Below, piece after piece: positions 1 through 64,000 of a DNA stretch of 64,000 nt. The stretch lies in assembly GCF_000943565.1 (NCBI RefSeq), contig NZ_JTDW01000001.1, positions 1 through 64,000 on the forward strand, written 5' to 3'. The notes under the pieces were generated by a model. That model ran no database searches, was not told the origin of the DNA, and saw nothing but the letters and a program-made list of their open reading frames with translations. How positions within the stretch are numbered: position 1 is the first letter of the stretch; every line of letters begins with the position of its first letter. Origin of the DNA: Neotamlana sedimentorum (GTDB lineage: Bacteria > Bacteroidota > Bacteroidia > Flavobacteriales > Flavobacteriaceae). A program made the translations under genes and the position numbers.

Positions 1-109
1 ACTCACTAAAAAGATTGTGGTTAAGTAAAGATTTAATATAGCCAAAACAATTAATTATTTTTTTAACTAAAATCTCAATATAAAGCTAGCCTATTTAGTC
101 AAAATTTTT

Positions 110-870
110 TTCAGGATCTTTGTATTAATGTTAGCAATAAATGTTAACGCCAAATTTACTAATGGTTTAGGAAATGTTAAAATTAGTAAGACAAAGAGTT
201 GTTTAACAAAAACTACAGCTTTAGGATTTAAAAAAAATTAGAATAGAGTTTAACCGTATTGAAGTTGTTTGTAAGCCGAGAGTTACTGTTAGGTTTTAGC
301 GAGAATATTACCGATGGTTACGATTATGGATATGACACCGAAACAACTTTATAAAAAAATGAATTATGCTTAAATATAAATAGGCAGAATTATGGTATGT
401 AGGCATATACAAAATTAACACTAGAAAAAATCATAAAATTAAATCATAATGTTATTGGAAATTGGCGATTTGTAATTAATATTCCAGAATTGGAAATATA
501 AATGAATCTCAAGAAATCTTTTTAAAGGATAAAATCGCTCAGCTTTATTTTGATTTATCAAAAGGAGAAGGTTATGAGTTTTATTCTAATAAGGGCAGTT
601 TTCCCGACCGTTTTGAAATTGTATTTCAAAAAAACACTGACTTTAAAAACCAATGACTTATACTTCCGTAATCACCAACACGTTTTTTGTAAAGTATTTA
701 AATAGTGTAAATAGTTTAACTGTTATAAATTTACAAAGCCAAACAGTTTTGGAGTTAAACAATGTATCTCGACATGATTTAGAGTCGGGTATATCTTTCT
801 ATAATTTTTTATGTAATACTTATGTGGTTTTTCTACAAACAAAAAACTATGGTGTTATTACAAAAAAATA
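110..870 (+). pseudogene. Decayed duplicate of the downstream T9SS-sorted protein
   Basis: This stretch translates, in shifting frames and across several stops, into a protein closely related to the intact gene at 1198-2073. Recognisable pieces are a signal-peptide-like stretch (about 115-170), KIRIEF, then RELLLGFSE and YDYGYD after a frameshift, GEGYEF and NKGSF, and a C-terminal part at 653-870 reading VINLQSQTVLELNNVS. The pieces are collinear with the intact gene. At least two frameshifts and several in-frame stops mean no full product can be made. The best reading is a tandem duplication in which the upstream copy has died. The exact left edge is uncertain. The 72-codon open frame at 653-871 is only the surviving sorting-domain remnant. 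Confidence 0.85.
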
Positions 871-1197
871 ATTATTAATTGAAATATTTCAAATGATGTT
901 TCAGACTTCTTTATTTTGAGTAGACTATATCTTTTGTAAACACGAATTATTTAAATCAGTATGTTTGTTTTTTTAAAAACATTTACTTTTCTTTTTAAAA
1001 TAGAAAGTAAAATACTACAATAAATAGATGAAATGACAATTTTTAACGATTAAGTGTATTAAAATTAGTTAAAATGCTATTTTGTATCGATTTTTCCTAA
1101 ATCTACTTAAATACTTTCCTAACTTTACAAAAGCAAAAGGTAGCTATTGTAGTGATACATAATTTATCTTCCAAATCACCCCAAACATCTATTTATT
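871..1197. other. Gene-free stretch between the pseudogene and its intact paralogue
   Basis: AT-rich intergenic DNA. I see no convincing ORF, hairpin or exact TAnnTTTG promoter element. The closest promoter-like string is TAACTTTA near 1120, about 70 bases before the next ATG. Confidence 0.5.
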
Positions 1198-2073
1198 ATG
1201 AAACATATTTTCTATAAAAATTATAAAGTAATAATTGCGGTTTTATTATTTCAATTAATTTCAATTAGTGAACATTTAATCGCTCAAGAAAACAGTATTT
1301 TAGGTCATGTAAATATGTCTTTGGTAGAAAATACGGTGACATCAAAATCGACTATCGTTAAAAAAAATACTTCTTCAGGCTTTCAAAAAATAAGAGTAGA
1401 ATTTAGAGGTTTAGAAGGTGTTTATATAAGAAGAGAGTTGCTTTTAGGTTTTAGTGAAAAAACAACCGATGAGTACGATTATGGGTATGATGCAACTGTT
1501 ATAAAAACCTATCAAGACGATTTAAATTTAGACTTAAATGGGGTTAATATGAGTATACAAGCTTATTGCCAATTAACTAATGATAAATTAATAAAGTTCA
1601 ACCATTATTCTTCAGGAGACCATACTTTCGCAATTAAAGTAATTGAACTAGAGAATATAGATGAAGATCAACAAATATTTATTAAGGATAATCAAACAGG
1701 ACAACATTTCGATTTATCTTCTGGAGAGGCCTATGAGTTTGTTTCATCTAAAGGTTCTTTTACGGAACGCTTTGAACTAGCTTTTCAAGTAGAGTCTACA
1801 ACAACCTTAAACACAAACGAGGTGGCTTACAATTCTAAAAATATGTATTTCCAAAATCCAACAAATACGTTTTACGCTAAACAATTAAAAACTATGGTTA
1901 AAAAATTAGTTTTAGTAAACTTACAAGGTCAAAAAGTGTTGGAATTAAACAATGTGTCTCAAGATACTTTAGAAGCGGGAATTTCGTTAAATAATATGTC
2001 GCCTAATACATATGCGGTTATGCTTCAAACCGATAACCAAGAGGTTTTAACCAAGAAGTTTGTAATAAATTAG
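1198..2073 (+). CDS. Secreted protein with T9SS type A C-terminal sorting domain
   Basis: 291 residues. Residues 1-30 look like a signal peptide ending ...LIAQ. The last ~70 residues (about 223-291) have the pattern of a Por/T9SS type A sorting domain: LVLVNLQGQKVLE, then a GISL turn, NTYAVMLQT and a terminal TKKFVIN. In Bacteroidota this domain sends a protein through the outer membrane by the type IX system and is then normally cleaved. The middle region (about 45-215) is acidic, with repeated Tyr/Asp, and I do not recognise a catalytic domain. The protein is short for a T9SS cargo. A decayed paralogue lies directly upstream and a terminator follows. It is probably a surface or secreted protein of unknown function. 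Confidence 0.8.
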   Translation: MKHIFYKNYKVIIAVLLFQLISISEHLIAQENSILGHVNMSLVENTVTSKSTIVKKNTSSGFQKIRVEFRGLEGVYIRRELLLGFSEKTTDEYDYGYDATVIKTYQDDLNLDLNGVNMSIQAYCQLTNDKLIKFNHYSSGDHTFAIKVIELENIDEDQQIFIKDNQTGQHFDLSSGEAYEFVSSKGSFTERFELAFQVESTTTLNTNEVAYNSKNMYFQNPTNTFYAKQLKTMVKKLVLVNLQGQKVLELNNVSQDTLEAGISLNNMSPNTYAVMLQTDNQEVLTKKFVIN

Positions 2074-2100
2074 CACAAAATCAACCTTTAAAATATTTTA

Positions 2101-2130
2101 AAAGCCATTACTTAAGTTTTGGCTTTTTTT
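2101..2130 (+). terminator. Rho-independent terminator after the T9SS-sorted gene
   Basis: AAAGCCA at 2101-2107 pairs with TGGCTTT at 2120-2126 and is followed by a T run. It separates the gene at 1198 from ileS. Confidence 0.75.
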
Positions 2131-2189
2131 AATGCTTATAATTTCAGTTTAAATGCTTAAATTCGCGCATCGAAACGAAAAATGTATAA

Positions 2190-5100
2190 ATGAGCATGAA
2201 ATTTGCTGAATATAAAGGACTTGACCTGCCAAAAGTATCCGAAGAAATTCTTAACTATTGGCAAGAAAATAACATATTTGAAAAAAGTGTAACCACCAGA
2301 GAAGGCAATGAAACATTTGTGTTTTTCGAAGGGCCACCATCGGCAAACGGTTTACCTGGTGTACACCACGTGTTAGCACGCGCTATAAAAGATATTTTTC
2401 CACGATATAAAACCATGAAAGGGTACCAAGTAAAGCGTAAAGCTGGTTGGGATACGCATGGTTTACCTATTGAGCTTGGTGTAGAAAAAGAGTTAGGTAT
2501 TACTAAGGAAGATATTGGTAAAACTATTTCTGTTGAAGATTATAATGCCGCATGCCGTAAAGCGGTAATGCGCTACACCGATGTTTGGAACGATCTTACT
2601 CAAAAAATGGGGTATTGGGTAGATATGGACGATCCATACATTACCTACGAACCTAAATACATGGAATCTGTTTGGTGGTTATTAAAACAGATTTACAATA
2701 AAAGTTTATTATACAAAGGTTATACTATACAACCATATTCTCCAAAAGCAGGAACCGGTTTAAGTTCGCATGAGTTAAACCAACCAGGAACATATCAAGA
2801 TGTAACCGATACCACAATTGTTGCGCAGTTTAAGGCTGTTGCCGAAACGCTGCCAGACTTTTTACAAAACGAAGGCGATATACATTTCTTAGCTTGGACC
2901 ACCACACCTTGGACATTGCCAAGTAACACAGCGTTAACCGTTGGTCCAAAAATAGATTATGTTTTAGTTGAAACATACAATCAATATACTTTCGAGCCAA
3001 TCAATGTAGTTTTAGCTAAAAAATTGGTGAACTATCAGTTTTCTGGAAAGTTTAATCGTGTTGAAAATAAATCTGAATTATTAGCATATAAATCTGGCGA
3101 CAAAAAAATTCCATACTTCGTTGTAAAGGAATTTGTTGGTAAAGATTTAGTTGGTATAAAATATGAGCAATTAATGCCGTATGTTTTACCAAACGATAAT
3201 CCAGAAAATGCATTTAGAGTTATAGCTGGAGATTTTGTAACTACCGAAGATGGTACAGGTATTGTACACACCGCACCAACCTTTGGTGCCGACGATGCTT
3301 TGGTGGCAAAACAAGCAACACCAGAAGTACCGCCAATGCTTGTAAAAGATGAAAACGGAAACTTAGTGCCGCTTGTAAATTTACAAGGTAAATTCCGTCC
3401 AGAGTTAGGCGATTTAGCTGGTAAATACGTTAAAAACGAATATTATAACGATGGCGAAGCTCCAGAGCGTTCGGTAGATGTTGAAATTGCCATTACATTA
3501 AAAGAAGAAAACAAAGCCTTTAAGGTTGAAAAATATAAACACAGCTACCCTAATTGTTGGCGAACCGATAAACCAATTCTTTATTATCCTTTAGATTCTT
3601 GGTTTATAAAAGTTACCGACATAAAGGATAGAATGTATGAGCTTAACGAAACCATAAACTGGAAACCAAAAGCAACAGGAACAGGTCGTTTTGGTAATTG
3701 GCTAGCCAATGCTAACGATTGGAACTTGTCGCGCTCTCGCTACTGGGGAATTCCGTTACCAATTTGGAGAACCGAAGATGGTAAAGAAGAAATTTGTATA
3801 GGTTCGGTGGAAGAACTTAAAGCAGAAATGCACCGTGCCGTTGAGGCAGGCGTTCTTGAAAAAGATATTTTTGAAGATTTTGAAGTTGGAAACAATTCCG
3901 AAGAAAATTATGCAAAACTAGATTTACATAAAAATATAGTTGATGGCATAGTTTTAGTGTCTCCAACGGGCCAAAAAATGTTCCGCGAAAGCGATTTAAT
4001 AGATGTTTGGTTCGATTCTGGTTCAATGCCCTACGCACAATGGCATTACCCATTCGAGAATAAAGATTTAGTTGATGGTGGCGTATCGTATCCTGCCGAT
4101 TTTATCGCCGAAGGTGTCGATCAAACTCGTGGATGGTTTTACACACTTCACGCTATTGGAACCATGGTTTTCGATTCTGTAGCCTACAAAAATGTAGTTT
4201 CTAACGGGTTAGTTTTAGATAAAAACGGACAAAAAATGTCGAAACGTTTAGGTAATGCTGTCGATCCGTTTGAAACTTTAGGTAACTACGGTGCCGATGC
4301 TACACGTTGGTACATGATTAGTAACGCTAATCCTTGGGATAATTTAAAATTTGATATTGATGGTGTAGAGGAAGTAAAGCGTAAATTCTTCGGAACACTT
4401 TATAATACGTATTCGTTCTTCTCGTTATATACAAATCTAGATGGTTTTAGTTATGCTGAAGCTGATATTTCGTTTGAAGATCGCCCGGAGTTAGACCGTT
4501 GGATTTTATCAGAATTACATACCTTAATTAAGAAAGTAGACGAATATTATGCCGACTATGAACCAACTAAAGCGGCTAGAGCAATTTCAGACTTTACGCA
4601 AGATAATTTAAGTAATTGGTTTGTACGTTTAAGTAGAAGACGTTTCTGGAAAGGCGATTACCAACAAGATAAAATTTCGGCCTACCAAACATTATATACA
4701 TGTATGGAAACCATAGCGAAACTTGGGGCGCCAATTGCACCTTTCTTTATGGATAAATTGTATTTAGATTTAAATGCAGTAACTAAAAAAGAAGGTTTCG
4801 AGAGTGTACACTTAGCTAATTTCCCAGTTTACAACGAAGCTTTTGTAGATAAAAGTTTAGAGCGTAAAATGGAAAATGCTCAAATAATATCATCGTTAGT
4901 ATTATCGCTACGAGCAAAAGAAAAAATAAAAGTACGCCAACCACTGCAAAAAATTATGATTCCGGTGGTAAGCGAGCAACAAAAAGAAGAAATTTTAGCC
5001 GTATCTAATTTAATAAAACACGAGGTAAATGTAAAAGAAATTGAACTTTTAGATGATGCTTCAGATATATTAGTAAAACAAATAAAACCAAACTTTAAAG

Positions 5101-5594
5101 TACTTGGTCCACGCTTTGGAAAGGACATGAAAGCTGTTGCAGCTAAAGTAATTAACTTTTCTTCTGAAGATATTAACAAAATTGAGCAAAACGGTAATAT
5201 TGAGGTTGATATTAATGGAAAAAATATTACTTTAGAACGCGGAGATGTAGAAATTACATCTCAAGATATTGAAGGCTGGTTAGTTGCAAATGAAGGTGCT
5301 TTAACAGTAGCGCTAGATGTAACAATAACCGACCATTTACGTAAAGAAGGTATTGCAAGAGAATTAGTAAACCGAATTCAAAATTTACGTAAAGATTCTG
5401 GTTTTGAAGTTACCGATAGAATTGATGTAGTGCTTCAAAAGGACGATAACATTGTAAATGCTATTGAAACCAATATCGAATATATTAAAACAGAAACATT
5501 AACCGAACAATTAGAAATAAAAGACCAAATTAAAAATGGTATAGAAATTGCTTTTGATGATGTAAATACCAGATTGTTTATTCAAAAACATTAA
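2190..5594 (+). CDS. ileS: Isoleucyl-tRNA synthetase
   Basis: 1134 residues, a class I aminoacyl-tRNA synthetase that charges tRNA-Ile in the cytoplasm. Visible landmarks are the HIGH-like motif in PPSANGLPGVHHVL near residue 50, the GWDTHGLPIELG block that is characteristic of IleRS, TTTPWTLPSN in the editing domain, ESDLIDVWFDSGS, and the KMSKR loop in GQKMSKRLGNAV. The GWDTHGLP version and the length over 1100 residues resemble the eukaryote-like type of IleRS, which in known cases is poorly inhibited by mupirocin; that last point is inference here. ATG at 2190 is chosen; a second ATG two codons later would give almost the same protein. The DksA-like gene begins four bases after the stop, so the two are probably co-transcribed. 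Confidence 0.97.
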   Translation: MSMKFAEYKGLDLPKVSEEILNYWQENNIFEKSVTTREGNETFVFFEGPPSANGLPGVHHVLARAIKDIFPRYKTMKGYQVKRKAGWDTHGLPIELGVEKELGITKEDIGKTISVEDYNAACRKAVMRYTDVWNDLTQKMGYWVDMDDPYITYEPKYMESVWWLLKQIYNKSLLYKGYTIQPYSPKAGTGLSSHELNQPGTYQDVTDTTIVAQFKAVAETLPDFLQNEGDIHFLAWTTTPWTLPSNTALTVGPKIDYVLVETYNQYTFEPINVVLAKKLVNYQFSGKFNRVENKSELLAYKSGDKKIPYFVVKEFVGKDLVGIKYEQLMPYVLPNDNPENAFRVIAGDFVTTEDGTGIVHTAPTFGADDALVAKQATPEVPPMLVKDENGNLVPLVNLQGKFRPELGDLAGKYVKNEYYNDGEAPERSVDVEIAITLKEENKAFKVEKYKHSYPNCWRTDKPILYYPLDSWFIKVTDIKDRMYELNETINWKPKATGTGRFGNWLANANDWNLSRSRYWGIPLPIWRTEDGKEEICIGSVEELKAEMHRAVEAGVLEKDIFEDFEVGNNSEENYAKLDLHKNIVDGIVLVSPTGQKMFRESDLIDVWFDSGSMPYAQWHYPFENKDLVDGGVSYPADFIAEGVDQTRGWFYTLHAIGTMVFDSVAYKNVVSNGLVLDKNGQKMSKRLGNAVDPFETLGNYGADATRWYMISNANPWDNLKFDIDGVEEVKRKFFGTLYNTYSFFSLYTNLDGFSYAEADISFEDRPELDRWILSELHTLIKKVDEYYADYEPTKAARAISDFTQDNLSNWFVRLSRRRFWKGDYQQDKISAYQTLYTCMETIAKLGAPIAPFFMDKLYLDLNAVTKKEGFESVHLANFPVYNEAFVDKSLERKMENAQIISSLVLSLRAKEKIKVRQPLQKIMIPVVSEQQKEEILAVSNLIKHEVNVKEIELLDDASDILVKQIKPNFKVLGPRFGKDMKAVAAKVINFSSEDINKIEQNGNIEVDINGKNITLERGDVEITSQDIEGWLVANEGALTVALDVTITDHLRKEGIARELVNRIQNLRKDSGFEVTDRIDVVLQKDDNIVNAIETNIEYIKTETLTEQLEIKDQIKNGIEIAFDDVNTRLFIQKH

Positions 5595-5598
5595 CATT

Positions 5599-5982
5599 AT
5601 GAGCTCAGATACAAACGTTAGATATTCCGATAAAGATTTAGCCGAATTTAAAGTATTAATTCAAGAAAAAATTAATAAAGCACAACACGATTTAGATCTT
5701 ATTAAAAGTGCTTACATGAACGACCATAATAATGGTACCGATGATACATCGCCTACCTTTAAAGCGTTCGACGAAGGTAGCGAGGTAATGAGCAAGGAAT
5801 CGAATTCGCAATTAGCTATTCGTCAAGAAAAATTTATTCGCGACTTAAAAAATGCCTTAATCCGTATAGAGAATAAAACCTATGGTATTTGTCGTGTAAC
5901 CGGTAAATTAATAAACAAAAAACGCTTAGAGTTAGTACCGCATGCTACTTTAAGTATTGAAGCAAAAAACATGCAAAAATAG
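5599..5982 (+). CDS. DksA/TraR-family protein lacking the zinc-finger cysteines
   Basis: 127 residues. An N-terminal helical part (YSDKDLAEFKVLIQEKINKA...) is followed by a C-terminal zinc-ribbon-like end, YGICRVTGKLINKKRLELVPHATLSIEA. DksA binds RNA polymerase through the secondary channel and tunes the stringent response together with ppGpp. Classical DksA uses a four-cysteine zinc finger; here only one Cys remains in that region (YGIC) and the other positions are Gly, Ala and Ile, so zinc binding is unlikely. It sits between ileS and lspA, four bases after ileS, and a strong terminator follows at 6007-6046. The family assignment is good; the regulatory role is inferred. Confidence 0.85.
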   Translation: MSSDTNVRYSDKDLAEFKVLIQEKINKAQHDLDLIKSAYMNDHNNGTDDTSPTFKAFDEGSEVMSKESNSQLAIRQEKFIRDLKNALIRIENKTYGICRVTGKLINKKRLELVPHATLSIEAKNMQK

Positions 5983-6006
5983 GTTGCATTAATTTAAATT
6001 AAACAA

Positions 6007-6046
6007 AACGTCTCTACCTTAAATTTTAGGCCAGAGACGTTTTTTG
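6007..6046 (+). terminator. Terminator after the ileS-dksA-like unit
   Basis: AACGTCTCT at 6007-6015 pairs with AGAGACGTT at 6033-6041, followed by a T-rich run. It is a strong hairpin in a 111-base gap. Confidence 0.85.
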
Positions 6047-6093
6047 TTTCATGTTTTCTTAACATGACTCTTAACAGGTTTTAACTCCAAAAT

Positions 6094-6711
6094 ATGTCTT
6101 TAAAAAAATCTATTTTATTTATTATTTGCGTTTTACTTATCGATCAATTAAGTAAAATTTATATAAAAACAAACTTTGCACTTTACGAAAATGTAGAGGT
6201 TTTTACTTGGTTTAAAATATATTTTATAGAAAACGATGGAATGGCTTGGGGTACTAAAATTAGTGATTTCACTACTTTAATTTCCGACAGAACAGCCAAA
6301 GTTATTTTAACCGTGTTTCGTATTGTGGCCATTTTTGGTATTGGTTATTGGCTTGTTTCGGCTATAAAAAAACAAAGTCCTAAAATACTTGTTGTGGCTA
6401 TTGTTTTAATATTTGCTGGTGCCTTAGGTAATATTATTGATTCGGTATTTTATGGTGTTTTGTTCGACGACAGTTTAAACCAAGTGGCGGCGTTTTTACC
6501 AGAAGCTGGCGGTTACGACACCTTCTTACATGGTAAAGTGGTCGATATGTTGTATTTCCCGTTAATAGAGGTAGATTTACCACAGTGGTTACCAATTTAT
6601 GGAGGTAAGCGTTTTAATTTTTTCGAGCCTGTTTTTAATATTGCCGATGTAGCCATTAGTACAGGGTTTATAATGCTTATTGTGTTTAATAAAAAAGCCT
6701 TTGCTAAATAA
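6094..6711 (+). CDS. lspA: Lipoprotein signal peptidase (signal peptidase II)
   Basis: 205 residues with four hydrophobic segments (about 5-15, 70-90, 98-115 and 180-200). The aspartyl protease LspA cleaves the signal peptide of prolipoproteins in the inner membrane after lipidation. Family landmarks are IDQLSK near residue 15, FIENDGMAWG, GALGNIIDSVFYG with catalytic Asp116, and FNIADVAIS with catalytic Asp185. It is slightly longer than the Proteobacterial enzyme because of a loop around 120-150, which I believe is usual for Bacteroidota versions. Many lipoproteins are encoded in this same window. It lies downstream of a terminator, so it may have its own promoter. Confidence 0.95.
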   Translation: MSLKKSILFIICVLLIDQLSKIYIKTNFALYENVEVFTWFKIYFIENDGMAWGTKISDFTTLISDRTAKVILTVFRIVAIFGIGYWLVSAIKKQSPKILVVAIVLIFAGALGNIIDSVFYGVLFDDSLNQVAAFLPEAGGYDTFLHGKVVDMLYFPLIEVDLPQWLPIYGGKRFNFFEPVFNIADVAISTGFIMLIVFNKKAFAK

Positions 6712-6773
6712 ATTTACGTGAGTATTTTCTTCTAATATTTTAATTCTTATATTTAGTTTTTAAATATTACTAA

Positions 6774-8660
6774 ATGAAAATTAAAGTCCTGTTCTCGCTT
6801 TTTGTTATTTCCCTTTTTTCAACCGTTGTATTTTCTCAAAACACTTTCGATATTGTTTTTCCGCAGCAAGATCGCGACAAAATATGTCAACAGTGTTTTC
6901 AAATTTTTAGGCAAAAACCAAAAGAAGTTCAGTTTTCTATAAAGCGAGATAAAAACAGTTTATATTTTCATGTTAACGATAAAAACTGGTTTAATACATT
7001 GTTTAAAAATGCAGGCGATGGTATTGCTATCGATGTAGTTACTAAAAATCGCTATAATTGCGAAAATCCAAATATTGAAAGCACTCAAATTAAAGGCGTT
7101 TTACAGCGCCCAAAATATGCTAATAAACTTCGTTCAGAATTAAAACCATACGGCGAAAACGACTATCGTGTGCATGTTGGTAGAGTGCCAGAAAATTTAA
7201 TAAACGACCAGTTAGAGTATAACATCCTATTTTTAAGCAATAAAAATTTATGTAATTACTACGTTATTTATAACCTAGAATCGTATCCTTGGGATTTGCT
7301 CGATATGGGCATGTATTTAGACTCCTTAACTTACGATACCAAAAAAATTAAGCCAACTAGCGAGTCTGAGTTTGTTATAAAAAATAAAACTTTAAAGTTT
7401 AAAATTCCATTCGAAAAAAATAAATCGGAGTACTCTCAAGCAGATATAAAACCTATTTACGATTCGCTTAGGTTAACCGATTTTAATATTAAAACCATCA
7501 ATATTAAGGCCTACGCATCGGTTGAGGGTAGTTTAGAACGAAATATCGAATTGCAAGAACAGCGAGCCAATAGTATTGTTAGTGCGCTGCAAACATTTCA
7601 AAAGCCAACCATACAAACCACAGTATCTTCTTCGGAAAATTGGGTAGAATTTTTAAATGATATAAAAGGTACATCGCATGAAGGTTTAGGTAAGCTGAGT
7701 AAAAATGAAGTGAAAGCAAAACTTGTTGGAAGCTTATCGAACACCTTAGAGCCTATTTTACAAAACCACCGAAAAGCAGTTTTAGAGCTTGAATTAGAAA
7801 AGAAAGATAAATACAAAAACATGTCGGCTAACGAGCTGTTAACTAAATTTAATTCTGCAGTGCAGTCCGACGAATTAGAAAAGGCTTTGGAAATTCAAAA
7901 TTCAATTTTCAAGAAATTAAATAGTAAAGAAATTTCACCCGACTTTTTACGAAAAATGGAAATTCCAAAACAAGCCAAATTCGCTAAAATATTTAATAAA
8001 AACTCTGCAATTCGATTTTTAGATAATGTTAGGCAAGGTTTAATTGTTTACAACGAACTTCAAGAATTAGAAAAATTAGTGCCTAAAAACGGAGAGGTAA
8101 AATATAATTTAACGGCGCTTACCATAAAATTATGGCGCTATAATGCTATAAAAATTGAAGAAAGTAAATTAAAAACTCAAATTAATAACCTTAAAAATTA
8201 TGGTATCGATGCGAGCTTAATTACTAGAATGTTGGTGAATTACAACATTATTTTAGCCGAAAACTTTATGAGGCAACGCCAGTACGATGAAAAGGATAAA
8301 TCGGTGGAGTTTATAAATGCAAACTATAAATATTTCCCTTTATCCGATTACGATTATTTAAGTTTAGCACAGTTTTTTAGTTATTATGCCAATACCAGTT
8401 TGGCCGTTACTTTGCTAGAAGAAAAGGCCAAAAGCATCGAGATAGACGAAGATTTACTGTTTTACTATTTAAACCTCACTTTAATAAATAAAGAGTTAAC
8501 TAAAACGCCAGAATACAGAACCATTATGCTAAACGCTATAAACATGAATAAGCAGCGCTATTGCAAATTATTTAATGCTATAGAAAAAGGTGGTGTAACA
8601 TTCCAGATGTTAGAAGACGAATATTTAAGAACAACCTATTGCGAAAATTGTAATGACTAA
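6774..8660 (+). CDS. Secreted protein with OmpA-like domain and helical C-terminal half
   Basis: 628 residues with a clear signal peptide (1-21, ending VVFSQ). The N-terminal ~200 residues contain several cysteines (ICQQCFQIF) and no family I can name. Around residues 225-280 the pattern INIKAYASVEGS...NIELQEQRANSIVSAL matches the peptidoglycan-binding OmpA C-terminal fold. The rest is predicted helical and rich in Lys, Leu and Asn, possibly TPR-like (DELEKALEIQNSIFKKL). A cell-envelope protein anchored to peptidoglycan is the most that can be said. The stop overlaps by four bases the stop of the convergent cyclo-ligase gene. Confidence 0.65.
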   Translation: MKIKVLFSLFVISLFSTVVFSQNTFDIVFPQQDRDKICQQCFQIFRQKPKEVQFSIKRDKNSLYFHVNDKNWFNTLFKNAGDGIAIDVVTKNRYNCENPNIESTQIKGVLQRPKYANKLRSELKPYGENDYRVHVGRVPENLINDQLEYNILFLSNKNLCNYYVIYNLESYPWDLLDMGMYLDSLTYDTKKIKPTSESEFVIKNKTLKFKIPFEKNKSEYSQADIKPIYDSLRLTDFNIKTINIKAYASVEGSLERNIELQEQRANSIVSALQTFQKPTIQTTVSSSENWVEFLNDIKGTSHEGLGKLSKNEVKAKLVGSLSNTLEPILQNHRKAVLELELEKKDKYKNMSANELLTKFNSAVQSDELEKALEIQNSIFKKLNSKEISPDFLRKMEIPKQAKFAKIFNKNSAIRFLDNVRQGLIVYNELQELEKLVPKNGEVKYNLTALTIKLWRYNAIKIEESKLKTQINNLKNYGIDASLITRMLVNYNIILAENFMRQRQYDEKDKSVEFINANYKYFPLSDYDYLSLAQFFSYYANTSLAVTLLEEKAKSIEIDEDLLFYYLNLTLINKELTKTPEYRTIMLNAINMNKQRYCKLFNAIEKGGVTFQMLEDEYLRTTYCENCND

Positions 8661-9220
8661 AATTTGTAGGTTTTGTTTGGTGTAACACAATAATTTAATT
8701 GAATATCACTTTCAAAAACATCGGTAATTTCTGTTTCGGCTTCAAAAAAGGATAAACCAATTTTAATAGTGTCTGGGCGGCATTTACTTAAAAACCTGTC
8801 GTAAAAGCCTTTGCCATAACCCACACGATTACCTTTTAAATCGAAGGCTAAAAGCGGGATAAAAACCACATCAATTTTATCATTACTAATTTCAAAACCA
8901 TCAATAGGTTCAGGAATATTATAAGCGTTTTTTTTAATTCTGGTATTGTCGGTGAGTAAAAAATGCGTCATTTCGTAAGTTTCAAAATCACTTTTAGAAA
9001 TCACTATATTTTTGTCTTTACCAGAAAGGATGTTCAAAATATAATCGGTATTTACTTCGTTTTGTTCTTCAATAGTTAAAAAAATATGATAACATGATGC
9101 GTTCCAAACGGGTAGTTTTAAAAGCTGATTAGCAACAGAAATACTTAAGGCATCTACATCTTTTTCAGATAGTTGTTGTCTTTTAGCTCTGTATGTTTTT
9201 CGCAGTTCGGCTTTTTTCAT
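8657..9220 (-). CDS. 5-formyltetrahydrofolate cyclo-ligase
   Basis: 187 residues. The enzyme converts 5-formyl-THF to 5,10-methenyl-THF using ATP. Seen in the sequence are the N-terminal basic motif KAELRKTYRAKRQQLS, VFIPLLAFDLKGNRVGYGKGFYDRFL with the conserved GxGKGxYDR loop, and a C-terminal hydrophobic FF-E stretch. The length matches the family. It is the last gene of a four-gene minus-strand run that starts with the RimB-like protease at 11490. The gap to the deacylase gene is a single base, suggesting translational coupling. A functional connection with the RimK genes is not obvious. Confidence 0.92.
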   Translation of the reverse strand: MKKAELRKTYRAKRQQLSEKDVDALSISVANQLLKLPVWNASCYHIFLTIEEQNEVNTDYILNILSGKDKNIVISKSDFETYEMTHFLLTDNTRIKKNAYNIPEPIDGFEISNDKIDVVFIPLLAFDLKGNRVGYGKGFYDRFLSKCRPDTIKIGLSFFEAETEITDVFESDIQLNYCVTPNKTYKF

Positions 9221-9221
9221 T

Positions 9222-10193
9222 TTACTTCAGCATGGTTGAAATATGAAACAAAGCATCGCCTTGATATACAATTGGCGATTCGTTTACATTAATAATATAA
9301 CCAGTGTTTGACGCTCTTACAAAGTAGTTAAGCTTTCCGTATGGGTCTGTAATGTTGCCAATAATGTCATCTTTTTGTACTAAAGAACCAACAGGAATTG
9401 AGGCTTTAAACATGCCAGAGTATTTGGCGCGTTGCCATTTACTATCTATTATAAAAATGCACTCGGTTTTTGGTTTTGTAGCCTTGAAGGTAGTTTGAAG
9501 CATGCCTAAATGTTTTAAAATACGTTTAGAGCCATTTACACCAGAGTGAGTTACAATATCATCAAAATGAAACGATTTACCACCTTCGAAAAGCAATAAA
9601 GGTTTGCCTAATTTATTACAAGTACTTCTAAAGGATTTTGATAAGTTGCTTGAATATAAAACAAAAGGCGCTCCGAAAATTTTGGCAAGTTCGTCTAGAT
9701 TGGTTTTATGTTTCGAGTAGCGTAATTGAGGTGCATTGAACCTGCCAGATCCGCCTGTATGGAAATCTATAATTAAATCGGCATGAGGAATAATGTCTTT
9801 TACTAATTTGTAAGCCACACGACTTGCTAACGAACCCGATTTACTTCCTGGAAATACTCGGTTTAAGTCACGTCCATCGGGAAATTCTCGCTTTAAGTTA
9901 ATAAAACCAAAAATATTAATAACAGGCATGCAAATTATAGTGCCTATTTTGGGTTTATTTATACCTTTTGCAATAAGTTGTCGAATAATTTCGGTGCCAT
10001 TAACCTCATCGCCATGTATGCCAGCTGTAAATAAAACAGTTGGCCCTGGTTTTTTAGCACGCTCAATTATTACAGGCACATTTACGGCACCCGAGGTGTG
10101 TAAATTAGCAACATCAAAATTAACTTCTTTACTTTCTCCGGGATAAATATTTTCTCCTAAAATAGATAGAACATTGTCTTTTTTTAACCGCAT
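9222..10193 (-). CDS. Succinylglutamate desuccinylase/aspartoacylase-family zinc hydrolase
   Basis: 323 residues of the AstE/AspA family (M14-like zinc carboxypeptidase fold). Metal ligands are readable: GIHGDEVNG gives His60 and Glu63, and DFHTGGSG gives His145; FPDGRDLNRVFPG is the family's substrate-binding block. The last ~90 residues (YSGMFKASIPVGSLVQKDDIIGNI...) form a biotinyl/lipoyl-like beta barrel typical of the COG3608 branch. Known relatives remove an acyl group from an amino acid. The substrate here is unknown. The gene begins one base after rimK ends in the same operon, so an acylated or glutamylated substrate linked to RimK is a reasonable guess. Confidence 0.88.
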   Translation of the reverse strand: MRLKKDNVLSILGENIYPGESKEVNFDVANLHTSGAVNVPVIIERAKKPGPTVLFTAGIHGDEVNGTEIIRQLIAKGINKPKIGTIICMPVINIFGFINLKREFPDGRDLNRVFPGSKSGSLASRVAYKLVKDIIPHADLIIDFHTGGSGRFNAPQLRYSKHKTNLDELAKIFGAPFVLYSSNLSKSFRSTCNKLGKPLLLFEGGKSFHFDDIVTHSGVNGSKRILKHLGMLQTTFKATKPKTECIFIIDSKWQRAKYSGMFKASIPVGSLVQKDDIIGNITDPYGKLNYFVRASNTGYIINVNESPIVYQGDALFHISTMLK

Positions 10194-11069
10194 TTATTTT
10201 CTGTTTCTTTCTATAAAAGTAATAATAGCTTTGGCAATGTTTTTTCCTGTAGCGCCCTCAATACCTTCTAAACCGGGTGTTGAGTTAACTTCAAGAAGTA
10301 ATGGCCCACGTTCCGATTGTAACATATCTACACCACAAATAGGCAGTTTTAAGGCACGAGCAGCATTCATGGCTACTTTTAATTCTTCGTGGCTTAGTTT
10401 TACTATTTGTGCCGAACCACCACGGTGTAAGTTAGAGCGAAACTCGCCTTCTTTACCTTGGCGTTTCATGGCGCCAACTACTTGGCCATCTACAACTAAA
10501 GCGCGTAAATCGGCACCTTTGGCTTCAGAAATATACTCTTGAACTAAAGCACGAGCTTGTAAGCCGTTAAAGGCTTCCAGAACAGATTCTGCTGCATTTT
10601 TAGTTTCAGCTAAAACAACACCCAAACCTTGAGTGCCTTCTAAAAGTTTTATAATTACAGGAGCACCACCAACATGCGATAGTACTTTTTCTACATCTCG
10701 AGAGTAATTAGTAAAAACAGTTTTAGGCATACCAATACCAGCTTTAGATAAACGTTGAAAACTGCGAAGTTTATCGCGCGAACGTATTATAGCATCACTA
10801 GTAACCGAGGTGAAAACACCCATCATTTCAAATTGCCTAACCACAGCGCAACCAAAAAAGGTAACCGAAGTTCCAATTCTTGGAATAATAGCATCAACGT
10901 AATCTAGATATCTATCTTTATAATAAATGGTTGGTTTTTCTTTTTCAATAATTATGTCGCATTTTAATGGATCTATTACTTCAATAAGATGACCGCGTTT
11001 TTCGCCTTCTTCAACCAAACGGTTTGTAGAGTATAAGTTTGTGTTTCTAGATAGTATTACTATGTTCAT
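10194..11069 (-). CDS. rimK: RimK-family alpha-L-glutamate ligase (ATP-grasp)
   Basis: 291 residues. RimK adds glutamates to the C terminus of ribosomal protein S6 or makes poly-glutamate. ATP-grasp landmarks are [21 protein letters not shown] (about 96-117), [17 protein letters not shown] (about 137-153), the ATP-binding VQEYISEA and the magnesium-binding [15 protein letters not shown] (about 258-272). The length is normal for the family. Its start overlaps the end of the protease gene by 23 bases, so the two are almost certainly translated together. Family assignment is strong. Whether S6 is the substrate in this organism cannot be seen from the window. Confidence 0.92.
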
Positions 11070-11490
11070 TCTGTGTGGTTTTAAACGAAATGTTTTCTAA
11101 ATCAACATCCACTAAAAATTTATGTTTTAAAAATTCTCTGCCAATTAAAACAGGAAAGCGCATATCCTCGCGCGTGCTTAAAGTTAAGTTAATCTTATAT
11201 GTTTTACCAAAAAATATAACTTCAGATTTTACTTTATAACGATTTTCTTTGTAGCCATTACTACTTTTTACATTGGTATTAGTAAAGGTATCAAAAACTA
11301 TTTCGCTTTTACCAAAGTTTTGGTGCACATCGCTTTTGAACATACAGCGCAGGCTGTTATTTTCTTCAATTATACGCGAGCAATGAATGGCCGATGTATA
11401 TGCACCGGTATCTATTTTTACGTTTATGCCGAAAAGTTCTAATTTTGGAAAGTCAACTTTGTCAACTCTTCCTATAATTTTTTTACTCAT
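11047..11490 (-). CDS. RimB-type retropepsin-like protease (putative ATP-dependent zinc protease family)
   Basis: 147 residues. The active-site motif of retropepsin-like aspartic proteases is clear: [13 protein letters not shown], with Asp27-Thr-Gly-Ala, followed by the late motif [18 protein letters not shown]. Databases often call this family an ATP-dependent zinc protease, a name I see no sequence basis for. In Pseudomonas the rimABK operon pairs such a protease (RimB) with RimK and it acts on the glutamylated ribosomal protein S6. The same pairing is seen here, with a 23-base overlap. It is the first gene of the minus-strand operon. Confidence 0.85.
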
Positions 11491-11610
11491 TTTTTAATGT
11501 TAAAAAAGTGGCGCAAGTTAACAAATTACACCTTTTAAATATCTATTTTTTTAATAGATATTTAAGAAAGAAAATTAGTGATAATATTTTAAATATTTAC
11601 CTTTACAGTA

Positions 11611-13404
11611 ATGGATGTTCCTGCTTTAGAAATACAACTAAAAACCTTACCAAATGCACCTGGAGTTTATCAATATTTTGATAAAGAAGGTACTATTGTT
11701 TATGTAGGTAAAGCTAAAAATTTAAAAAAGCGAGTAAGCTCATATTTTACAAAAACGCATGATAGTGGAAAAACCCGAGTTTTAGTAAAAAAAATTGCTA
11801 ACATAAAGCATATTGTTGTTGAAACAGAAACAGATGCCTTATTGCTTGAAAACAACTTGATTAAAAAGCACAAACCTAGGTATAATGTACTTTTAAAAGA
11901 TGATAAATCTTACCCGTGGATTTGTGTTAAAAACGAACGTTTTCCTAGAGTTTTTTCTACGCGTCGCGTGTTTAAAAATGGAGGCGATTATTTTGGGCCA
12001 TATACAAGCGTTAAAACAGTACATACTTTACTCGATTTAATTCGTGGTTTATTTTCGTTGCGAACTTGCAATTACGATTTACATGAAGAAAAAATACGGT
12101 CAGGAAAGTACAAGGTATGTTTAGAATATCATTTAGGAAATTGTAAAGGGGCTTGCGAAGGTTTAGAGAGTGAAAAGCATTATAACGAAAATATAAAGGC
12201 CATAAAGCAAATTTTAAAAGGAAATTTTAAAGATTCCTTATCAAAGTTTAAAGAGCAAATGATGGAACTTGCAGAAAACATGCAGTTTGAAGAAGCCCAG
12301 AAAATAAAAGAAAAAGTTGAGGTTTTAGAAAATTACCAAGCCAAATCTACCATTGTAAACCCTAAAATTAGTAATGTAGATGTTTTTAGTGTAATAAGCG
12401 ACGAGAGTTATGGTTATATTAATTTTTTACAACTCTCTTATGGATCTATAATTCGTTCGCATACACTTGAAATTAAGAAAAAACTTGATGAAACTGATAA
12501 GGAATTATTAGAGTTAGCAATAACCGAAATTAGGCAACGTTTCCACTCTAAATCTAAAGAAATTTATGTGCCTTTTTCGGTAGATATTGGTGAAGGTATT
12601 AAAGTTACCGTGCCGCAATTGGGCGATAAAAAGCATATTTTAGATTTATCTATTCGAAATGCCAAGTATTTTAGAATGGAGCGTTTTAAACAAATTAAAA
12701 TTGTTGATCCAGATAGGCACGCCAACCGCATTATGGCCCAAATGAAAGCCGATTTACGTTTACACGAAGAACCCCGACATATTGAGTGTTTTGATAATTC
12801 AAATATTCAAGGAACCAACCCTGTGGCAGCTTGCGTAGTGTTTAAAAATGGTAAGCCAAGTAAAAAAGATTACCGTCATTTTAATATAAAAACGGTTGAG
12901 GGTCCAGACGATTTTGCTTCTATGGAAGAAGTTGTATATCGCCGTTACAAACGTTTGTTAGATGAAGAGCAGCCTTTACCACAACTTATAATTATTGATG
13001 GCGGAAAAGGGCAACTATCGTCAGCATTAAAAAGTTTAGATGCTTTAAATTTAAGAGGAAAAATTGCCATAATCGGAATTGCTAAGCGTTTAGAAGAATT
13101 ATTTTACCCAAACGATCCAATTCCGTTATATTTAGATAAAAAAAGCGAAACACTAAAAATAATTCAACAATTACGAAACGAAGCACACCGTTTTGGTATA
13201 GAGCATCACCGTAATCGTAGAAGTAAAAGTGCATTAAATACCGAATTAGAAACTATAAATGGTGTAGGCGAAAAAACAGTTGTAGAGTTACTCAAACATT
13301 TTAAATCGGCTAAACGAGTTGCAAATGCAAAACTTGATGAGTTAGAAGATGTTGTTGGAGCATCTAGAGCAGAAAAAATTTATAATTATTATCACAACAA
13401 TTAA
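11611..13404 (+). CDS. uvrC: Excinuclease ABC subunit C
   Basis: 597 residues, the nuclease of nucleotide excision repair that cuts on both sides of a lesion. Domains in order: GIY-YIG nuclease (about 10-95: PGVYQYF...IVYVGKAKNLKKRVSSYF), a Cys-rich segment near 150-185 (CNYD...CLEYHLGNCKGACEG), a UVR helix (about 208-240) that contacts UvrB, the RNase H-like second nuclease (IECFDNSNIQG, VEGPDDFASM, LIIIDGGKGQL) and a C-terminal helix-hairpin-helix (INGVGEKTVVELLKHF). Length is typical. It diverges from the rimB operon over a 120-base gap. Confidence 0.97.
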   Translation: MDVPALEIQLKTLPNAPGVYQYFDKEGTIVYVGKAKNLKKRVSSYFTKTHDSGKTRVLVKKIANIKHIVVETETDALLLENNLIKKHKPRYNVLLKDDKSYPWICVKNERFPRVFSTRRVFKNGGDYFGPYTSVKTVHTLLDLIRGLFSLRTCNYDLHEEKIRSGKYKVCLEYHLGNCKGACEGLESEKHYNENIKAIKQILKGNFKDSLSKFKEQMMELAENMQFEEAQKIKEKVEVLENYQAKSTIVNPKISNVDVFSVISDESYGYINFLQLSYGSIIRSHTLEIKKKLDETDKELLELAITEIRQRFHSKSKEIYVPFSVDIGEGIKVTVPQLGDKKHILDLSIRNAKYFRMERFKQIKIVDPDRHANRIMAQMKADLRLHEEPRHIECFDNSNIQGTNPVAACVVFKNGKPSKKDYRHFNIKTVEGPDDFASMEEVVYRRYKRLLDEEQPLPQLIIIDGGKGQLSSALKSLDALNLRGKIAIIGIAKRLEELFYPNDPIPLYLDKKSETLKIIQQLRNEAHRFGIEHHRNRRSKSALNTELETINGVGEKTVVELLKHFKSAKRVANAKLDELEDVVGASRAEKIYNYYHNN

Positions 13405-13445
13405 ATTGTTTTAGTTGAGTTAAAAATAAACACAATCATCTTATT

Positions 13446-15686
13446 TTGAATTTAAAACACATTGTATTAGCCTTGTTATTGCTTGTTTCAGTTTCCGCGA
13501 AAGCTCAAGACAATAATATAGAAAAAAACGAGCCAAAAGTAGGTTTGGTTTTAAGTGGTGGTGGCGCAAAAGGGCTTGCTCATATTGGTGTTTTAAAAGT
13601 AATTGATAGTTTAGGTGTAAAAGTAGATTATGTGGCGGGAACAAGTATGGGCGCTATTATTGGCTCATTGTATGCTGCCGGTTATACCGCAAAACAGCTC
13701 GATTCTGTGTTTCATGAAGTAGATTTTGATAATATTTTAAATGATAATTTACCAAGAAACGTTAAATCCTTTCATGAGCGTGAAAATGCCGAACGCTATG
13801 CGGTAAAATTACCTTTTAATAAGTTTAAAATTAATTTGCCTTCGGCCTTATCACGTGGTCATAACACCTATAATTTACTATCTAAACTCATGTTACCTTT
13901 ATGCGAAACCGAAGATTTTAGTAAGCTTCCTATTCCGTTTTTCTGCGTTGCTACAAATGTTGAGACAGGGATGCCTGTTTTTTTAGAAAAGGGAAATTTA
14001 CCCTTGTCTGTTTTGGCAAGTGCGGCTTTACCTTCGGTATTTAAGCCAGTTTTTATTAACAACGAAATGCTCATTGATGGAGGTGTTGTTAATAATTATC
14101 CTATTGATGAATTACGAGCAAAAGGAATGGATATAATAATTGGAGTTGATGTTCAAGATGGTTTAATGGATAGGCAGGAATTAACTTCTGGCCTGGATAT
14201 ATTATTACAAATCAACAATTTTAGAACGATAAATGATATGAAATCTAAAGTTGGAAAAACCGATATTTATATAAAACCAAATATTAAAGATTACACCGTT
14301 GTTTCGTTCGATGAAGGTAATAGTATTATGGAAGCTGGCAACGAAGCTGCAATACAACAAATTGAAGCATTAAAAGCATTGCCTTTAAAAAAGCCTAGAG
14401 CTGTTGCTAAAAAGCCTTTAAAGTGTTTGGATAGTATTGTAATTAAAAATGTTAGCATTGAAGGTTTAAATAATTATACCCGATCGTACGTAACGGGTAA
14501 ATTAATGATAAAGAGTAAAGAAAAAATTAGCTACAATCAATTTGAAAATGGCTTAAACAACCTTGAAGCTACCAATAATTTTGATGGATTTGAGTATAGC
14601 TTAAAAAAAGCAGATGATAATGTAAGCTATAACTTAAATACCAAGTTAAAAGAATCTCAGGTAAATACCTTTTTAAAATTAGGAGTGCATTTCGATAATT
14701 TATACAAAAGTGCTGCCCTAATTAACTTAACAAAAAAGCGTTTACTGTTTAATAATGATGTTGTTTCGTTCGATTTTATTGTGGGAGATAACGTGCGTTA
14801 TAATTTCGATTATTTAATCGATAAAGGTTTTTATTGGAGCGTTGGTTTAAAATCGCGTTACAATCAATTTAAAAAAACAATAAGCGCGCAGTTATTGCTT
14901 GATGATGACGAAATTTCGAACGCTGGATTAAATAAATTAAATGTAAAATTACAAGATTTTACAAGTCAGTTTTATGTGCAAACCCTAGTTTATCGCGATT
15001 TTGCTTTTGGCATGGGAGCCGAACATAAACGATTAGAAATTACCTCCGAAACTATTGCCGACGAAGCATCGGAAGACGACTTTCATTTCGAAAACTCCGA
15101 TTATTTTAGTGTTTTCGGACATTTAAAATTCGATTCTTACGATAATAAATATTTTCCAAAGCGTGGTGTTTATTTTAATGGCGATTTGCATGTGTACTTG
15201 TTTGGGTCTAGTTTTATTCAGGAATTCGAAAATTTTTCCATTGCTAAAGCCGATATGGGTTATGCCTTTAGCCCAACAAAACACTTAGCTTTTAATATTG
15301 AAGCCCAAGGCGGATTTAAAATTGGAAGCGATGCTATTAAAACGCTCGATTTTGCGCTTGGTGGTTATGGAAATAACCTAATAAATAACTTTACACCATT
15401 TTTAGGTTACGATTTTATTTCGCTTCCAGGAAATAGTTTTGTAAAATCTACCCTAACGGCCGATTTTGAGGTGTTCAAAAAGCATCATATAACGCTTGAA
15501 GGAAATTGGGCAAACATTGAAGATAATATTTTTGAAACTGGTGAATGGTTTACTGCACCAGATTATAGTGGTTATGCCATTGGTTATGCTATAGATAGCT
15601 TTTTGGGACCATTACAAATTAAATACAGTTTTACGCCAGAGTTGAGTGAGAGTATTTGGTATTTTAGTATCGGGTTTTGGTTTTAG
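13446..15686 (+). CDS. Patatin-like phospholipase fused to an outer-membrane beta barrel
   Basis: 746 residues, starting at TTG (13446), which is followed directly by a good signal peptide (1-20, ending AKA). The patatin domain spans about 30-320: oxyanion loop SGGGAKG at 37-43, nucleophile elbow GTSMG with Ser67, and the catalytic Asp in DGGVVNN (Asp211). After a POTRA-like segment (about 340-400), the rest is rich in alternating aromatic residues and ends in FSIGFWF, as in BamA/TamA-type barrels. This layout matches type V-D autotransporters such as PlpD, which expose or release a lipase. Frequent in Bacteroidota; the substrate is unknown. No in-frame ATG exists close upstream. Confidence 0.9.
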   Translation: MNLKHIVLALLLLVSVSAKAQDNNIEKNEPKVGLVLSGGGAKGLAHIGVLKVIDSLGVKVDYVAGTSMGAIIGSLYAAGYTAKQLDSVFHEVDFDNILNDNLPRNVKSFHERENAERYAVKLPFNKFKINLPSALSRGHNTYNLLSKLMLPLCETEDFSKLPIPFFCVATNVETGMPVFLEKGNLPLSVLASAALPSVFKPVFINNEMLIDGGVVNNYPIDELRAKGMDIIIGVDVQDGLMDRQELTSGLDILLQINNFRTINDMKSKVGKTDIYIKPNIKDYTVVSFDEGNSIMEAGNEAAIQQIEALKALPLKKPRAVAKKPLKCLDSIVIKNVSIEGLNNYTRSYVTGKLMIKSKEKISYNQFENGLNNLEATNNFDGFEYSLKKADDNVSYNLNTKLKESQVNTFLKLGVHFDNLYKSAALINLTKKRLLFNNDVVSFDFIVGDNVRYNFDYLIDKGFYWSVGLKSRYNQFKKTISAQLLLDDDEISNAGLNKLNVKLQDFTSQFYVQTLVYRDFAFGMGAEHKRLEITSETIADEASEDDFHFENSDYFSVFGHLKFDSYDNKYFPKRGVYFNGDLHVYLFGSSFIQEFENFSIAKADMGYAFSPTKHLAFNIEAQGGFKIGSDAIKTLDFALGGYGNNLINNFTPFLGYDFISLPGNSFVKSTLTADFEVFKKHHITLEGNWANIEDNIFETGEWFTAPDYSGYAIGYAIDSFLGPLQIKYSFTPELSESIWYFSIGFWF

Positions 15687-15897
15687 ATAATGGCTAATTT
15701 TGGTATTATGAAATTTGTTATAGTATGATGATACAATTCAAAAAAATCACTTTTATTTCTGCCCTTTCAAAATAAACGGAAACCTTTATAATGTGCTTGT
15801 TTTTACTTATCTTTATAAGACCAACAATTAAATAAGTTATCCATTACCTAATTCGGGATTACTTTCAATATTTAATTTATTAAAATTATTAGAAGCT

Positions 15898-17052
15898 ATG
15901 CCTTTTTACCACAAATTAGGAAGCATTCCTGCTAAACGCCACACCCAATTTAGAAAACCAGATGGCAGTTTATATTACGAGCAATTATTTGGTGCTATTG
16001 GTTTCGATGGTATGTCCACAAATTCGTACCACGAGCAACGCCCAACAATGGTTAAAAATATTGTAAAACAATATAGTGTAGCTCCAAAAATTGCTAAAAG
16101 TAACAATATACAGTCTTACCGTTTTCACGGGTTTAAAGTGGCTCCAGAAAACGATTATCTCGATAGCCGAAAAACCATTTTAGTAAATAGCGATTGCGCC
16201 ATAATATTGGCAGCACCAAAACAATTAACCCAAAATTACTTTTATAAAAACACCGATGCCGACGAGCTAATTTTTATACATAAAGGCAGCGGTAAATTAC
16301 GTACCCATTTAGGGAATCTCGATTTTAAATTCGGCGATTATTTGCTTGTTCCGCGAGGTGTTATTTATAAAATAGATTTCAATACTTCAGAAAATAGGTT
16401 GTTTATAGTAGAGTCGCGGCATCCCATTTACACGCCAAAAAGGTATCGAAATTGGTTTGGACAAATGCTAGAGCATGCACCATTTTGCGAGCGCGATATG
16501 CGTCGTCCGCAAGAGCTCGAAACCCATAACGAAATCGGCGATTTTTTAATAAAGGTTAAAAAGCAGGACGACATTATCGAAATGGTTTACGCATCACATC
16601 TGTTCGATGTTGTGGGTTACGATGGTTACAACTATCCGTATGCCTTGTCCATTCACGATTTTGAGCCCATAACTGGCCGCATTCACCAGCCGCCTCCAGT
16701 GCATCAAACCTTCGAAACCAATGCCTTTGTAGTGTGCAGTTTTGTACCGCGTTTGTACGATTATCATCCGCAAAGTATTCCTGCACCTTACAACCACAGT
16801 AATATCGATAGTGATGAAGTGCTGTACTATGTTGCTGGCGATTTTATGAGCCGAAACAATGTTGAAGCAGGACATATATCATTACATCCGGCAGGAATTC
16901 CGCATGGGCCACATCCCGGAGCCACCGAGCGTAGCATAGGTAAAACCAAAACAGAGGAACTTGCCGTAATGGTGGACACCTTTAAACCGCTAAAAGTAAC
17001 CGAGGAAGCCATTAAAATTGCTGACGATACGTATTACCAATCGTGGTTATAG
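15898..17052 (+). CDS. hmgA: Homogentisate 1,2-dioxygenase
   Basis: 384 residues, cupin-fold iron enzyme that opens the ring of homogentisate to maleylacetoacetate in tyrosine and phenylalanine breakdown. Family stretches visible: GSIPAKRHTQFRKPDGSLYYEQLFG at the N terminus, LGNLDFKFGDYLLVPRGV (cupin), FEPITGRIHQPPPVHQTFE, and a His-rich C-terminal part with SLHPAGIPHGPHPGATERS that supplies iron ligands. It is about 40-50 residues shorter than the human or Pseudomonas enzyme, mostly at the N terminus, as I would expect for Bacteroidota versions. The next enzyme-coding gene downstream, hppD, makes its substrate; the two are separated by a structured repeat. Confidence 0.93.
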   Translation: MPFYHKLGSIPAKRHTQFRKPDGSLYYEQLFGAIGFDGMSTNSYHEQRPTMVKNIVKQYSVAPKIAKSNNIQSYRFHGFKVAPENDYLDSRKTILVNSDCAIILAAPKQLTQNYFYKNTDADELIFIHKGSGKLRTHLGNLDFKFGDYLLVPRGVIYKIDFNTSENRLFIVESRHPIYTPKRYRNWFGQMLEHAPFCERDMRRPQELETHNEIGDFLIKVKKQDDIIEMVYASHLFDVVGYDGYNYPYALSIHDFEPITGRIHQPPPVHQTFETNAFVVCSFVPRLYDYHPQSIPAPYNHSNIDSDEVLYYVAGDFMSRNNVEAGHISLHPAGIPHGPHPGATERSIGKTKTEELAVMVDTFKPLKVTEEAIKIADDTYYQSWL

Positions 17053-17110
17053 GCCTCACCTAATCCCTCCCAAGTAGGGAACTAAAAAACGTTCATTAAA
17101 ATAATTTTTA

Positions 17111-17204
17111 GAAGCTATTTCCTGCTTTCGGCAGTCGCTCTTTTCAAGGAGCTCCAACAAATGCCTCAATCAGGGCTAAGCTTATTTGCGAAGGACATAG
17201 CTTC
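17111..17204. repeat. Structured intergenic repeat between hmgA and hppD
   Basis: The 236-base gap between two genes of one pathway holds an element bounded by GAAGCTAT (17111-17118) and ATAGCTTC (17197-17204), an 8-base terminal inverted repeat. Inside are a small hairpin (CTGC, loop TTTCG, GCAG) and the palindrome GGAGCTCC. The wording GAAGCTATTTCCTGCTTTC and CAATCAGGGCTAAG resembles an intergenic repeat I recall as widespread in Flavobacteria; I cannot confirm that without a search. Outside it, the gap begins with CCTCACCTAATCCCTCCC and ends with a CTCCCC/GGGGAG hairpin at about 17256-17270, which look like degenerate inverted ends of a larger unit. Confidence 0.6.
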
Positions 17205-17288
17205 ATTCAAAATAAAAGGTAAATTAAGTACTCTTTTTCCTCCCAGTTAAGAGTCTCTCCCCTTTGGGGAGATTAAGAGGGGCAAATT

Positions 17289-18452
17289 ATGAGTAAAACA
17301 GAAATAAAATCAGTAAACTACGGACTAGAAAAAATTTTCGAAGGAGCACAAGATTTTCTGCCACTTCTTGGCACCGATTATGTCGAATTTTACGTTGGCA
17401 ATGCCAAACAAGCAGCACACTTTTACAAAACAGCTTTTGGGTTTCAATCGTATGCTTATCGCGGATTAGAAACGGGCTCTCGAGATCAAGTGAGCTACGT
17501 ATTAAAACAAGATAAAATTAAATTGGTGCTTACTACGCCACTTAACAGTAAATCACCTATAAATAATCATATTGTAAAACACGGCGATGGTGTAAAAGTT
17601 GTAGCGCTTTGGGTTGATGATGCTAGAAGTGCCTACGAAGAAACGGTGAAACGCGGAGCAAAATCATATCAAAAACCAAAAGTAGAAACCGACGAATATG
17701 GCGAAGTTATTCGTGCCGGCATTTACACTTATGGTGAAACCATACATATGTTCGTTGAACGCAAAAATTACAAAGGCACTTTTTTACCAGGTTTCCAGGC
17801 TTGGGAAAGCGATTATAATCCGCCATCGGCAGGATTAAAATATATCGATCATATGGTTGGTAATGTAGGTTGGGGACAAATGAATACTTGGGTAAAATGG
17901 TACGAAGATGTAATGGGTTTCGAGAATTTTTTGTCCTTCGACGATAAGCAAATTCACACCGAATATTCTGCACTTATGAGTAAGGTGATGAGTAATGGTA
18001 ACGGACGCATAAAATTCCCAATTAACGAACCTGCAAAAGGTAAAAAGAAGTCTCAAATAGAAGAATATCTCGATTTTTATGAAGGCGCAGGTGTACAACA
18101 TATAGCAGTGGCAACCGACGATATTGTTAAAACAGTAAGCCAATTACGCCAACGAGGTGTCGAGTTTTTATCGCATCCGCCAAAGGCTTATTACGATGCC
18201 GTTCCTGGGCGTTTAGAAGCATTTAGTCATGAGCTTCGCGAAGATATAGAAACCTTAAAAAACCTGGGTATTATGATTGATGCCGACGAAGAAGGCTATT
18301 TATTGCAAATATTTACCAAACCAGTTGAAGATCGTCCAACCTTGTTTTTCGAAATTATTCAGCGCATGGGTGCCAAAGGGTTTGGCGCAGGAAATTTTAA
18401 AGCACTGTTCGAGTCTATTGAACGCGAACAAGCCAAACGAGGCACCTTGTAA
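17289..18452 (+). CDS. hppD: 4-Hydroxyphenylpyruvate dioxygenase
   Basis: 387 residues, a non-heme iron enzyme that turns 4-hydroxyphenylpyruvate into homogentisate. The iron ligands can be placed: His188 in YIDHMVGNV, His271 in VQHIAVATDD and Glu355 in LFFEIIQRMG. The two vicinal-oxygen-chelate halves are about 25-160 and 180-375. The C-terminal helix GAGNFKALFESIEREQ, which gates the active site, is complete. It follows hmgA on the same strand, so the product of this enzyme is consumed by that one. The ATG at 17289 follows directly on a CTCCCC/GGGGAG hairpin that may lie in its leader. Confidence 0.96.
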   Translation: MSKTEIKSVNYGLEKIFEGAQDFLPLLGTDYVEFYVGNAKQAAHFYKTAFGFQSYAYRGLETGSRDQVSYVLKQDKIKLVLTTPLNSKSPINNHIVKHGDGVKVVALWVDDARSAYEETVKRGAKSYQKPKVETDEYGEVIRAGIYTYGETIHMFVERKNYKGTFLPGFQAWESDYNPPSAGLKYIDHMVGNVGWGQMNTWVKWYEDVMGFENFLSFDDKQIHTEYSALMSKVMSNGNGRIKFPINEPAKGKKKSQIEEYLDFYEGAGVQHIAVATDDIVKTVSQLRQRGVEFLSHPPKAYYDAVPGRLEAFSHELREDIETLKNLGIMIDADEEGYLLQIFTKPVEDRPTLFFEIIQRMGAKGFGAGNFKALFESIEREQAKRGTL

Positions 18453-18686
18453 AATATTAGATTATAAAATTAAAAGCATAAGTTTTGCTAGCTACTTTAA
18501 ATATTGAATTTAGAACTAAATATAGGGGGTGTATTTATTGTTAAATCGCATGAAGGAAACGTTAAGACTTTCTATAATAAAAAAGTAGTGTGAAGAAATT
18601 TTATATTTTTGGAATGGTAATTGTAATTTTTAAATACACAATAAAGCGTTTTAAAAAAAGTTACAAAATAAATAGCCCATTATACC

Positions 18687-19466
18687 ATGAAAAATTTATT
18701 GCTATTAATATTTACAATTGTGGTTTTGCCTGCAGTTAATGCCCAAGAACCAGCTTTCGAAACTGGCGAATGGTTTAAATTTAAAATGAGTTACAGCGGC
18801 TGGATGAAAGCTGGAAATGCAACCTTAAAGGTAAACCAAACAAAGTTAAACAATAAAGAGGTGTTTCATGTAGTTGGCAAAGGTTGGACCACTGGAATGA
18901 TTAAATGGGTATTTAAGGTTGAAGATAGGTATGAAAGCTATTTCGATAAAGAAAGTTTAGTGCCATACAAGTTTGTTAGGAAAATAGATGAAGGTGGCCA
19001 CACTAAAGATATTGTAATAAATTTCGACCAAGAAAAAAACAAAGCGCATGTAAATAATATAAAACACAAAACCAAAAAAGTGTTCGATACAGAGCCTAAT
19101 ATTCAAGACATGGTATCTACGTTTTACTACCTGCGAAATAAACTAGATACCAAGGTTATGAAACCTGGCGATGAGGTGCGTATTGATATGTTTTTCGACG
19201 AAGAAAATTACGGTTTTAAGCTTAAATATTTAGGTGAAGAAACTATTGAAACCGAGTTTGGCGATATAGAGTCTTTAAAGTTTCGTCCGTATGTAATGGC
19301 GGGTCGTGTTTTTAAAGAAGAAGAAAGTTTAACACTGTGGGTGTCTAAAGATAAAAATAAGTTACCTTTGCGTATCAAAGCCGATTTAGCCGTAGGTTCT
19401 TTACGAGCCGATTTAGAAGCTTTTAAAGGCTTAAAACATCCGTTTAAAATAGTTGTTAATAATTAA
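18687..19466 (+). CDS. DUF3108-domain periplasmic protein
   Basis: 259 residues with a signal peptide (1-19, ending VNAQ). The body (ETGEWFKFKMSYSGWMKAGNATLKV..., RYESYFDKESLVPYKFVRKIDEGGH) follows the DUF3108 pattern, a beta-rich envelope domain of unknown function found beside aromatic or cell-wall genes. No catalytic motif is visible. A TATTTTTG element at 18604-18611 could be its -7 box, but no convincing -33 element precedes it. The gene is five bases ahead of the tryptophan dioxygenase-like gene, so they are probably co-transcribed. Confidence 0.75.
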   Translation: MKNLLLLIFTIVVLPAVNAQEPAFETGEWFKFKMSYSGWMKAGNATLKVNQTKLNNKEVFHVVGKGWTTGMIKWVFKVEDRYESYFDKESLVPYKFVRKIDEGGHTKDIVINFDQEKNKAHVNNIKHKTKKVFDTEPNIQDMVSTFYYLRNKLDTKVMKPGDEVRIDMFFDEENYGFKLKYLGEETIETEFGDIESLKFRPYVMAGRVFKEEESLTLWVSKDKNKLPLRIKADLAVGSLRADLEAFKGLKHPFKIVVNN

Positions 19467-19471
19467 AGGCC

Positions 19472-20389
19472 TTGAACTCCAAAATAAACGATCAACTTAA
19501 AGAAAAATACGATAGTATAAACCAAGATGTCGATACGCATCTTGAAGGTTTGTTACATAGTAAACCTATTAACTATTGGGACTATATTCAAACCGATGCG
19601 CTGTTAAGTCTTCAAGTGCAACGTACTGTTTTTCCAGACGAGAATGTATTCATAATGTATCATCAAATTTCCGAACTTTTGTTCAAAATGATACTTAGTG
19701 AAATAGAACAGTTGGCTAAAACCGAGCACATTTCAGTTGATGTTTTTACCGATAAAATAATGCGTGTAAGTCGTTATTTCGATGTGCTTACCTCGTCATT
19801 TAGCATCATGAAAGACGGTATGGATGTAGAGCAATACAATAAGTTTAGAACCACATTAACACCTGCTAGTGGGTTTCAAAGCGCGCAATACCGTAAAATT
19901 GAATTTGCTTCAACCGAGTTAATAAACCTTATTGATAACCGTTTTAGAAAAACAATAAACAAAAATTCTTCGTACGAACATGCTTTCGAGCATTTGTATT
20001 GGCAAGCCGCTGGTAAGGATTTTAAAACCGGTAAAAAAACCTATACTTTAACAGCTTTTGAAGCGCGTTATAAAGAGGAATTTATTAGATTTACTAAGTT
20101 TTATCAATTTAATAATTTGTATTCTAAATTTAAATCGCTTCCGCCAGAAGCCAGAGAATATAAACCATTAATTGACGCCATGAGGCATTACGATTATACT
20201 GTAAATATAAAGTGGGTTATGGCACATTATACTACAGCAAATCACTATTTAAACATTGGCGGAAAAACAGCCGAAGCTACTGGTGGTAGCGAGTGGGTAA
20301 AATACATGCATCCTAAATATCAAAAACGAATATTTTTTCCAGATTTATGGACAGAAAACGAAATAGCAACGTGGGGAACAGATTTGTAG
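19472..20389 (+). CDS. Tryptophan 2,3-dioxygenase-family protein
   Basis: 305 residues beginning at TTG (19472), five bases after the preceding stop. The family signature is strong: PINYWDYIQTDALLSLQ near residue 30, FIMYHQISELLFKMILSEIEQL, then AHYTTANHYL with a candidate proximal heme ligand at His252, and GGKTAEATGGSEWVKYMHP. The enzyme oxidises L-tryptophan to N-formylkynurenine with a heme iron. The spacing of the two His residues and the GGS loop fit, although this branch is divergent from classical TDO, so a different indole or aromatic substrate is possible. Its 3' end overlaps the start of the M23 peptidase gene. Confidence 0.82.
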   Translation: MNSKINDQLKEKYDSINQDVDTHLEGLLHSKPINYWDYIQTDALLSLQVQRTVFPDENVFIMYHQISELLFKMILSEIEQLAKTEHISVDVFTDKIMRVSRYFDVLTSSFSIMKDGMDVEQYNKFRTTLTPASGFQSAQYRKIEFASTELINLIDNRFRKTINKNSSYEHAFEHLYWQAAGKDFKTGKKTYTLTAFEARYKEEFIRFTKFYQFNNLYSKFKSLPPEAREYKPLIDAMRHYDYTVNIKWVMAHYTTANHYLNIGGKTAEATGGSEWVKYMHPKYQKRIFFPDLWTENEIATWGTDL

Positions 20390-21663
20390 TATTAATAATT
20401 GCAGTATGTTGTTTTATAGGTTGTAAAAATGAAGTTGAAAAACCTGAAACCGAAAACAACGAATTAGCTGTTGTAGAAAAACCAGTAGAGCCAAAAGAAT
20501 TTGGCTTTAAATTAAACGATTACATTGTAAAACGCGATACCGTGCGTAAAGGCGATACCTTTGGAATAATATTGGATAGAAACCATGTTGATTATCCGAA
20601 AATATTTCAAATTGCCGAAAAAGCTAAAGATACTTTCGATATTAGAAAACTTCAACTTGGTAAACCTTATACCTTATTGTGTGCCAAAGATTCTATAGAA
20701 ACACCACAAGCCTTTATTTATCAGCCAAATAAAGAAGATTATGTGGTTATTAATTTTAAAGATTCTATACATGCTTTTAAAAGTAGTAAACCAATAACGT
20801 ATGTTGAAAAGGTAGTTACGGGAGTAATTAATAGTAGTATTTCCGAAACTTTAGACGAGCAAGGAGTAAGTGCGGTTTTAACCAATATGTTGGCCGATAA
20901 TATTTATGCTTGGACCATCGATTTTCGTAGATTACAAAAAGGCGATCGCTTTAAAGTTATTTATATGGATAAGTACATCGATGATAGTATTTATACGGGT
21001 GTTCACGATGTTAAAGCAGCTTATTTTGAGCATAACCATGAGCCATTTTATGCATTTCAATTTGAAACAGATTCTGTAAAAGGTATTATTGATTATTTTA
21101 ACGAAGAAGCCAAAAATTTACGTCGTGCTTTTTTAAAGTCGCCAATAGAATTTGGAAGAATTTCTTCAAGGTATAATTTAAGGCGTCGTATAGCCTATTA
21201 CGGAAATAAAATTCGTCCGCATAAAGGAACCGATTTTGCTGCAGCTGTAGGTACACCTATTCGAGCTACAGCCAACGGAACCGTAACCGAATCTACCCGT
21301 CGTGGTGGTAATGGAAAGTATGTAAAAATTAGGCATAATGCAACCTTCGAAACCCAGTATTTACACATGAGTAAACGCTTAGTAAAAGTGGGACAATTTG
21401 TAAAGCAAGGCGATGTTATTGGTTTGGTAGGTATGACTGGAAATACAGGAGGACCGCATGTGTGTTACCGTTTTTGGGTAAATGGCAGACAGGTCGATCC
21501 GTTTAAGCAAAAACTACCAGAATCGAAACCAATTTCCGATTCTTTAAAAGCGAAATATTTAGATTTTATAAAGCCTATAAAATATAAACTTGATAATATA
21601 TTTTTTGAGCCCGAAATTGACGAACAGCCAGATCAACCTGTAATAACGCAAGCAAACTCATAA
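20347..21663 (+). CDS. M23-family peptidoglycan metallopeptidase lipoprotein
   Basis: 438 residues. The N terminus has a hydrophobic stretch ending FIGC (Cys26), a likely lipoprotein signal. A LysM-like/OapA-like middle (VRKGDTFGIILDRN) precedes an M23 domain at about 285-400. Zinc-site motifs: HKGTDFAA gives His292 and Asp296; the usual HxH is here GGPHVCYRF, with His371 but Cys373 in place of the second His. These enzymes cut peptide cross-links in the cell wall. The ATG at 20347 overlaps the previous gene by 43 bases; a GTG at 20371 would shorten the overlap and still keep the signal. pgi starts seven bases after the stop. Confidence 0.85.
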   Translation: MDRKRNSNVGNRFVVLIIAVCCFIGCKNEVEKPETENNELAVVEKPVEPKEFGFKLNDYIVKRDTVRKGDTFGIILDRNHVDYPKIFQIAEKAKDTFDIRKLQLGKPYTLLCAKDSIETPQAFIYQPNKEDYVVINFKDSIHAFKSSKPITYVEKVVTGVINSSISETLDEQGVSAVLTNMLADNIYAWTIDFRRLQKGDRFKVIYMDKYIDDSIYTGVHDVKAAYFEHNHEPFYAFQFETDSVKGIIDYFNEEAKNLRRAFLKSPIEFGRISSRYNLRRRIAYYGNKIRPHKGTDFAAAVGTPIRATANGTVTESTRRGGNGKYVKIRHNATFETQYLHMSKRLVKVGQFVKQGDVIGLVGMTGNTGGPHVCYRFWVNGRQVDPFKQKLPESKPISDSLKAKYLDFIKPIKYKLDNIFFEPEIDEQPDQPVITQANS

Positions 21664-21669
21664 AAAACA

Positions 21670-23289
21670 ATGGCATTACCAACCGTAAACCCAACTACAA
21701 CAGACGCCTGGAGTAAACTTCAAGCGCACTTCGAAGATTTAAAAAACACGCACATGAAAGATTTATTTGCTCAAGATGCAGAACGAGCAAATAAAAATTC
21801 TATTACATGGGACGATTTTTATCTGGATTTTTCGAAAAATAGAATAACCGACGAAACACTAAAGCTTTTACTAGAATTGGCCGAAGAGGTAAAACTAAAA
21901 GAAGCAATTACAAGTCAGTTTTCGGGTGAAAAAATTAATCAAACAGAAGGAAGAGCCGTACTACATACCGCATTACGTGCACCTAAAGACGCTCAGTTTT
22001 TTGTTGACGGCGAAAATGTAATGCCAGAGGTTTACGACGTACAAGAAAAAATAGAAGGTTTTACAAACAAGGTGGTATCTGGCGAATTAAAAGGTTTTAC
22101 AGGTAAATCATTTACGCATATTGTAAATATAGGTATTGGCGGATCGGATTTAGGACCGGCCATGGTTGTTGACGCGCTTCAGTATTACAAAAACCAACTA
22201 ACTACGTATTTTGTTAGTAATGTAGATGGCGATCATGTAAACGAGGTTATAAAAAAGTTAGATCCAGAAACTACGCTTTTTGTAGTGGTTTCTAAAACCT
22301 TTACTACTCAAGAAACCCTTTCTAATGCTAATACTTTAAAGTCGTGGTTTTTACAATCGGCTACCGAAGCAGATATTGCGAAGCATTTCGTAGCAGTATC
22401 AACAAATCTTGAAAAAGTAAAAGATTTTGGTATCGACGCCAATAATATTTTCCCAATGTGGGATTGGGTTGGCGGTCGTTTCTCGTTGTGGAGTGCTGTA
22501 GGTTTATCTATTAGTTTGGCTGTTGGGTACGAAAATTATAGTAACTTATTATTAGGGGCTCATAAAATGGACGAGCATTTTAAGACTTCTAGTTTCGATA
22601 ATAATATTCCGGTAATTTTAGCTTTAATAAGTGTTTGGTATAACAACTTTTTTGGAGCCGAAACCGAAGCTATTATTCCATATTCGCAGTATTTAAACCA
22701 GTTTGCAACATATTTGCAGCAAGGTATTATGGAAAGTAATGGTAAAAGTGTAGATAGAAATGGAAATGCTATAGATTACCAAACAGGAACAATTATTTGG
22801 GGCGAACCAGGAACAAATTCTCAGCACGCATTCTTTCAGTTAATACACCAAGGAACCAAGTTAATTCCGGCCGATTTTATTGGTTTTGTTGAGTCGTTAC
22901 ATGGCAATACCGATCATCACGATAAATTAACGTCGAACTTTTTAGCTCAAACCGAAGCACTGCTTAATGGTAAAACGGAAGCTGAGGTGGTGGCAGAAGG
23001 CACGCAAGAATCTATAATTCCGTTTAAAATATTTCAAGGAAATAAACCAACCAATACCATTTTTATAAATAAACTAACACCCGAAAGTTTAGGGAAACTT
23101 ATTGCGATGTACGAACATAAAATATTTGTACAAGGAATTGTTTGGAATATATTTAGCTACGATCAATTTGGAGTGGAGTTAGGAAAGCAGTTAGCGAATA
23201 AAATTTTACAAGAATTTAACACTTCAGAAGTGAAGCCTCACGATTCGTCAACTCAAAATTTGTTGAAGCATTATAAGCGTTTTAAATAA
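21670..23289 (+). CDS. pgi: Glucose-6-phosphate isomerase
   Basis: 539 residues. Interconverts glucose-6-phosphate and fructose-6-phosphate in the cytoplasm. Signature blocks are [44 protein letters not shown] and the C-terminal [12 protein letters not shown]. Length is normal for the family. It directly follows the M23 gene and is the last gene of that run; a terminator lies at 23321-23360. Confidence 0.97.
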
Positions 23290-23320
23290 AACGTTGCATA
23301 TTTTTTACTAAAAAACTTAC

Positions 23321-23360
23321 AAAGCTCATTATTTTTCATATAAATAGTGGGCTTTTTTTT
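23321..23360 (+). terminator. Terminator after pgi
   Basis: AAGCTCATTATT pairs with AATAGTGGGCTT (two G-T pairs) across a short loop and is followed by eight T. Confidence 0.7.
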
Positions 23361-23394
23361 GGTCGAATAGTTATTTTCTTAACGGTTTGTTAAT

Positions 23395-23422
23395 ATTGAA
23401 TGACATATAATGCGTATTTTTG
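23395..23422 (+). promoter_or_regulatory. Bacteroidota-type promoter of the TonB receptor gene
   Basis: The -7 element TATTTTTG is at 23415-23422. An ATTG at 23395-23398 lies 16 bases upstream, and a TTTG at 23386-23389 is an alternative -33 element. The ATG is about 47 bases downstream of the -7 box. Confidence 0.5.
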
Positions 23423-23468
23423 CACCGACTAATTTCGAAAATAAATAATTAATTCTTTTTTTAAAATT

Positions 23469-26057
23469 ATGAGAAAATTCACTCAAAATTTATTAATAGC
23501 TGTAGCTTTATTGTTTGGTGCGGTTGTTATGGCACAAAGTACTATAACAGGTACGGTCTTGGAAGCTGGAACAGATATTCCTTTACCAGGTGCAAACGTT
23601 ATTGAAAAAGGAACCACAAACGGAGTTGTAACAGACTTTGATGGTAACTTTTCAATAAAAACAAACGGTTCTTCAGGAGAGCTTGTTATTTCTTATGTAG
23701 GTTACACAACTAAAACTGTAGCTTATACAAATGGTGCCTTAGGGAACATTTACTTAGAGTCTAGCCAAGTAGGTCTAGAAGAAGTTCAAATTATTGCTTC
23801 TGTAGCAGTAGACAGAAAAACACCTGTTGCGGTATCTACAGTAAAAGCTGCAGATATTGAGCTTAAATTAGGTTCACAAGAATTTCCTGAAATTTTAAAT
23901 TCAACACCTGGTATTTATACAACTAAAGCAGGTGGTGGTTATGGAGATGCCAGTGTTAGAATTAGAGGTTTTCAGTCTGAAAACGTTGCGGTAATGATAA
24001 ACGGTATTCCTGTTAACGATATGGAAAATGGTGCAGTATACTGGTCTAACTGGGCTGGTTTAGGTGATGTAACATCTTCTATGCAGGTTCAAAGAGGGTT
24101 AGGAGCTTCAAAAGTAGCTGTGCCTTCTATTGGTGGTACTATTAACGTTATTACTAAAACTTCTGATGTTGAGCAAGGTGGTAATGTGTTTACTTCGGTT
24201 GGTAACGATGGTTATCAAAAATACGGGTTTACTTATTCAACTGGTTTATCAGAAAAAGGTTTTGCAGCAACAGTAAACGCAGCAAGAACACAAGGAGATG
24301 GTTACGTAGATGGTACAGAGTTTAGTGGGGTTTCTTACTTTTTAAACTTAACTCAAGAAATTAATGACCAACACGAATTATCTTTTACACTTTTTGGCGC
24401 TACACAACGTCACGGACAAAGACAAAACAGACAGTCTCTAGCTACATTTAGAGAAAACGAAAGAGGTAGAAAATATAATGCAGATTGGGGTTATAAAAAT
24501 GGTCAAGTAACACATCAAGAAGACAATTTTTATAACAAACCTAATATGTCATTAAACCATTATTGGGATTTAAATGAGAAAACTACATTATCTACCGTGG
24601 CTTATGCATCTATAGGTTCCGGCGGTGGCGGCGGTTATTTTAGTAATGATAGCAGTAATGTTGATTTAACTACAGATGAAACGGCCGATGAACCTGCAGG
24701 TTACAGTGATTATAGAATCGGACAATACGGTCCTATAGATTTTGATAGAATTGTTGATGAAAACATAGAACAAGGTGCTAACGGATCGTCATATGTATTA
24801 AGAGCTTCTATTAACAGTCATAACTGGTACGGTGTGTTATCTACTTTAAAAACAGATATTACAGACGACTTAGTATTTTTAGGAGGTTTAGATTTTAGAA
24901 ATTATAAAGGTATTCATTACACAGAATTAACAGATTTACTTGGTGGTCAATACTGGTCGGATGTTAATAGTGACGGTGAAAATAATAACGTAAACGCATC
25001 AACACCTATTTCTAAAGTTGGAGATAAAATTTCTTACAATAATGATGGTTTAGTTGGTTGGTTCGGGCTTTTTGGTCAATTAGAGTATGATGTTAATGAA
25101 GATTTTAATACATATCTTTCATTAGCAGCTTCTAACACAGGCTATAAAAGAGTAGATTACTTTAACTATTTAGATAGTGACCCTTTACAAGAAACAGACC
25201 GTTATAATTTTATAGGTTATAGTGTTAAAGGTGGTGGAAATTATAGATTGGATAACAATCATAATGTATTTGTGAATGTTGGTTATTTTGAAAAAGCACC
25301 AGATTTTGATGCTGTTTTTCAAAACTTTGATAATGAACATATTAACGAGGATGCCGAAAACCAAAAAATCTTAAGTTTTGAATTAGGTTATGGTTACCGT
25401 AGCGAGAAGTTATCGGCAAATGTTAATTTATATAGAACAACTTGGAAAGATAGAACTGAAACTGTAAGCTTTACACAGCCAGATGGGTCAAATGCATTCG
25501 CTAACATTTTAGGTGTAAATGCAATTCACCAAGGTTTAGAAATAGACTTTAAATATAAAGCTACAGATAAATTAAATATTACTGGTATGGCATCTTTTGG
25601 AGATTGGAGATGGGATAGTAATGTAACTGGTGTACAAATACTAGATGACGCTCAAGAAGTTGTAGAAACTGTAGATCTTTATATTAAAGACTTGAAAGTT
25701 GGTGATGCAGCGCAAACAACTTTAGCATTAGGTGCAAACTATAGTGTTGGACCAAAAACTAAATTGATAGTTGACTATAATTATTTCGGTAATTTATATG
25801 CTGATTTTAATCCAAGTGATAGAGACGATGAAACTATACCTCAAGCATTCAAGTTACCAGATTATGGTTTATTCGATGCTATTGTAACTCATAGCTTCGA
25901 TTTCGGATTTTTCGATGCAACACTTACAGCAAGAATGAATAATATTTTAGATACAGAATATTTTACAGATGCTTTTGATGCTGAAGACGCTAGTGGTGTA
26001 TCTGGTTTCTACGGTTTTGGTAGAACATTTACTTTAGGAGCAAAACTTAAATTTTAA
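23469..26057 (+). CDS. TonB-dependent outer-membrane receptor
   Basis: 862 residues. Signal peptide 1-22 (ending VMAQ), then a carboxypeptidase-regulatory-like domain (about 24-100: ITGTVLEAGTDIPLPGANVIEKGTTNGVVTDFDGNFSI), a plug (about 115-230, VRIRGFQSENVAVMINGIPVNDMENGAVYW) and a 22-strand barrel ending in GRTFTLGAKLKF. Such receptors import large or scarce nutrients using TonB energy. It lacks the SusC length and context, so a glycan role is not indicated. A module-repeat lipoprotein follows 13 bases downstream and an endonuclease I lipoprotein after that, which suggests a nucleic-acid or phosphate-related substrate only as a hypothesis. Confidence 0.93.
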   Translation: MRKFTQNLLIAVALLFGAVVMAQSTITGTVLEAGTDIPLPGANVIEKGTTNGVVTDFDGNFSIKTNGSSGELVISYVGYTTKTVAYTNGALGNIYLESSQVGLEEVQIIASVAVDRKTPVAVSTVKAADIELKLGSQEFPEILNSTPGIYTTKAGGGYGDASVRIRGFQSENVAVMINGIPVNDMENGAVYWSNWAGLGDVTSSMQVQRGLGASKVAVPSIGGTINVITKTSDVEQGGNVFTSVGNDGYQKYGFTYSTGLSEKGFAATVNAARTQGDGYVDGTEFSGVSYFLNLTQEINDQHELSFTLFGATQRHGQRQNRQSLATFRENERGRKYNADWGYKNGQVTHQEDNFYNKPNMSLNHYWDLNEKTTLSTVAYASIGSGGGGGYFSNDSSNVDLTTDETADEPAGYSDYRIGQYGPIDFDRIVDENIEQGANGSSYVLRASINSHNWYGVLSTLKTDITDDLVFLGGLDFRNYKGIHYTELTDLLGGQYWSDVNSDGENNNVNASTPISKVGDKISYNNDGLVGWFGLFGQLEYDVNEDFNTYLSLAASNTGYKRVDYFNYLDSDPLQETDRYNFIGYSVKGGGNYRLDNNHNVFVNVGYFEKAPDFDAVFQNFDNEHINEDAENQKILSFELGYGYRSEKLSANVNLYRTTWKDRTETVSFTQPDGSNAFANILGVNAIHQGLEIDFKYKATDKLNITGMASFGDWRWDSNVTGVQILDDAQEVVETVDLYIKDLKVGDAAQTTLALGANYSVGPKTKLIVDYNYFGNLYADFNPSDRDDETIPQAFKLPDYGLFDAIVTHSFDFGFFDATLTARMNNILDTEYFTDAFDAEDASGVSGFYGFGRTFTLGAKLKF

Positions 26058-26070
26058 AAAAACTTTGAAA

Positions 26071-27750
26071 ATGAAAAAAATAATTTATTGCTTAACAATT
26101 TTAGGAGCAGCTTTATTAGTAAGTTGTGATCCTTTAGAAGACGTTAATGAAGAAGTAAGTTCAGGTGAAATAGCTGGTATAGATTATATTAAATCAACAG
26201 GTGAAGTTTATACTTTTACAGAAGATGATTATGAGCTTTACGAGACAGAATTAGATTATGAAACTTATTTCGAATCTCAAGACGTTGCAGATGAAATAAT
26301 CCCTGGTTTCCTTGCAAATAAATATCCATTGTTAGGACAAGGTTCTTTGGTAAATGTTACTTATAATTTATTTAGCCCAACGGATTATGAAGTAATGACA
26401 ACCACAGATACATTATCTAATATTGGTTACATTGAAGATTATTTATTTGATAATTTTCAAACTTCATCTAACGGTACATTTGTTGAGTTAACATACAACT
26501 CTGAAGTTGTAGGTTATACTTTTGAAGCTGGAGATTATGAAACAATAGGACAAGAATTGAGCGCATTATACCCAGGTCCAGCTGCTAACGTTGCTAGTTA
26601 TGGTAATTTCGATAGAAGAAGCACTAGCTCAAATTATTGGTCTGATGAAATGATTCTTGATGCAATGAATGTAGTATTTGGAGATAGCTATTCAGTTGGA
26701 CAAATAGTAACAGTAACCTTCGATATGTACGATGGTTCTTCTGGTACAGAATCAATTACTGGAAAATACAACGGATACGAGTTTTTAGATTTTGGTAGTG
26801 TTGTTGAAATTGAATCTCAAGGAACCGCTTATGTGTTTTCTTCATCTGATTATGACGCTGTTGTTGCTGCATTAGGAGCTACTTATCCCGATGCTACAGG
26901 AAGTATGGCAAGTTATGGTAATTTTGAAAGAAGAACCACTAACAGTGCTTATTGGACAGATGACATGATTCTTGAAGCTATTAACGTAGTGTTACCAGCA
27001 GGAGACGAAGGTGATATTTATATTGTTAGCTACGCCATTTATGATGGAGGTTCTGGTACAGAAACTGTGCCAGTAGCATACGAATCTGGGGCTTATGTAA
27101 GCACCGAAATTGAAGTTGTTCCTACAATAGTAGAAAACACCGAAATTATTGCTAAAAATAATAATGAATGGGCATTACCTTATACCTTTACCGATGCAGA
27201 TTACGAACTTTTAAGTCAATCTTATGGTAATTTCGATAGTGGGTCTGTTTATAAATTAGATATTTTCTTAAAATCTTTATATCCTTACGCTGCGTCAGGA
27301 GATGCTGCTAGCGTAGCCTATGAATACTATAGTGGTGGTACTTCTACTAAATACGGTACTAGTGTATTCGATGGTGTTAGCTGGACACTTACTCCAGAGG
27401 TTCTCGAAACAACTTTCCAGTATGGTTTCGAAGATGGTGTTTGGGTTCCAGATAATACAATCCCTTATACGTTACTAAATGCAGATTACGAATATATGGC
27501 TTCAGCTCTTGAAGATAATTCTGATTTTGATGGGCTTTTAGGAACGTTAGTTGACTATCATGATTACGATTACAATTGGTCTGATGATCAAATTGTTTTT
27601 TCTCTATTAATATTAGCAGAGCATTTATTTCCAAATGCAGAAGAAGGTCAGAAAGTACAGTTTACTTATTTAGTTTACGATAATGGACTTAATACATTAT
27701 CTACTGTTGTGATTCTAACCGATGGTGTTTGGATTGAAAAAGTAGACTAA
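26071..27750 (+). CDS. Lipoprotein built from about five repeated ~100-residue modules
   Basis: 559 residues from ATG 26071; the in-frame TTG at 26065 is less likely. A lipoprotein signal ends LLVSC (Cys19). The body repeats a module starting Y-x-F-x-x-x-D-Y-x-x (YTFTEDDYEL, YTFEAGDYET, YVFSSSDYDA, YTFTDADYEL, YTLLNADYEY), continuing through an SYGNF-type loop, a W-x-D-[DE]-x-I helix (YWSDEMILDA, YWTDDMILEA, NWSDDQIVFS) and closing with a strand such as VTVTFDMYDGSSGTE. The protein is very acidic and aromatic. I do not recognise the family. It is co-directional with the TonB receptor 13 bases upstream and may be its surface partner. A terminator follows. Confidence 0.75.
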   Translation: MKKIIYCLTILGAALLVSCDPLEDVNEEVSSGEIAGIDYIKSTGEVYTFTEDDYELYETELDYETYFESQDVADEIIPGFLANKYPLLGQGSLVNVTYNLFSPTDYEVMTTTDTLSNIGYIEDYLFDNFQTSSNGTFVELTYNSEVVGYTFEAGDYETIGQELSALYPGPAANVASYGNFDRRSTSSNYWSDEMILDAMNVVFGDSYSVGQIVTVTFDMYDGSSGTESITGKYNGYEFLDFGSVVEIESQGTAYVFSSSDYDAVVAALGATYPDATGSMASYGNFERRTTNSAYWTDDMILEAINVVLPAGDEGDIYIVSYAIYDGGSGTETVPVAYESGAYVSTEIEVVPTIVENTEIIAKNNNEWALPYTFTDADYELLSQSYGNFDSGSVYKLDIFLKSLYPYAASGDAASVAYEYYSGGTSTKYGTSVFDGVSWTLTPEVLETTFQYGFEDGVWVPDNTIPYTLLNADYEYMASALEDNSDFDGLLGTLVDYHDYDYNWSDDQIVFSLLILAEHLFPNAEEGQKVQFTYLVYDNGLNTLSTVVILTDGVWIEKVD

Positions 27751-27773
27751 TTTAAACTTATAATTAAACAAAA

Positions 27774-27806
27774 AACCGTTACCTTAATATAGGTAGCGGT
27801 TTTTTT
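27774..27806 (+). terminator. Terminator after the module-repeat lipoprotein
   Basis: AACCGTTACC (27774-27783) pairs with GGTAGCGGTT (27792-27801), one G-T pair, followed by T residues. Confidence 0.85.
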
Positions 27807-27828
27807 CTCTTTATATAAATTTGGGATT

Positions 27829-29457
27829 ATGAAATATTTTTATCTAATAGTTGTAATGCTTTTATTGGTGAGTTGCGGATCGGATGACTCCGTAACCGTG
27901 AACCCACCTGTGGCTGTTAATGATACTGTAACAGTTACAGAAAATCAATCGGTAAATATATATGCGTTAGAAAACGATGACTTAAAAAGTAACGCATCTA
28001 TTAACAGGTACGATGATGAGTCTGTAAATGGAGGAACTATTTATTTAGCACAAAATGGTTATTTTGTTTATACACCAGAAACAGGTTTTGTAGGTACAGA
28101 TACTTTTACATATACTATTTGCGATATTTTAAGTACACCTAATTGTTCTACAGCTACAATTACTATTACAGTAACAGATGAAGGCGACGCTATTGCGGCC
28201 GATGATACTTACGAAGTAGTTGAAACTAATGCCGTTACTTTTGATGTAAGAGAAAATGATGCATTATTAGACGGAGCAGAGTTGACCTCAATCGATTCGA
28301 GCCAAACCAATGGTACAGTAGTTTTAAATAGCGATTTAACCATTACCTATACGGCAAATAATGGGTTTTCGGGTAACGATACGTTTACTTATTCCTTATG
28401 CGATAACGATTTAACGCCAACATGCGTTACGGGAACTGTTAAAATTACAGTAATTGATGAAGGAAATCCTGAAGTATTGGATGATGCTTTTAATATTGGT
28501 GAAAATTCAAGTGCAACAATATTAAATGTTTTATCAAATGATGTTGTCATTGATGATGCTGAAATCGATTCAATAGATTCCACTTCAACCTCGGGAATAG
28601 TGGTGTTAAATACAGATGGAACTATTAGTTATACGCCTGCGGCGAATTTTACAGGTGAAGATTCTTTTACCTATACGCTTTGCGATGACGATGCAACACC
28701 AACATGTTTAACAGCTACGGTTAACCTTAATGTAATAACACCAATTGCTTTTAATGTTCCAGCTACTTTGACGGATTATTATCAAGGTGTAGTATTTACA
28801 GCTGATGGCGATATTATGATGAGCGAGTTAGAAAGATTAACCGGAAATAAGCACACAACAGTTTTAGTTTATACAGATAGACATGACTATTTATATGATG
28901 CCGACGAGGATATGAGCAATACCGACAATGTTATTTTAATGTACACCGGCGAGAGTAGATACTGGCGAGAATATCAATCACCATTAAATTCGTATACGCC
29001 GCAAACTTTTAATACCGAGCATATTTATCCGCAATCCAAATTTGAAGGTGGTGAAGGTGGCGATGAAAAAGATGAATTAGTAAAAGCCGATTTACATCAT
29101 TTACGTGTTGCAGACGCATCAATAAATAGCCAACGTAGTAATCATCCATATGGAGAAGGTGATGGTAGTTCAACATATAATTCATATAATAGCGAGTGGT
29201 TTCCTGGTGACGATTGGAAAGGCGATGTTGCTAGAATGATTATGTATGTTAATATGTATCACGGCGAAGATTTTTCGAAAGTAGGTTCATTAGAGTTATT
29301 CTTAAAATGGAATGCAGAAGATCCTGTTTCAGATTTTGAAAAACAACGTAACAACGTTATTTACGGTGCTCAAGGAAACCGTAATCCGTTTATCGATAAT
29401 CCGTATTTAGCAACCTTAATTTGGGGTGGCGATGCGGCCGAAAATACTTGGGAGTAA
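27829..29457 (+). CDS. Endonuclease I-family lipoprotein with three Ig-like repeats
   Basis: 542 residues. Lipoprotein signal ends LLVSC (Cys16). Three Ig-like/cadherin-like repeats of ~95 residues follow (about 25-118, 119-212, 213-303), each with a D-D-x-x-x-V start, an END/SND loop and a GTDTFTYTICD-like closing strand (TDTFTYTICD, NDTFTYSLCD, EDSFTYTLCD). The C-terminal part (about 310-542) is an EndA/NucM-type endonuclease: NTEHIYPQSKF, KADLHHLRVADASINSQRSNHPYG, with the His and Asn of the metal-binding site. Such enzymes degrade DNA or RNA outside the cell. The location suggests surface display and scavenging of nucleic acid. Confidence 0.9.
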   Translation: MKYFYLIVVMLLLVSCGSDDSVTVNPPVAVNDTVTVTENQSVNIYALENDDLKSNASINRYDDESVNGGTIYLAQNGYFVYTPETGFVGTDTFTYTICDILSTPNCSTATITITVTDEGDAIAADDTYEVVETNAVTFDVRENDALLDGAELTSIDSSQTNGTVVLNSDLTITYTANNGFSGNDTFTYSLCDNDLTPTCVTGTVKITVIDEGNPEVLDDAFNIGENSSATILNVLSNDVVIDDAEIDSIDSTSTSGIVVLNTDGTISYTPAANFTGEDSFTYTLCDDDATPTCLTATVNLNVITPIAFNVPATLTDYYQGVVFTADGDIMMSELERLTGNKHTTVLVYTDRHDYLYDADEDMSNTDNVILMYTGESRYWREYQSPLNSYTPQTFNTEHIYPQSKFEGGEGGDEKDELVKADLHHLRVADASINSQRSNHPYGEGDGSSTYNSYNSEWFPGDDWKGDVARMIMYVNMYHGEDFSKVGSLELFLKWNAEDPVSDFEKQRNNVIYGAQGNRNPFIDNPYLATLIWGGDAAENTWE

Positions 29458-29495
29458 AATATTAAAACGAAATACGTCTATTTTAGGTAGTCAAA

Positions 29496-29528
29496 AACGC
29501 AACTTAGTTTTTAAGTTGCGTTTTTTTT
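29496..29528 (+). terminator. Terminator after the endonuclease I gene
   Basis: AACGCAACTT (29496-29505) pairs perfectly with AAGTTGCGTT (29513-29522) and is followed by T residues. Confidence 0.9.
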
Positions 29529-29641
29529 GTTTGTTCAAAACTCATTACAAGTTCCTGTAAAAAAAGCCGAAATTCTACGTATTTTTATAAACTCGTTTTT
29601 TCAAACACAAGCTATACAAATCAATTTATAAATTTTAAGGA

Positions 29642-32600
29642 ATGTACTTAATTTTCGATACAGAAACTACCGGATTACCTAAACGTTGGGATGCACCCAT
29701 TACCGATGTAGATAACTGGCCAAGGTGTATACAAATTGCATGGCAATTACACGATGCCATGGGTAATTGTATCGAAAGTCAAGATTATTTAGTGCAACCA
29801 GAAGGTTTTAATATTCCTTACGATGCCGAAAAAATTCATGGTATTTCTACCGAATTGGCGGCCGAACAAGGCGTGCCGTTATCCGAAGTTCTAGAAAAAT
29901 TTAATGTAGCATTAAGTAAAACCAAATTTGTAGTTGGGCAAAACGTAAAGTTCGATTTAAACATTATGGGTGCCGAATTTGTGCGCGAAAATGTAACAAA
30001 TTCATTACAAGAATTACCCGTGCTGGATACCTGTACCGAACATACGGCTCAACTTTGTAAAATTCCGGGTGGTCGCTATGGTAAATTTAAATTGCCAACA
30101 TTAACCGAGTTGCACGAGTTTTTATTTAACCAGCCTTTTGCCGAAGCGCATAACGCAACCGCCGATGTTGAGGCTACAACACGTTGTTTTTTAGAACTTA
30201 TTCGTCTTGAAGAATACACTAAAGAACAGCTAGATGTAGAACCCGATTATTTTAAAAATTTCAAGGAAGCCAATCCGCAAGAAATTCAACTCATTGGTTT
30301 AAAGCACATCAATCTTAAAAAGGAAAGTGCTAAAATTAGAGCGAAGCTTCTAAAAAATGAAGGGACTCAAATTTCATCGGAAGAAATAAAGCAAAATATA
30401 TCCGATTTAAAAGATGTAGATTTTGTACATCTTCATAACCATTCTCAATTTTCGGTATTACAATCTACCATGGGTGTGGCCGATATTATTGCTGCAGCGG
30501 GAGAGCATAATATGCCTGCAGTTGCTTTGACCGATCATGCTAACATGATGGGGGCATTTCATTTTATAAATGCAGCAAACAAATACAACAAGGGTATACA
30601 GGACAAAAAAAAGGCAGCTGAAGAGAATGGGGAAGATTTTACTCTTAATGAAGTGAAACCTATAATAGGATGTGAGTTTTTTGTTTGCGAAAACCATACC
30701 GATAAAACAAGAAAAGACAATGGCTATCAAATTGTTTTATTAGCAAAAAATAAAAACGGCTACCATAATCTTGCCAAATTATCGTCGCACGCTTTCGTAG
30801 ATGGGTTCTATTATTTACCTAGAATCGATAAAAAACTTATTGAGCAATATAAAGAAGATTTAATTGTGCTTACAGGAAACTTATATGGTGAAGTGCCTAG
30901 TAAAGTTTTAAACATAGGTGAAAACCAAGCCGAAGAGGCTTTGCTATGGTGGAAAGATCAATTTGGTGACGACTTGTATATTGAAATAATGCGCCATAAT
31001 CAAGAAGACGAAAACCGTGTTAATACCGTTTTAATTGAGTTTTCTAAAAAGCATAACGTAAAACTAGTTGCTACAAATAATACATATTATTGTAAAAAAG
31101 AAGATGCTAACGCTCACGATATTTTACTCTGCGTTAAAGATGGTGAAAAACAAGCCACACCAATTGGCCGTGGTCGTGGTTATCGTTATGGTTTGCCAAA
31201 TCAAGATTATTACTTTAAGTCTTCAGAAGAAATGAAAATCTTATTTAAAGATGTTCCTGAAGCAATAATCAATATAAAAGAAATAACAGATAAAGTTGAA
31301 GCTTTTCAGTTAGCGCGCGACGTATTATTACCCGCTTTCGATATTCCGGAACAATTTAAACACGAAGAAGATTTAGTTGATGGAGGAAAACGTGGAGAAA
31401 ATGCCTATTTAAAACATTTAGTTTACGAAGGAGCTAAAAAACGCTATGGAGAACCACTTTCGGAAGAGGTGACGGAACGTTTAGATTTTGAGTTAGATGT
31501 AATTGAAAAAACAGGATATCCTGGGTATTTTTTAATTGTAGAAGATTTTATTCGAGAAGCCAGAAATATGGATGTTTCGGTAGGTCCTGGAAGAGGTTCT
31601 GCTGCAGGTTCGGTTGCGGCGTATTGTTTATGGATTACAAATATAGATCCCATGAAGTACGATTTACTTTTTGAGCGTTTCTTAAATCCAGACCGTATTA
31701 GTATGCCCGATATTGATATCGATTTTGATGACGAAGGCCGAAGCAGGGTTATGGACTACGTTATTGAAAAATACGGTGCCAACCAAGTTGCGCAAATTAT
31801 AACCTACGGTACAATGGCTGCCAAGTCTAGTATTCGCGATACGGCACGTGTGCTTGATTTGCCCTTGTTTGATGCAGATAGAATTGCAAAGCTAATCCCG
31901 AATATGTCTAAACTAAATAAGATTTTTGGTTTAGATGAAAAGGCGCTTGCCCAGAAATTTAGAGCAGAAGAACTAGAAAAGGTTAATGAGCTTTTAAATA
32001 TTGCTGAGGGGTCAGATTTACAAGCAGAAACATTAAACTTAGCAAGAACTTTAGAAGGCTCGGTGCGAAATACAGGAATTCATGCCTGTGGTGTTATTAT
32101 TACTCCCGATGATATAACCAAATTCGTTCCAGTTTCGGTTGCAAAAGATTCCGATTTATACGTAACTCAGTTCGATAACTCGGTAGTTGAGTCTGCAGGA
32201 CTATTAAAAATGGACTTTTTAGGGTTAAAAACATTAACCTTAATTAAAGACACCGTTAAAATTGTAAAGGCAAAACATAATGTGGAACTCGATCCCGAAA
32301 ACTTTCCTTTAGATGATGAAGAAACGTATGCATTATTCCAGCGAGGAGAAACAGTTGGTGTGTTCCAGTACGAATCTCCGGGGATGCAAAAACACCTTCG
32401 AGATTTAAAACCTACAGTTTTTGAAGATTTAATTGCCATGAATGCTTTGTATCGTCCAGGGCCAATGGAATATATTCCGAGTTTTGTTCGTAGAAAACAT
32501 GGCGACGAAGAAATTGAATACGATTTACCAGCAATGGAAGAATACTTGAAGGAAACTTATGGTATTACGGTTTACCAAGAGCAGGTAATGTTATTGTCTC

Positions 32601-34027
32601 AAAAATTAGCAGATTTCTCAAAAGGTGAAGCTGATATTTTACGTAAAGCAATGGGTAAAAAGCAAATTGCGGTACTCGATAAAATGAAACCTAAATTTAT
32701 TGAGCAAGCTAAAGCTAATGGGCATGATGCTAAAGTATTAGAAAAAGTTTGGAAAGATTGGGAGGCCTTTGCAAGTTACGCTTTCAATAAATCACACTCC
32801 ACATGTTACGCATGGATAGCTTACCAAACCGCTTATCTAAAAGCACATTATCCTGCCGAATATATGGCGGCAGTATTATCTAATAACATGAACGATATCA
32901 AAACGATTACCTTCTTTATGGAAGAGTGTAAGCGAATGAAATTAGAGGTTTTAGGGCCAAGTGTTAACGAGAGTTATTATAAATTTTCAGTAAATAATGA
33001 AGGCGCAGTGCGGTTTGGTATGGGTGCCATAAAAGGTGTAGGTCATGGTGCAGTAATGACTATTGTAGATAATAGAAAAGAAGACGGACCTTATAAATCT
33101 ATTTTCGATTTTGCGAAACGTATCGATTTACGAGCTGCGAATAAAAAAGCATTTGAAAATTTAGCCTATGCCGGTGGGTTTGATTGTTTTCAAGAAACAC
33201 ATAGAGCGCAGTACTTCCATAAAGAAACCGATTTAACTTTTTTAGAAATGGTTATTAAGTATGCTCAAAAACATAAGGAAAACGAAAATTCGGCACAGGT
33301 AAGTTTGTTTGGTGAAGCAAGCGAAGTACAAATTGCTGAACCAACAATTCCGCCATGTGAAGATTGGGGAACCATGGAAAAACTGTCTAAAGAGCGAGAA
33401 GTGGTTGGTATTTATATTTCTGGTCATCCGTTGGATGATTTTAAAACCGAAATGAAAACCTTTTGCAACGCCACTGTTGGTATGTTTAATAATTTAGAAC
33501 CCTATGTAAATCGCGAACTCGTGTTTGGTGGTGTAGTTACCGATGTGCAACACCGTGTTAGTAAACAAGGTAAGGGTTGGGGTATGTTTACTATTGAAGA
33601 TTATACCGATAGTTATGAGTTTAGAATTTTTGGAGAAGATTACTTAAAGTTTAGGCATTTTTTAATGATTAATAACTTTGTGTTTGTAAAAGCATTTGTG
33701 CGCGAAGGCTGGACCAATAAAGATACTGGTAAAAAAAGTGACCCGCGAATACAGTTTAATAGTTTCCAGCTTTTGCAAGATGTTATGGAGCAGTATGCTA
33801 AAAAACTTTCGCTTCAGTTGGATATAAACGATTTAAACGAACAAAAAATTATTGCCTTAAAAGAACTTATTCATCTACATCCCGGAAACCAAGCTTTAAC
33901 CTTCTTGGTTTACGATGCTAAAGAAAAAATAAAACTGGACATGCCTAGTAGAAGACAAAAAGTAAAAGTGAGTCAAGAATTATTAGACGAATTACAAACA
34001 ATGGACGTAAAGTTTAAACTTAACTAA
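29642..34027 (+). CDS. dnaE: DNA polymerase III alpha subunit with N-terminal proofreading exonuclease
   Basis: 1461 residues, some 300 longer than E. coli DnaE. Residues 1-190 form a DnaQ-like DEDDh exonuclease: FDTETTG (Asp6, Glu8), NVKFDLN (Asp105) and EAHNATADVEAT (His170, Asp175). A PHP domain starts near 261 (VHLHNHSQFS). The polymerase core has GPGRGSAAGS and the catalytic PDIDIDFDDEGR block (Asp690, Asp692). Helix-hairpin-helix and OB-fold regions follow (ELVFGGVVTDVQHRVSKQGKGWGMFTIED). The protein is the replicative polymerase, with proofreading on the same chain instead of on a separate epsilon subunit. Terminators lie before it and the thioredoxin gene has its own promoter. Confidence 0.96.
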   Translation: MYLIFDTETTGLPKRWDAPITDVDNWPRCIQIAWQLHDAMGNCIESQDYLVQPEGFNIPYDAEKIHGISTELAAEQGVPLSEVLEKFNVALSKTKFVVGQNVKFDLNIMGAEFVRENVTNSLQELPVLDTCTEHTAQLCKIPGGRYGKFKLPTLTELHEFLFNQPFAEAHNATADVEATTRCFLELIRLEEYTKEQLDVEPDYFKNFKEANPQEIQLIGLKHINLKKESAKIRAKLLKNEGTQISSEEIKQNISDLKDVDFVHLHNHSQFSVLQSTMGVADIIAAAGEHNMPAVALTDHANMMGAFHFINAANKYNKGIQDKKKAAEENGEDFTLNEVKPIIGCEFFVCENHTDKTRKDNGYQIVLLAKNKNGYHNLAKLSSHAFVDGFYYLPRIDKKLIEQYKEDLIVLTGNLYGEVPSKVLNIGENQAEEALLWWKDQFGDDLYIEIMRHNQEDENRVNTVLIEFSKKHNVKLVATNNTYYCKKEDANAHDILLCVKDGEKQATPIGRGRGYRYGLPNQDYYFKSSEEMKILFKDVPEAIINIKEITDKVEAFQLARDVLLPAFDIPEQFKHEEDLVDGGKRGENAYLKHLVYEGAKKRYGEPLSEEVTERLDFELDVIEKTGYPGYFLIVEDFIREARNMDVSVGPGRGSAAGSVAAYCLWITNIDPMKYDLLFERFLNPDRISMPDIDIDFDDEGRSRVMDYVIEKYGANQVAQIITYGTMAAKSSIRDTARVLDLPLFDADRIAKLIPNMSKLNKIFGLDEKALAQKFRAEELEKVNELLNIAEGSDLQAETLNLARTLEGSVRNTGIHACGVIITPDDITKFVPVSVAKDSDLYVTQFDNSVVESAGLLKMDFLGLKTLTLIKDTVKIVKAKHNVELDPENFPLDDEETYALFQRGETVGVFQYESPGMQKHLRDLKPTVFEDLIAMNALYRPGPMEYIPSFVRRKHGDEEIEYDLPAMEEYLKETYGITVYQEQVMLLSQKLADFSKGEADILRKAMGKKQIAVLDKMKPKFIEQAKANGHDAKVLEKVWKDWEAFASYAFNKSHSTCYAWIAYQTAYLKAHYPAEYMAAVLSNNMNDIKTITFFMEECKRMKLEVLGPSVNESYYKFSVNNEGAVRFGMGAIKGVGHGAVMTIVDNRKEDGPYKSIFDFAKRIDLRAANKKAFENLAYAGGFDCFQETHRAQYFHKETDLTFLEMVIKYAQKHKENENSAQVSLFGEASEVQIAEPTIPPCEDWGTMEKLSKEREVVGIYISGHPLDDFKTEMKTFCNATVGMFNNLEPYVNRELVFGGVVTDVQHRVSKQGKGWGMFTIEDYTDSYEFRIFGEDYLKFRHFLMINNFVFVKAFVREGWTNKDTGKKSDPRIQFNSFQLLQDVMEQYAKKLSLQLDINDLNEQKIIALKELIHLHPGNQALTFLVYDAKEKIKLDMPSRRQKVKVSQELLDELQTMDVKFKLN

Positions 34028-34113
34028 TAAATTGCGAAAAGCCTGGTTTATGCGCCAAAATTTTAAAGAAAATAGCTCTAAACAATTAAGTTATAAACAA
34101 AACAAATAGTTAG

Positions 34114-34148
34114 TTTGTAAGCTTTAGAGAAAAAATTGACTAATTTTG
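34114..34148 (+). promoter_or_regulatory. Promoter of the thioredoxin gene
   Basis: TAATTTTG at 34141-34148 fits the TAnnTTTG -7 element, with TTTG at 34114-34117 upstream (23-base spacing, at the long end). The ATG is 40 bases after the -7 box. Confidence 0.5.
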
Positions 34149-34187
34149 TGATGTAAAAAGATTTAAAAACATTTAAAAATATATATT

Positions 34188-34505
34188 ATGGCATTAGAAA
34201 TTACAGATGCAACGTTTGAAGATACAGTTTTAAAAAGTGATAAACCTGTTTTAGTTGACTTTTGGGCTGCTTGGTGTGGACCATGTAGAATGGTTGGACC
34301 AATTATTGAAGAAATTAGTGGAGAATACGAAGGTAAAGCTGTTGTTGGTAAGGTAGATGTAGATGCTAACCAAGAATTTGCTGCAAAATATGGCGTGCGT
34401 AACATTCCAACAGTTTTGGTTTTTCAAAATGGTGAGGTTGTTGGCAGACAAGTTGGTGTAGCTCCAAAAAATGCTTATACAGAAGCAATAGATTCGTTAT
34501 TATAA
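34188..34505 (+). CDS. trxA: Thioredoxin
   Basis: 105 residues, a single thioredoxin domain with the WCGPCR active site (Cys30, Cys33), VDFWAAWCGPC before it and the cis-proline loop VRNIPTVLVF near residue 76. No signal peptide, so cytoplasmic. It reduces disulfides in ribonucleotide reductase, peroxiredoxins and other proteins. It stands between dnaE and the ClpP-like gene with its own promoter and terminator, so it is probably a single-gene unit. Confidence 0.97.
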   Translation: MALEITDATFEDTVLKSDKPVLVDFWAAWCGPCRMVGPIIEEISGEYEGKAVVGKVDVDANQEFAAKYGVRNIPTVLVFQNGEVVGRQVGVAPKNAYTEAIDSLL

Positions 34506-34528
34506 TAAATCACTGAAAAAGAAATTTG

Positions 34529-34560
34529 AAAAAGGTTTACTGTTATGGTAAACCTTTTTT
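34529..34560 (+). terminator. Terminator after trxA
   Basis: GGTTTAC (34534-34540) pairs with GTAAACC (34548-34554), flanked by A and T runs. Confidence 0.85.
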
Positions 34561-34585
34561 ATTTTAGTAAAAATTAAAAATAAAG

Positions 34586-35128
34586 ATGAGTAAACCAATA
34601 AAAGTACAAGATGCTATTGATAGCAAATTGTTAGAAGACCGCAAAGTATTTTTGTGGGGTCAAGTAGACGATAAATCGGCAAAGCATGTAATTGATAGAT
34701 TACTGTATTTAGATGCCCTTGAAACCAAAGATATTACCTTATATATTAACAGTCCTGGTGGTTATGTAACTTCGGGCTTTGCTATGTACGATTGTATAAA
34801 ATCTTTAAATAGCGATGTTGCTACGGTTTGTACAGGATTGGCAGCGTCGATGGGATCGATTTTATTATCGGTTGGTACGAAAGGAAAGCGTTTTATACAA
34901 CCACATGCGCGTGTAATGATACATCAACCAAGTGGTGGTGCACGCGGACAAGCCAGTGATATTGAAATTACAGCACAAGAAATTATAAAAACGAAAGAAC
35001 TTAGTGCTAAAATTTTAGCCGATAATTGTGGGCAAGATTACGATAAGGTGATGAAAGACTTTAATCGAGACCATTGGATGGGTGCCGAGGAATCTTTGGC
35101 TTACGGCATTGTTGATGGTATTATTTAA
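34586..35128 (+). CDS. ClpP-like serine protease subunit
   Basis: 180 residues. The ClpP catalytic triad is in place: Ser89 in GLAASMGS, His113 in VMIHQPSGG and Asp162 in NRDHWMGAEE. ClpP forms a double seven-membered ring that degrades proteins fed by ClpX or ClpA. At 180 residues and starting MSKPIKVQDAIDSKLLEDRKVFLWG, it lacks the usual ~20-residue N-terminal propeptide region, so it may be a second ClpP paralogue and not the housekeeping one; no clpX is next to it. The DUF58 gene follows ten bases after the stop. Confidence 0.88.
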   Translation: MSKPIKVQDAIDSKLLEDRKVFLWGQVDDKSAKHVIDRLLYLDALETKDITLYINSPGGYVTSGFAMYDCIKSLNSDVATVCTGLAASMGSILLSVGTKGKRFIQPHARVMIHQPSGGARGQASDIEITAQEIIKTKELSAKILADNCGQDYDKVMKDFNRDHWMGAEESLAYGIVDGII

Positions 35129-35138
35129 ATTTTATTAG

Positions 35139-36068
35139 TTGAATTTACAAAACGAACTTAATAAAGCAGAAGGTTTTAAAAATTTGGAGCTACTGGCAAA
35201 GCAAGTAGTCGAGGGTTTTATTGCCGGTATGCATAAAAGTCCGTTTCATGGGTTTTCTGCGGAATTTGCTGAGCATAAAATTTATAATCAAGGTGAAAGT
35301 ACCCGCCATATTGATTGGAAGTTATTCGCAAAAACCGACAAGTTGTATACCAAACGCTACGACGATGAAACTAACTTGCGTTGCCATATTATTTTAGATA
35401 ATAGTAGCTCGATGCATTATCCAAATGTTGAGGTACAGCAACTAGATACGCTTAATAAAGTAGGGTTTTCGGTTTTGTCTGCGGCGGCATTAATGCAAAT
35501 TTTAAAAAAACAACGCGATGCTGTTGGCTTAAGTGTTTATAGTGATAATTATGATTACTACGCCCCTGAAAAGGGTAGCGAGCGGCATCATCAAATGTTG
35601 TTAAATCATTTAAGTGAGACTGTAGTTAATAAATCGGTTAGTAAAACAACAGAAACATATAAATATTTGCATGAAATTGCAGAAAAAATACACAGGCGGT
35701 CTTTAATTTTTTTATTTACAGATATGTTTCAAACGCGTGAAGATGAAGCTAAACTATTTGAAGCATTAAGGCATTTAAAATATAACAAACATGAAGTGGT
35801 GTTATTTCATGTTTTTGATAGTAATAAAGAGTTAAAATTTGATTTCGATAATAAACCTAAAAAATTTATTGATGTAGAAACTGGTGAACATGTAAATTTA
35901 TATGCCGATAACATTCGCGAAAGTTACCATACAGCAGTCGAAAATTATTTTACGAACTTAAAGTTAAAGTGCGCGCAATACAGAATAAAATACGTTGAAG
36001 CCAATATAAATAAAGGCTTTAACGCTGTTTTAAGTGCTTATATGATTGAAAGGCAAAAATTCGGATAA
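35139..36068 (+). CDS. DUF58-domain protein with vWA-like fold
   Basis: 309 residues starting at TTG (35139), ten bases after the ClpP-like stop. The DUF58 signature is TRHIDWKLFAKTDKLYTKRYDDETN (about 54-80), followed by a vWA-type metal motif LDNSSSM (DxSxS) and FLFTDMF. DUF58 proteins are usually encoded with MoxR AAA+ ATPases and vWA/BatA-type membrane proteins and may assist assembly of complexes. None of those partners is seen in this window. Its function is unknown; family assignment is firm. Confidence 0.87.
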   Translation: MNLQNELNKAEGFKNLELLAKQVVEGFIAGMHKSPFHGFSAEFAEHKIYNQGESTRHIDWKLFAKTDKLYTKRYDDETNLRCHIILDNSSSMHYPNVEVQQLDTLNKVGFSVLSAAALMQILKKQRDAVGLSVYSDNYDYYAPEKGSERHHQMLLNHLSETVVNKSVSKTTETYKYLHEIAEKIHRRSLIFLFTDMFQTREDEAKLFEALRHLKYNKHEVVLFHVFDSNKELKFDFDNKPKKFIDVETGEHVNLYADNIRESYHTAVENYFTNLKLKCAQYRIKYVEANINKGFNAVLSAYMIERQKFG

Positions 36069-36095
36069 TTTTTTTTAAAAAAAGTTTAAAAAACA

Positions 36096-36126
36096 TTTGA
36101 CAAATAAAAAAAGGCGTGTATATTTG
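36096..36126 (+). promoter_or_regulatory. Consensus promoter of tRNA-Asp
   Basis: TTTG at 36096-36099 (within TTTGACA) and TATATTTG at 36119-36126 are separated by 19 bases, the textbook Bacteroidota -33/-7 arrangement. The tRNA starts 18 bases after the -7 element. Confidence 0.8.
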
Positions 36127-36144
36127 CATCCGCAATAACGCAAC

Positions 36145-36218
36145 GGTCTGGTAGTTCAGTTGGTTAGAATGTCGCCCTGTCACGGCGAAGGTCGCGGGTT
36201 CGAGTCCCGTCCAGACCG
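36145..36218 (+). tRNA. tRNA-Asp (anticodon GTC)
   Basis: A 74-base cloverleaf. The acceptor stem GGTCTGG (36145-36151) pairs with CCAGACC (36211-36217), with G as discriminator. The anticodon stem TCGCC/GGCGA encloses the loop CTGTCAC, so the anticodon is GTC. The T arm CGGGTTCGAGTCCCG is canonical. CCA is not encoded. It has its own promoter and terminator and stands alone. Confidence 0.97.
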
Positions 36219-36231
36219 CAAATATTGCAAA

Positions 36232-36261
36232 AAAGCCTTAACACTTCTTAAGGCTTTTTTT
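36232..36261 (+). terminator. Terminator after tRNA-Asp
   Basis: AAAGCCTTAA (36232-36241) pairs perfectly with TTAAGGCTTT (36248-36257), then T. Confidence 0.9.
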
Positions 36262-36285
36262 GGCAATAAAAAGAAGTTGTGTTGT

Positions 36286-36348
36286 TCAGTAAGCCAAGTG
36301 TTTACTGAAGGTTTAAGTAGTTAAACCAATGGAAAGCTTTCCTTTTTT
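36286..36348 (+). other. Cluster of small hairpins downstream of tRNA-Asp
   Basis: In the gap before the next gene three stem-loops follow one another: TCAGTAA/TTACTGA (36286-36292 with 36302-36308), GGTTTAA/TTAAACC with a four-base loop (36310-36327), and the palindrome GGAAAGCTTTCC (36331-36342) followed by a T run. No ORF is present. It could be a short structured RNA ending in a terminator, or leftover terminators; no promoter element of the TAnnTTTG type is visible directly before it. Confidence 0.35.
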
Positions 36349-36462
36349 CTTCATAGAAAATTGGGATGCTTTTTTGTTTTTTGGGCTTTTTTTAAAAATG
36401 AGTTTGATGATATTTTTTTTGTTTTACGATGTACTGGTGTAATTCATTAAAAATACTACACT

Positions 36463-37614
36463 ATGTCGTCACACTTTTTAAAACTTTCACTTTTATTGCT
36501 TGTTTGTTTTACCAGCTGTAAACAAGCTAACGATTCTAATTTATCTAATCAGCCTGAAATGGCTACTAAAAAATCATTGTTTGGTTTACTTGGCAATGGT
36601 AAACAAACGCATGCCTTTCGCGATGCAAGAACCGGAATAGTGGTTAATAGCACCGAGTACCCTAAAAGTTGGCAAGTGATATCGAAACCTATTTATACAA
36701 TCGACCAGAAGTTACCAGTTTTTTTAACTGAAATTCAAGGCCCAAACAATTTAAAATCGTTTAATACACCAATAAAACTGTTTTTGCATTACCCGAATTA
36801 CCATACCGAGCAAATGATGCGTCAATATGGTAGAAACTCCAATATGATTCGTCGTATTGTAAGTAGTGAACAAATTATGCACAGCGAAGCTGATAGTCGA
36901 ATGATTAATATTGGCTTTCAATTGGTTGGTAAAAAACGAATTCCGAGAGCGGAACAGTTTATTAGAAATATGCTAAACAAATCTGGAATGTACCAAACAC
37001 AGTTTGAACATTATGCTACAGAGTGGACGAATAATAAAGGGCAAAAAGCACTAGTGTCATTGGTTAAAATAGCAATGCAACAACCCCTTTTAAACAACGA
37101 TTCCATGGTGATGTGGTTTTATAGTTTAGATTATATGTTTGTTGATGAGTCTGAATTTGAAGATACTATTAACCAATTACTCGAAGCTGGAGAAAACACA
37201 AAGGATAACCCACAGTGGCAACAATATACTGCACAATTAAATGCTGCTAGAATGCAAAAGGCGCAACAAGACCATCAAATACATATGCGAAATAGACAAG
37301 CGGCTTTTAATGCGCATCAACAAAAAATGAAAGGTATTTGGGCGGCGCAAGATGCTAATTATGCCTCGTTTATGAACCGAACATTTGGTAGTGGTAGTAA
37401 TACGGCTCAAAAACAATTTGTAAACATGATTAACGAACAGGAAATTGTATATAACCCAAATACTGGTAAAAATTACGAAGTAAACGCAGGATCGACAGAA
37501 TATTGGATGGATAGTGATGGTAATTATATTCGAAACAACGATCTGTTTTATAATCCCAATGGAGATATTAATTTAAATAATAGGGAATGGACTAAAGTCA
37601 AGCCTGTATATTAG
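36463..37614 (+). CDS. Lipoprotein of unknown function
   Basis: 383 residues. A lipoprotein signal peptide ends CFTSC (Cys19). I recognise no domain. The N-terminal half (about 40-230) is mixed beta and alpha with several Met and Gln residues (YRNSNMIRR-like and RAEQFIRNML helices). Residues about 245-320 form a helical, Gln/His/Met-rich stretch (MQKAQQDHQIHMRNRQAAFNAHQQ) that could be a coiled coil. The C terminus is Asn/Tyr-rich (YNPNTGKNYEVNAG, YNPNGDINLNN). It is a single-gene unit between tRNA-Asp and a bidirectional terminator. Confidence 0.7.
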   Translation: MSSHFLKLSLLLLVCFTSCKQANDSNLSNQPEMATKKSLFGLLGNGKQTHAFRDARTGIVVNSTEYPKSWQVISKPIYTIDQKLPVFLTEIQGPNNLKSFNTPIKLFLHYPNYHTEQMMRQYGRNSNMIRRIVSSEQIMHSEADSRMINIGFQLVGKKRIPRAEQFIRNMLNKSGMYQTQFEHYATEWTNNKGQKALVSLVKIAMQQPLLNNDSMVMWFYSLDYMFVDESEFEDTINQLLEAGENTKDNPQWQQYTAQLNAARMQKAQQDHQIHMRNRQAAFNAHQQKMKGIWAAQDANYASFMNRTFGSGSNTAQKQFVNMINEQEIVYNPNTGKNYEVNAGSTEYWMDSDGNYIRNNDLFYNPNGDINLNNREWTKVKPVY

Positions 37615-37640
37615 TTTTATTTGGTTAGTTAATAAAAAAG

Positions 37641-37671
37641 CATTTTTACCGCACTAGTAATGGTAAAAATG
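37641..37671. terminator. Bidirectional terminator between convergent genes
   Basis: CATTTTTACC (37641-37650) pairs with GGTAAAAATG (37662-37671). An A run on the left and T residues on the right let it serve both the lipoprotein gene and the convergent LacI-type gene. Confidence 0.75.
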
Positions 37672-37727
37672 TTTTAGTTACATCTAAAAAAAAACTTGGT
37701 ATTATTAATGTAATTTTAAAAGAGATT

Positions 37728-38798
37728 TTAAATCGTAACATCTTCCTCAAACAAATTCTGACTCATATCGTTATAATTTACGTTTTCTTTAATTAGAATA
37801 TCAATAGGTAGGTATATTTTTTGTTTCGGTTTTTTCGATTTTGATAAGTAGTCCGATATAATTTTAATAGACTCGTAACCTTGTTCGAAAGGTTTTTGAG
37901 AAATTAAAAACGATACTGTTTCGCGTTGTAAGCAGGCTACATTTTGTGGTGTATTATCAAAACCAATTAAAGTAAATTTTGCGCTGTTGTTTAGGTTGTT
38001 GGCCACAGCAGAAATTCTACTTGAAGGAACAAAAATTCCGGAAATATCGTTGTGCTCTTTTAAAACGTCGTTTACCGATTGAGTTAAATTTAAAGGGTTA
38101 TTAAAACCATCAACTTTTAAGGTGTGCGTAGCGTGTTCTATTTTGTTTTTAAAAAAATAATCTTGAAAACCTTTTACACGTTTAGAAATGGCATTATTAT
38201 CTGTTCTGTTTTCTCTGGAAAGAATAATTAAATATTTGTTAGTTGTTGCGCTTAGGTGCATTAATTTACCAGCAATAGTTCCTGCCATAAGTGAGTCTTG
38301 CCCAACGTAAGTTAAATTATTATGGTTTTCTACATCAATATTTAAAAATTGATAAGGAATGTTTTGAGTTTCTAATTGTGATACAATTTGGGACGTTTCA
38401 GATAAAAACATGGGAACAAAAACGACAGATGAAGGCTGAGTTTTAATTAATTTTTGAAATGCTTTTAAATACGACTTAGGATCGAATTGATTGAAGTTAT
38501 AAATTGCTAAATTAATGCCAAAACTCTTAATTTCTTCGGCTGCTTTTAAAATGCCAAGATAAGGTGCTTTCCAAAAAGCATCGGTGTCGTTGTAATTAGG
38601 AATTAAAACGGCAATCTCGTATTTATTTTTAGAGGCCAGTGCGCTTGCTACTGGGTTAATGCTGTAGTTTCGGCGCTCTAATATTTTTCTAATTTTTTGT
38701 TCCGTATGTTTAGAAACACCACCTCTATTATGTAAAACGCGGTCTACCGTGCCTTCCGAAACATTAGCTTCTCTAGCTATGTCTTTAATCCTTACCAT
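37728..38798 (-). CDS. LacI-family transcriptional regulator of the uronate locus
   Basis: 356 residues. N-terminal LacI helix-turn-helix (VRIKDIAREANVSEGTVDRVLHNRGGVSKHTEQKIRKILERRNY, residues 2-46), then a periplasmic-binding-protein-like sensor domain (about 60-335: IAVLIPNYNDTDAFW, GIFVPSSRISAVANN, LIGFDNTPQNVACL). Regulators of this type bind palindromes with a central CG and release DNA on binding a sugar. It faces the SDR-uxuA genes across 123 bases that contain two near-palindromic sites, so it most likely controls the hexuronate genes. An inducer such as KDG or a uronate is inference. Confidence 0.92.
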   Translation of the reverse strand: MVRIKDIAREANVSEGTVDRVLHNRGGVSKHTEQKIRKILERRNYSINPVASALASKNKYEIAVLIPNYNDTDAFWKAPYLGILKAAEEIKSFGINLAIYNFNQFDPKSYLKAFQKLIKTQPSSVVFVPMFLSETSQIVSQLETQNIPYQFLNIDVENHNNLTYVGQDSLMAGTIAGKLMHLSATTNKYLIILSRENRTDNNAISKRVKGFQDYFFKNKIEHATHTLKVDGFNNPLNLTQSVNDVLKEHNDISGIFVPSSRISAVANNLNNSAKFTLIGFDNTPQNVACLQRETVSFLISQKPFEQGYESIKIISDYLSKSKKPKQKIYLPIDILIKENVNYNDMSQNLFEEDVTI

Positions 38799-38854
38799 GT
38801 TAATTAATTAAAACACCTCATTTTTTTTGCAATTTAGTAAAATATTCTATTTCG

Positions 38855-38870
38855 TCGTGTGCGAACACGA
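38855..38870. promoter_or_regulatory. Operator candidate O1 in the lacI-SDR intergenic region
   Basis: TCGTGTGCGAACACGA is an imperfect palindrome with a central CG. Its reverse complement recurs as O2 34 bases away. It overlaps the region where the -33 element of the SDR promoter should lie. Confidence 0.7.
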
Positions 38871-38881
38871 AAACATTTTTT

Positions 38882-38889
38882 TATATTTG
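38882..38889 (+). promoter_or_regulatory. -7 element of the SDR-uxuA promoter
   Basis: TATATTTG fits TAnnTTTG exactly. It lies between O1 and O2, 33 bases ahead of the ATG at 38922, so a repressor on either site would block initiation. Confidence 0.6.
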
Positions 38890-38904
38890 CGTGTTCGCAC
38901 ACGA
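38889..38904. promoter_or_regulatory. Operator candidate O2 in the lacI-SDR intergenic region
   Basis: GCGTGTTCGCACACGA is the inverted copy of O1 (15 of 16 bases as reverse complement). It covers the expected transcription start of the SDR-uxuA genes. Confidence 0.7.
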
Positions 38905-38921
38905 AAATAAAACTAAACATA

Positions 38922-39749
38922 ATGAGTAAAGTAGTAGTAGTAACAGGAGCAGGAGGTGTATTATGCAGCACCTTAGCCGTAGCCTTATCAAAACAAGGAC
39001 ATAAAATTGCATTATTAGATTTAAATCTTGAAGCCGCACAAGCAGTTGCCAACGAGATAAACAAAATAGGAGGAACAGCCATTGGTGTTAAAGCTAATGT
39101 GTTAGAAAAAGAGTCGCTTGAGGCAGCTAAAAACGAAGTTAATTCGGCATTCGGATTATGTGATATTTTGGTGAATGGCGCAGGAGGTAATCATCCGTTA
39201 GGTACTACTTCAAATCCGTTTTTTCAGCAAGAAGATTTAAGTAATACTGTTGAAGGTTTTAAAACCTTTTTCGATTTAGATCCTAAAGGAATTGAGTTTG
39301 TATTTAACCTAAATTTTATTGGTACGCTTTTACCAACTCAAATATTTGCAAAAGACATGGTTGGTAAAAAAGGTTGTAGCATTTTAAATATTTCGTCTAT
39401 GAATGCCTACACACCACTTACAAAAATACCAGCGTACAGTGGGGCAAAGGCTGCTGTTTCTAATTTTACACAATGGTTAGCGGTTCACTTTTCGAAAGTA
39501 GGAATTCGAGTAAATGCTTTGGCTCCTGGTTTCTTTTTAACCGAACAAAACAGAACTTTATTAACTAATGAAGACGGTTCGTTAACCCAACGCGGACAAC
39601 AAATAATAGACCAAACACCAATGGGACGCTATGGTGAACCAGATGATTTAATTAGTACAACGCTATATTTATGCGATGAAGCATCGTCGTTTGTTACAGG
39701 TGTTGTAATACCTATTGATGGTGGCTTTAGCGCGTATAGTGGTGTGTAA
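38922..39749 (+). CDS. SDR-family oxidoreductase, candidate D-mannonate oxidoreductase
   Basis: 275 residues from ATG 38922; the longer frame from GTG 38859 would read through O1 and O2 and the promoter and is rejected. It has a Rossmann fold with VVVTGAGGVL near residue 5, NGAGG, and catalytic Tyr-x-x-x-Lys in AYSGAKAAV, plus a C-terminal GGFS. Position and neighbours (uxuA, uxaC, kdgK, eda) point to the fructuronate-to-mannonate reduction that UxuB performs in E. coli; here a short-chain dehydrogenase would replace the long-chain UxuB. That assignment rests on context. Confidence 0.85.
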   Translation: MSKVVVVTGAGGVLCSTLAVALSKQGHKIALLDLNLEAAQAVANEINKIGGTAIGVKANVLEKESLEAAKNEVNSAFGLCDILVNGAGGNHPLGTTSNPFFQQEDLSNTVEGFKTFFDLDPKGIEFVFNLNFIGTLLPTQIFAKDMVGKKGCSILNISSMNAYTPLTKIPAYSGAKAAVSNFTQWLAVHFSKVGIRVNALAPGFFLTEQNRTLLTNEDGSLTQRGQQIIDQTPMGRYGEPDDLISTTLYLCDEASSFVTGVVIPIDGGFSAYSGV

Positions 39750-39770
39750 TTAACTAAATAAAATATAAAT

Positions 39771-40943
39771 ATGGAACAAACATGGCGTTGGTACGGGCCA
39801 AACGATCCTGTATCATTATTAGATATTAAACAAGCTGGAGCAACTGGTGTAGTTTCGGCTTTACATCATATTCCAAATGGTGAAGTTTGGACAATTAGCG
39901 AAATTGAAAAAAGAAAGCAAACCATTGAAGCCGAAGGGTTAACATGGAGTGTAGTTGAAAGTATTCCGGTTCACGAAAACATTAAAACACGCTCTGGAAA
40001 TTTTCAAACTTATATTGAAAATTATAAAAAGAGTATTGAAAACTTAGCCAAATGTGGTATTAACATTGTGTGCTATAACTTTATGCCGGTGTTAGATTGG
40101 ACACGTACCGATTTAGAATTTAAGGTAGAAGACGGCTCGAAAGCACTTCGATTTGATGTTACAGCATTTGCTGCCTTCGAACTTTATCTTTTAAAACGGC
40201 CTGGAGCAGAAAGTTTATATTCGAACGAGCAACAGGCAGAAGCAAAAGCTTATATTGAAAAACTTTCAGATTCCGAAAAAACCAAGTTAATTAATAATAT
40301 TATTGCTGGTTTGCCAGGAGCCGAAGAAGGTTATACTCTAGAGCAATTCCAAAATATTTTAGACACTTATAAAAATATAGACGCCAATAAATTGCGCGAA
40401 AATTTAGTGTCTTTTTTAAAGGAAATTATTCCGGTGGCCTCAAATAACGGTATGCTTATGTGTATTCATCCCGACGATCCGCCATATCCAATTTTAGGTC
40501 TGCCACGTGTGGTAAGTACCGAAAATGATTATGCTCATTTATTTTCTGAAGTTCCAGATAGAGCAAACGGCATTACCTTTTGTACAGGATCGCTTGGTGT
40601 GCGCCCAGATAATAACTTAGTGCAAATTTTTAACCGTTTTGCAGATCGTGTACATTTTATTCATTTAAGAAGTACCAAACGCGACGAAAAAGGCAACTTT
40701 TATGAAGCCAATCATTTAGAAGGCGATGTAGATATGTATGGTGTTATTAAATCGGTTTTAGTAGAGGAGCGCAGAAGAAAATCGGAAGGTTTTAAAGATG
40801 CGGTAATACCTATCCGTCCCGATCATGGTCACCAAATGCTAGACGATTTAAAGAAAAAAACCAATCCTGGTTATTCTGGAATTGGGCGTTTACGTGGACT
40901 TGCAGAACTTAGAGGTCTGGAATATGCGTTACAAAAAGAGTAA
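39771..40943 (+). CDS. uxuA: Mannonate dehydratase
   Basis: 390 residues. Removes water from D-mannonate to give 2-keto-3-deoxygluconate (KDG). TIM-barrel enzyme; recognisable blocks are [30 protein letters not shown]-type N terminus (WRWYGPNDP near residue 4), [48 protein letters not shown], and [13 protein letters not shown] with the metal-binding Asp and His. The length is normal. It follows the SDR gene by 21 bases in the same operon, and is the step between that enzyme and KdgK. Confidence 0.96.
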
Positions 40944-41274
40944 AAACATAAGAATACATTAGAAATATTAATATCAAAATCAGTATTAAAACCCATACTA
41001 TTATAAGGGAATTAATAAATTACAAAGGCTGTAGCAATAGTTTATTACTTCTTTTGTGCTAAAAATAAAAGAGCATTTTTCCTTTTATCGAGTTTCTTCG
41101 CTACTTAGGTAAGATTTTTTTATATTTAGCACAAAATAGTCAAACAATACAATCGATTGTATTTTGGTTTTATAAATGATTAATAGGAATATTATTAATG
41201 TGTAAATTTCTAATAATAACGTACTAAAAAAAATAAATCAAGATGTCTATTTTAAAAACCAATCAAGCTAAGTT
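40944..41274. other. 331-base leader between uxuA and uxaC with a 12-base inverted repeat
   Basis: No ORF is visible. TTTTGTGCTAAA at 41052-41063 is repeated as its exact reverse complement TTTAGCACAAAA at 41125-41136, enclosing a 61-base spacer. Ten bases further is the palindrome at 41146-41163. The region is AT-rich and otherwise featureless. It probably carries a second promoter for uxaC-kdgK-eda and the TRAP genes. Confidence 0.6.
41146..41163. promoter_or_regulatory. Perfect 18-base palindrome upstream of uxaC
   Basis: AATACAATCGATTGTATT is perfectly symmetric with a central CG, the form expected for a LacI-family operator. Its half-site differs from that of O1 and O2, so another regulator may bind here. 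Confidence 0.6.
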
Positions 41275-42678
41275 ATGAACAATCAGTTTATTCACGATAA
41301 TTTTCTGCTGGAAAATAAGTATGCCGAAGAATTGTATCACGAGTATTCTAAAAATCAACCTATAATTGATTATCATAATCATTTACCACCTCAAGAAATT
41401 TTAGAAGATTCTGTTTATAATAACTTAACAAAGGTTTGGATTAATGGCGACCACTATAAATGGCGTGCCATGAGAACTTTAGGAGTAAAAGAAGAATTCA
41501 TTACAGGTCATGCTTCCGATAAGGAAAAATTTATGCAATGGGCAAAAACAGTGCCTTACGCTATGCGAAACCCTTTGTATCACTGGACGCATTTGGAGTT
41601 AGCGCGTTATTTTGATATTTACGATATTTTAAACGAAAAATCGGCGGATAAAATTTACCAACAAACATCAGAAATGTTAAGCGGCTCTAATTTCAGCTGT
41701 CGTAATTTACTTCGTAAAGCAAATGTTGAATTTGTTTGTACTACTGAAGATCCAACCGATACTTTAGTGCATCACCAAGCCTTGGCTAAAAGTGATTTCG
41801 AAATTAAAGTAAGTACGGCATTTAGGCCAGACAAAGCCATGTTAATTGAAGCTGATTCTTTTTTTAGTTATTTAAAAGAACTTGGTGAAGCGGCTAATCT
41901 GGATATTAATTCCTTTACCGCTTTAAAAGAAGCATTAAAAAATAGAATTGAATTTTTTAATAAAAATGGATGTAAACTATGCGATCATGGTTTAAACCAA
42001 ATGCCTTTTGAAAACTATACAGAAGCCGAAGTTAATATCATTTTCAATAAAAAGTTAAAAGCCGAAACTTTACTTCCTCAAGAAATTTTAAAGTTTAAAA
42101 CGGCAATCTTAATGTTTTTATGCGAAACTTATCATGAATATGGTTGGGTGCAACAATTTCATTTAGGGCCATTGCGAAACAATAATAAGCGTATGCATAG
42201 CCTGCTTGGTCCGGATACTGGGTGGGATTCTATTGGCGATTATTCGCAAGCTGAAAGTTTATCGGCCTTTCTAAACACTTTAGATAGTAAAGATAAATTA
42301 TGTAAAACTATACTGTATAATTTAAATCCAGCCGATAACGAAGTTATGGCTACCATGATTGGTAATTTTAACGACGGAAGCATAAAAGGAAAAGTACAAT
42401 GGGGTTCTGGTTGGTGGTTTCTCGATCAAAAAGATGGCATGACGAAGCAACTAAACACCTTGTCTAACATGAGTTTAATTAGCTGTTTTATTGGAATGTT
42501 AACCGATTCTAGGAGCTTTTTATCTTTTCCAAGACACGAGTATTTTAGAAGAATTCTTTGTAATCTTATTGGCGATGAAATAAAACGAGGCGAATTACCA
42601 AAAGAAGAAATGCAGTGGATTGGTAAAATAGTGGCAGATATCAGTTATTTTAATGCCAAAGAATATTTTAATTTTTAA
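41275..42678 (+). CDS. uxaC: Glucuronate isomerase (uronate isomerase)
   Basis: 467 residues. Isomerises D-glucuronate to D-fructuronate, or galacturonate to tagaturonate. Amidohydrolase-fold features: IIDYHNHLPPQEI with the metal-binding His pair near residue 35, LTKVWINGDHYKWRAMRTLGV, CTTEDPTDTL, FRPDKAM, HLGPLRNNN with the catalytic His, TGWDSIGDY and the late Asp in MLTDSRSFLSF. Complete. It is the first gene of the second uronate unit, with a 331-base leader. Confidence 0.95.
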   Translation: MNNQFIHDNFLLENKYAEELYHEYSKNQPIIDYHNHLPPQEILEDSVYNNLTKVWINGDHYKWRAMRTLGVKEEFITGHASDKEKFMQWAKTVPYAMRNPLYHWTHLELARYFDIYDILNEKSADKIYQQTSEMLSGSNFSCRNLLRKANVEFVCTTEDPTDTLVHHQALAKSDFEIKVSTAFRPDKAMLIEADSFFSYLKELGEAANLDINSFTALKEALKNRIEFFNKNGCKLCDHGLNQMPFENYTEAEVNIIFNKKLKAETLLPQEILKFKTAILMFLCETYHEYGWVQQFHLGPLRNNNKRMHSLLGPDTGWDSIGDYSQAESLSAFLNTLDSKDKLCKTILYNLNPADNEVMATMIGNFNDGSIKGKVQWGSGWWFLDQKDGMTKQLNTLSNMSLISCFIGMLTDSRSFLSFPRHEYFRRILCNLIGDEIKRGELPKEEMQWIGKIVADISYFNAKEYFNF

Positions 42679-42722
42679 AACATAAAACTAATATAAAAAC
42701 AAGCGCAAGCTAAAAGTAAGTA

Positions 42723-43769
42723 ATGAGTAAAGTTGTAACATTTGGGGAAATCATGTTAAGATTAGCCCCACAAGGATTTTTAAGATTTTCACAAGCGAGT
42801 AATTTCGATGTTGTGTATGGTGGTGGCGAATCAAACGTTGCAGTGTCGTTAGCCAATTATGGTGTAGATGTAGATTTTGTAACGCGTTTACCAAAAAACG
42901 ATATTGGCGAATGTGCCATGATGGAAATGCGCAAACGCGGCGTTGGTGTCGATAAAATAGTTTGGGGTGGCGACCGTTTAGGAATTTATTTTCTTGAAAC
43001 AGGAGCTGTAAGTAGAGGTAGTAAAGTCGTTTACGACCGCGCACATTCTGCCATTGCAGAGATTGAATCAGGAATGATCGATTGGGATGCTGTTTTCGAT
43101 GGGGTAGAGTGGTTTCACTGGACGGGTATTACACCAGCTATTTCGCAAGGTGCTGCCGATGTTTGCTTAGAAGCTGTTAAGGCTGCTAGCGAAAAAGGGA
43201 TTACAATTTCAACCGATTTAAATTACCGTGCTAAACTTTGGAAATACTGCGACGAAGCACATAGAGAAAAAGTTATGACCGAGTTAACAGCATATTGTGA
43301 TATTATTTTAGGAAATGAAGAAGATGCACACATGCACTTTAACATTCATCCAGAAGGTTTAGATGTACATAAACATGGGCACGACGTAAAAGCTGAAGCT
43401 TTCTTATCGGTGTGTAAGCAAATGATGGAGAAATTTCCAAAGGCTAAAAAAGTTATTACAACACTTCGCGGATCTATTTCTGCTTCTCATAACACTTGGG
43501 CAGGAGTTTTATATGATGGAAGCAAAATGTACGAAACACGTCAATACCAAATTACTGATATCGTAGATAGAGTAGGTGGTGGCGATTCGTTTATGGGGGG
43601 ATTAATTTATGGATTATTAAAATACCCAGAAGACGACCAAAACGCCTTAGATTTTGCAGTAGCAGCGTCATGTTTAAAACACACAATTAAAGGTGATGCG
43701 AACTTAGCAACTGTTGCCGAAGTTGAAAAACTTATGGGTGGTGACGCTTCAGGTCGTGTAGCAAGATAA
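42723..43769 (+). CDS. kdgK: PfkB-family sugar kinase, 2-keto-3-deoxygluconate kinase
   Basis: 348 residues. Phosphorylates KDG to KDPG with ATP. PfkB-type landmarks: MLRLAPQGFLRFSQASNFDVVYGGGESNVAVSLANYG-like N-terminal substrate region (GGGESNVA near 36) and the C-terminal anion hole and catalytic base in RVGGGDSFMGGLIYG (Asp near 290). Length matches bacterial KdgK. It lies between uxaC and eda, 45 bases after uxaC. A hairpin follows in the gap to eda. Confidence 0.93.
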   Translation: MSKVVTFGEIMLRLAPQGFLRFSQASNFDVVYGGGESNVAVSLANYGVDVDFVTRLPKNDIGECAMMEMRKRGVGVDKIVWGGDRLGIYFLETGAVSRGSKVVYDRAHSAIAEIESGMIDWDAVFDGVEWFHWTGITPAISQGAADVCLEAVKAASEKGITISTDLNYRAKLWKYCDEAHREKVMTELTAYCDIILGNEEDAHMHFNIHPEGLDVHKHGHDVKAEAFLSVCKQMMEKFPKAKKVITTLRGSISASHNTWAGVLYDGSKMYETRQYQITDIVDRVGGGDSFMGGLIYGLLKYPEDDQNALDFAVAASCLKHTIKGDANLATVAEVEKLMGGDASGRVAR

Positions 43770-43781
43770 AAATAGCATAAC

Positions 43782-43839
43782 AAAATCTGTCTGAAAAATT
43801 AGAAATGCACATGTAAATCTAATGGTTTAGACAGATTTT
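43782..43839 (+). other. Intercistronic hairpin between kdgK and eda
   Basis: AAAATCTGTCT (43782-43792) pairs perfectly with AGACAGATTTT (43829-43839) around a 36-base loop. There is no T run after it, so it is not a standard terminator. It may shape the relative level of the eda and TRAP message. Confidence 0.6.
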
Positions 43840-43860
43840 AATAAACTTTATAAAATAAAA

Positions 43861-44529
43861 ATGGCACAATTTTCAAGATTAGAGGTCGCTCAAGTAATGA
43901 AAGATACCGGTATGGTACCTTTATTTTTTAACAGCGATATAGAATTAAGTAAAAAAGTATTAAAAGCTTGTTACGATGGTGGCGCACGCTTAATGGAGTT
44001 TACCGCACGAGGCGATTTCGCTCACGAAGTGTTTGGAGCATTAGTAAAATATGCCACCAAAGAATTGCCAGGTATGGTAATGGGTGTAGGTTCTGTAACC
44101 GATGCCGGAGCAGCTTCATTATACATGGCATTAGGAGCAAACTTTATAGTAACACCTGTTTTACGCGAAGATATAGCAATCGCTTGTAACCGTCGTAAAG
44201 TATTATGGTCACCAGGCTGTGGCAGTTTAACAGAAATAGCGAAGGCTGAAGAATTAGGATGCGAAATCGTAAAATTATTCCCAGGTGGTATTTACGGACC
44301 AAACTTTGTAAAAGGAGTAAAAGGACCACAACCATGGACAAGCATAATGCCAACCGGAGGAGTATCTCCAACCGAGGAGAACTTAAAAGGCTGGTTTGAC
44401 GCTGGAGTAACATGTGTAGGTATGGGCTCGCAATTAATTTCAAAAGAAATTGTTGCTAACCAAGATTTCGATACATTAACTAAAAAAGTTGCTAGTGCAT
44501 TAAGCATTATTAAAAATTTAAGAAGTTAA
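43861..44529 (+). CDS. eda: KDPG/KHG aldolase
   Basis: 222 residues. Splits 2-keto-3-deoxy-6-phosphogluconate into pyruvate and glyceraldehyde-3-phosphate. The catalytic residues are visible: Glu46 in LMEFTAR and the Schiff-base Lys138 in CEIVKLFPG; GVGSVTDA and PTGGVSP are the phosphate-binding loops. Slightly longer at the N terminus than E. coli Eda. Completes the glucuronate-to-pyruvate path started by uxaC. The TRAP transporter genes follow after 24 bases. Confidence 0.95.
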   Translation: MAQFSRLEVAQVMKDTGMVPLFFNSDIELSKKVLKACYDGGARLMEFTARGDFAHEVFGALVKYATKELPGMVMGVGSVTDAGAASLYMALGANFIVTPVLREDIAIACNRRKVLWSPGCGSLTEIAKAEELGCEIVKLFPGGIYGPNFVKGVKGPQPWTSIMPTGGVSPTEENLKGWFDAGVTCVGMGSQLISKEIVANQDFDTLTKKVASALSIIKNLRS

Positions 44530-44553
44530 AAACCAACCAAAACTAAACTAATA

Positions 44554-45525
44554 ATGAGAAACCTGATATTATTTATAACAACTGTTTTTTTGTTTACAAG
44601 TTGTGGTCAACTTAACGAAAATCGAACAATAAAATTAGCCCACGGACTCGATGTTAACCACTCGGTTCATAAAGCTATGGTGAAAATGGGCGAAGATTTA
44701 GCCAACATATCAGGTGGTAAAATGCAAATTGAAATTTACCCTAGCCAGCAGTTAGGTACCGAACGCGAATGTATCGAGTTGCTACAAATTGGAAGCCTTG
44801 ATATGACTAAAGTTTCCGTAGGTGTAATGGAGAATTTTGCGCCGAGAATGAAGGTTTTCGGACTCCCATTTTTATTCAGAGATAAAACTCATGTTAATCA
44901 AATTTTAGATGGTCCTATTGGTCAAGAATTGTTAGATGAAGGCACACAATATTGGCTTAAAGGTTTAGCTTATTACGATGCTGGAAGCCGCAGTTTTTAT
45001 ACTAAAGATAAACCCGTAAATAATCCCGACGATTTAAAAGGATTAAAAATTCGTGTTATGGAAAGCGTAACTGCCATGAATATGGTAAACAGTTTAGGAG
45101 GTTCGGCAACGCCAATTTCTTGGGGCGAATTATACACCTCGTTGCAACAGGGTGTTGTTGATGGTGCAGAAAATAATCCGCCAAGTTTTTATTTATCAAG
45201 ACACTACGAAGTATGTAAATATTACACCTTAGATGAGCATACAGTGTTACCAGATGTTTTAATTATTGGAACACATATTTGGGACGATTTAAACGAGCAA
45301 GAAAAAAAATGGCTTCAAACTGCAGTTAATAACTCGGTAGTTTATCAAAGAAAATTATGGCACGAAGCCGAGCAAGAAGCACTAAACGAAGTGCAAAAGG
45401 CTGGTGTAGAAATTATTTATCCAGACAAAACATTGTTTTCTGAAAAAGTAGAAGATGTTTATACCACTGTTAAAAAGGATAAGGATATGTATAGTTTAGT
45501 CCAACGTATTAAAAACACTAAATAA
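44554..45525 (+). CDS. TRAP transporter substrate-binding lipoprotein (DctP type)
   Basis: 323 residues. Signal with a lipobox ending FTSC (Cys17), so it is likely membrane-anchored. DctP pattern: KLAHGLDVNHSVHKAMVKMGEDL, IYPSQQLGTERECIELLQIGSLDM, VFGLPFLFRDKTHV, and GLKIRVMES with the Arg that holds the substrate carboxylate, then QGVVDGAENNPPSFY. TRAP systems import carboxylates using a sodium gradient. The neighbours point to a hexuronate as ligand. Confidence 0.94.
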   Translation: MRNLILFITTVFLFTSCGQLNENRTIKLAHGLDVNHSVHKAMVKMGEDLANISGGKMQIEIYPSQQLGTERECIELLQIGSLDMTKVSVGVMENFAPRMKVFGLPFLFRDKTHVNQILDGPIGQELLDEGTQYWLKGLAYYDAGSRSFYTKDKPVNNPDDLKGLKIRVMESVTAMNMVNSLGGSATPISWGELYTSLQQGVVDGAENNPPSFYLSRHYEVCKYYTLDEHTVLPDVLIIGTHIWDDLNEQEKKWLQTAVNNSVVYQRKLWHEAEQEALNEVQKAGVEIIYPDKTLFSEKVEDVYTTVKKDKDMYSLVQRIKNTK

Positions 45526-45526
45526 G

Positions 45527-45988
45527 ATGGAATTAAGAAAAAAAATAGATAAAATTTTAGGCAATGCCTTAATAGTCATCATGGGTGTGATGGTTATAAA
45601 TGTACTCTGGCAGGTATTTACCAGATTTGTTATGGGTACACCAAGTTCGTTTACCGACGAGCTAGCACGCTATTTAATGATTTGGTTAGGAATTCTTGGA
45701 GCAGCTTATGTTTCTGGTCGTAATATGCATGTGGCAATCGATGTGTTACCTTTACGATCAAGCAGTAAAACGCAAAAAAAAATTAAACTATTAGTTTATG
45801 TTTTAATAATTGTATTTGCCTTATTAGCTATGGTAATTGGTGGTTCGCGATTGGTTTATATCACGTATATACTCGATCAATTTTCACCGGCTTTACAAAT
45901 GCCTTTGGCCGTGGTTTACGCCGCTATTCCTTTAAGTGGTTTATTAATTATTTATTACAAAGTTTCAGACATTAAAAACATTTTATAG
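45527..45988 (+). CDS. TRAP transporter small permease (DctQ type)
   Basis: 153 residues with four membrane segments (about 12-30, 48-68, 85-105, 125-145). The FVMGTPSSFTDELARYLMIWLGILGAAY stretch is characteristic of DctQ. It is two bases from the dctP stop and three from the dctM start, a tightly packed operon. It forms the membrane part together with DctM. Confidence 0.92.
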   Translation: MELRKKIDKILGNALIVIMGVMVINVLWQVFTRFVMGTPSSFTDELARYLMIWLGILGAAYVSGRNMHVAIDVLPLRSSSKTQKKIKLLVYVLIIVFALLAMVIGGSRLVYITYILDQFSPALQMPLAVVYAAIPLSGLLIIYYKVSDIKNIL

Positions 45989-45990
45989 CC

Positions 45991-47286
45991 ATGGAATATA
46001 TACCAATTATTGTTTTAGTATTAAGTTTTGTTGGGTTATTGGCTATAGGTATGCCAGTGGCTTGGAGTATTGCCATTTCATCGGTTTTAACCATGTTAGC
46101 GAGTATTCCTGCCTTACCTGCATTTACAACCATATCGCAACGTATGGGAACGGGTTTAGATAGTTTTGCTTTACTCGCCATACCGTTTTTTGTGCTCTCG
46201 GGCCAACTTATGAATAAAGGCGGAATTGCCCACCGGTTAATTGCATTTGCCAAAACTCTTGTAGGTTCGTTACCTGGTGGTTTGGCGCTTATAAATGTTA
46301 TTGGAGCTATGCTTATGGGAGCTATTGCAGGTTCTGCAATGGCATCGGCATCGGCTATGGGGAGTATTTTAGGGCCAGAAATGGAAAAAGAAGGATATTC
46401 TAAAGAGTTTGGTGCTGCGGTTAATATTACATCGGCAACCACAGGATTAATTATTCCCCCAAGTAACGTTTTAATTGTTTATTCTTTGGCTAGTGGTGGT
46501 GTATCTATCGCGGCATTATTTTTAGCGGGTTATATTCCTGGTATTTTAACGGGTTTATTTTTAATGATTGTGGCCATGTTTTGGGCTAAAAAGAAAAAAT
46601 ATAAACTCGGAGAAAGAAGCTCGATAAAACAAGTGTTTAAAACATTTATTGATGCTGTACCAAGTTTGTTTTTATTAGTAATTGTAATTGGAGGTATTAT
46701 TACAGGAATTTTTACCGCCACAGAAGCTTCGGCTATTGCGGTTTTATACACCTTGATATTGGGTTTTGCATATAAAGAAATTTCATTTAAATCCTTGCCG
46801 GAAATATTATTAGATTCTTCTGCAACTACAGCTATTGTAATGTTGTTAATTGGTGCTTCCATGAGTATGTCTTGGGTTATGTCTTTCGAAAATATTCCAC
46901 AAAACATTAGCTCACTTTTATTAGGTATAAGCGACAACAAAATCATCATTTTACTTATTATAAACTTACTCCTGTTATTTGTAGGTATTTTTATGGATAT
47001 GACGCCAGCGGTTCTCATATTTACACCAATATTTTTACCGGTTGTAACCGAGTTGGGTATGGATCCCATTCAATTTGGAATTATTATGGTGCTTAATTTA
47101 TGTGTTGGGCTTTGTACACCGCCGGTTGGTTCGGTGCTTTTTGTTGGTGTTGGTGTAGCGCAAACAACCATTCAAAAGGTAATAAAACCTTTAATACCGT
47201 TGTTTTTAGCCATGATTTTTGCACTGTTTTTAGTAACTTACTTTCCGCAGTTAACTTTATGGTTGCCTAAGTTATTCGGATTGTAA
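45991..47286 (+). CDS. TRAP transporter large permease (DctM type)
   Basis: 431 residues with about twelve membrane segments. Family motifs include AIPFFVLSGQLMNKGGIAHRLI, GALMAGS-like GAIAGSAMASASAMGSILGPEM, and NLCVGLCTPPVGSVLFVG near the C terminus. It performs the ion-coupled transport step. It is the last gene of the uronate run; a strong terminator follows at 47334-47363. Confidence 0.95.
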   Translation: MEYIPIIVLVLSFVGLLAIGMPVAWSIAISSVLTMLASIPALPAFTTISQRMGTGLDSFALLAIPFFVLSGQLMNKGGIAHRLIAFAKTLVGSLPGGLALINVIGAMLMGAIAGSAMASASAMGSILGPEMEKEGYSKEFGAAVNITSATTGLIIPPSNVLIVYSLASGGVSIAALFLAGYIPGILTGLFLMIVAMFWAKKKKYKLGERSSIKQVFKTFIDAVPSLFLLVIVIGGIITGIFTATEASAIAVLYTLILGFAYKEISFKSLPEILLDSSATTAIVMLLIGASMSMSWVMSFENIPQNISSLLLGISDNKIIILLIINLLLLFVGIFMDMTPAVLIFTPIFLPVVTELGMDPIQFGIIMVLNLCVGLCTPPVGSVLFVGVGVAQTTIQKVIKPLIPLFLAMIFALFLVTYFPQLTLWLPKLFGL

Positions 47287-47333
47287 TAAGCCATTTTAAA
47301 TAAGAATACATTTTCTGTAAGAAATAAAAATAT

Positions 47334-47363
47334 AACCGACTTAAGCTTTTAAGTCGGTTTTTT
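47334..47363 (+). terminator. Terminator after the TRAP operon
   Basis: AACCGACTTAA (47334-47344) pairs perfectly with TTAAGTCGGTT (47349-47359) around GCTT, followed by T residues. Confidence 0.9.
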
Positions 47364-47375
47364 AATATTAATATT

Positions 47376-47762
47376 ATGTTCAAAAATTTAACAAATAAAG
47401 GTCTTGCGGTAGCATTATTACAGTTATCGTTTGGAATTAATTACTTTTTTCATGGCGTTGTTAGGTTGCCAAAGCTTAGTAAATTTGTAGCAGGAATGCA
47501 GGCTGGTTTTTCCGAAACACTGTTACCAGAACTATTTGTTACGCCATTGGCTTACATTATTCCGTTTGCCGAAATAGCTATTGGTGTCTTATTAATAATT
47601 AACAAGTTTGCAAAACAAACGATTATTGCGGCTTTTGTTTTAATGAATATTTTAGTTGTTGGCTCTTGCTTTGCCGAAAATTGGGCTAATGTTGGACTTC
47701 AAACAACTTATATTGGATTTTTATTTTTATTGCTTTTCTTTTTAAATGAAAAAGAAGCTTAA
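47376..47762 (+). CDS. DoxX-like small membrane protein
   Basis: 128 residues with four membrane segments (about 10-27, 55-75, 80-100, 105-123). The layout and stretch LAYIIPFAEIAIGVLLIINKFAKQ fit the DoxX/DoxD-like family of quinone-linked or uncharacterised membrane proteins. I see no redox cysteine pair. It follows the TRAP terminator by 12 bases, so it needs its own promoter or read-through. It is convergent with the AraC-type gene, two bases apart. Confidence 0.7.
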   Translation: MFKNLTNKGLAVALLQLSFGINYFFHGVVRLPKLSKFVAGMQAGFSETLLPELFVTPLAYIIPFAEIAIGVLLIINKFAKQTIIAAFVLMNILVVGSCFAENWANVGLQTTYIGFLFLLLFFLNEKEA

Positions 47763-47764
47763 TT

Positions 47765-48676
47765 TTAATTCATTCTATATTTTTCGCGGTATGCTTTTGG
47801 GCTAATGCCGGCCTTCTTTTTAAATAATCTTGAAAAGTACGGCGGATATTCAAAGCCTAATTCAAAAGCAACTTCGGCTATGGTTTTACTTGGGTTTAGC
47901 AACCTATTTTTAGCTTCATCAATTAAATAAAGCTGTAAATGTTCGGTCGATGTTTTTCCGGTTTCCTTTTTAAGTGTGTCGCTTAAATAACGCTGTGAAA
48001 CCGATAATTTATGCGCGATTTGTTCTATACTTGGAATACCGTTTTCTTGAATTTCACCCGAATCAAAATAAATAGATAGTTGCTTATTAAACTGTTCAAG
48101 TAAGTCGTTTGATAGTTCTTTGCGGTTTAAAAACTGCCTTTCGTAAAAGCGATTGGCATATTTTAATAACGTGCTTAACTGCGAAATAATAATGTCTTTA
48201 CTAAATTCGTCTTGATTGTTTTGGTATTCAATATCAATATTTTCTACAATTGATTCTATTTGTTTTTCTTCCTTTGGTGATAAATGAAGCGCCTCGTTTG
48301 CAGCGTAAGAAAAGAAACTATATTTTTTAATTTGATGTGCTAATTCTGTGCCTTTTAAAAAATCTTCATGAAAATTTATTGAAAACCCTTTTTGGTTGTA
48401 AACCACACTGTCGTCCCATTGCATCACTTGCCTTGGTGCAATAAAAATTAAAGCACCGTTGGTAAAATCGTATTTGGTTCGTCCATAATTTAAATCGCCT
48501 TTTACAATTTTTTTTAAGCTAATAGAATAGCAATCGTTGGTAATAGGAGGTGAACTTTCTTTTGGGCAAGGTAAAAAACCACCGCCCGATGCCGTAAATA
48601 CACTAAACATAGGATGTTCTGGTCGTGGTAATTCCAGATAATCTAAATAAGCCGATAGTGTTTTAAAATGTTGCAT
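47765..48676 (-). CDS. AraC-family transcriptional regulator
   Basis: 303 residues. The C-terminal ~100 residues contain the two AraC helix-turn-helix units: SIEQIAHKLSVSQRYLSDTLKKETGKTSTEHLQ and TIAEVAFELGFEYPPYFSRLFKKKAGISPKAYR. The N-terminal ~190 residues would be the cupin-like sensing domain. It is the last gene of a three-gene minus-strand unit with an SDR and a membrane protein, one base from the latter. It probably regulates that unit; the signal is unknown. Confidence 0.9.
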   Translation of the reverse strand: MQHFKTLSAYLDYLELPRPEHPMFSVFTASGGGFLPCPKESSPPITNDCYSISLKKIVKGDLNYGRTKYDFTNGALIFIAPRQVMQWDDSVVYNQKGFSINFHEDFLKGTELAHQIKKYSFFSYAANEALHLSPKEEKQIESIVENIDIEYQNNQDEFSKDIIISQLSTLLKYANRFYERQFLNRKELSNDLLEQFNKQLSIYFDSGEIQENGIPSIEQIAHKLSVSQRYLSDTLKKETGKTSTEHLQLYLIDEAKNRLLNPSKTIAEVAFELGFEYPPYFSRLFKKKAGISPKAYREKYRMN

Positions 48677-48677
48677 A

Positions 48678-49190
48678 TTAATTTTTAAGTTGGTTTTTAA
48701 CGGCGATTAATTGTTTGTTATAAGCATCGATTCTGCCATGTGCGGTGCCATCAATTAATAAAATAACTACAAGCATTGCAATAGTTGTAATCATACTTGC
48801 TCGCCAAATAGGAGTTTTTAAAAATATAATTAACAAGGCACATGTTGCTATAATTATTGGTATGGTAGTAAACACTACGTTTTTATATTCTTTTAAAGTG
48901 CTTTCGGCACGCTCAAGCTCTGCTTCAACAAAAGTAACAGCGTTGTTATTATAGGCTTCTTCAAATTGTTTTATTCTAGATTTGTTGGTGTAAAACAACC
49001 CAAGGCCAATAGTTAAAAGTAAGACACCAGCAACTAAGGTTGGTATTATGTAAGCTTTAGCAATTTCGGTTTTTCCTAATTGCCAAAAACCAACACTTGC
49101 AATTAGAAATAAAATGGCGAAAATTATAAAAAATCGGGTAGAGAACACTTCGGCTTTTGCCCAATCGGTTGCTATTTTTAAAATATCCAT
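48678..49190 (-). CDS. Four-helix membrane protein of unknown function
   Basis: 170 residues with hydrophobic segments at about 19-37, 49-69, 107-125 and 131-147. A charged helix (FEEAYNNNAVTFVEAELERAESTLKEYKN) sits between segments two and three. I recognise no family. It is 26 bases after the SDR stop and one base before the AraC-type gene, so it is most likely co-expressed with both. Confidence 0.7.
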   Translation of the reverse strand: MDILKIATDWAKAEVFSTRFFIIFAILFLIASVGFWQLGKTEIAKAYIIPTLVAGVLLLTIGLGLFYTNKSRIKQFEEAYNNNAVTFVEAELERAESTLKEYKNVVFTTIPIIIATCALLIIFLKTPIWRASMITTIAMLVVILLIDGTAHGRIDAYNKQLIAVKNQLKN

Positions 49191-49216
49191 AATTTAAGTT
49201 ATTGGTTTATTCAAAT

Positions 49217-50170
49217 TTAAACATTCCATTTTATTCTCACAGCGTCTTCAGAAACGCTCCAAAGTTTTTGCATTACAGCTTTGTCTTTGGCGTGTGGTTC
49301 TAATTTGCATTCACCAACTGGTCCTGTCCAGTAATTTTTTCCTGTTGGCCCGTAAAACCCTGCTTGATCTAAATCGGGTTCGGTAGCACACATTAATTCT
49401 GGGTATGCGCCTTTTTCTGCCGATTGTACCATAGGTGTTAACTTCATAATTTGCCAAACAAAACGAGTTAATAAACTACCGCTGGTTTTAATTAACGATG
49501 TGCTTGAAGCCCCAGGGTGACAAGCATACGTTTTTACATTGGTTTTTCCTGCTTGTTTTAATTTATCTTGTAGTTGGTAAGCCGTCATTATTTGCGCTAA
49601 TTTACTCTGGCTATAGACACCGTTTGGATTATAGTTTTTATCCCAGTTTAAATCGTTGAACTGAATGGTTTTTATTCCTAAGTTATAACCCATACTGCCA
49701 ACAGTTACAATGCGCCCGTTTGAGGCTTCAATTCTAGGAAAAAGTAATGCTTGTAACAAAAAATTGCTATAATGGTTTACTCCCATTTGGCTTTCTACAC
49801 CATCAACCGTAAAGGTTTGTTTAGGCACTTGTGCAATGGCAGCATTTAGCATTAAGGCATCTATTTGTGGTACGGTTTTAAGCACTTCTGCAGCGGCTTC
49901 TTTTACCGATGCTTGCGATGCTAAATCCATGCGAATATTAGTAACATTAATGGTATTACCAAGTTCGTGTTTTAAGGTGGCTATTGTAGCTTCTGCTTTT
50001 TGCACATTACGGTTAAGCATCACTACTTTTGCGCCTTTAGATAGTAATATTTTTGCAGCTTCAAAACCGGTACCGCTGGTTGTACCAGTTATAACAAATG
50101 TTTTGCCGTTTAAGTCTTTTATTCTGTTGGGTGTCCACCCTTTTTTTCCAAATTTAGTTGTACTCATCAT
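49217..50170 (-). CDS. SDR-family oxidoreductase (retinol dehydrogenase/protochlorophyllide reductase-like)
   Basis: 317 residues. NAD(P)-binding TGTTSGTGFEAAKILLSKGAKV near residue 31, LMLNAAIAQ, and the catalytic YSQSKLA (Tyr-x-x-x-Lys). A long insert around 225-290 and the C-terminal extension resemble the light-dependent protochlorophyllide reductase/WW-domain oxidoreductase group of SDRs. The substrate is unknown and photosynthesis is not implied. First gene of the unit with the membrane protein and AraC regulator. Confidence 0.88.
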   Translation of the reverse strand: MMSTTKFGKKGWTPNRIKDLNGKTFVITGTTSGTGFEAAKILLSKGAKVVMLNRNVQKAEATIATLKHELGNTINVTNIRMDLASQASVKEAAAEVLKTVPQIDALMLNAAIAQVPKQTFTVDGVESQMGVNHYSNFLLQALLFPRIEASNGRIVTVGSMGYNLGIKTIQFNDLNWDKNYNPNGVYSQSKLAQIMTAYQLQDKLKQAGKTNVKTYACHPGASSTSLIKTSGSLLTRFVWQIMKLTPMVQSAEKGAYPELMCATEPDLDQAGFYGPTGKNYWTGPVGECKLEPHAKDKAVMQKLWSVSEDAVRIKWNV

Positions 50171-50200
50171 CTAATGTTTTAATGATTTAAAATAATAGTA

Positions 50201-50208
50201 CAAAGGTA
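50201..50208 (-). promoter_or_regulatory. -7 element candidate for the SDR unit
   Basis: Read on the minus strand it is TACCTTTG, matching TAnnTTTG, 31 bases before the ATG at 50170. It overlaps the palindrome AAGGTAACCTT (50203-50213), a possible binding site. No clear -33 element. Confidence 0.4.
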
Positions 50209-50277
50209 ACCTTGGAGTAGATGTTGCGACTTACACAATTTTTCGAATTTTGTATACTTTTTGGTTGTTGCGGCTAT

Positions 50278-50302
50278 TTTACAGCGAATTGCGAGCTGTA
50301 AA
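50278..50302 (-). other. Hairpin just after the PepSY-flavodoxin reductase gene
   Basis: TTTACAGC (50278-50285) pairs perfectly with GCTGTAAA (50295-50302), ten bases past the stop of the gene at 50313. It has no T run on the minus strand. It is one of three intergenic hairpins in this operon. Confidence 0.55.
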
Positions 50303-50312
50303 GTAGCATATT

Positions 50313-52496
50313 TTAGTAGCAATCACTTTTAATTTGCTGCTTATTTTGGTAATAACTTAAAGGTTTGTTGTTGTATTTTGTAACAATATCTTCAAGCACA
50401 GCCAGCACACTTTTGTACATGGCAAGCGAGCCACAAACCATAATAATACCATTGCCATATAAAGTTTTTGCAATGGCTTCAGCATCATTTAAAAGAAGAT
50501 CTTGAACGTAATGTTTCTCATTTACACGAGATAATGCTAAGGTAAATGAGCTTAATTTTTCAGATGAAATACATCCATCAATTTGATTTTTATAAAGTTG
50601 AAATGAAGCCTCGGTGCGCAAACCTAAATACAAATGCGTTGTTGTATTTTTATTTTGATTAAGCATGCCTAAAAAAGGAGCAATTCCGGTACCGTTTGCA
50701 ATCATTATAACTTTGGAAGCGTTTTTTGGAAAATGAAATGCTGAATTTTTTACCAAACGCGCTTTTATTTTTTCGTTTACTTCTGAAGCAAATAGAAACC
50801 CAGAGCCTAAACCGTTTTTATGAAGTTTTACACTTAATTGAATGTTACCATTTACTTTTCCAATAGAATATAACCGTTCGCGATGATCGTTTTTTGGGTA
50901 AATAGCAAGCAAATCGCCAGAAGTGAACTTATGATGTGTTTTGGGTTTTAAAGTGAGTAAAAACGTATCGTCGGTATTTGTTTTGGTTTTACTTAAAACC
51001 TTTAATTTTTTAAGTTGTTTGGGTTTTGTAGTTAAAACTTGTTCTTCAATTTTAACAGGAATACCAGAAGCATCGCTCCATTGCGAAGTCCATTGGTTAA
51101 AAGCTTCAACCGATTTATCGTTAATGGTAAAAATAGGTAAAAGTTGTTGGTGCTTTTGCTGAAGTGTTTTATCAACATCCATCGCAAATTTGCAAAAATC
51201 TGGATAAGCCAAAGAGCCCAAACCAACTACCGAAAATTTTAAATTGTCTTTTAAATTTTCAGATTTAAACGTTTTAAAGAATTGATTCGCGTTTGTTGGC
51301 GCTTCACCTTGGCCATAAGTTGCGGTTATTATTACCATTTGTTTGGCTTCGGGGAAATTGGTGAAGTTATTCATTTCGGTAATAAATGCGTTTTCCCCTT
51401 TAGAAATTAGGGCTTTGTAAAAGGCGTTGGCAAAAGTAAAAGTACTTCCGTTTTCCGAGCCAACAAGAATTATAATATCAGCCTTATCGGATTTATATTT
51501 ATTTTTTATACGCGTTTTTCGTCGGTTTAAAGTCATCGCGAAGCCCGAATAAATAAAAAACAGAATGTTTATTGAGGCAATAATTAAAATAACCGACCAT
51601 AAAATACTGCCTTTTCCGGTGTGCAGATTTAAACTTAAGCTGGTAAAAATATTAACTAAGGGTGTTTTAGTTTCACTTAAAACAGTTCCAGTAATTTGAT
51701 TTATAAGAAGTTCTTTAGTTTTAAGTGTTAGCGTAAAATAATCTTCAACATCTGGAGAAAAAGGAAATTCTATAGCTTTTACTTCGGAAAGTGGCGTGTT
51801 TTTAAATACTTCAATTTCAGAAAGTTCAACTTTTGGTGTTTCAGAAATAGCGTCAAAATCAATAGCGTGTTCCGTTTTGTTTTCTGGAAGTAATTGAAAT
51901 TTATCGAGCGATAAATACACACCAGTTGCTGTAATAATTAAAATAGGAATTAGCAACAAACGCCCTAAAACCACATGCCAATATTGGTTGAAATTATCGT
52001 TTACAATTTTGGCAAAAAACTGCTTAATAGCACGTTGGCGTTTTAAAATTAAAACGGTTCCTGTAATGGCAATTAAAAACAATAAAAAGGAGCAAAGCCC
52101 AACAAAAAAACGACCAATACTTTTTAAAAATAACGAACGGTGTAAACTGGTTACCCATTGAAAAAACTTTGAAGGTTTAATTTCTTCACCTAAAAATTGA
52201 GCGGTTTTTGGGTTAAAATAGCCCTCTAAATTATCGCCATCTTCTGTAAAAACTGATGCGATAACAAAATTGTTATCATCAACTTTTATATCAATAATTT
52301 CAGGGTAAGTTGCTTTAAAAATCGCAATGGTTTCAGCAACTGTAATGTTGTTAAGGTTTTCGGTGTTGTAGGGTTGAAGTTGTTCTGAAATAGGTTGAAA
52401 CCCTAGAATTATCCCTGTTACCGAAGCAAGTATTATAAAAACAAAAGAAGATACAGCCAAGGCTAAATGGCTGTATCTCCAAATGGAAATGGTCAT
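50313..52496 (-). CDS. PepSY membrane domain fused to flavodoxin and FAD/NAD(P)H reductase
   Basis: 727 residues. An N-terminal PepSY-type part has four membrane segments (about 11-33, 131-152, 173-196, 297-324) with periplasmic loops. A flavodoxin domain starts at about 342 (IIILVGSENGSTFTFANAFYKAL) and a ferredoxin-NADP reductase-type FAD and NAD module spans about 505-720 (RLYSIGKVNG, NGTGIAPFLGML, ICGSLA-like VCGSLAMYKSV). The last two domains mirror the CysJ sulfite reductase flavoprotein. The whole would carry electrons from NAD(P)H through FAD and FMN to the membrane and periplasm. Encoded with HmuY- and TonB-receptor genes, so reduction of ferric iron or heme is a likely role. Final gene of its operon. 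Confidence 0.9.
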   Translation of the reverse strand: MTISIWRYSHLALAVSSFVFIILASVTGIILGFQPISEQLQPYNTENLNNITVAETIAIFKATYPEIIDIKVDDNNFVIASVFTEDGDNLEGYFNPKTAQFLGEEIKPSKFFQWVTSLHRSLFLKSIGRFFVGLCSFLLFLIAITGTVLILKRQRAIKQFFAKIVNDNFNQYWHVVLGRLLLIPILIITATGVYLSLDKFQLLPENKTEHAIDFDAISETPKVELSEIEVFKNTPLSEVKAIEFPFSPDVEDYFTLTLKTKELLINQITGTVLSETKTPLVNIFTSLSLNLHTGKGSILWSVILIIASINILFFIYSGFAMTLNRRKTRIKNKYKSDKADIIILVGSENGSTFTFANAFYKALISKGENAFITEMNNFTNFPEAKQMVIITATYGQGEAPTNANQFFKTFKSENLKDNLKFSVVGLGSLAYPDFCKFAMDVDKTLQQKHQQLLPIFTINDKSVEAFNQWTSQWSDASGIPVKIEEQVLTTKPKQLKKLKVLSKTKTNTDDTFLLTLKPKTHHKFTSGDLLAIYPKNDHRERLYSIGKVNGNIQLSVKLHKNGLGSGFLFASEVNEKIKARLVKNSAFHFPKNASKVIMIANGTGIAPFLGMLNQNKNTTTHLYLGLRTEASFQLYKNQIDGCISSEKLSSFTLALSRVNEKHYVQDLLLNDAEAIAKTLYGNGIIMVCGSLAMYKSVLAVLEDIVTKYNNKPLSYYQNKQQIKSDCY

Positions 52497-52525
52497 ATCT
52501 TAATGTTTTAAGACTTATTTTTTGC

Positions 52526-52553
52526 GTTTGAAGCGATTATGAAGGCTTCAAAC
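52526..52553 (-). other. Intercistronic hairpin between DUF2271 and PepSY-reductase genes
   Basis: GTTTGAAGC (52526-52534) pairs perfectly with GCTTCAAAC (52545-52553). No T run follows on the minus strand. Confidence 0.6.
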
Positions 52554-52564
52554 TTTATAACGAT

Positions 52565-53044
52565 TTAATTAGGCATCATTCGAATGTAGCGAATAAAGCC
52601 TTTGCCTTCGTGTTTTGCTTTAATGTTTGCAGAAGTTAGCTCGAATTGAACATCTTCAACAATGTATTCATCATCTTCAACTGCAGTTTCAAAACGAATA
52701 CTATATCCAGCATCAATTTTAGAATCTTCAATATTTATAACTTCAATAGCACGCTCGCCACCAGCAATAGTTTCACCAGTAATAGCATCTATATTGTTAC
52801 GTTTTTTCCCGTAGAATTTCCACCATTCTTCAACGGTGTTAAACCATTCATCATCATCACCTTTTACATATAAGGTTTCGTCGTATTCGCCTTCTGGATT
52901 AATAAGCGAAATAACTACGTAAGCACCATGACCTGTATAATTTGTCATTTGAATCATGCACTTGTATTTTGTAGATTCTGATGTTGTAAAAGCGACTAAG
53001 CTTAGCAATATTACACTTAAAAGTGTTATATATTTTAATTTCAT
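52565..53044 (-). CDS. DUF2271-domain periplasmic protein
   Basis: 159 residues with a signal peptide (1-22, ending FTTSE). The rest is a small beta-rich domain fitting DUF2271: YVVISLINPEGEYDETLYVKGDDDEWFNTVEEWWKFYGKK and AITGETIAGGERAI. DUF2271 proteins commonly neighbour PepSY-containing iron reductases and flavodoxin-type genes, as here. No metal-binding motif I can name. It lies between the ankyrin gene and the PepSY fusion in one transcription unit, with hairpins on both sides. Confidence 0.78.
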   Translation of the reverse strand: MKLKYITLLSVILLSLVAFTTSESTKYKCMIQMTNYTGHGAYVVISLINPEGEYDETLYVKGDDDEWFNTVEEWWKFYGKKRNNIDAITGETIAGGERAIEVINIEDSKIDAGYSIRFETAVEDDEYIVEDVQFELTSANIKAKHEGKGFIRYIRMMPN

Positions 53045-53061
53045 ATTCGTGTATTTTTTAA

Positions 53062-53080
53062 GATCCTGAAACGCTCAGGA
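53062..53080 (-). other. Intercistronic hairpin between ankyrin and DUF2271 genes
   Basis: ATCCTGA (53062-53068) pairs with TCAGGAT (53074-53080) around AACGC. It resembles the GTCATCCTGAGCG-type hairpins that I recall as dispersed in Flavobacteriaceae intergenic DNA; this needs a search to confirm. No T run on the minus strand. Confidence 0.55.
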
Positions 53081-53094
53081 TGACTATATTTTAG

Positions 53095-54570
53095 TTATTT
53101 TAAAAAGTCTACAGAAACGTTATTCGCTTTAAGTAATTCGTTTTCTTGAGCTAAATCGAAGGCCGTTTCTTCAAAATTGGTAGTAGCAGTTTTGTTTGCC
53201 CCGTTTTTAATTAAATATTTTAAAATTTTATCGTCTTTAGCTTTCATTGCAGCTAAAAGTAAAGCCGTGTTACCTTCACTGTTTTTAGCGTTTATATCTT
53301 GATTAAATTCTGAAGCTAATTTAAGTAACTTAAAACTATTTTTTTCGATAGCAAAATGGTACCAAGTGTTACCATTTTTTTGTGGTGTACTTAAGTTGTA
53401 ACCTAATGTTTTTAAGGTTTCTAATTTTTCAGTGAAATCTTTTTCAGAACGCTTTGAGTAGTTACTAACTAAATAATATGAAAGGTTATTTCCTTTATTA
53501 TCGGTAGCATTTAAATCGGCCTTGTTTTCAGCTAAAAAAGTAACCACATCAGCTTTGTTAGATCGCACAGCAAGCATAAGTGCAGTTTCGCCGTTTTTGT
53601 TTTTTAAGTTGATATCTTTTACGTTTTTATAAAGCGCTTTAACAACACTTAAATCGTTTCTATTAACCGCATTTAAAAATGGCGTATTACCATGTTTGTC
53701 TGTAGCGTTAACACTTAAACCTTTACTTATTAAATAGTTTATAACGTTTACATCTTTGCTACGAGCTGCTGCAATGTGTAAAGGAGTTTGGTTGTCGTGG
53801 TTTGTAGTATTTGGGTTTAAACCTTGGGCTTCTAAATATTTAAAAACACTAACGTCGTTAAAAGAGCGTCTTTGTCCCATGGCAGCAAAAGTAAAAGCTT
53901 GGTCGTTACCTTTTATTCCTTTAGCCATAAGTTTATCTAAAAGTTTGGTGTTACCAGTTCTTGCAACATAGTTAAATGCGCCGTTTCCGTTAGCATCAAC
54001 ATCAGAAAGACTTAAACCTTTTGAAGTAAAGTACTCGGTAAGCTTAAAATCTTCATCTTTAGTAATAGCTAATAATAGGGCATTTGCCCCATCGTGATTA
54101 ACATCTTCTTTTAAATTTGCGCCTTTGGCTATAAGTAAATCGTAAACTTTTGTGTTTGTTACACCAGTGTTTGCTGCAAAATTTAACGGTGTGTAGTCGT
54201 GATCATCTCTAATATCGGTTTTTGCTCCGTTTTCAAGCAAGTAGCTCATAAATTTATCGTTACCACTGTAGGCTGCCCAAAATAAATAGGTTCTGCCATC
54301 GTGTGTTAGTTTATTAATGCTATTACCTTCTTGTTGTTGCATAAACACCAAAGTTTCGTAAGGTGCTTTTTGTAAAATAGCATAAACTAAACCATCAAAA
54401 TGGGCTTGGTTGGCTTCTGTAGGATTATTGCCTTCAGCTATTTTAGTTTTTACTGTTTTTATGGTTGGCTTTGTATCCCAAAATTCGCGTTTTAAAAATA
54501 TGTTGTCCTGCGAAAAGCTTTGTACAGTTACTAAAAGTAGTAAAGCTAAAAGTGATAATGTTTTTTTCAT
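53095..54570 (-). CDS. Periplasmic ankyrin-repeat protein
   Basis: 491 residues with a signal peptide (1-21, ending SFSQ). Almost the whole mature protein is ankyrin repeats of ~33 residues, about twelve copies (DGRTYLFWAAYSGNDKFMSYLLENGAKTD, HDYTPLNFAANTG, HDNQTPLHIAAARSKDVNVINYLISKGLSV, KNGETALMLAVRSNKADVVTFLAENKADL). Such arrays bind proteins or ligands. Its export to the periplasm or outer membrane, two bases after the DUF6607 gene, marks it as a scaffold or binding partner in the heme/iron cluster. Confidence 0.9.
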   Translation of the reverse strand: MKKTLSLLALLLLVTVQSFSQDNIFLKREFWDTKPTIKTVKTKIAEGNNPTEANQAHFDGLVYAILQKAPYETLVFMQQQEGNSINKLTHDGRTYLFWAAYSGNDKFMSYLLENGAKTDIRDDHDYTPLNFAANTGVTNTKVYDLLIAKGANLKEDVNHDGANALLLAITKDEDFKLTEYFTSKGLSLSDVDANGNGAFNYVARTGNTKLLDKLMAKGIKGNDQAFTFAAMGQRRSFNDVSVFKYLEAQGLNPNTTNHDNQTPLHIAAARSKDVNVINYLISKGLSVNATDKHGNTPFLNAVNRNDLSVVKALYKNVKDINLKNKNGETALMLAVRSNKADVVTFLAENKADLNATDNKGNNLSYYLVSNYSKRSEKDFTEKLETLKTLGYNLSTPQKNGNTWYHFAIEKNSFKLLKLASEFNQDINAKNSEGNTALLLAAMKAKDDKILKYLIKNGANKTATTNFEETAFDLAQENELLKANNVSVDFLK

Positions 54571-54571
54571 C

Positions 54572-55477
54572 TTATTTTTTTACAAATGATTCTATTATTG
54601 GATTAATTGTTTCTGCGGAGTTGTAGTTTTCGGCATCGAATAAATATTTATACAATACTTTGTTGTCTACTTTTTCTTCAAGTATTAAATCGGTATTTCT
54701 TGAAAATACATCGTCCCATTTGGCACGAACTATTGCCCATTTAGCTTGGTTTTCTTTCCAGTAGTCTTGAGCTGCTTTACACTTGGTATCATCGACTTTT
54801 ACATAAGTGTTAAAGCCTTTTTCCTGTGCAATAATTACGTCTGGTTTTCCGTCTTCACGAATTACTTTATCGTTGTCTTGGTCGTGAATCCAACCGTTTG
54901 CAACAATTTCGTGTCGGTTTCTTCTGGTAGTTACGTTATAATCGCTTCGTTTTGTGTATTCACGACGTGGTAATGGAGCCGATGTTTCGTTTTCCCAATA
55001 GCTTTTCCCATCAACATGAACCCAGGTTGAAGAACCTTCGTAGCGCGGACTATCATCAACTTGAAACACTTTTTGAGTCCACTGACCTTTCACGTCATTT
55101 TTAGAAAGTTGTACAAAATCCCATTTGTTATCGTGGTTGTACTGGTATAAATTGGTGTTTTGGTATTCCCAATCTTGTCTCCAGTGTTTTACAATATAAG
55201 GTTGTGTTGGCGGGCCAACAATTAATAAATGTTGCATAGATATTTTATTATCTTCATCTTCAACAAGTTGCACCCATTCTAAACCTTTATCATGTTTGGT
55301 TTTAGATGCTATGTAGGTAGAATCTTCAACATACTCGAAAGTTTCAGCAAAATTAAAATTTACTTCATAACAACCACACATGCTTTTAATAGCATCTTGA
55401 TCTTGTTTTTTCTTGTTTTGAGCTATTACCGTAGAAACAGATAATAGTGTTAAAGTTAAAATAACTATTTTTTTCAT
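54572..55477 (-). CDS. DUF6607-family secreted protein
   Basis: 301 residues from ATG 55477; a longer frame from 55504 overlaps the divergent promoter region and lacks a better start. Signal peptide 1-19 (TVIAQ). Mature part begins CGCYEVNFNFAETF, is rich in Trp, Tyr and Asp (KHWRQDWEYQNTNLYQYNHDNKWDFVQ) and ends with IIESFVKK. I place it in DUF6607, a Bacteroidota family of unknown function, from memory of this pattern beside PepSY/HmuY genes. First gene of the minus-strand arm. Confidence 0.7.
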   Translation of the reverse strand: MKKIVILTLTLLSVSTVIAQNKKKQDQDAIKSMCGCYEVNFNFAETFEYVEDSTYIASKTKHDKGLEWVQLVEDEDNKISMQHLLIVGPPTQPYIVKHWRQDWEYQNTNLYQYNHDNKWDFVQLSKNDVKGQWTQKVFQVDDSPRYEGSSTWVHVDGKSYWENETSAPLPRREYTKRSDYNVTTRRNRHEIVANGWIHDQDNDKVIREDGKPDVIIAQEKGFNTYVKVDDTKCKAAQDYWKENQAKWAIVRAKWDDVFSRNTDLILEEKVDNKVLYKYLFDAENYNSAETINPIIESFVKK

Positions 55478-55486
55478 TTTATTTAG

Positions 55487-55515
55487 ATTGGTTTTAAATA
55501 ACATTTATATATTTG
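55487..55515 (+). promoter_or_regulatory. Promoter of the hmuR/hmuY-like arm
   Basis: ATTG at 55487-55490 and TATATTTG at 55508-55515 with 17-base spacing. The ATG is 18 bases after the -7 box, giving a very short leader. Confidence 0.55.
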
Positions 55516-55518
55516 TGA

Positions 55519-55526
55519 CAAATTTA
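55519..55526 (-). promoter_or_regulatory. -7 element candidate for the DUF6607 arm
   Basis: The minus strand reads TAAATTTG here, matching TAnnTTTG. It lies beside the plus-strand promoter, so the two arms would share a 40-base control region. No clear -33 element. Confidence 0.4.
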
Positions 55527-55532
55527 AATAGA

Positions 55533-57611
55533 ATGAGTCTAAATAAAAATAAAATTATAATTTATTTTTTAACTTTTGTAAGTTATTTTGCTGTAGCTCA
55601 AAATGAAAAAACAAAAGTAACAGATTCTTTACCAGAAGCTTTAGAAGAAGTTATGGTAACGGCCACTCGAACGGTTAGGCAATTATCTTCGGTTCCTTTA
55701 CCTGCACAAATTGTATCGAAAGTAGATATTATTCAATCTAACTCCATTAGGTTAAGCGATATTTTAAACGAACAAACCGGATTAATTACCGTTCCAGATT
55801 TTGGTGGAGGAGAGGGCATTCAACTTCAAGGTTTAGATTCTCAATACACTTTAATTTTGGTTGATGGTGTACCGCTAATTGGCCGTTCTGCTGGAACTTT
55901 AGATATTTCTAGACTTACTGTTGGCAACATAAAACAGATTGAAATTGTAAAAGGAGCATCGTCTAGTTTATATGGTAGCGATGCACTTGGTGGTGTTATT
56001 AACATAATTACAGAAAACCCTAAACCAGGTTTTAAAACCGACTTAAATTACAGATTGGGCGCTTTTAATACAAACGATTTAAGTTCTTCAATTAGCTATT
56101 CTAAGAAAAAATTGGCAACTAGTTTTTTTGCAAATAGATACAGTAGTTCTGGTTACGATTTCGACGAAACAGATGCTTTAAATACCGTAGAACCTTTTGT
56201 TAATTATACTTTAAACGGAAAAATAAATTATCAATTTAACGATAAAACATCGTTAACTACTTCTGGACGTTATTATTATCAAAATCAAGATTATGTCGCT
56301 GCTGAAACTATTGCCGGAGAAAGCAACATAAATGAGTGGAATACACATGTAAAACTAAATCATGATTACAATAATAAATGGAGTAGTTACTTAGAGTTTT
56401 ATGCTTCAAGATATAAAGCCGAAGAATATTTAAATAATAATGATGGTAGCTTATACAGCAATAGTTATTACAATCATTTTTTAGTTCGCCCCGAAATTAG
56501 AGCTAATTTTAAACCAACAGCAAAAACAACTTTTACAGGTGGTTTAGGGTTTAGCCATGAAACTTTAGATAGAACTTATTTTACAAGTACCCCAATTTTT
56601 AATTCGCCTTACGTGTATTTACAATATGATGGTTATTTAAATGAAAACCTAAATGTAATTCTTGGTGCTCGTTTCGATAGTCATAATAAATACAAATCTC
56701 AATTTAGTCCTAAAGCTGCTTTGCGTTATGAAATTAATACAAAACTGGCGGTAAAAGGTTCTGTAGGTTATGGTTATAAAGCGCCAGATTTTAGGCAACT
56801 GTATTTCGATTTTACAAACTCAACCGTGGGTTATACGGTTTTAGGATATAACACAGTAACTACAAAAATTCCAGAATTAGAGGAACAAGGAGAAATAGAA
56901 AATATTATAGTTCCAATTTCAAATTACGACGATGCGCTTTATCCAGAAAGTTCAATGAGTATAAATTTTGGTGTAGATTATAAGATTGCTTCTTCTTTAA
57001 AATTATCTGTAAACATCTTCAGAAATTTAATAGAAAATTTAATAAACACCCAAGTTATAGCAACAAAAACCAACGGCCAAAACGTGTTTAGTTATTATAA
57101 TGTAAACCAAGTTTACACAAAAGGTGCCGAGTTTAATGCACACTGGAAACCTAACAATAACTTAAAAATTTCAGGAGGTTACCAATTGCTTTATGCAAAA
57201 GATAAAGAAGCCGAAGAAGCATTTAAGAATGATGAGGTTTTTGCTAGAAACGAAAGCGGATCTTCTTTTCAGCTACAAGAGTCAGATTATTTTGGGTTGT
57301 ACAACCGATCAAGACATATGGCGAACCTAAAAGTGTTCTATAATATTCCGAAAATAAATTTAGATGCAAATCTTAGAGCGACTTACCGAAGTAAATATGC
57401 TTTATACGACAGTAACGATAATACTTATTTAGATGATTACGATGATTTTGTATCGGGTTATTCGGTTATAGATGTCGCGGTAAATAAAACTTTTTATAAA
57501 AATTACACGGTTGGTATTGGTGCAGATAACCTTTTTAATTTCACCGATACTCAAAATATAACCAATATACCAGGACGCATTTTATACGGGAAAATCAACA
57601 TTAAATTTTAA
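55533..57611 (+). CDS. TonB-dependent receptor, HmuR-like heme receptor candidate
   Basis: 692 residues from ATG 55533; the TTG start at 55488 would include the promoter. Signal peptide 1-23 (AVAQ). Plug about 35-165: ALEEVMVTATRT, GEGIQLQGLDSQYTLILVDGVPLIGRSAGTLDIS, SSSLYGSDALGGVINIIT. Barrel to the C-terminal ILYGKINIKF. There is no carboxypeptidase-like domain, as in siderophore and heme receptors. The adjacent HmuY-like lipoprotein gene makes heme the best guess for substrate; the two-His heme motif of classical receptors was not clearly found. Confidence 0.92.
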   Translation: MSLNKNKIIIYFLTFVSYFAVAQNEKTKVTDSLPEALEEVMVTATRTVRQLSSVPLPAQIVSKVDIIQSNSIRLSDILNEQTGLITVPDFGGGEGIQLQGLDSQYTLILVDGVPLIGRSAGTLDISRLTVGNIKQIEIVKGASSSLYGSDALGGVINIITENPKPGFKTDLNYRLGAFNTNDLSSSISYSKKKLATSFFANRYSSSGYDFDETDALNTVEPFVNYTLNGKINYQFNDKTSLTTSGRYYYQNQDYVAAETIAGESNINEWNTHVKLNHDYNNKWSSYLEFYASRYKAEEYLNNNDGSLYSNSYYNHFLVRPEIRANFKPTAKTTFTGGLGFSHETLDRTYFTSTPIFNSPYVYLQYDGYLNENLNVILGARFDSHNKYKSQFSPKAALRYEINTKLAVKGSVGYGYKAPDFRQLYFDFTNSTVGYTVLGYNTVTTKIPELEEQGEIENIIVPISNYDDALYPESSMSINFGVDYKIASSLKLSVNIFRNLIENLINTQVIATKTNGQNVFSYYNVNQVYTKGAEFNAHWKPNNNLKISGGYQLLYAKDKEAEEAFKNDEVFARNESGSSFQLQESDYFGLYNRSRHMANLKVFYNIPKINLDANLRATYRSKYALYDSNDNTYLDDYDDFVSGYSVIDVAVNKTFYKNYTVGIGADNLFNFTDTQNITNIPGRILYGKINIKF

Positions 57612-57619
57612 TATATCTT

Positions 57620-58240
57620 ATGAAAACAATTAAATATTTATCACTTTTAGCTTTATTTATAGGGTTTACATCTTGTAGTACAGATGATGAAAATTCTGAA
57701 CCAGAATTATTAGACACAGAAACTGCTACAGTTAGTAATTTAGCAGCAGTGCAAACGGCAGATTACACTACAACACCTGCAACCATTACAGGCGATTATA
57801 CTCGTTTTTCTTTTGAAAGCGGAAGCATTGTAACAGACGATAGTTGGGATTTAGCCTTCCGTGGCACAACCATTATTGTAAATGGAGGAACTGCAGTTTC
57901 AGATGATGAGCCTGAACGAACTGGAACGGCAGGAGCTTACATTGCAACCGGAACTTTAGATGGTATTACAGAGGTAGATACCTCGTTATTTGTTAGCGAT
58001 AGCGAAACCGATGGCTTAGCTATAACCACTGGTTCTGGCAATGGTTGGTATAGTTACGATTACTCCACACACATTATATCACCAATTGTAGGTAAAATAA
58101 TTGTAGTAAGAACGAGCAGTAACACTTATGCAAAAGTTGAAATTTTAAGTTATTATTTAGATAGCGATACCTCTAGCGATTCGCAGTATTACACGTTTAA
58201 CTATGTGTATCAACCAAACGAGGGAGAAACTACGTTTTAG
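57620..58240 (+). CDS. HmuY-family heme-binding lipoprotein
   Basis: 206 residues. Lipoprotein signal ends FTSC (Cys19). HmuY-like pattern: YTRFSFESGSIVTDDSWDLAFRGTTIIVNGGTAV (residues ~55-90), SGNGWYSYDYSTHIISPIVGKIIVVRTSSNTYAKVEILSYY. In Porphyromonas gingivalis HmuY is a hemophore that hands heme to HmuR. The heme-ligand His pair of HmuY is not evident; only one His (THI) is seen, so the ligand could differ. Eight bases after the receptor stop; a terminator follows. Confidence 0.83.
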   Translation: MKTIKYLSLLALFIGFTSCSTDDENSEPELLDTETATVSNLAAVQTADYTTTPATITGDYTRFSFESGSIVTDDSWDLAFRGTTIIVNGGTAVSDDEPERTGTAGAYIATGTLDGITEVDTSLFVSDSETDGLAITTGSGNGWYSYDYSTHIISPIVGKIIVVRTSSNTYAKVEILSYYLDSDTSSDSQYYTFNYVYQPNEGETTF

Positions 58241-58268
58241 TTATTTAAATTTGAATTAGTTTTTTTGT

Positions 58269-58307
58269 AAAGCCCTTCACATAATTTTGTTAAGGGTTTT
58301 CTTTTTT
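58269..58307 (+). terminator. Terminator after the HmuY-like gene
   Basis: AAAGCCCTT (58269-58277) pairs with AAGGGTTTT region (58292-58300) with one G-T pair and a 14-base loop, followed by CTTTTTTC. Moderately strong. Confidence 0.55.
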
Positions 58308-58360
58308 CGTCCAATCAAAAAAGTTATTTTGTAAATTGCGGCACTTAAATTCGGGTATTT

Positions 58361-59365
58361 ATGGTTACACTAAAGCAATTGGCAAAAGAATTAAACGTTT
58401 CAATCTCCACGGTTTCTAAAGCATTAAACAATAGTGAGGAAATTGGAGAGGCAACAATAAAGCGTGTAAAAGAACTTGCTGAATTGTATAACTATAAACC
58501 CAATAAAGTTGCATTGAGTTTAAAGAATAATAAAACTAAAACTATTGGGGTTATTATCCCGAATATACTTAATAGGTTTTTAGCTAAAGTGCTTTTTGGA
58601 ATAGAGCGTGAAGCTACAAAGCATGGTTATAATATTATCACTTGTATTTCCAATGAATCTTTAGATAAAGAAAAAGATAGTTTACAGCTTTTAGCAAACG
58701 GAAGTGTTGATGGATTTATCCTTTCGATGGCCGAAGAAACTCAAGTGAGTAATGAAGTTGACCATTTTAAAAAAACCATTAGTCAAGGTTTACCTATTGT
58801 AATGTTCGACAGGGTTGCGCATGATGTTATGTGCGATAAAGTAATAGTTGATGATTTTGATGCTACTTACAATGCAACTCAGTTATTACTTAAAGAACAA
58901 CGAAAAAAAGTGGTTTTTATAAGTAATATTAACGATTTAAGTGTTGGTAAATTACGCGAACGTGGTTATAACAGGGCAATACTCGAGCATAAAGGACAAG
59001 ATCCGTTGGTTTTAAAAATTAAAAAGAAGGACGATCATCAAAAGAAAATTAAATCCTTTTTTAAAAAAAACCCAGGAATTGATGCTGTTTTGGCTGCCGA
59101 TAGCTCATCGGGTATTATTGCTTTGAATACAGCTATAAATTTTGGTTTAAAAGTTCCAAAAGACGTTTCTGTTATTGCCTTTGCTAGTAAATCTGATTCT
59201 AATCATACATTACCTAAACTAACCACTATAAGGCAACATGCTAAAACTATTGGTGAAAATGCAGCCCAACTACTAATAAACCGTATGCTTAACAATAATA
59301 AAGATGAAGATGTTAAAACTAATATTGTAAAGACAAGTTTAGTTAAAACAAAATCAATAATGTAA
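58361..59365 (+). CDS. LacI-family transcriptional regulator
   Basis: 334 residues. N-terminal helix-turn-helix (TLKQLAKELNVSISTVSKALNNSEEIGEATIKRVKELAELYNYKPN, residues 3-49) and a sugar-binding-protein-like effector domain (TIGVIIPNILNRFLAKVLFGIEREATKHGYNI, GIDAVLAADSSSGIIALNTAINFG). No sugar gene is next to it in this window. It is on the same strand after the HmuY gene but behind a terminator, so its target is unknown and may lie elsewhere. Confidence 0.9.
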   Translation: MVTLKQLAKELNVSISTVSKALNNSEEIGEATIKRVKELAELYNYKPNKVALSLKNNKTKTIGVIIPNILNRFLAKVLFGIEREATKHGYNIITCISNESLDKEKDSLQLLANGSVDGFILSMAEETQVSNEVDHFKKTISQGLPIVMFDRVAHDVMCDKVIVDDFDATYNATQLLLKEQRKKVVFISNINDLSVGKLRERGYNRAILEHKGQDPLVLKIKKKDDHQKKIKSFFKKNPGIDAVLAADSSSGIIALNTAINFGLKVPKDVSVIAFASKSDSNHTLPKLTTIRQHAKTIGENAAQLLINRMLNNNKDEDVKTNIVKTSLVKTKSIM

Positions 59366-59699
59366 ACCAAAACTTACATTATCGACAAAAAGCTTTTTTT
59401 CACCCTTGTAATTATGTTGTTTGTCTAATAATTTGTAATTTATTAGTAGTTTTAGTATATATTAGCATTAACTAAAGTGAGCGCATTTAAGTTCCCTAAG
59501 TTCGGTTTAGAAAAAATTAATCCAAAAGGCAGTTATTGCTTATTCCCTCCTAGTAAAATTTACATAATCGTAAGCTATTTGTGCTTTTCGGTTTATAGTT
59601 AATTATTCCATTTATCCCTCAAAAAAACAAGACTTTTTCAAGTCTTCTAGATATGAGTTTTAAAAAATAAAATAGTTAACCTTTAAAATCGAAATTAAT
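59366..59699. other. 334-base gap upstream of the small lipoprotein gene
   Basis: I see no gene. There is a small hairpin AAGACTT/AAGTCTT with a four-base loop at 59629-59646, 53 bases ahead of the ATG at 59700, without a T run. No exact TAnnTTTG element was found. Confidence 0.5.
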
Positions 59700-59846
59700 A
59701 TGAAAGCCTTAAGAATTACTTTAATTTTAGCAGCACTTTTTTTAACCATAGCTTCTTGTACAAAACAAGATTTAAACGAAGATGATGTATTACAATCTCC
59801 TGAAACCGAAGAAACGCCTTATACAGGAGGTAATGGTTTAGATTAA
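59700..59846 (+). CDS. Small lipoprotein of 48 residues
   Basis: A short reading frame not long enough for most gene finders. It begins at ATG 59700 with a classic lipoprotein signal: positive MKALR, a hydrophobic run, and lipobox IASC (Cys20). The mature part is only 29 residues, acidic, and ends TPYTGGNGLD. A terminator follows immediately at 59874-59903. The position directly ahead of a TPR sensor kinase makes it a candidate partner or target of that system. No homologue is known to me. Confidence 0.72.
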   Translation: MKALRITLILAALFLTIASCTKQDLNEDDVLQSPETEETPYTGGNGLD

Positions 59847-59873
59847 AACTAATTTTAATCTAATATATAATAG

Positions 59874-59903
59874 ACCTCGATTTGTTATAATCGAGGTTTT
59901 TTT
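59874..59903 (+). terminator. Terminator after the small lipoprotein gene
   Basis: ACCTCGATT (59874-59882) pairs perfectly with AATCGAGGT (59889-59897), followed by T residues. Confidence 0.88.
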
Positions 59904-59955
59904 ATTTAAATCGATAAAAATTAAATACATTTGAGTATTAATTTTTTAATTATAA

Positions 59956-61791
59956 TTGAGAGTTTTAAAGCATATTGTTTTTGTATTTCTATTAAGTACA
60001 GTTGTGCTTAATGCGCAAAATTCTCAGGTTTTAAAGCAAATAGAATCTGCTAAATCTAGTATCAATAAAATACCTAAGAGAGACTCTGTAGCCATTGCAG
60101 AAATTAATTACAAAATAGGCGAGTTGTATAGAAAATCGTTGTTTAGCGATAGTGCTCTGGTCTATTTTCAAAAGGCCGAAAAAGTTTTTAAAGCCTATAA
60201 TTTAACCTATAATGTTGCAATTACCTTGTACGGCATTGCTGTTTGCCAGACCTATCATAAAGATTACACAGGGAGCGAAGCTACTTCTATCGAAGTTTTA
60301 ACACTGTTAAATACTTTAAACGAAACAAACAACGTCAAGCAATATAAATCATATGCTTACAATAATTTAGGGGTTGTTTTCGATGAATTAGATCAGTATG
60401 ATCAAGCTATAAAATATTACGAAATATCTTTAAATTTAAAAAAACAGTTAAAAGGAGATTATGAACGTAGCATAGGGCTAACATTAAATAATCTGCTTAA
60501 AGTTTATAGGCGTTCGGGAAAGTTTAACTTGGCGATAAAAAAATATTTTGAAATTTATAACAATAAAAGTTTAATAAGTAAATATCCGGATGTTTATGGT
60601 TTAGCTCTTGGTAATTACGCTAAAACGTTACATTTATCTAAAAATCATAAGGAATTACCGGGGCTTTATTTAAAGGCTTTAAAAATTTTTGACAGTATAA
60701 ATAACCCCTACAATTCAATTATAATTCATCAGCATTTAGCAGAGTTTTATAATGATATTAATAAAAAGGATTCGGCAAGATTGCATGCTTATAAGGCAAA
60801 AAATCTTTCAGAATTATACAATAATGATGATTTACTTAAATCGTTATTTATTATTGCTAGTATTGAAGAGGGAGAAATAGCTAATAAATATTTAAACGAA
60901 TATATAGAGTTAAGTGATAGCCTACATAAAATAGAGCGATTTAATCGTGATAAACTTGCTAGAATACGTTTTGAAACTGACGAAATTGAAAAGGAAAATC
61001 TTAAAAAAGAAAAAGAGGTTAGGTTATTGTTTATAATATCTATTATCGTCATAATAATATCTATTTTATTATATCTTTTTCTAACCATGCGCGAAAAAAA
61101 CAAGATATTACAATTTAAGCAGTCCCAGCAAGAAAGCAATGAAGAAATTTATAATCTTATGCTTTCTCAAAACGAAAGTATTGAAGAAGCAAGAGCCCAA
61201 GAAAAAACAAGAATTTCGCAAGAGTTACATGATGGTGTTTTAGGAAGACTTTTTGGAACTCGGTTAAGTTTAGATAGCTTAAATATGAATACAACTACCG
61301 AAGCCATTAAAGCGAGAGAGCAGTATATAAATGAGTTAAAAGATATAGAACACGACATTCGGAAAGTATCACACGAATTAAATACCGATTTTATTTCGGG
61401 TTCTGGTTTTATTGATATTATTAAAACATTGGTTGAAACTCAATCTTTAAGTTATAATTTACAGTATATTTTTACCCCAGACGACAGTATTAACTGGGAC
61501 CAAATAAGTAATAAAACGAAAATACATATTTATAGAATAATACAAGAAGCATTACATAATATTCATAAACATGCTAACGCTACCATTGTGAAAATTAGCT
61601 TTAAATTAAAAAAAGATGTAATTTGCATTTCTATTAAAGACAATGGTTTTGGTTTTGATGTAAGCAAAGCTAAATCTGGAATAGGATTAAAAAATATTAA
61701 CTCCAGAGTCAAGGAAATAAGAGGGAAAATAAACATAAAGTCTCAAAAGGAAGATGGAACGACCTTAGTTTTAGAAGTTCCAATTACGTAA
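59956..61791 (+). CDS. TPR-domain sensor histidine kinase
   Basis: 611 residues starting at TTG (59956). Signal peptide 1-21 (VVLNAQ). About residues 45-340 hold TPR-like helical repeats (NYKIGELYRKSLFSDSALVYFQKAEKVFKAYN, NNLGVVFDELDQYDQAIKYYEISLNLKKQ). One membrane segment at about 355-376. The kinase is of the NarL/DesK class: EKTRISQELHDGVLGRLFG with phospho-accepting His425, and ATPase motifs EALHNIHKHA (Asn535), DNGFGF and GIGLKNI. The sensing part would be periplasmic. The response regulator follows nine bases after the stop. Confidence 0.92.
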   Translation: MRVLKHIVFVFLLSTVVLNAQNSQVLKQIESAKSSINKIPKRDSVAIAEINYKIGELYRKSLFSDSALVYFQKAEKVFKAYNLTYNVAITLYGIAVCQTYHKDYTGSEATSIEVLTLLNTLNETNNVKQYKSYAYNNLGVVFDELDQYDQAIKYYEISLNLKKQLKGDYERSIGLTLNNLLKVYRRSGKFNLAIKKYFEIYNNKSLISKYPDVYGLALGNYAKTLHLSKNHKELPGLYLKALKIFDSINNPYNSIIIHQHLAEFYNDINKKDSARLHAYKAKNLSELYNNDDLLKSLFIIASIEEGEIANKYLNEYIELSDSLHKIERFNRDKLARIRFETDEIEKENLKKEKEVRLLFIISIIVIIISILLYLFLTMREKNKILQFKQSQQESNEEIYNLMLSQNESIEEARAQEKTRISQELHDGVLGRLFGTRLSLDSLNMNTTTEAIKAREQYINELKDIEHDIRKVSHELNTDFISGSGFIDIIKTLVETQSLSYNLQYIFTPDDSINWDQISNKTKIHIYRIIQEALHNIHKHANATIVKISFKLKKDVICISIKDNGFGFDVSKAKSGIGLKNINSRVKEIRGKINIKSQKEDGTTLVLEVPIT

Positions 61792-61800
61792 TAACCTAGC

Positions 61801-62472
61801 ATGACCGAAAGTATAAAAATATTAATGATAGATGATCATCCCATGATTATTGAAGGATATCAAAACACATTATTATTTACCAAAAAAGAACATCAAGAAC
61901 TAAAAATAGATATTGCAAACAACTGCGACGAAGCAGTTGCTTTAATCAATAAGTCGGTAAACCAAATACCATATGATGTATTGTTTGTAGATATTAGTTT
62001 ACCACCATCATCTGATGGTGTTATGAGTTCTGGTGAAGACTTGGCAGAATATGCGAAATCGGTACTTCCAAAAGCTAAAATTGTAGTGTTAACTATGTTT
62101 AATGAATCTTTTAGAATCCATAACATAATTAAAACCATAGATCCCGAAGGTTTTTTAATAAAAAGTGATTTAACATCAAGTGAACTGGCAAGTGCTTTTC
62201 AGGCCGTTTTAAATAATCCACCATTTTATAGTGGCACCGTAAACCAACATATTAGAAAGTCCTTAACAACAGATATTGTAATTGACGAAAAAAACCGAAA
62301 AATACTATATTTACTATCTCAAGGTATAAAAACTAAAAACCTTGCTCAGCATTTAGGTATTTCCTTAAGTGCTATTGAAAAGCGTAAAAAGCATCTTCGT
62401 GAAATTTTTGAGGTAGAAGACGGACAAGACGAAACTTTAATAAACAAGGCAAGAAAAACAGGTTTTATATAA
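61801..62472 (+). CDS. LuxR/NarL-type response regulator
   Basis: 223 residues. Receiver domain (1-130): acidic pair Asp11-Asp12, phosphorylation site Asp64 in LFVDISLP, and Lys in FLIKSDL. C-terminal LuxR-type helix-turn-helix (KILYLLSQGIKTKNLAQHLGISLSAIEKRKKHLREIF, about 163-199). Partner of the upstream kinase, nine bases away. Target genes are unknown; the small lipoprotein gene and its leader are the nearest candidates. Confidence 0.92.
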   Translation: MTESIKILMIDDHPMIIEGYQNTLLFTKKEHQELKIDIANNCDEAVALINKSVNQIPYDVLFVDISLPPSSDGVMSSGEDLAEYAKSVLPKAKIVVLTMFNESFRIHNIIKTIDPEGFLIKSDLTSSELASAFQAVLNNPPFYSGTVNQHIRKSLTTDIVIDEKNRKILYLLSQGIKTKNLAQHLGISLSAIEKRKKHLREIFEVEDGQDETLINKARKTGFI

Positions 62473-62662
62473 ACGTGGTTAATTATTTTTATAATTTTTT
62501 GTTGTTAAAACCCTTGTAATCATTGAGTTTTATGACTTAACCGTAAATTAAGTGCGGTTTTCCCACATCCAAAATTCGAAAGTTATAGGTATATTTGTAT
62601 AACAACGCTTCAAAAAAATTAATTAATCCCTCATTTTTTTGTTGATAATAGCAATTTACACA

Positions 62663-62695
62663 AAACCCTGTGGAGGTGAGAGACCCACAGGGTTT
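62663..62695. terminator. Hairpin between convergent genes
   Basis: AAACCCTGTGG (62663-62673) pairs perfectly with CCACAGGGTTT (62685-62695). It lies between the response regulator and the DUF456 gene and could end transcription from both sides. Confidence 0.7.
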
Positions 62696-62713
62696 CTTCT
62701 TATTAGCTAAATT

Positions 62714-63211
62714 TTAAAATAAAACAGCCCTGTTTTCCCAAACCAGTCCTATAAATAAGCCGGTGTAAATTACGGCAACAACAAATTTTATGAAGGTAGA
62801 AGTTATAAAGCCTAAAAAAGAACCAAATGCGGCGCGTGTTGCCGTTTTCGTGTCGCTTTTATTTAGTAATTCTCCCACTAAAGCACCTAAAAAAGGACCA
62901 ATAATTATTCCTCCAGGAATAGGGGCAATTAGCCCAACTATTAACCCAATGGTTGTTCCAATTACGCCATATTTACTGCCGCCAAAACGTTTGGTTCCTA
63001 TGGCAGGAATTATATAATCGAGTATGTAAATAAATAAGGCAATGACACCTGTAATAATTAAAAACGAAGTTTCCAACGTTACGGCATTGGTAAAATGAAG
63101 TACTAATAAACCTATCCAACTGGTAACAGGTCCAGGTAAAATGGGTAAAAAGCTACCAATTATGCCTAAAAACATTAATAAACTGCCAATAATAACTAAA
63201 GTAATATCCAT
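62714..63211 (-). CDS. DUF456-domain membrane protein
   Basis: 165 residues with four to five membrane segments (about 1-22, 27-40, 47-68, 85-108, 135-160). The GTKRFGGSKYGVIGTTIGLIVG and GGIIIGPFLGALVGELL stretches with their glycine pattern fit DUF456. Function unknown. It diverges from the BlaI-type gene; the 141-base region between contains palindromic sites that might also affect this gene. Confidence 0.82.
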   Translation of the reverse strand: MDITLVIIGSLLMFLGIIGSFLPILPGPVTSWIGLLVLHFTNAVTLETSFLIITGVIALFIYILDYIIPAIGTKRFGGSKYGVIGTTIGLIVGLIAPIPGGIIIGPFLGALVGELLNKSDTKTATRAAFGSFLGFITSTFIKFVVAVIYTGLFIGLVWENRAVLF

Positions 63212-63270
63212 AAATATTAGGGTTGATTTTGTTTATTTAGACGAATAATCGTGCCAAATGTTACAATTTT

Positions 63271-63331
63271 AAACTAAAAAATTAGTTTAAACTAAATTTT
63301 TAGTTATATTTGTTAACTAAGTTTTTAGTTT
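63271..63331. promoter_or_regulatory. Three operator-like palindromes around the blaI promoter
   Basis: Three copies of AACTAA-N4-TTAGTT are present: 63271-63288 (seven-base arms), 63289-63306 and 63314-63331. The first two are exactly adjacent with 18-base periodicity; the third lies 25 bases on. The -7 element TATATTTG (63305-63312) sits between the second and third. This is the expected layout for autorepression by a BlaI-type dimer. Confidence 0.8.
63305..63312 (+). promoter_or_regulatory. -7 element of the blaI-M56 promoter
   Basis: TATATTTG matches TAnnTTTG, 41 bases before the ATG and enclosed by operator palindromes. Confidence 0.6.
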
Positions 63332-63352
63332 AAAAGTTTAAAACACATAAAT

Positions 63353-63712
63353 ATGATTCAACTAACGAAGGCAGAAGAGGATATAATGAAAATACTTTGG
63401 CAACTTAAAAAAGCCAATGTTAAAGCTATAATTGAAGAGTTTCCAGAACCTAAACCGGCATATAATACCGTTTCAACCATTGTTAGAATTTTAGAAAACA
63501 AAGGCGCAGTAGATTACGAAAAGCAAGGTAAAGGACATATTTATTTCCCAATTTTAAAACAACAAGATTACAGTAACCAAACTTTAAACAAATTGGTCGA
63601 TGGGTATTTTCAAGGGTCATTTAAAAGTATGGTGTCCTTTTTTATGAAGAAAAACGATATAAGCGTAAACGAGCTAGAATCGGTGTTAAAGGAAATTAAT
63701 AAAAACGATTAA
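63353..63712 (+). CDS. BlaI/MecI/CopY-family repressor
   Basis: 119 residues. A winged helix-turn-helix: LTKAEEDIMKILWQLKKANVKAIIEEF and AYNTVSTIVRILENKGAVDYEKQGKGHIYFPIL, followed by a helical dimerisation part. Family members repress their own operon and are inactivated by cleavage when the membrane M56 peptidase senses a signal. The M56 gene starts two bases after this stop, and three palindromes lie upstream. In Bacteroidota this pair is usually not tied to beta-lactamase, and no such gene is seen here. Confidence 0.93.
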   Translation: MIQLTKAEEDIMKILWQLKKANVKAIIEEFPEPKPAYNTVSTIVRILENKGAVDYEKQGKGHIYFPILKQQDYSNQTLNKLVDGYFQGSFKSMVSFFMKKNDISVNELESVLKEINKND

Positions 63713-63714
63713 TT

Positions 63715-64000
63715 ATGGTATATTATTTACTTCAAACCATAACATTTCAGTTGTGTTTTCTTTTAGTTTACGATGTGTTTTTAAAAAGAGAAACCTTTTT
63801 TAACTGGAATCGTGCTTATCTTTTATTCACGACATTGTTATCGGTGTTTTTACCATTTATAAAAATTGAAAGCTTTAAAAAAGCAGTGCCAGAACAGTTT
63901 GTTGTGGCTTTACCCGAAGTGTTTTTAGGGCAAACAAATAAAATAATACAACTCGATCCGGTAATTATTAAAGGTGAAACTACAGAGGTTATATCGCTTT
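63715..64000 (+). CDS. M56-family (BlaR1-like) peptidase, cut by the window edge
   Basis: Partial: about 95 residues visible from ATG 63715. Hydrophobic segments at the N terminus (YYLLQTITFQLCFLLVYDVFLKRE and AYLLFTTLLSVFLPFIK) match the membrane start of M56/BlaR1 peptidases, with the FNWNRAYLL stretch typical of Bacteroidota members. The zinc motif HExxH would lie beyond the window. Coupled to the repressor by a two-base gap. The identification rests on position and the membrane pattern. Confidence 0.8.
   Translation, partial: MVYYLLQTITFQLCFLLVYDVFLKRETFFNWNRAYLLFTTLLSVFLPFIKIESFKKAVPEQFVVALPEVFLGQTNKIIQLDPVIIKGETTEVISL

Follow-up and report, generated by a model that had tools for sequence, protein, structure and literature searches.

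In the marine bacterium Neotamlana sedimentorum, a cluster of six genes in two divergent arms appears to join a known heme-capture system to a periplasmic reductive cassette that does not depend on the substrate, with Fur regulation of the whole and delivery of Fe(II) to FeoB, and we hold this to be the probable reading with moderate confidence. Heme uptake by the locus is well supported by homology, and the reductive step is what we infer for the remaining genes, the cassette probably freeing iron by reducing it. The window analysed here is a stretch of 64,000 nucleotides of contig NZ_JTDW01000001.1, and the cluster occupies positions 50313-58240 (Table 1). The left arm reads DUF6607, ankyrin, DUF2271 and a fusion of PepSY_TM, flavodoxin and NAD(P)-binding domains, which we named FLX, with intergenic gaps of 1, 50 and 68 bp, and in the right arm the TonB receptor gene is followed, after 8 bp, by HmuY. 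A reading made earlier from the sequence alone had proposed a six-gene divergent heme/iron cluster, and this cluster is real, as Pfam finds all six genes and the arrangement is kept across the Flavobacteriaceae. The control region was given there as 40 bases and is in fact 55 bp long (55478-55532), the probable receptor start being the ATG at 55533. The nearest named genomes are those of Tamlana species, and the DUF6607 protein is 100% identical in T. laminarinivorans.

Table 1. Genes and candidate control elements of the divergent cluster (positions in the window).
Feature	Position	Strand	Basis
FLX: PepSY_TM + Flavodoxin_1 + NAD_binding_1, 727 aa	50313-52496	-	Pfam
DUF2271 protein, exported, 159 aa	52565-53044	-	PF10029 8e-39
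Ankyrin-repeat protein, exported, 491 aa	53095-54570	-	Pfam Ank_2 5e-52; alignment of 15 homologs
DUF6607 protein, RhuH-type haemophore, 301 aa	54572-55477	-	Pfam 1e-101; Foldseek; phmmer
Fur-box-like site ATTTAGATTGGTTTTAAAT	55481-55499	+	15/19 against R. anatipestifer consensus ATTTAGAATTATTCTAAAT
Candidate Bacteroidota-type promoter TTG-N17-TATATTTG, receptor arm	55488-55515	+	Inferred from sequence
Second Fur-box-like site, overlapping the receptor start codon	55526-55544		15/19
TonB-dependent receptor, HfpR/RhuR-type heme receptor	55533-57611	+	Pfam plug/barrel; TIGR01785
HmuY-family surface lipoprotein, HfpY/RhuA-type	57620-58240	+	PF14064 5e-9

The core of the locus is already known, because the DUF6607 protein is recognisable as RhuH and the layout matches the one published for the duck pathogen Riemerella anatipestifer. 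A literature search under the name DUF6607 gave no match, since the RhuH paper does not use this name, and the fold search alone gave the link. The AlphaFold model (pLDDT 91.7) had one strong match in Foldseek, the R. anatipestifer haemophore of PDB entry 8xjc (E 2e-33, TM 0.85/0.92, 49% identity), and phmmer aligned the protein with RhuH (8XJC) at 2e-90 across 279 aa. RhuH binds haem with a Kd of 3.4e-11 M through His96 and strips haem from hemoglobin (PMC11967795); the aligned residue in the DUF6607 protein is H98, which is invariant in 39/39 aligned homologs. By these alignments the window protein is an ortholog of RhuH and is predicted to bind heme, which ties a widespread Pfam family to the RhuH haemophores. 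DUF6607 had been counted among three exported proteins of unknown role, a description that fails for this member of a characterised family and stands for the ankyrin protein. The window resembles the Rhu system (rhuH <> rhuR-rhuA; PMC11967795) in having a RhuH ortholog with the ligand His, a divergent receptor with an HmuY-like partner (B739_1417 is annotated HmuY) and a short promoter common to both arms, which in R. anatipestifer is bidirectional and carries a Fur box. It differs in that rhuH is followed in the window by the ankyrin, DUF2271 and PepSY-CPR genes, whereas the R. anatipestifer ankyrin row is separate (B739_0173-0177). At loci of other families (L071, L072 and L082), the DUF6607 gene has neither a receptor nor an HmuY or redox gene beside it.

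The right arm agrees with the heme or iron uptake proposed earlier, through homology to the Rhu and Hfp heme-capture systems. The receptor matches the TIGR01785 TonB-hemin model at 3e-44, a score under the curated cut-off of that model. The HmuY protein is a remote member of its family, and its model (pLDDT 86) has the HmuY fold, as all Foldseek matches with E < 0.01 were HmuY-type proteins. Neither the His-pair nor the Met-pair axial ligands of characterised HmuYs are conserved in the alignment of 16 homologs; W143, Y144 and Y146 are invariant, and a tyrosine is therefore a possible heme ligand. HfpR and HfpY of Flavobacterium psychrophilum (PMC9331221) form an iron-regulated heme uptake system in a 19-kb region with further iron-responsive electron-transfer genes, and HfpY diverges from other HmuYs and binds heme nonetheless. 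Like Hfp (hfpR-DoxX-hfpY), the window pairs a TonB receptor for heme with a hemophore resembling HmuY, and the two systems share iron regulation and electron-transfer genes nearby; Hfp differs in having DoxX in the operon where the window has the FLX cassette, and the likeness to HfpY is drawn from its published description. Two receptor classes alternate beside DUF6607, one HfpR-like with a 205-aa HmuY and the other of ~710 aa, which pairs with a longer HmuY-domain lipoprotein (PF14064) and at times with a T9SS-tailed protein.

The gap between the arms carries matches to the R. anatipestifer Fur-box consensus ATTTAGAATTATTCTAAAT (PMC5609570). Only 3 sites reaching at least 15/19 to this consensus occur across the 64 kb, and 2 of them lie at this gap. 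Among 100 relatives' loci, 66% have a match of at least 15/19 between the start codons, a level that shuffled sequences reach in 3% of cases and divergent gaps elsewhere in 8%; this test counted strictly intergenic DNA and the best match per locus, because matches overlapping a start codon could mirror conserved coding sequence. In Bacteroidota, promoters follow a generally known consensus, on which the TTG-N17-TATATTTG candidate is based, and the Fur-box-like site would overlap the -33 element of this putative promoter. Scans for sigma-70 promoters and terminators gave nothing beyond the level of shuffled sequence. The gap also holds a 13-bp palindrome at 55512-55524, ATTTGTGACAAAT, which was weighed as a possible operator.

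The left arm beyond rhuH encodes what looks like an electron-transfer chain. FLX has transmembrane-like segments in its N-terminal half (8-37, 122-153, 172-198 and 294-323) and four histidines that are invariant in 19/19 sequences, of which H10 and H174 are predicted on the cytoplasmic side and H119 and H292 on the periplasmic side. The same four-His pattern is found in FoxB (7abw), which separate PepSY_TM relatives match at 8e-25, and also in A6. The C-terminal half matches P450 reductase (CPR), NOS-reductase and CysJ in the PDB. The predicted route is thus from NAD(P)H through FAD, FMN and two b-hemes to the periplasm, and the earlier suggestion that NAD(P)H electrons are used at the inner membrane is borne out, as a prediction, by the FoxB-like histidines and the FMN, FAD and NADPH domains.

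DUF2271 is a proven ApbE flavinylation substrate in another species, with the motif [S/T]GA[S/T] (PMC8238504), and the window protein is a candidate flavinylated periplasmic electron carrier. The usual form of the motif is DAITGAT and that of the window is DAITGET; of 25 homologs, 20 have GAT and 5, the window included, GET, and none has lost the acceptor Thr. The A-to-E change could abolish modification. The GET variant occurs in several genera (the window and L048, L056, L059 and L062). A PDB sequence search with the DUF2271 protein found no match. The genome has one ApbE, outside the cluster, and one FeoB, also elsewhere. The ankyrin protein is conserved within the cassette in an alignment of 15 homologs.

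The linkage of the two arms, which the sequence-only reading had offered as one of two tests of itself, was confirmed by a survey of conservation, as both arms are present in 62 of 80 named loci and FLX plus DUF2271 stand beside RhuH in 67. In a family sample of 101 genomes, DUF6607 and DUF2271 occur together in 28, DUF6607 alone in 12, DUF2271 alone in 8 and neither in 53 (Fisher 6e-9), and the corresponding counts for DUF6607 and HmuY are 37, 3, 10 and 51 (6e-15); the arrangement is therefore not due to chance, the genomes being phylogenetically non-independent and the counts uncorrected for shared ancestry. DUF2271 is thus missing from 12/40 genomes with DUF6607. Among loci sampled one per genus (n=38), DUF6607 adjoins a receptor and an HmuY-type gene in 32, FLX and DUF2271 are present in 23, and both arms in 21; FLX is absent from 14/38, and every directly adjacent receptor is divergent from DUF6607 (29/29). 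Across the phylum, the receptor/HmuY link is kept in 14 of 20 loci and the FLX cassette in 1. A DoxX-type membrane gene, usually beside HmuY, is found only in loci without FLX (L031-L170), at 6/14 without FLX vs 0/24 with FLX at genus level and at 7/13 vs 0/67 in the named loci; the DoxX-type gene may replace the FLX cassette. Two further neighbours recur: DUF6686 (~118 aa) beside DUF6607 or FLX in loci L032-L090 (e.g., L041:14407-14763) and even at the distant L076, and a DUF4856 gene with two partner genes, which often adjoin the cassette (L042, L056, L105, L118 and L179).

The ankyrin-DUF2271-FLX trio also occurs without DUF6607, behind a TonB receptor of ~804 aa and a lipoprotein (L171, L172, L176, L177 and L181). 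This lipoprotein matches the xenosiderophore lipoprotein XusB (profile, 2.5e-6), which works with XusC, a PepSY partner of XusA/XusB described as an iron-siderophore reductase (PMC13142918). The trio is a separable cassette and is probably not specific for heme, because it also adjoins this siderophore-type receptor pair; the earlier reading had overlooked this. Where the cassette is missing, RhuH repeatedly adjoins other redox parts, namely FMN_bind with a GAT motif (L033, L034, L035 and L078), PepSY_TM with a separate flavodoxin (L076 and L079) or PepSY_TM alone (L073). The repeated presence of these parts beside RhuH, together with the trio behind a TonB receptor and an XusB-like lipoprotein, points to iron reduction. 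In R. anatipestifer, B739_0173-0177 are up under iron limitation and are annotated as receptor, hypothetical, ankyrin, 'predicted periplasmic protein' and 'nitric oxide synthase' (PMC5429918); from these names and their order, B739_0174, 0176 and 0177 would be the XusB-like, DUF2271 and FLX genes. As this ankyrin row lies at a different locus from RhuH in a species whose RhuH works, the cassette is outside the minimal Rhu system.

The same distribution bears on a rival explanation, in which the cassette is a general ferric (siderophore or citrate) reductase that has a Fur promoter in common with the heme genes and does not handle heme. The RhuH-less XusB-like loci and the 14/38 RhuH loci without the cassette are in its favor, and ferrisiderophores are the substrates of those PepSY_TM reductases that have been studied best (PMC13038864). 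We nevertheless think it rather unlikely, since the cassette is co-directional behind rhuH in most loci and other PepSY, flavodoxin and FMN_bind genes recur beside RhuH in other lineages.

Genes for heme breakdown were sought genome-wide with profiles. Heme oxygenase (PF01126), HemS (PF05171) and CobN/HmuS (PF02514) are absent from this 99.9%-complete genome, in a search confined to these three families. Two earlier statements are thereby upheld, that no heme oxygenase is seen and that the system differs from the hmuYRSTUV operon of Porphyromonas gingivalis, with which the window shares HmuY and a TonB receptor; the genome has no HmuS (CobN), and RhuH and the reductase cassette are found instead. 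One clear FecCD permease lies elsewhere in the genome and was set aside as a possible heme ABC transporter, since it is flanked by two proteins of the Peripla_BP_2 family, a receptor of 623 aa and a lipoprotein with DUF5074; by its content this locus looks like B12 uptake.

In the reading that we prefer, a heme-capture system coupled to a reductive cassette of broad substrate, the HmuY-type lipoprotein and RhuH would take heme from hemoproteins and hand it to the TonB receptor, which would bring it into the periplasm. FLX would pass cytosolic NAD(P)H electrons via FAD, FMN and two transmembrane b-hemes to the periplasm, presumably in that order, and DUF2271, if the sole ApbE flavinylates its TGET motif, could relay them to ferric heme or a ferric chelate. 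The ankyrin protein may dock the partners or carry heme, and the reduced iron would enter through FeoB. The cassette may act in this way on heme-derived iron; reduction could release labile Fe(III), loosen the grip of the hemophore on heme or feed a dechelatase. Reduction of heme alone leaves the iron in the porphyrin, so a further enzyme would be needed if heme and not labile Fe(III) were the substrate. A more specific proposal is that in flavobacteria the dedicated transmembrane NAD(P)H reductase, the flavinylated DUF2271 relay and the ankyrin protein reductively free iron in the periplasm from heme that is imported or bound to RhuH or HmuY. Heme iron would then be gained with neither a heme ABC importer nor a heme oxygenase, and behind an XusA/XusB-like pair the cassette would serve siderophores; we put this forward tentatively and regard it as doubtful.

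Two other explanations fit poorly. The reductase and ankyrin protein might keep imported heme reduced and chaperoned for the safety of the envelope, with iron released elsewhere, and Campylobacter Cj1386 is an ankyrin protein that serves as a hemin-trafficking factor. Such heme tolerance is most improbable, because iron scarcity induces the related hfp promoter and a supply of heme or haemoglobin limits it (PMC9331221), whereas a response to heme stress would run the other way. In the second explanation, the cassette would metalate or repair redox enzymes of the envelope rather than serve nutrition, a role suggested for CrpH with copper in heme-copper oxidases. The non-iron roles of some PepSY_TM proteins (PMC13038864) accord with this explanation, which is very unlikely given the Fur box, the linkage to TonB receptors and the rise of the probable R. 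anatipestifer homologs under iron limitation.

The reductive cassette has relatives in two other groups of systems. Flavinylated PepSY-like systems (DUF2271/DUF4198/PepSY_TM; PMC8238504; Caulobacter CCNA_03155-03159) likewise combine PepSY_TM and an NAD-binding domain with DUF2271 and a link to iron or Fur, whereas the window cluster lacks DUF4198 and apbE, has a fused flavodoxin and an ankyrin partner and carries TGET. The ferrisiderophore reductases FoxB, XusC and HiuB share PepSY_TM, the four heme-ligating His (FoxB and HiuB) and an adjoining TonB receptor; the window differs in its fused C-terminal CPR-like electron input, and the accessible parts of the sources on XusC and HiuB do not describe DUF2271 and ankyrin partners such as those of the window. 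The loci compared here show one redox cassette being exchanged between heme uptake and siderophore uptake, and its linkage to RhuH supplies a concrete and testable candidate for the missing step in the route to heme iron past the outer membrane in aerobic Bacteroidota. A second PepSY_TM protein (371 aa) is encoded behind an NTE-type TonB receptor (L189:6229-11233; C1:126228-131232 of the same genome, outside the window). A flavodoxin gene in divergent orientation and a gene of the Fur family lie next to it, so that the locus resembles the same design in split form.
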